Of a DNA stretch of 18,022 bases, positions 1 through 18,022 are shown in pieces; position 1 is the stretch's first letter, and the number at the start of each line of letters is the position of its first letter. The translations under genes and the position numbers were made by a program. This DNA comes from Caldifarciminota bacterium. Its GTDB lineage: Bacteria; Hydrothermota; E44-bin80. The stretch covers positions 1 through 18,022 of the forward strand of contig JAGMEZ010000538.1 of assembly GCA_023127905.1 (NCBI GenBank), in the 5' to 3' direction. The notes beneath the pieces are model-generated. The model did no database searches and was not told where the DNA came from. It worked only from the letters and a program-made list of their open reading frames with translations.

Positions 1-28
1 AGTACTCCAAAATAAATAAGGAGATTTG

Positions 29-1366
29 ATGAGATTATCAACAAGAAGTCGTTATAGTATTAGAGCTCTATTGGATATCCTTGCCAATGGAGGTGTGAGA
101 AAGCCAGTTTCTTTAAGAAAAGTTGCAGAAAGGCAGAACGTTAGCGAGAAATATCTTGAACAACTTTTTATCTTACTAAAGAAGGCGGGGATTGTAAAAG
201 CAGAACGAGGAGTAAAAGGAGGATACACTCTTGGAAAGGAACCAGAAAAGATATACGTTGGTGATATTTTACGGTTGACTGAGTTGGATGTGACGCCAGT
301 ACCCTGTATTGGTTGTAACAGGATTGAAAGATGTATATGCAAGGTTTATTGGGATGATCTTGGTGAGATAATTATGGGTTTTGTTGACTCAGTTTCTCTT
401 GAAGATATAAATCAGAGATCGATTACAATGGGAGAGAAAAGAAGAACAGGTAGGGATTTTTCTACAGTTGAACTAAAAAATGAGATTAATCGGTTAAAGA
501 GTGAGAGAGATGCAGTTTTACTTGTACATAACTATCAGCGACCGGAGATTCAGGAAATAGCTGATTACCTTGGTGATTCACTTGACTTAAGCAGGATTGC
601 ATCGAGACTTCCACAAAAGATAATTGTTTTCTGTGGTGTAAAGTTTATGGCAGAGAGTGCAAAGGTCCTTTCACCTGAGAAAACAGTGTTGATTCCCCGA
701 TTTGATGCAGGTTGCCCCATGGCTGATATGATTACAACCGATGAATTACGGGAGATGAAAAAGGAATACCCGAATGCAAAAGTTGTTTGTTATGTAAACA
801 CATCTGCTGAAGTAAAGGCAAATTGTGATATATGTTGTACGTCTGCAAATGCTGTGAATGTCGTAGAGAGTCTCAAAGCAAAGAAAATCTTATTTATCCC
901 CGATAAAAATCTTGCTGATTATGTTGATAGACAGACAAAAAAGGAAGTAATTCCCTTTCATGGGTACTGTTATGTTCATGAATTCATAGAAAAATGGGAT
1001 ATTGAAGAACAGAAAAGACTACATCCAGACGCCCGTGTGATGGTACACCCTGAAACAAAACCGCAGGTTGTTAAAATTGCCGACTATGTTCTCGGAACGA
1101 ATGGAATGGTAAATCTTGCAAAAAAGAGCAAAATAAAGGAATTTATTGTTGGAACTGAGGAGGGGCTTGTTGCAAGACTTAAAAGGGAAAACCCCCAAAA
1201 GAAGTTTTATTTACCATCCCGAAAACCGATATGCTCGAATATGAAGAGGACCCATCTCGAGGATGTATATTACAGCCTGAGGGATATGAAATACAGGATA
1301 GAGATTGATCAGAAGATTATTAAGAAGGCACAGAAAGCACTTAAGAAGATGATAGCAATTAAGTGA
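29..1366 (+). CDS. nadA: Rrf2-type Fe-S regulator fused to quinolinate synthase (NadA)
   Basis: A single 445-aa frame with two parts. Residues 1-130 look like an Rrf2/IscR winged-helix regulator: the LSTRSRYSIRAL opening, the SEKYLEQLF recognition helix, the RGVKGGYTL wing, then four cysteines (C93, C96, C102, C104) where IscR and NsrR bind their cluster. Residues from about 145 are a complete NadA, which condenses iminoaspartate with dihydroxyacetone phosphate to make quinolinate for NAD synthesis. The three [4Fe-4S] ligands of NadA are visible as C229 (AGCPMAD), C314 (GYC) and C402 (CSNMK), with family-like spacing. Stand-alone NadA is about 300 aa, so the N-terminal domain is an addition. 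Start: ATG at 29 with AAGGAG at 18-23; a TTG directly before it is less likely. An internal ATG at 428 (residue 134) could start a NadA-only product. No nadB or nadC is visible. The NadA call is firm; DNA binding by the N-terminal part is inferred. Confidence 0.93.
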   Translation: MRLSTRSRYSIRALLDILANGGVRKPVSLRKVAERQNVSEKYLEQLFILLKKAGIVKAERGVKGGYTLGKEPEKIYVGDILRLTELDVTPVPCIGCNRIERCICKVYWDDLGEIIMGFVDSVSLEDINQRSITMGEKRRTGRDFSTVELKNEINRLKSERDAVLLVHNYQRPEIQEIADYLGDSLDLSRIASRLPQKIIVFCGVKFMAESAKVLSPEKTVLIPRFDAGCPMADMITTDELREMKKEYPNAKVVCYVNTSAEVKANCDICCTSANAVNVVESLKAKKILFIPDKNLADYVDRQTKKEVIPFHGYCYVHEFIEKWDIEEQKRLHPDARVMVHPETKPQVVKIADYVLGTNGMVNLAKKSKIKEFIVGTEEGLVARLKRENPQKKFYLPSRKPICSNMKRTHLEDVYYSLRDMKYRIEIDQKIIKKAQKALKKMIAIK

Positions 1367-1581
1367 AAGTGATGACTTATTGCGATATTTAAACTCACCT
1401 TTAACTCGTTATATAAAGCAATTTATCTAACGATATGAGTCCTCTCACATTGAAAGAGGAAATAAAGTATTTATATTCTCTGGAATTTCAAAAAAAATAT
1501 TGACATTATATAGATAGTATGATAAGAGAGAAAAAATATTAATTAACTATATTTAACTATATAGTATAAGGAGGTACGACG
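1367..1581. other. intergenic region upstream of the EF-G-like gene
   Basis: No coding potential seen. It holds a weak 6-bp hairpin (TCCTCT at 1440-1445 with AGAGGA at 1455-1460) without a T-run, so not a convincing terminator. A TTGACA at 1500-1505 resembles a -35 box, but the nearest good -10 (TATGAT, 1518-1523) is only 12 bases away and the 17-base position reads TAAGAG. A promoter for the downstream gene is therefore likely here but not resolved. Confidence 0.35.
1568..1574 (+). promoter_or_regulatory. ribosome binding site that supports a TTG start
   Basis: AAGGAGG lies 7 bases before TTG at 1582. There is no nearby in-frame ATG, so this strong site decides the start of the EF-G-like protein. 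Confidence 0.8.
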
Positions 1582-3645
1582 TTGAAGGAATTTGGTGTGA
1601 ATGATATTAGAAATGTTATGCTCTGCGGACACGGCGGGGTTGGTAAGACTACGCTTGCAGAAGCAATGCTTTTTGATAGCGGAGAAAGGAGTAGATTGGG
1701 AAGGGTTGATGAGGGGAACAGTACAATGGATTACGACCAACTTGAGATTGATAGAAAAATAACAGTTTCTCTTGCTATTGGACAATTCCCATGGAAAAAT
1801 AGTTTTATAAATCTTCTCGACACTCCTGGGTATGCTGATTTTCGGGGAGAGGTAATCTCAGCTACTGCAGTAAGCGATGGGGCAGTTATAGTTGTGGATG
1901 CGACTTCAGGAGTTGAAATGGGAACTGAGTGGGTCTGTGAACTTACAAAGAAACACTCAATGCCTTCATTAGTTTATATAAATGTATTGAAGAAAGAAAA
2001 CTCAGATTTTTTCAAGGTCCTTGAAGAAATAAGTAAGATGTTTAAATCTGGTACTGTCCCACTCACAATTCCCATAGGAGAGGGTGAAAAGTTCAGCGGA
2101 GTAATTAATCTTCTTTCGAAAAAGGCATATGTGTATAGAGATGGGAAAGCTGAGGAAATAGAGATTCCAGATACAGAAAAGGGTAAGGTGGAAGAGATGA
2201 GTAAAAATCTCGTGGAGGGGCTTGTTGAAACCGATGATGATTTAATGGAACGGTATCTTGCAGATGAAGATATAAAAGAGGAAGAACTCGCTGCGATTCT
2301 CAAGAAAGGTGTCATCAAAGGAGAGGTTCATCCTGTTTTTTGTGGTGATGCTTACCATAACATAGGGGTGGATCTTTTACTTAATGGTATTACTCAATTA
2401 CTTCCATCTCCTGAGGAGAGGGGGGATGTGATAGTAACTGAAGAGGAAAAAGAGAAGATATTAAAAATTAATGATCCATTTTGTGCCCTTGTCTTTAAAA
2501 CCATTTTTGAACCACATTTAGGTGAGTTGAATTATACGAGAATATTTTCTGGAGAACTGGTACCAGGAACGGATGTTATCAATATAACGAAAGGTTCAAC
2601 AGAGAGAATTAATCAGATTTATCTGCTTAATGGCAAAGAGAGAAAAGAGGTAAAGAAAGTGTTACCTGGTTCGATATGTGCGCTGGTTAAGTTAAAATCG
2701 ACAAAAACAGGCGATACACTCACGTCAAAAGGTCAAAAAATGAAGCTTTCGGGTATTACTTTTCCTGAACCTTCAATATCGATTGCAATTGTTCCTAAAT
2801 CAAAAGCTGATGAAGAAAAGGTTTCGTTCGGTCTTGGTAAACTGCGCGATGAAGATCCATGCTTTTCATCTCACTATGATTCAGAACTTAAACAAACCCT
2901 TATTTCAGGTTTTGGTGAACTTCATCTTGAGGTAATTGTTGATAAACTGAAAAGGAAGTTTGGTGTTGAAGTTAGTTTTGAAAAACCAAAGATTCCCTTT
3001 AGGGAGACTATTACAGCAAAGTCAGAAGTTCAAGGGAAATACAAAAAGCAATCAGGGGGGAGAGGACAGTACGGCGATGTGAGGATTCGTTTTGAACCCC
3101 TGAGCAGTGGAAGAGGATTTGAATTTGTGAATGGGGTTGTAGGTGGTTCAATTCCTTCAAAGTATATTCCTTCAGTTGAAAAAGGATTGAATGAGGCGAT
3201 AAGAACAGGGGTGCTTGCTGGCTATCCTGTCGTTGATTTTAGGGCAACACTTTACGATGGAACATTCCATTCGGTTGATTCTTCAGATATTGCTTTTAAG
3301 GTTGCTGCATCCATGGCATTTAAGAAAGGAATGGAGGATTCAAAACCAATTCTTCTTGAGCCTATAATGAATGTTGAGGTAGTTGTTCCGGAAGATATGA
3401 TGGGTGATGTGATTGGTGATTTAAATTCAAGAAGGGGTAAAATTCAGGGGATGGATTCCTCAGGAAGGTTGCAGAAGATTAAGGCTTCAGTTCCACAAGC
3501 AGAAATGTACAAGTATTCCACACAACTACGGTCAATTACCCAGGGCAGGGGTACATTCACTCAGAGTTTCTCTCATTATGAAGAGATGCCTAAGGAAATA
3601 TCGGATAAGATTGTACAGGAACACAACGAGAGTAAGGAAGATTAA
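1582..3645 (+). CDS. EF-G-like translational GTPase (EF-G2/FusA2 type)
   Basis: 687 aa, the length of elongation factor G, with its domain order: GTPase domain (about 1-270), beta-barrel domain II (about 300-385), then domains III-V, including GGRGQYGDV of domain IV and the QLRSITQGRGTFTQ stretch of domain V. The P-loop is GHGGVGKT (16-23). Several nucleotide-binding motifs differ from canonical EF-G: the RGIT of switch I reads RKIT, the G3 motif reads DTPGY (80-84) with Tyr in place of the catalytic His, and the G4 motif NKxD reads NVLK (134-137). The residues around G4 (VYIN, then KENSDF) still align with EF-G, so this is substitution rather than misframing. The protein resembles the EF-G2 paralogue group, whose role is poorly defined, and is unlikely to be the housekeeping translocase. 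TTG start. The stop overlaps the stop of the convergent lipoprotein gene by 4 nt. Confidence 0.88.
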   Translation: MKEFGVNDIRNVMLCGHGGVGKTTLAEAMLFDSGERSRLGRVDEGNSTMDYDQLEIDRKITVSLAIGQFPWKNSFINLLDTPGYADFRGEVISATAVSDGAVIVVDATSGVEMGTEWVCELTKKHSMPSLVYINVLKKENSDFFKVLEEISKMFKSGTVPLTIPIGEGEKFSGVINLLSKKAYVYRDGKAEEIEIPDTEKGKVEEMSKNLVEGLVETDDDLMERYLADEDIKEEELAAILKKGVIKGEVHPVFCGDAYHNIGVDLLLNGITQLLPSPEERGDVIVTEEEKEKILKINDPFCALVFKTIFEPHLGELNYTRIFSGELVPGTDVINITKGSTERINQIYLLNGKERKEVKKVLPGSICALVKLKSTKTGDTLTSKGQKMKLSGITFPEPSISIAIVPKSKADEEKVSFGLGKLRDEDPCFSSHYDSELKQTLISGFGELHLEVIVDKLKRKFGVEVSFEKPKIPFRETITAKSEVQGKYKKQSGGRGQYGDVRIRFEPLSSGRGFEFVNGVVGGSIPSKYIPSVEKGLNEAIRTGVLAGYPVVDFRATLYDGTFHSVDSSDIAFKVAASMAFKKGMEDSKPILLEPIMNVEVVVPEDMMGDVIGDLNSRRGKIQGMDSSGRLQKIKASVPQAEMYKYSTQLRSITQGRGTFTQSFSHYEEMPKEISDKIVQEHNESKED

Positions 3646-4517
3646 CCTCCAAGCGCTTTTAATCTCGATTGTGCTTTTTTCCGATACGTCTTCGCACCGG
3701 AGTGATTAGATTTATATCTAAGAACGGTATTAAATTTTGCAATTGCTGCTTTATATTTTCCCTGAGAAAATAGAGATAATCCTTGTTTATAGATAGTTTC
3801 AACATTAACAGCAGGTTTGGGCTTAGGTTCAGGTTTAGGTTTAGGTTTAGGTTTTGCAGTCAGTAATTCATTTATTGCTGCTAACCTCTCTTTTGCTTTT
3901 TTATTGTCCGGTTCGTAACTTAGAATTTCCTCATAAATTTTAAGAGCATCTTTATTTTTCTTTTTTTCCTCTAATCCAAGTGCTTCTTTGTAGAGCGAAT
4001 TAACAACAAGAGATATTTTCTCATTAACCTTCTTTTGATATTCTTCTACCATAACATTATTTGGTGTTAAATTGTCTGCAATGGATAGTTCACTTTTTGC
4101 CTTTTTGAGGTCTCCTTCGTTAAATGCTGCAACTGCGTTTGTAAGATGCACTTGTGCCTCTTTTTCCTGTGGTGTTAGTTCTTTTTTCTTTAATAAAATA
4201 TAATCGTATTGATAGTCCTTCTTCTGTGAAAACTTAAATGTCTGTTCTCCTGTTTCAAATCCTTTCTTCTCTATTCTCAATGTATAAGAACCAGGTGTTA
4301 TATCAAATATGTATTTTCCTTTGGGTGAATGTATTGTAAGTGTATCTTTTACCCCTATTAGGGAAATTTTGGCATTCTTAACAGGATTTCCTGTCTCAAC
4401 ATTGAAAACATATCCTGTGAGTAGTACACCTTTCCCCGATTTTTTTACATCTGTGGTCTTTGTGCAACCAAAAAGAAATAATAAAAGAATTGTTATAACC
4501 AATATATAGCTTTTCAT
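3642..4517 (-). CDS. lipoprotein with carboxypeptidase-regulatory-like domain and TPR repeats
   Basis: 291 aa. A lipoprotein signal peptide ends in the lipobox LFGC, so C18 should be lipidated. Residues about 30-108 look like a small beta-sandwich of the carboxypeptidase-regulatory/PEGA kind (LLTGYVFNVETGNPVKNAKI, then GSYTLRIEKKGF). Two helical TPR-like blocks follow (about 120-215 and 238-285; for example GKYKAAIAKFNTVL), joined by a Lys-Pro linker near residues 218-235. This suggests a cell-envelope scaffold that contacts other proteins; no enzymatic motif is seen. Start: ATG with GGAGG six bases upstream, behind a near-consensus promoter. The gene stands alone and converges on the EF-G-like gene, the two stops overlapping. 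Exact partner or role unknown. Confidence 0.85.
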   Translation of the reverse strand: MKSYILVITILLLFLFGCTKTTDVKKSGKGVLLTGYVFNVETGNPVKNAKISLIGVKDTLTIHSPKGKYIFDITPGSYTLRIEKKGFETGEQTFKFSQKKDYQYDYILLKKKELTPQEKEAQVHLTNAVAAFNEGDLKKAKSELSIADNLTPNNVMVEEYQKKVNEKISLVVNSLYKEALGLEEKKKNKDALKIYEEILSYEPDNKKAKERLAAINELLTAKPKPKPKPEPKPKPAVNVETIYKQGLSLFSQGKYKAAIAKFNTVLRYKSNHSGAKTYRKKAQSRLKALGG

Positions 4518-4549
4518 AGAAAACCTCCGTTTAGAAGATTATTTTTATA

Positions 4550-4578
4550 AATATATAGATAATTTCACATTTTGTCAA
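4550..4578 (-). promoter_or_regulatory. sigma-70-type promoter of the TPR lipoprotein gene
   Basis: On the minus strand, TTGACA (4578-4573), a 17-base spacer and TATATT (4555-4550). The predicted start near 4543 gives a leader of about 25 nt that carries the GGAGG site (4528-4524). Box sequences and spacing are close to consensus. Confidence 0.75.
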
Positions 4579-4623
4579 TAAATTTTTATGAGATTCGAGC
4601 GAGAAAATTCATTAACAATTCTA

Positions 4624-5361
4624 CTATTTATTTCCTGTACAATAAAACACAGGCATGAAGTATGATCTTTCCCCCTTTTTTATGAATTTTATTTCATCTT
4701 TTTTGATACTTTTGAGTTTTGTATCTAATCCCTTTTGTGAAAGTTTTTCAACAAATTTCCACTCATCTTCAAAGTTCTTTTTTACAAGTTCTAAACCGAA
4801 AGGAATGCATGCAAGTCCCCATTTAATATTATTGAGGGATGATTTGGTGTAAAAATACTCTAATTTTCTACCCACGAATGGGTCAGCACCCTCCTCTTTC
4901 AGTTTCGAGGTAATGTAAGACGAATAACTAATAGTGTGGGGGAAGTCTATCCTTCCACCGTAATCTGGTTCAGCGATCGATGTAATGCAACCTTGTGGAA
5001 TTACTATTCTCCTCATTTCTTTTAATGCAGATATAGGACTCTGTAGCCAGAGAAGAAAAAATTGGAATATGACAGAATCAAATGTGTCTTTTTTAAATGG
5101 AAGTGAATAGGTATCACCGCAAACAAGAAGGAGTTTTCCCTCCCTATTTTTAGCATTAGAGAGTGCTTCAAAATCAATATCTAATCCAATAACTGTTCCA
5201 TTAATTTTATTAGATAACTCCTCAGTTATTAAAGCTATGGAACAACCGGGTTCAAGCACCTTTTTTTGATGTACTACACCGGTTTTTCTATATAAATAAT
5301 TCCTTGTATCTTTTAACCAAATAAACTGGCGTTTATATTGGGATTTCCACATTAAAGACAT
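4624..5361 (-). CDS. class I SAM-dependent methyltransferase, degraded motif I
   Basis: 245 aa with the layout of a Methyltransf_11-like enzyme: motif I region VLEPGCSIA (35-43), acidic loop GLDID (59-63), motif GDTYSLPF (82-89), and the KKDTFDSV...LKEMRRIVIPQG segment. The substrate cannot be predicted. The usual glycine-rich loop (E/DxGxGxG) is damaged: after EPG it reads CSIA, losing two glycines. SAM binding may thus be weak or unusual, or the protein may be a non-catalytic derivative. No Shine-Dalgarno is seen before the first ATG (5361) or the next (5352), and an in-frame stop lies just upstream, so the start is one of these two. It follows the small membrane protein by 27 nt, and translation may depend on that gene. 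Confidence 0.75.
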   Translation of the reverse strand: MSLMWKSQYKRQFIWLKDTRNYLYRKTGVVHQKKVLEPGCSIALITEELSNKINGTVIGLDIDFEALSNAKNREGKLLLVCGDTYSLPFKKDTFDSVIFQFFLLWLQSPISALKEMRRIVIPQGCITSIAEPDYGGRIDFPHTISYSSYITSKLKEEGADPFVGRKLEYFYTKSSLNNIKWGLACIPFGLELVKKNFEDEWKFVEKLSQKGLDTKLKSIKKDEIKFIKKGERSYFMPVFYCTGNK

Positions 5362-5388
5362 TTGTCATTATTGGTCTATTAGCAGCAT

Positions 5389-5654
5389 TTACTTGCTGTT
5401 ATCTTCTTCTTTTTCTCCTTTCAGTACCTTTATCTCTTTCGAAAGTTCTTTTATTACATCCGCTAATTTCTCCTTCTCAGCTTTTCTTGTCATTAATATC
5501 ATCCTGTGAAGAATTCCAAGAGTAATGAAAAGAAGAATAATATCAAGGATTATTTTATCCCATGGGTCGATGAGAAAAAAAATTGTATTAAACCAAGATG
5601 CTGAAAGATTGAAATTATTACAAAGAGACACATTACAAAAGGCCAAATAAGCAT
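5389..5654 (-). CDS. small two-helix membrane protein, apparently frameshifted in an A8 tract
   Basis: An ATG at 5654 has a strong AGGGAGG site 5 bases upstream. This frame reads 24 codons of a hydrophobic helix (starting MLIWPFVMCLFVII), crosses eight T (plus-strand A8 at 5575-5582) and then stops early. The neighbouring frame continues from the tract as LIDPWDKIILDIILLFITLG, a second membrane helix, then a charged coiled-coil-like tail to a stop at 5389. One extra base in the tract would join the two into an 88-aa protein with two membrane segments and a cytoplasmic tail. The second frame alone could start only at a TTG (5646), 13 bases from the site, and would begin with an unconvincing polar segment. 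Likely a sequencing error, a slippage-decoded gene or a recent mutation. Function unknown. It lies between ptsN-like and methyltransferase genes. Confidence 0.6.
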
Positions 5655-5659
5655 TTTGT

Positions 5660-5666
5660 CCTCCCT
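5660..5666 (-). promoter_or_regulatory. ribosome binding site of the small membrane protein
   Basis: AGGGAGG on the minus strand, 5 bases before ATG (5654-5652). Its spacing fits this ATG and not the TTG at 5646, and it is the main evidence for the frameshift reading. Confidence 0.75.
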
Positions 5667-5695
5667 GTTATTTTTTTAGCATGTTTTTCAATTGA

Positions 5696-6181
5696 TTAAA
5701 AAGATTCGAATTTTCTAATAAAATCTATAACATCCTCAGATGTTTCTTGGTGAAGTAATCCATTCCTGAACTCTTCATTATGTAGAAGCCTTGCCAATCT
5801 TGCAAGAGTACGAATATACAGGACTTTATCTTGCTCCCTTGATAGGACAAGGAACAGGATGTGTACTGGTTTTTTATCAATGGCTTCAAAATCAATTCCG
5901 TCTTTTGATAACCCGAGACCTATATAGAAATTTTTAATTGAATCAAGCCTGATATGTGGAATCGCGACTCCATTACCAATACCTGTGCTCTCAATAGCTT
6001 CCCTTTTTAGTATGACATTCACAATTTCGTCTTTTATATCTCTTCCTATTTCATCATTAAGGAGAACATTGACTAATTTAATTATCATTTCTTTTTTATT
6101 AGTTTTCTCAAGCCGGAAAATTATGTTTCTTTTGTCAAGGAGTTCATAAACCCTCTTGGTTTTTGAAATCTTTTGAGACAT
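5696..6181 (-). CDS. PtsN-like EIIA protein (fructose/nitrogen PTS family)
   Basis: 161 aa, the length of a single EIIA-fructose/Ntr domain. The phosphorylation-site signature GIGNGVAIPH is at residues 67-76, making H76 the predicted phosphohistidine; LVLSREQDKVLYIRTLARLARLL in the second half also fits the family. Such proteins receive phosphate from HPr and act either in sugar import or, as PtsN, as a regulator of potassium, nitrogen or envelope functions. No EI, HPr, EIIB or EIIC gene is in the window, which favours a regulatory role. ATG start with GAGG six bases upstream. It is the first gene of a three-gene minus-strand group with the small membrane protein (41-nt gap) and the methyltransferase. 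Confidence 0.85.
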   Translation of the reverse strand: MSQKISKTKRVYELLDKRNIIFRLEKTNKKEMIIKLVNVLLNDEIGRDIKDEIVNVILKREAIESTGIGNGVAIPHIRLDSIKNFYIGLGLSKDGIDFEAIDKKPVHILFLVLSREQDKVLYIRTLARLARLLHNEEFRNGLLHQETSEDVIDFIRKFESF

Positions 6182-6222
6182 CTCTAACCTCGCATTTTTC
6201 TAATTTTGGGTTTTCCTCACCC

Positions 6223-6231
6223 TGTTATAAT
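6223..6231 (+). promoter_or_regulatory. extended -10 promoter for the rhomboid gene
   Basis: TGTTATAAT is a full extended -10 element. No clear -35 lies 17 bases upstream. It would start transcription near 6238 and give a leader of about 50 nt. A TTGACA at 6255-6260 is nearer the gene but has only a poor -10 (TATTGA at 17 bases or GATATT at 15). On the other strand the same region offers TATTAT (6232-6227), a possible -10 for the ptsN-like gene, again without a good -35. Confidence 0.5.
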
Positions 6232-6289
6232 ACGTATTCTCAATTGTATTTTTCTTGACATTATAAGGCTGCTGTGATATTGAGGTGAT

Positions 6290-6964
6290 ATGATACCTCT
6301 AAAGGACGATAATCCAACAAGGACATTTCCATTTATTACAATTGCTCTAATTGTTATCAATTGTATTATTTTTATTATTGAGCTCAGTCAGGGAAAATAT
6401 CTTATAACTTTTATAGAGAGTTTTGGTTGTATACCGTATGAGATAACCATGGGAACTGATGTAGAACCGTTTATTTTTTTCCCTGTTAGACTTACTATTA
6501 TTACATCCATGTTCCTTCATGGAGGATGGATGCATCTTGTTGGAAATATGCTTTATCTCTGGATATTTGGAAATAATATTGAAGATAAGTTGGGACATTT
6601 GCGATTTATCATCTTTTATTTCATTGTCGGAGTTACTGCTTCGATTGCTCAAATACTTATTAACCCATATTCTACTATCCCGCAAATAGGAGCATCTGGT
6701 GCAATATCTGGTGTTCTTGGTGCATACCTTCTTCTTTTCCCGAAAGCAAAGGTTTTGACCCTTGTTCCACTCTTTTATTTTATTCGTGTTATCAAGCTTC
6801 CCGCTTTTGTTATTCTTGGCTTCTGGATTGCCCTTCAGATAATAAATGGTTTTGCCTCTCTCTCTTATACTGCTGTTGGAGGTGTGGCATTCTTTGCCCA
6901 TATTGGAGGTTTTATAGTGGGACTTCTCTTTATTAAACCATTTCTTATCGGAAGAAAAAGATAA
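6290..6964 (+). CDS. rhomboid-family intramembrane serine protease
   Basis: 224 aa, polytopic, hydrophobic throughout. The catalytic GxSG is GASG with S136, and the catalytic histidine is H204 in AHIGGF. The HGGWMHLVGNMLYLWIFG block (77-94) is the family's conserved loop and helix 2 region. The opening MIPLKDDNPTR is typical of many bacterial rhomboids of this size. It cleaves transmembrane segments of other membrane proteins within the bilayer; the substrate is unknown. Start: ATG at 6290, directly preceded by GAGGTGAT, which matches the 16S rRNA tail. Monocistronic: divergent from the ptsN-like gene and convergent with the protease cluster downstream. Confidence 0.93.
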   Translation: MIPLKDDNPTRTFPFITIALIVINCIIFIIELSQGKYLITFIESFGCIPYEITMGTDVEPFIFFPVRLTIITSMFLHGGWMHLVGNMLYLWIFGNNIEDKLGHLRFIIFYFIVGVTASIAQILINPYSTIPQIGASGAISGVLGAYLLLFPKAKVLTLVPLFYFIRVIKLPAFVILGFWIALQIINGFASLSYTAVGGVAFFAHIGGFIVGLLFIKPFLIGRKR

Positions 6965-6974
6965 ATTTATAAAT

Positions 6975-7011
6975 AAAACTGAATTCATTCAGAATCTGAC
7001 AGTTTTCTTTT
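6975..7011. terminator. probable bidirectional terminator between rhomboid and S41 protease genes
   Basis: AAAACTG (6975-6981) pairs with CAGTTTT (7000-7006), and an inner ATTC (6983-6986) pairs with GAAT (6992-6995). A T-rich run follows on both strands (TTTTCTTTTA on the plus strand). It fills the 45-nt gap between convergent genes and just overlaps the protease stop codon. Confidence 0.55.
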
Positions 7012-8581
7012 ACTTGCTTTCAATAAACGAAAAAAGATCATCAGTAGTTCTTACTTTCTCGAGTAACTCTATCGCTTCTGTAACAAGTTCATCGTCTGTA
7101 AGAATGGCTTCGTAGCTGCTGCTAATACCCCATAGTTTAATGGCAATATTTCGTTTAAGACCTATTATTATTCCTGTAATAGATTTTTCGAAATCATCCT
7201 CAGTAAATTCGATTTCCTTCTTCTGTAGATATTTTTTGAAACTGTCGAGCATTAATTCATCTACGGTAAAATCTTTATCAATTTTATGTTTCTGGGTATA
7301 ATCAACAGTAAATGTTAAGAAAAGTCCTTTCTGATATATCTTTGTTTCAAGTTCAGTTATTTTAGGTGACTCGACAATAATATCCGGTGTTACAGCACTA
7401 CCTCCATATACTTTCCTTTTTAGCCTTTGAGTGTAGTAAGTTGTTGTATCTTTCTCTTCATCATCTTTCTTTATACTAATGCCTAAGAATTTACGGTATT
7501 TGCTGTCTTTTACTTCCATATCTATTGATCTTCCAGAAGGTGAATAATAGATTGCTGTTGTAATTTTCAAAGCACTTTCATAATCGAGAGGAATAACCTG
7601 TTGGACAGAACCTTTGCCAAAGGTTTTTGTGCCGAGAATAAGACCTCTATCCCAGTCTTGGATTGCGCTACTAAATATCTCTGAAGCGCTTGCACTCCCG
7701 CTATTTACAAGAACAATAAGAGGTGGTTCACCATACTTTGGATGTTTTTTAGCATAGTATTCCTTTGAGGTTCCTATTTTTCTTCCTTTTGTTTTAACGA
7801 TGATCTTACCTTTATCAAAAAAGTTGTCTGAAATATCAATTGATGCCTTAAGTAAGCCTCCTGAATTGTTTCTTAAATCAACGATTAGTTTAGTTGCACC
7901 TTCCTGTATAAGTGAATCAATTGCATGTGAAAATTCATCAGGGCTTGATTCTGAGAATGTTGAAAGTCTGATATATCCTATTCGATTGTTTACCATCCCA
8001 GAATAGGGAACCGCCTTTACCGAAATTATATCCCTTGTTATGGTAAAATGGGTAATATTCTCTATGCCTTCCCTTTCTATTCCAATTGTTACCTTGGTTC
8101 CCGGTTTACCTCTTAATTTTTTAACAGCCTCCTGTAATGTAATACCATATGTTGAAACATCTTCTATTTCAACTATTTTATCTCCTGAAAGAAGTCCTGC
8201 ATTGTACGCCGGTGTTCCCTCAATAGGTGCAATAATAGTCAGAATCTCTTCTCTTAATCCAATCTGAATTCCTAATCCCCCAAACTTTCCCTTTGTACCA
8301 ATGAGAAGATCTTTGTACTCATCTCGGTCAAGATATATTGTATGGGGATCCAACGACCGCAACATTCCACGGATTGCATAGTCTATAAGCTCTCCCACTT
8401 CAACTTCCTTGAAGTAGTTCTTCTCAACCGATGTGATAACTTTCATAAAAAGCCTGATTTTGTATGTAATACTCTCGTCGTTAGTTGATTGTGCCCCGAG
8501 ATATGTTCCTATAATTCCCCCGAAGAGGAGACTAAGAACAACTACTATTATTACTATTGCAGCGAATTGGCTCTTACGCAT
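7010..8581 (-). CDS. S41 carboxy-terminal processing protease (CtpA/Prc family)
   Basis: 523 aa. An N-terminal membrane anchor (about 5-28) is followed by a PDZ domain (about 95-170; FGGLGIQIG and LSGDKIVEIEDV) and an S41 peptidase core. The nucleophile is S298 in the SASASEI motif, and the general base is K323 in TFGKGSVQQ, exactly 25 residues later as in CtpA. Such enzymes trim or degrade envelope proteins from their C-termini. The longer reading from an ATG at 8617 is rejected, since AGGAGG (8592-8587) lies five bases before the ATG at 8581 and the extra 12 residues would be polar and precede the anchor. It is the last gene of the six-gene cluster, 38 nt after tmk, and runs into a terminator. 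Confidence 0.93.
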   Translation of the reverse strand: MRKSQFAAIVIIVVVLSLLFGGIIGTYLGAQSTNDESITYKIRLFMKVITSVEKNYFKEVEVGELIDYAIRGMLRSLDPHTIYLDRDEYKDLLIGTKGKFGGLGIQIGLREEILTIIAPIEGTPAYNAGLLSGDKIVEIEDVSTYGITLQEAVKKLRGKPGTKVTIGIEREGIENITHFTITRDIISVKAVPYSGMVNNRIGYIRLSTFSESSPDEFSHAIDSLIQEGATKLIVDLRNNSGGLLKASIDISDNFFDKGKIIVKTKGRKIGTSKEYYAKKHPKYGEPPLIVLVNSGSASASEIFSSAIQDWDRGLILGTKTFGKGSVQQVIPLDYESALKITTAIYYSPSGRSIDMEVKDSKYRKFLGISIKKDDEEKDTTTYYTQRLKRKVYGGSAVTPDIIVESPKITELETKIYQKGLFLTFTVDYTQKHKIDKDFTVDELMLDSFKKYLQKKEIEFTEDDFEKSITGIIIGLKRNIAIKLWGISSSYEAILTDDELVTEAIELLEKVRTTDDLFSFIESK

Positions 8582-8586
8582 CCTGA

Positions 8587-8592
8587 CCTCCT
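8587..8592 (-). promoter_or_regulatory. ribosome binding site that fixes the S41 protease start
   Basis: AGGAGG on the minus strand, 5 bases before ATG at 8581. The alternative ATG at 8617 has no such site. Confidence 0.8.
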
Positions 8593-8619
8593 TTTCAATG
8601 AAGCGATGTGTGTTCATTT

Positions 8620-9270
8620 TTATACCCTCTGGAAATTGTGTTTACGTTTTTTTTGAAACCAAGGGTGTAACTCAGTTATTTTTAATATTTCTTTGAAGAT
8701 ATCATTTTCTGATCTCCCCCCATCGATAACCTTTATTCTTTCTTTTTCTTTTTTGGCAATAGTGAGGTATGCTTCTCGAACTTCCCTGTGGAAAATAATC
8801 TCTTCGTTTTCAATCCTATCCCGTCCTTTCAATCTTTTGAGCCCCTTCTTGGGATCAAAATCGATAAGGAATGTTATATCCGGAAGAATTCCTCCCGTTG
8901 CTATTTCATTTAGTCCTTGAACAAGTTTAAGTGAGAGATTTCTTGCTGCTCCTTGATAGGCAAGGGAAGAATCAGTATATCTGTCAGATATCACAATTAC
9001 GCCTTTTTCTATCGCTGGTTGGATTAACTCTCTGGTATGTTGAGCTCTGCTCGCGAGGTAAAGAAATAGCTCTGTTAGAGGAGACATGGAAGAGTTACTT
9101 TTGTGGAGTAAAATCTTTCTTATCTTCTCGGATATATGTGTACCTCCAGGTTCGTGTGTTAGTAAACAATCATAGTGATGTTTTTTAAGGTGAGAAAATA
9201 GCTTTTCCACTTGAGTGGTTTTTCCCGAACCTTCACACCCTTCAAAGCTAATAAAGAGACCCTTTTTCAT
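8620..9270 (-). CDS. tmk: thymidylate kinase
   Basis: 216 aa, family length. It phosphorylates dTMP to dTDP for DNA synthesis. The P-loop EGCEGSGKT spans residues 10-18, followed by HEPGGT (39-44) and the DRY motif (D96-Y98) that binds the thymidylate phosphate. A lid with GRDRIENE carries the basic residues expected of the bacterial (type II) enzyme. The start ATG overlaps the stop of the inositol-phosphate synthase gene (ATGA, 9267-9270), and only purine-rich sequence lies in front of it, so translation is probably coupled to that gene. Confidence 0.96.
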
Positions 9271-10394
9271 TTCTTTTTCTTTTTTCTCTTCTTGGTTTTC
9301 GGAGAAAGTTTTTCTTTCTTTAAGGAATATTTTTTAATAAACCTTTCTGTTTTGTCTCTGCAAACCGGGTCAGTGTATTGAATCGGTGGGGATTTCATAA
9401 AGTAACTCGATGATGCAGTCAAGGCACCACTTAGTTTGTAATCAAGTGCAAGTTTTGCACATCTAACAGCATCAATAATTACTCCTGCGGAGTTGGGAGA
9501 ATCCCATACTTCGAGTTTTAGCTCAATATTAAGTGGTACGTCACCGAACGTTGTTCCTTCAAGTCTAATATATGCCCATTTTCTGTCAGTTAACCAGGCA
9601 ATATAGTCGGATGGTCCAATATGTATATTTCCCTTTCCGATATCATAAGGAAGCTGTGATTCCACAGACTGTGTTTTTGATATTTTTTTTGATTCGAGCC
9701 TTTCTCTCTCCAGCATATTGAGAAAATCGGTGTTGCCTCCCACATTCAACTGAGATGTTCTCTCAAGCTTTACCCCTCTATCATTAAAAAGATTTGTGAG
9801 GACCCGGTGTGTGATGGTAGCTCCGACCTGCGATTTAATATCGTCTCCAATAATGGGTACATTAGCTTTTTTAAATCTGTTATGCCAGTATTTGGAACTT
9901 GCGATAAAGACAGGTATTGCATTAACCATAGCACAACCTGCTTCAAGAATCTGTTCGACATACCACTTTGTTGCTTCTTCGCTTCCAACAGGGAGGTAGT
10001 TTACAACAACATCACATTTTGAATCTTTAAGAACCCTAACTATATCGACTGTTGGACCCGGTGCCTTTGTAATGATTTCAGAAAGGTATTTCCCAAGACC
10101 GTCATGTGTCATGCCCCTTAAAACTTTTACATTTTTCTTTGGTACGTCACTGAATTTGTATGTACAGTTAGGATATGTAAAGATTGCTCCAGAAAGGTCT
10201 TTACCGACTTTTCTCTTGTCAATATCGAATGCTGCAACAAATTCGATGTCTCTTATGTGATATCCTCCAAGGTTAACATGCATAAGACCAGGGATCCTTT
10301 CTGCCTCTTTCGTTTTTTTATAATATTCAACTCCTTGAACGAACGAAGAAGCACAGTTTCCAACACCTATAATTCCAACCCTAACCTTAGGCAT
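9267..10394 (-). CDS. ino1: inositol-3-phosphate synthase (myo-inositol-1-phosphate synthase)
   Basis: 375 aa, of the short bacterial/archaeal type. It converts glucose 6-phosphate to inositol phosphate using bound NAD. The Rossmann loop GVGNCA is at residues 10-15; family blocks seen are [31 protein letters not shown] and [13 protein letters not shown]. The C-terminus ends in an unusual lysine run ([10 protein letters not shown]). Start ATG at 10394 has a strong AAGGAGG site embedded in the last codons of the upstream CDP-alcohol phosphotransferase gene, which it overlaps by 8 nt. That pairing suggests the product feeds inositol phospholipid synthesis rather than osmolyte production, although a di-inositol phosphate solute cannot be excluded. 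Confidence 0.93.
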
Positions 10395-10992
10395 TATTCC
10401 TCCTTTTAATACTCTTTAAATTTTTTCTTGCATGGATAATTCTATGGATACTTGTGAATTGTGTGAAACACGCAAGTAACAGAAGGACATATCCAAAGAT
10501 GAATTTTCCAAGTAGTGCACCGATAACAAGTACTGTTATCCGGAGTGTTCTATCAAATAATCCGACATTACAATTGATATTAAGTCCTTCTGCTCTCGCC
10601 CGTGTATAACTTACCATACATGAACCGAAAAGTGCGAAAAGTGTCACAAAAACAAAGAATGGATTTGCTGTCCTCATATAATGAATGAAGATACCAAGGA
10701 ATATTACAAATTCTGAATATCTATCGATTGTTGAGTCAAGAAAGGCGCCAAAATCTGTTACCCTATTATTTTTTCTTGCCACAGCTCCGTCTATTGCATC
10801 AAATAGTGATGCAAAAATAAGAACGAATCCTGCCCAGCGAAAGAAACCAAAAGCAAAGAGATAAGCAACGAAGCAGTTAAACAAGAATCCCGTAATAGTG
10901 AGGACAGATGGATTAACTTTTAGTCTTGCGAATAGATTTACCACGGGAACCAGTAGAATGCGTGCTTTATCCTTAATCAATTTATAGTTCAT
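10387..10992 (-). CDS. CDP-alcohol phosphatidyltransferase, probable phosphatidylinositol-phosphate synthase
   Basis: 201 aa, with several membrane helices. The full family signature DxxDGxxARx8Gx3Dx3D is present (D65, D68, G69, A72, R73, G82, D86, D90), giving the two-metal active site. The enzyme moves a phosphatidyl group from CDP-diacylglycerol to an alcohol. The RARAEG stretch (about 149-155), the fit to actinobacterial PIP synthases from memory, and the overlapping inositol-phosphate synthase gene favour inositol phosphate as acceptor. A phosphatidylglycerophosphate synthase is the main alternative. The start overlaps the rsmI stop (ATGA, 10989-10992), so translation is probably coupled. 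Confidence 0.85.
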
Positions 10993-11678
10993 TTTCTCTT
11001 TCCTTCAAGAACGATAACAAATTCACCCTTCGGTTTTTTTTCTTCAAAATGACGAATTAAAGTAGAGATTGTACCTCGCACTGTTTCCTCGTAGAGCTTT
11101 GTTAATTCACGTGATACTGAAATATTTCTTTCACCAAGCGTCTCTTGCATCTCTCTCAAAAGAGAAAGGAGACGAAAAGGAGATTCAAAAAGGATTATTG
11201 TTCTTTCTTCTTCCTTGAGTCTGGCAATCCTGTCTTTTCTCTTTCCACTCTTTTTTGGTAAGAAGCCCTCAAAAATGAATCTGTCGGTTGGTAATCCTGA
11301 TAGGATGAGTGCTGAAAGGATTGAGCTTGGACCGGGAACAGTACAGAGTTCGTAACCATTCTTTATTGCCTTTTTTACAAGATAGAATCCTGGGTCAGAG
11401 ATACATGGAGTTCCTGAATCTGAAACAAGAGCAACTAACTTACCTTTTTCGAGGAGATTTAGAATGTATGGAGTTTTTTTTTCCTTGTTATGGTCGTGGT
11501 ATGATTCGAGAGATTTGCTGATATTATATTTTTTCATAAGTTTCAATGTTCTTCGTGTATCTTCACAGGCTATTACGTCACAGTCTTCCAGAACTTTAAC
11601 AGCTCTTTTTGTCATGTCATCCATATTTCCAATAGGAGTACTAACAATGTATAGTGTCCCTCTATCATTATTCTTCAT
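10989..11678 (-). CDS. rsmI: 16S rRNA 2'-O-ribose methyltransferase (C1402), RsmI
   Basis: 229 aa; the core of RsmI, which methylates the ribose of C1402 in the ribosomal decoding centre. It is a tetrapyrrole-methylase-fold enzyme, recognised by STPIGNMDDMT near the N-terminus, ACEDTRRT, LVSDSGTPCISDPG, VPGPSS, the FEGFLPKKSGKR block and ILFESPFR. The C-terminal extension of the longest family members is short here. The start lies within the last codons of the upstream 322-aa gene (11-nt overlap) and the stop overlaps the start of the CDP-alcohol enzyme. Confidence 0.96.
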   Translation of the reverse strand: MKNNDRGTLYIVSTPIGNMDDMTKRAVKVLEDCDVIACEDTRRTLKLMKKYNISKSLESYHDHNKEKKTPYILNLLEKGKLVALVSDSGTPCISDPGFYLVKKAIKNGYELCTVPGPSSILSALILSGLPTDRFIFEGFLPKKSGKRKDRIARLKEEERTIILFESPFRLLSLLREMQETLGERNISVSRELTKLYEETVRGTISTLIRHFEEKKPKGEFVIVLEGKRK

Positions 11679-12636
11679 ATTTTCCCATTCCAGGATTTTC
11701 GTAAAAACCTAAATTTTTTAGTGCAAACCTGTAATCCTTTACAGTTGTTTTTACAATATCATCAATCCTTGCTCCAAGTATTGGTTTATAGAACTCTATC
11801 AGATCCTTTATCAGGTATGCGAATCCACTAGCAAGATCCTTAGATGAGACAGCTGCGGTACCCTCTATTACCAGCCCTTTTATTGTAAAACTACCTAACC
11901 ATTCATAAAGTTCCCGTGCTTTGTCAAATGCCATAGAAATGGTTCTTTTAGCAAGTGATTCACCTACAATGGAAGAGAGCTTATTTGTCAGGTCAGAAAG
12001 CACGTTTATGAAGAGAGAAATCGCTGAGGGAGGAGCCTGTTCTTCTTCTACAACAGCAACTTTGAATGCTGAAAGCTTTACTCCCTCCGATTCAGAAGCC
12101 TTAAGAAGAGTTTTTAAAAATTCTTCATTAGATAAAGGAAAACCTAACTTGTCTGAGAAATAACCTCTCTTTGCATAACCATTTTCGAAACTTACAAAGG
12201 AGATGGAAATCCCTTTTCTTAGTTCAAAAAAACCTGAATATTGTATTTCAATTAGTTTTTTTATCAATTTTACAATATCAACCTCTGAAATATCCTTATC
12301 TTTAAAAATCGGCTTCTCTCTTATAGAAGTGAGGATCATTCTAACAACCTCTTGGTCTGTTTCGTAAACACTGATAAGTCCGCTTGTTGAGTTTTTAGCC
12401 TTCTTTATTACATCTTCGATTGGCAAAATATTCCTTCCCGTCCTTGTGAATCTCCCCGCGTTAATAGCCTCACCTTCTCTCAATAAGATAATATCCAGAT
12501 TATTTGGATATTTTAATAAAACATAACCTGATATTTTGCTTGCTCTTTCTTTCTTGCTTGCACCAAGAATATTATCAATGTTCACAAAATCAAGTTTTGC
12601 ATTCTCTAATATTGCTCTTTTTTTCGGGAATTTCAT
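11668..12636 (-). CDS. protein of unknown function, first gene of the inositol-lipid cluster
   Basis: 322 aa, soluble, no signal peptide or membrane helix. I do not recognise the family. The N-terminal half has a repeated mixed alpha/beta look (SGYVLLKYPNNLDIILLREG, then GFFELRKGISISFVSFENGY), loosely like the effector-type domains that read a stretch of beta strands around a small Gly/Arg-containing loop. The C-terminal half (about 205-310) is helical and may be a separate domain. No catalytic motif is visible. It overlaps rsmI by 11 nt, so it is likely translated together with it. A weak GAG lies before the ATG. A regulatory or structural role is possible but unsupported. Confidence 0.8.
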   Translation of the reverse strand: MKFPKKRAILENAKLDFVNIDNILGASKKERASKISGYVLLKYPNNLDIILLREGEAINAGRFTRTGRNILPIEDVIKKAKNSTSGLISVYETDQEVVRMILTSIREKPIFKDKDISEVDIVKLIKKLIEIQYSGFFELRKGISISFVSFENGYAKRGYFSDKLGFPLSNEEFLKTLLKASESEGVKLSAFKVAVVEEEQAPPSAISLFINVLSDLTNKLSSIVGESLAKRTISMAFDKARELYEWLGSFTIKGLVIEGTAAVSSKDLASGFAYLIKDLIEFYKPILGARIDDIVKTTVKDYRFALKNLGFYENPGMGKYEE

Positions 12637-12726
12637 ATCTCGATTATTCGGAATTAATTATAATTTATTTATACTATATTTATCTGAGTGAAAATAAGGT
12701 TGAAGAACATTGAATAGAGAATGATA
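12637..12726 (-). promoter_or_regulatory. short gap between ilvE and the six-gene cluster, possible weak promoter
   Basis: 90 nt, AT-rich. On the minus strand TATAAT (12662-12657) is a perfect -10, but the expected -35 position reads AGATAA. No hairpin with a T-run is seen after ilvE, so the cluster may be transcribed partly from the strong ilvE promoter and partly from this site. Confidence 0.3.
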
Positions 12727-13647
12727 CTAAACATATGTAAGCCACTTGTGTGAATCTTCAATTTCGTTACATGCGTTTGCAAGATACCTCTTTTGAATTC
12801 TTTTTGTAATAGGTCCGATTTTTCCCTTCCCTATTTTTATCTTATCGACGCTTCTGATTGGTGTTACCTCTGCTGCACTTCCAGTGAAGAAGATCTCGTC
12901 AGCTATATAGAGAAATTCTCTCAGGAACATGTCCTCTACGACTTCTATTCCAAACTCACGGCAAATAGTAATAACTGAATCACGGGTAATGCCAGGAAGA
13001 ATAGTTGAACCAAGAGGAGGGGTAATAATCTTACCATCTTTTACAAGAAAGATGTTCTCACCGCTTCCTTCACTAACAAAACCGTTTACATCCAGCGCAA
13101 TGCCTTCAGTGAATCCATATAAAAGAGCTTCCATTTTTATCAGCTGTGAGTTCATGTAATTCGCGCCTGCTTTTGCCATTGCAGGAAAAGTATTGGGAGC
13201 CATTCTTGTCCAGGAAGAAACCATTACATCTACCCCTCTCTCAAGAGCTTCTGGGCCAAGGTATTTACCCCATTCCCAGGTAGCAACAGTGATATTCACG
13301 GGATTGGGGAAAGGATTTACTCCTAATTGATTATATCCCCTGTAAACAATAGGTCTTATATAACATTCCGTATGTTTGTTCCTTCTTATTGTTTTAAGTA
13401 TTGCATGATTAACTTCTTTTTTACTGAAAGGAATCTTCATTCTATAAATCTTAGCAGAATTGAAAAGTCTGTCCACATGTTCTTTTAATCTGAATATCGC
13501 TGTTCCCTTTTTTGTTTTGTATGCTCGAATTCCTTCAAAAACACTTGAACCATAGTGTATTACATGCGATAAAATATGGATTTTAGCATTATTCCATTTC
13601 ACAAACTTTCCATCCATCCATATGTAAGATGCCTTATTGAAAGGCAT
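12727..13647 (-). CDS. ilvE: branched-chain amino acid aminotransferase
   Basis: 306 aa, a fold-type IV PLP aminotransferase that transfers amino groups between glutamate and the 2-oxo acids of valine, leucine and isoleucine. The PLP lysine is K159 in MAKAGANYMNS, followed by the family blocks EGIALDVNGFVSEGSGENIF and LPGITRDSV, and FFTGSAAEVTPI near the C-terminus. YGSSVFEGIRAY (32-43) matches the substrate-binding start of IlvE rather than D-amino acid transaminase. GAGGAGG lies four bases before the ATG, and a strong promoter lies about 60 nt upstream. No other branched-chain gene is adjacent. Confidence 0.94.
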   Translation of the reverse strand: MPFNKASYIWMDGKFVKWNNAKIHILSHVIHYGSSVFEGIRAYKTKKGTAIFRLKEHVDRLFNSAKIYRMKIPFSKKEVNHAILKTIRRNKHTECYIRPIVYRGYNQLGVNPFPNPVNITVATWEWGKYLGPEALERGVDVMVSSWTRMAPNTFPAMAKAGANYMNSQLIKMEALLYGFTEGIALDVNGFVSEGSGENIFLVKDGKIITPPLGSTILPGITRDSVITICREFGIEVVEDMFLREFLYIADEIFFTGSAAEVTPIRSVDKIKIGKGKIGPITKRIQKRYLANACNEIEDSHKWLTYV

Positions 13648-13712
13648 AAAACCTCCTCTCTTTTATTGCTTTATTACTCAAAATACTTTTATGTACTTAT
13701 TATCATAGTATA

Positions 13713-13741
13713 TTACTAACACAAAATAAGTAAGGTGTCAA
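13713..13741 (-). promoter_or_regulatory. sigma-70-type promoter of ilvE
   Basis: Minus strand: TTGACA (13741-13736), a 17-base spacer and TAGTAA (13718-13713), with a TG one base upstream of the -10 (extended -10). Predicted start near 13706, giving a leader of about 58 nt that ends in GAGGAGG. Confidence 0.75.
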
Positions 13742-13863
13742 GCAAAATTTAGTTACACATATCTCTTCACAAGAAGTCTAATTTTTTCATATATGTACCA
13801 GATTTGAGAGTATTTAATTTGATTATAACTCTGCTACTTTTCAAAAAAATATTAAAAAATATC

Positions 13864-13892
13864 TTGACTTTTAATTAATATTTTAATATAAT
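13864..13892 (+). promoter_or_regulatory. sigma-70-type promoter of the small lipoprotein gene
   Basis: TTGACT (13864-13869), a 17-base spacer, then a perfect TATAAT (13887-13892). Predicted start near 13899, leaving a leader of about 188 nt before the ATG at 14087. Confidence 0.75.
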
Positions 13893-14015
13893 TAATTGCA
13901 ATCTTAATAAACGATAATTCACTACTTAGTTTGTAATATTAATCATTTTTAAGTGAAATTAGAAGGGAATGATTTAGAATAAAGTTTTATATTATACAGA
14001 TAATGAAATAAAAAA

Positions 14016-14079
14016 AAGGAGGTGAGGAATACAGGGAAGGTGATAGACCCTGATAAACAAATTTAGCCCTCAAAAAGGA
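14016..14079 (+). promoter_or_regulatory. structured leader with an orphan ribosome-binding sequence
   Basis: AAGGAGGTGA (14016-14025) is an almost perfect match to the 16S rRNA tail but has no standard start codon at a usable distance; only ATA or a GTG 17 bases on. It is followed by a hairpin CAGGG/CCCTG (14032-14036 with 14048-14052, 11-nt loop), whose loop AGG could also pair with CCT at 14068-14070. The real site of the lipoprotein gene is AAGGAG at 14074-14079. Function unknown; candidate regulatory leader or leftover of a leader peptide. Confidence 0.4.
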
Positions 14080-14086
14080 GTTAAAA

Positions 14087-14554
14087 ATGAGTAACAATGC
14101 TAAGATATTTTTATTAATGGCTCTCATAGGAATCCTGCTGGTAGGATTTGTTGGTTGTGGTGGGGATGTTACAGAGAAAGAAAGTGCAGAAGAACCTGAA
14201 AAGGTTATCGAAGAAGAAAAGACAGGAATTGAAGGTAAATGGGTAGGGATTAGCGAGGGTACATCTCAAGGCTGGGAATTTACTTTTTCAGGCAATAAAA
14301 TCGATATTAAGACCCCAAGTGAGGATGTTTGGTACAAAGGAACCGTAAAACTGAATGAAAAAGTTGATCCTAAAACAATAGATATAATAATTAAAACAGC
14401 TTCTCCTGAAAAATATATGGGGAAGACCTCATTAGGGATTTACAAAATAGAGGAAAATACTTTAACTATTGCTGTTAACGAGCCAGGCATTTCTGATAGA
14501 CCAGCAGATTTTGAGCCAAAGAAAGAAACAGTTATTATAGTACTTAAAAAGTAG
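14087..14554 (+). CDS. small lipoprotein with TIGR03067-like domain
   Basis: 155 aa. A signal peptide ends in the lipobox FVGC, making C24 the lipidated residue. A Glu/Lys-rich linker (about 27-46) follows, then a small beta-rich domain (about 48-155) that matches, from memory, the TIGR03067 pattern: a G.W opening, YxG..KL, DPKTID, LGIYKIEENTLTI, then RPADFEPKK and a hydrophobic final strand. That domain is known mostly from Planctomycetes and related bacteria, and its role is not established; it has a lipocalin-like look. Start ATG with AAGGAG 7 bases upstream. It has its own strong promoter and a downstream terminator, so is a single-gene unit. Confidence 0.83.
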   Translation: MSNNAKIFLLMALIGILLVGFVGCGGDVTEKESAEEPEKVIEEEKTGIEGKWVGISEGTSQGWEFTFSGNKIDIKTPSEDVWYKGTVKLNEKVDPKTIDIIIKTASPEKYMGKTSLGIYKIEENTLTIAVNEPGISDRPADFEPKKETVIIVLKK

Positions 14555-14584
14555 TAATAAACTTACTATAATCTCCTTTAGAAT

Positions 14585-14610
14585 TGTATTGGACCAATGA
14601 GTCCAATACA
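14585..14610 (+). repeat. perfect 10-bp inverted repeat
   Basis: TGTATTGGAC (14585-14594) and GTCCAATACA (14601-14610) around a 6-base loop. It lies 30 nt after the lipoprotein stop. No T-run follows on either strand, so it is not a standard intrinsic terminator. It could protect the transcript 3' end or be a protein-binding site. Confidence 0.6.
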
Positions 14611-14625
14611 GTAAAAATGTATCGG

Positions 14626-14684
14626 AACCTCTGGTAAACCCCATATTTATATTGTGGTTGACATCAGAGGTTTCTTTATTTTAT
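14626..14684 (+). terminator. probable intrinsic terminator after the small lipoprotein gene
   Basis: AACCTCTG (14626-14633) pairs with CAGAGGTT (14665-14672). An inner arm of AACC and CA pairs with TG and GGTT (14636-14659) with one mismatch. A T-rich tail (14671-14683) follows directly. The 3' arm also contains TTGACA (14658-14663), so the element may overlap a second promoter. Confidence 0.55.
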
Positions 14685-14735
14685 ACCTTATTAAGAAGAT
14701 TGAGATTTAAGCTTGTTGTTTTTCTATTTTTTTAT

Positions 14736-14764
14736 TTGACACTTAAAATTATTTAGCTTATACT
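14736..14764 (+). promoter_or_regulatory. strong selA promoter placed for a leaderless transcript
   Basis: TTGACA (14736-14741), a 17-base spacer and TATACT (14759-14764). The ATG of selA begins at 14771, seven bases after the -10 box, which is the usual transcription start position. No ribosome binding site lies in the gap. A more distant candidate (TTGACA 14658, TTATAC 14681) would give a leader but overlaps the terminator. Confidence 0.7.
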
Positions 14765-14770
14765 GTTTTT

Positions 14771-16171
14771 ATGAACAACGGGAATAGAGAAAAACTGAGA
14801 AAAATACCTTCGATTGATAAGTTACTCTCTAAAAGTGAGATAAAACCTTATCTTAAAAGGTTTCCAAGAAAATTTGTGAAGGCATGTTGTAAAACATTGT
14901 TAGAGGAAATAAGGGAAGATATCCTTAAAAAAAGAAAGAGGGAGTTTTCTCTTAAAAGTTTTATTGAAGCTTTAGAAGTAACTTTTTCATATAAGAGTCA
15001 TAATATAATAAATGTAGTAAATGCAACAGGTGTTATACTTAATACGAATCTTGGAAGGGCACCGCTTCCAGAAAGACTTGTTGATAGTATAAAACCAATT
15101 CTTACCGGGTATTCGAATCTTGAGTATAACCTCCAAAAGGGGAAGAGGGGAAAGAGACGCGACCATCTTATCGGTCTGTTAAAGGATTTAACGGGTGCAG
15201 AAGATGCATTTGTTGTCAATAATAATGCGGGTGCTGTACTGCTGTGTCTTGATACATTTGCAAAAGGTAAAGAGGTGATTGTGTCGCGAGGGCAGCTCGT
15301 AGAGATAGGAGGTTCATTCAGGCTCCCTGAAATACTGAAGACAAGTGGTGCTAAGCTTGTAGAGGTTGGTACAACAAATAGAACATATATTGATGATTTC
15401 AGGAAAGCCATAACGCCTGATACAAGAATGTTGTTACTGAGTCATAGAAGCAATTTCAGAATAGTTGGCTTTACCAAGGACCCTTCAGTTGAGGAGATAG
15501 TTCTTCTTGGGAAGGAAAAGGGTATTATTACAATGATGGATCTGGGGAGTGGACTTCTTATTTCCATGGAAAAGGCTGGATTGCGACATGAACCGACAGT
15601 AAAGGAAATTGTAGATAAAAAGATTGATATTGTATCCTTCAGTGGAGATAAATTGCTTGGTGGACCCCAGGCAGGTATCATTCTTGGCAAAAAGGAATTT
15701 GTTACAGTTTTTAAAAATAGTCCCCTTTCTCGTGCCTTGAGAATAGATAAATTTACCATATCCGCTCTTGAGGTAATTCTCCGCATCTATCTCTATTCAG
15801 ATGACCCTGTTATGGAATTACCTGGTCTTAGAATGGCTTTCATAAAGAATGTTGTCATAAAGAAAAGGGCTCAAACGTTGAAAAATGAAATAATTGCAGT
15901 TACAAAGAAAAAAGCGATTGTGGAAATAGAAAAAGGATTTTCGGAAATGGGGGGTGGTTCGATGCCAGCTGAGGTGATGCCTACGTATCTTGTTACTATT
16001 AAAGTGAAAGGAATTAAGGAGGAAAAGCTCCTGAAACTCCTTAGGGAAAATAATCCGCCTGTTATTGCTCGAATAGAAAAAGATAGAGTCGTAATGGACC
16101 CAAGAACAATATTTCCCAATGAAATAAAGGACATAAAAGAGGCAATGAGAGAGATTTGTGGGAAATACTGA
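14771..16171 (+). CDS. selA: L-seryl-tRNA(Sec) selenium transferase
   Basis: 466 aa, family length. A PLP enzyme that turns Ser-tRNA(Sec) into Sec-tRNA(Sec) with selenophosphate, for insertion at UGA codons. The N-terminal helical tRNA-binding part (about 1-65) opens with LRKIPSIDKLL; then NVVNATGVILNTNLGRAPLP, NNNAGAVLLCL, SRGQLVEIGGSFRLPEI, and the PLP lysine K294 in SFSGDKLLGGPQAG. The last blocks, ELPGLRMA and MGGGSMPAEVMPTY, also fit. The ATG has no Shine-Dalgarno site. It is followed 35 nt later by selB, the usual partner. No selC or selD is in this window. Confidence 0.96.
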   Translation: MNNGNREKLRKIPSIDKLLSKSEIKPYLKRFPRKFVKACCKTLLEEIREDILKKRKREFSLKSFIEALEVTFSYKSHNIINVVNATGVILNTNLGRAPLPERLVDSIKPILTGYSNLEYNLQKGKRGKRRDHLIGLLKDLTGAEDAFVVNNNAGAVLLCLDTFAKGKEVIVSRGQLVEIGGSFRLPEILKTSGAKLVEVGTTNRTYIDDFRKAITPDTRMLLLSHRSNFRIVGFTKDPSVEEIVLLGKEKGIITMMDLGSGLLISMEKAGLRHEPTVKEIVDKKIDIVSFSGDKLLGGPQAGIILGKKEFVTVFKNSPLSRALRIDKFTISALEVILRIYLYSDDPVMELPGLRMAFIKNVVIKKRAQTLKNEIIAVTKKKAIVEIEKGFSEMGGGSMPAEVMPTYLVTIKVKGIKEEKLLKLLRENNPPVIARIEKDRVVMDPRTIFPNEIKDIKEAMREICGKY

Positions 16172-16206
16172 ATTAACGATCACATAATTATTTTCTAAAC
16201 ACTACC

Positions 16207-18022
16207 ATGGGGAAAATTATTGGAACTGCCGGTCATGTTGATCATGGTAAGACGGAACTGATCAAGGCTTTGACTGGTATAGATACAGACCGTCTTTCGG
16301 AAGAAAAGAAGAGAGGTCTTACTATAGATCTTGGTTTTGCTTATATAGACCTTAAGAGAGCAGGACGGGTAGGGATAATTGATGTACCAGGTCATGAAAA
16401 GTTCTTAAAGAATATGCTTGCTGGTGTGGGTGGAATGGATGTTGTTATCCTTGTTGTTGCTGCAAATGAGAGTGTAATGCCGCAAACAAAGGAGCATTTC
16501 CATATTTTAAGATTACTCGGAATAAAAGATATAATTATAGGGATAAGTAAGATTGATATTGTTGACGAAGAGATGCGGTTTATTGTAAAAGAAGAGGTAG
16601 AGGACCTTATAAAAAATACTCCCTATGAAACTGCCCCGATCGTTGAATTTTCATCAGTAACAGGGGAGGGGTTGTCTCAAATTAGAGAAGTGCTTGATGA
16701 AAGAATTAGTAAAATCGAAGAAAGGAGTACAGAAGGTCAGTTTACAAGGCTTGCGGTAGATAGATGTTTCGAAATGAAAGGAATCGGGACTGTTATAACC
16801 GGTACATTACTCTCTGGTATGATAGAGGAGGGGGAGGAAGTTGTAATTCTTCCACCCGGGCATAGAACGAAGGCTCGGCAGATGCAGGAGCATAATATAA
16901 AAAAAGCTAATGTCTCTGCTGGAGAACGTGTGGCAATAAATCTTCCAGGTATTGATAAAAGAATGGTTAGTCGAGGGAATGTTATTACTAAAGAAGGACA
17001 GCTCAGTCCAACTAATAGATTACTTGTTTTCATTGAACCGGTAGAAGAGATCGGGGATATTAAGGATATGGAAAGGGTGAAAATATATCTTGGAAGTGGT
17101 GAGTACCTTGGTCGGCTCGAACTTATTGGGAAACGGAAGATTTCTGGAAGTGATAAATTCATTTCATATCTTGCCCTTGAGAAAAAGATGGTTGGTGTAA
17201 GAAATGACAGATTTATTGTGAGAAGATATTCACCTATGAAACTCATTGGTGGAGGTGTAATTCTGGATGCATTCCCGGAGATCAAAAAGAGGTTTTCAAA
17301 GGAAATCCTAAAAGAGGTTGAGCAACTGATTGGTGCATCTAAAGGAGATACTTTGCTTTACTTTTTACACCGAAGTCATCTTTCTCTTCAAAAAGCACAG
17401 AAAAAGATGCAGTTACCTTCTAATGATTTCAAAAAGGTTTGTGATGAACTGCTTAGTGAGGGAAAGATTGTGGTTTTAGGAGATGAACTCTTCACTTCGC
17501 ATGGGTTTGATATGATAAAGAAGGATATTATAGAAAAAGTAGAAGGATTCCACAAGAAAAATCCTTTAAAGAAAGGAATAGATAAAGAAGGTTTGAGAAC
17601 TACCCTGCGGTTGGAGAGGAGCACATTTGATTTTCTGCTCTCTTCAGTGAATGAAGTGAATGTTGAAAAGAATTTTATAAAGATTTCGGGTTTTACCCCG
17701 CAGTTTGACCGGGAAACAAGCGAGAGAAGAAAACGTATACTTTCATCATTAAAACAAAACCTATTCAAGCCGGAAAGAATAGAAGAGGACGACCTTATCA
17801 GAAATCTTGTAGATGAGGGTAAGATTGTGAAAATCAAGGGAAATATGTATTTTCATAAGGATGCTGTTGAAAAAGGGAAAAAACTCATAAGGGACGCTAT
17901 AAAGAAGAGTGGTTTATTAAGTGCAGGGGAGCTAAAGGATATATTGAAGACGACGAGAAAATACGCCATACCTTTTCTCGAATACCTTGATAAAATCAAA
18001 TTTACTGTGAGAAAAGGCGACC
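16207..18022 (+). CDS. selB: selenocysteine-specific elongation factor SelB (3' end beyond the window)
   Basis: 605 codons are seen and the frame is open to the edge. It carries Sec-tRNA(Sec) to the ribosome at UGA codons marked by a SECIS RNA hairpin. G motifs: GHVDHGKT (9-16), RGLTIDLGFAY (36-46, the SelB switch I signature), DVPGH (59-63) and SKID (114-117). The domain II/III beta barrels follow (about 175-340), then the C-terminal winged helices that bind SECIS (about 375-605). The in-window end, KIKFTVRKGD, matches the usual last winged helix, so only a few residues are probably missing. No Shine-Dalgarno is visible before the ATG. It lies 35 nt after selA and probably shares its transcript. 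Confidence 0.95.
   Translation, partial: MGKIIGTAGHVDHGKTELIKALTGIDTDRLSEEKKRGLTIDLGFAYIDLKRAGRVGIIDVPGHEKFLKNMLAGVGGMDVVILVVAANESVMPQTKEHFHILRLLGIKDIIIGISKIDIVDEEMRFIVKEEVEDLIKNTPYETAPIVEFSSVTGEGLSQIREVLDERISKIEERSTEGQFTRLAVDRCFEMKGIGTVITGTLLSGMIEEGEEVVILPPGHRTKARQMQEHNIKKANVSAGERVAINLPGIDKRMVSRGNVITKEGQLSPTNRLLVFIEPVEEIGDIKDMERVKIYLGSGEYLGRLELIGKRKISGSDKFISYLALEKKMVGVRNDRFIVRRYSPMKLIGGGVILDAFPEIKKRFSKEILKEVEQLIGASKGDTLLYFLHRSHLSLQKAQKKMQLPSNDFKKVCDELLSEGKIVVLGDELFTSHGFDMIKKDIIEKVEGFHKKNPLKKGIDKEGLRTTLRLERSTFDFLLSSVNEVNVEKNFIKISGFTPQFDRETSERRKRILSSLKQNLFKPERIEEDDLIRNLVDEGKIVKIKGNMYFHKDAVEKGKKLIRDAIKKSGLLSAGELKDILKTTRKYAIPFLEYLDKIKFTVRKGD

Follow-up and report, generated by a model that had tools for sequence, protein, structure and literature searches.

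Regulators of the Rrf2 superfamily and quinolinate synthase (NadA), an Fe–S enzyme whose product is a precursor of NAD, are represented among solved structures by separate proteins: the Rrf2 chains that match the locus described here have 129–184 residues and no NadA part, and the matching NadA chains stand alone, with 300–323 residues. The trigger enzymes PutA and NadR combine a transcription factor with a metabolic enzyme in a single chain, where the state of substrate or cofactor acts. Within the phylum studied here, operons of the rrf2-nadA or rrf2-iscS-nadA-iscU type encode an Rrf2 protein and NadA together, but as separate genes.

The window, by which we mean the whole stretch of 18,022 nucleotides that was analysed, carries a gene in which these two proteins are joined, as they are in one group of uncultured bacteria. 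Its Rrf2 half resembles IscR, NsrR, RirA and CymR in having a full PF02082 domain, the recognition-helix residues, the wing motif RGxxGGY, three cysteines and Trp108, and differs from the solved chains in being fused to NadA. Like PutA and NadR, the protein holds a regulator and an enzyme in one chain; their regulation has been shown experimentally, whereas that of the fusion is predicted. The joining of a transcription factor to an enzyme is thus of a known kind, and the Rrf2-NadA combination is apparently a new variant, which is not to say that novelty is proven: no description of it was met in titles and the beginnings of abstracts in the open-access literature, a scope that leaves most subscription papers outside.

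Architecture and conservation of the fusion gene

The preliminary description had reported a complete Rrf2 domain and a complete NadA in a single open frame, and this stands: the frame runs for 445 codons, and both Pfam domains lie far above their cut-offs. It starts at the ATG at position 29, the ORF listing also permitting a TTG at 26. The window begins at the first base of its contig (C488:1), and 28 bases precede the ATG. The features of the gene are as follows.

18..23, + strand: ribosome-binding-like AAGGAG, 5 bases ahead of the ATG (from the sequence)
29..1366, + strand: rrf2-nadA fusion gene, open frame of 445 amino acids and stop
35..409, + strand: Rrf2 domain, winged helix and cluster region, residues 3–127 (Pfam, PDB relatives)
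305..334, + strand: conserved Rrf2 cysteines C93, C96 and C102, probable Fe–S ligands (alignment)
338..340, + strand: C104, non-conserved Rrf2 cysteine (alignment)
410..481, + strand: variable linker, residues 128–151
482..1354, + strand: NadA domain, residues 152–442 (Pfam, NCBIfam, solved-structure alignment)
713..715, + strand: C229, first NadA [4Fe-4S] ligand (aligned to solved NadA; 17/17)
968..970, + strand: C314, second NadA ligand (aligned to solved NadA; 17/17)
1232..1234, + strand: C402, third NadA ligand (aligned to solved NadA; 17/17)

The N-terminal half matches the Pfam Rrf2 family over residues 3–127 with 103.3 bits (cut-off 30) and the NCBIfam superfamily model TIGR00738 with 107.6 bits (cut-off 73.3), and its solved relatives are 4cic, IscR (4hf1) and CymR (2y75). 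Its membership of the superfamily is therefore established but not an identity as IscR proper, since its score with the NCBIfam IscR equivalog model is 105 bits, where 207.55 would be required; with the model for CymR it likewise falls below the cut-off, at 91.2 bits against 195. Ser40, Glu43 and Gln44 of IscR contact DNA, according to the published account (PMC5411485). At the positions of Glu43 and Gln44, all 17 aligned fusion proteins have E44 and Q45, and at that of Ser40 all have K41; R60 is likewise present in 17/17. The Rrf2 half is predicted to be a DNA-binding, dimeric regulator.

All seven cysteines named in the preliminary description (93, 96, 102, 104, 229, 314 and 402) are at the positions given, but its set of four Rrf2 cysteines is reduced to three: C93, C96 and C102 are each invariant (17/17), whereas C104 is present in 15/17. 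The spacing is C-x2-C-x5-C, with a longer first gap in one of the 17, and may be compared with C92...C98 in IscR and C93...C99 in NsrR. In f3, the sister family, two of these cysteines are present and one is absent. No fourth cluster ligand is evident in the Rrf2 half: the position of NsrR Asp8, matched by residue number rather than by alignment, holds Arg in 17/17, and the cluster ligand His107 of IscR falls near residue 105 of the fusion proteins, a Lys, Arg or Thr. The Rrf2 half probably binds an Fe–S cluster.

The C-terminal half matches Pfam NadA over residues 152–442 with 406 bits (cut-off 27) and exceeds the equivalog cut-offs of two NCBIfam NadA models (418.3 versus 294 and 354.9 versus 262.9), two further NadA models giving scores below theirs (165 versus 691 and 71.9 versus 561). 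Its cluster ligands and active site align to those of solved NadA enzymes. The three cysteines C229, C314 and C402, presumably the [4Fe-4S] ligands as the preliminary description had proposed, are present in all 17 aligned fusion proteins, as are Y169, Y255, N257, H317, H340 and E342; H167 is found in 16/17, and we take these seven to be active-site residues. The NadA half is thus predicted to be an active [4Fe-4S] quinolinate synthase.

Conservation along the chain is uneven. Among the 17 fusion proteins, the winged helix (residues 1–70) is the best conserved part, with a mean majority share of 0.834 and 32/70 invariant positions, followed by NadA (residues 148–445; 0.811, 114/298) and residues 71–127 (0.681, 10/57), while linker residues 128–147 reach 0.335 with 0/20 invariant. 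A Met occurs in 12/17 linkers, in no common column as judged by eye; a conserved internal NadA start in the linker is not supported, individual cases being possible. For three genome pairs, the NG86 values of dN/dS are 0.115/1.416, 0.101/1.43 and 0.097/0.862 for NadA and 0.148/1.369 and 0.068/0.911 for Rrf2, the third Rrf2 pair being saturated (dN 0.168). dN is therefore well below dS in the five computable of the six half-by-pair comparisons from these three genomes; YN00 gave no values for two of the Rrf2 pairs.

Distribution and origin

In a search of 5.8 billion proteins with the full protein, from which 8000 candidates were scored and the best 120 listed, the fusions are the first 17 matches: full-length two-domain clusters comprising the window's own and 16 others that are 63–79% identical over the whole length. 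With the Rrf2 part alone as query, 19 of 422 candidates passed the threshold, namely the same 17, a two-domain partial protein of 315 residues and an Rrf2-UbiA protein; a search from a divergent fusion member listed 18 of 125 candidates, made up once more of the 17 and the partial one. A protein comes within reach of these searches only if it has exact words in common with the query, so that distant fusions may have escaped them. An organism is named for two of the 17 clusters: one is labelled Cloacimonadota, the other Cloacimonas, a genus belonging to Candidatus Cloacimonadota. A second odd Rrf2 architecture is seen in P0122 (754 residues), where an Rrf2 domain is joined to a UbiA-type prenyltransferase domain.

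Within the phylum, 147 genomes were searched, of which 133 have NadA and 130 an unfused NadA. The carriers of the fusion are G000, G013 and G014, all of family f1, and among the matches listed it is the only NadA and the only Rrf2 detected in them. The fourth f1 genome (77% complete) gave no NadA match, and its Rrf2 is of another branch. When 200 loci, 137 of them with a NadA match, were scanned with an Rrf2 profile derived from the fusions themselves, both domains fell in one frame only in the copies of the three carriers. Elsewhere in the phylum, the seven long NadA frames that were examined (368–439 residues; five in f27, one in f5 and one in f17) showed no Rrf2 match; there are further ones of 344–418 residues. 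The stand-alone Rrf2 of G015 was considered as an unfused orthologue and ruled out, as it belongs to a different branch of the Rrf2 tree.

The database count of the two-domain architecture is thus at least 17 full-length clusters, and two further genera have the frame uninterrupted, each on its own contig. The possibilities raised beforehand, of a stop or frameshift near 420–450 or of homologues that always occur as two separate genes, do not hold. The position of the window at a contig end might speak for an assembly or sequencing artefact that joined two genes, but the clusters come from several sources and the frame is intact in the two other genera; such independent copies in effect refute an artefact, which we regard as extremely improbable.

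The NadA tree has 136 rows (139 minus three fusion duplicates, with matches below 250 bits and exact copies dropped beforehand), and in it the 17 fusions fall together (SH-aLRT 99), next to the four rows of f3, where rrf2 and nadA overlap or adjoin (87, a value not starred and obtained by a quick method). In the Rrf2 tree of 51 rows, from which ten duplicate or truncated loci were omitted and pieces shorter than 100 residues dropped, the 17 fused rows again form one group (100/100), inside a clade with adjacent genes of f3 and f6 (97/96); the bootstrap of this tree is unsettled and f3 sits on a long branch. The trees conflict on f6, whose Rrf2 groups with f3 and whose NadA does not. The fusion arose once, as the single fused group in both trees indicates. 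Both halves branch near genes of bacteria whose rrf2 and nadA overlap, and on the simplest history the most likely origin is a co-transcribed rrf2-nadA pair with overlapping ends.

Unfused relatives and predicted function

Where NadA is unfused, rrf2 often lies close by: in at least 17 of these 130 genomes, a listed rrf2 shares contig and strand with nadA at a distance of no more than about 5 kb. Chance would give fewer than one such genome by our own rough estimate. The rrf2 gene is directly upstream of nadA in five genomes (G006, G007, G008, G009 and G012), the two overlap by 4 bases in the loci L143 and L145, and one genome (G093) has the reversed order, nadA then rrf2. A cysteine-desulfurase-like gene lies between rrf2 and nadA in 11 of the 17 genomes, a call based on a Pfam class-V aminotransferase match in five of the 11, on 86% identity to the gene of L154 in a sixth (L153) and on inspection by eye in the rest. 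Three of these genes were compared with NCBIfam: those of L148 and L158 pass the NifS cut-off, and that of L151 has NifS as its best match, below the cut-off. NifU-type scaffold genes occur in several of these operons (two tested by Pfam), and elsewhere in the phylum nadA can belong to an rrf2-iscS-iscU operon. Of 80 named loci, which are the best 80 of 584 matches and a non-random sample, 7 have an Rrf2 frame no more than 5 kb from NadA, as seen with the fusion-derived Rrf2 profile, which may miss divergent members. Outside the phylum, in the deltaproteobacterial loci L032, L033 and L074, rrf2 directly precedes nadA, with a stop codon between them. The Fe–S link suggested in the preliminary description is supported, and more strongly than it appeared from the sequence alone, because rrf2, often with the desulfurase-like gene, lies close to nadA in the 17 relatives; the self-regulation and the cluster-dependent coupling that it raised have the standing of predictions.

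Both halves look functional, so that enzyme and gene switch may be one molecule. We consider it rather probable, and favour the view, that the fusion is a bifunctional protein made of an Fe–S-responsive Rrf2 regulator and an active NadA. The Rrf2 half would read Fe–S status and adjust transcription of its own gene, of other Fe–S or NAD genes, or of both, while the NadA half would make quinolinate; enzyme supply would thereby follow cluster supply. Computation shows the architecture, the single fused group in both trees, the invariance of the functional residues and the rrf2-nadA operons of relatives; binding of a cluster and of DNA, the targets and any signalling between the halves are predictions. 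Proteins whose genes become fused usually act together, and the fusion would accordingly represent a direct evolutionary link from Fe–S sensing to NAD synthesis; together with the surrounding operons it predicts that an uncharacterised group of Rrf2 proteins matches the control of quinolinate synthase to the supply of clusters.

The bifunctional view is compatible with a passive fusion, in which the two modules act independently of each other and the loss of a stop codon brought fixed stoichiometry or co-expression, without coupling. We give this about an even chance: the overlap of rrf2 and nadA in close relatives and the variable linker fit it, but the single chain has been kept across 63–79% identity, with no split version inside the clade among the best matches listed. 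That retention in 17 full-length clusters, the Fe–S chemistry common to both halves and the failure to find a second, separate NadA in the three carrier genomes would suit a stronger form of the favoured view, a trigger enzyme in which DNA binding by the Rrf2 half responds to changes in the cluster of NadA or in its active-site ligand. The varying sequence of the linker argues against a fixed interface between the halves, and we judge such coupling less likely than not. Somewhat more doubtful is its furthest consequence, that the only Rrf2 regulator detected in these bacteria is an enzyme of NAD synthesis, and that NadA, through its cluster or its substrate, directly sets the transcription of Fe–S and NAD genes.

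The Rrf2 half might, on the contrary, have ceased to regulate and serve NadA as a dimerisation or cluster-handling module. It would be in keeping with this that tests of little power revealed no operator in the two promoters of the fusion, and that inspection by eye of its surroundings in G013 and G014 brought up no gene for NAD or Fe–S metabolism. But the winged helix is the most conserved segment of the whole protein, which a mere dimeriser would not need, and we judge this reading improbable.

Promoters and genome context

The fusion promoters of G013 and G014 contain no palindrome beyond those of shuffled sequences (0.91 and 0.955 of 200 shuffles were as good), and the same test on 16 unfused promoters gave one beyond shuffles, in L150. 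An operator-like motif of the unfused kin had no match in the two fusion promoters, in a test without power, since all four of its leave-one-clade-out controls failed; nor was an operator found in common among the fusion, nadB, nadC and iscS promoters, by motif searches of which that same test was one. The palindrome of L150, of the form ATTCCTACTAAATAAGTAGGAAT, lies just before rrf2 and is a candidate Rrf2 operator; weaker sites like it occur in other f16 genomes, and of the upstream palindromes of L150–L154 only that of L150 goes beyond shuffles.

Over the cut-off, nadB was found in three of the four f1 genomes and nadC in three of the four, both on contigs other than that of the fusion; neither was found in G000 (89% complete). 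A conserved hairpin of the CCTGT...ACAGG type precedes nadB by about 16 bases in three genera of f1 (L136, L137 and L138), with no Rfam match at the gathering score. Matches to NifU_N and to class-V aminotransferases occur in each of the four f1 genomes and matches to SufB/D in none; inspection by eye showed no Rrf2 gene next to their iscS-nifU genes. A third NifU_N match in G000 (C437:615-977) has two in-frame stop codons and is perhaps a pseudogene.

In the window, in which no tRNA genes were found, the fusion is followed by an elongation factor G gene (1582–3645); a gene that looks by eye like one for elongation factor G (L149, 2198–4195) is the divergently oriented neighbour of the rrf2-iscS-nadA operon in G026, possibly by chance. 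At the far end (14771–18021) stand selA and then selB, the latter cut by the contig end, and the organism therefore probably makes selenoproteins.
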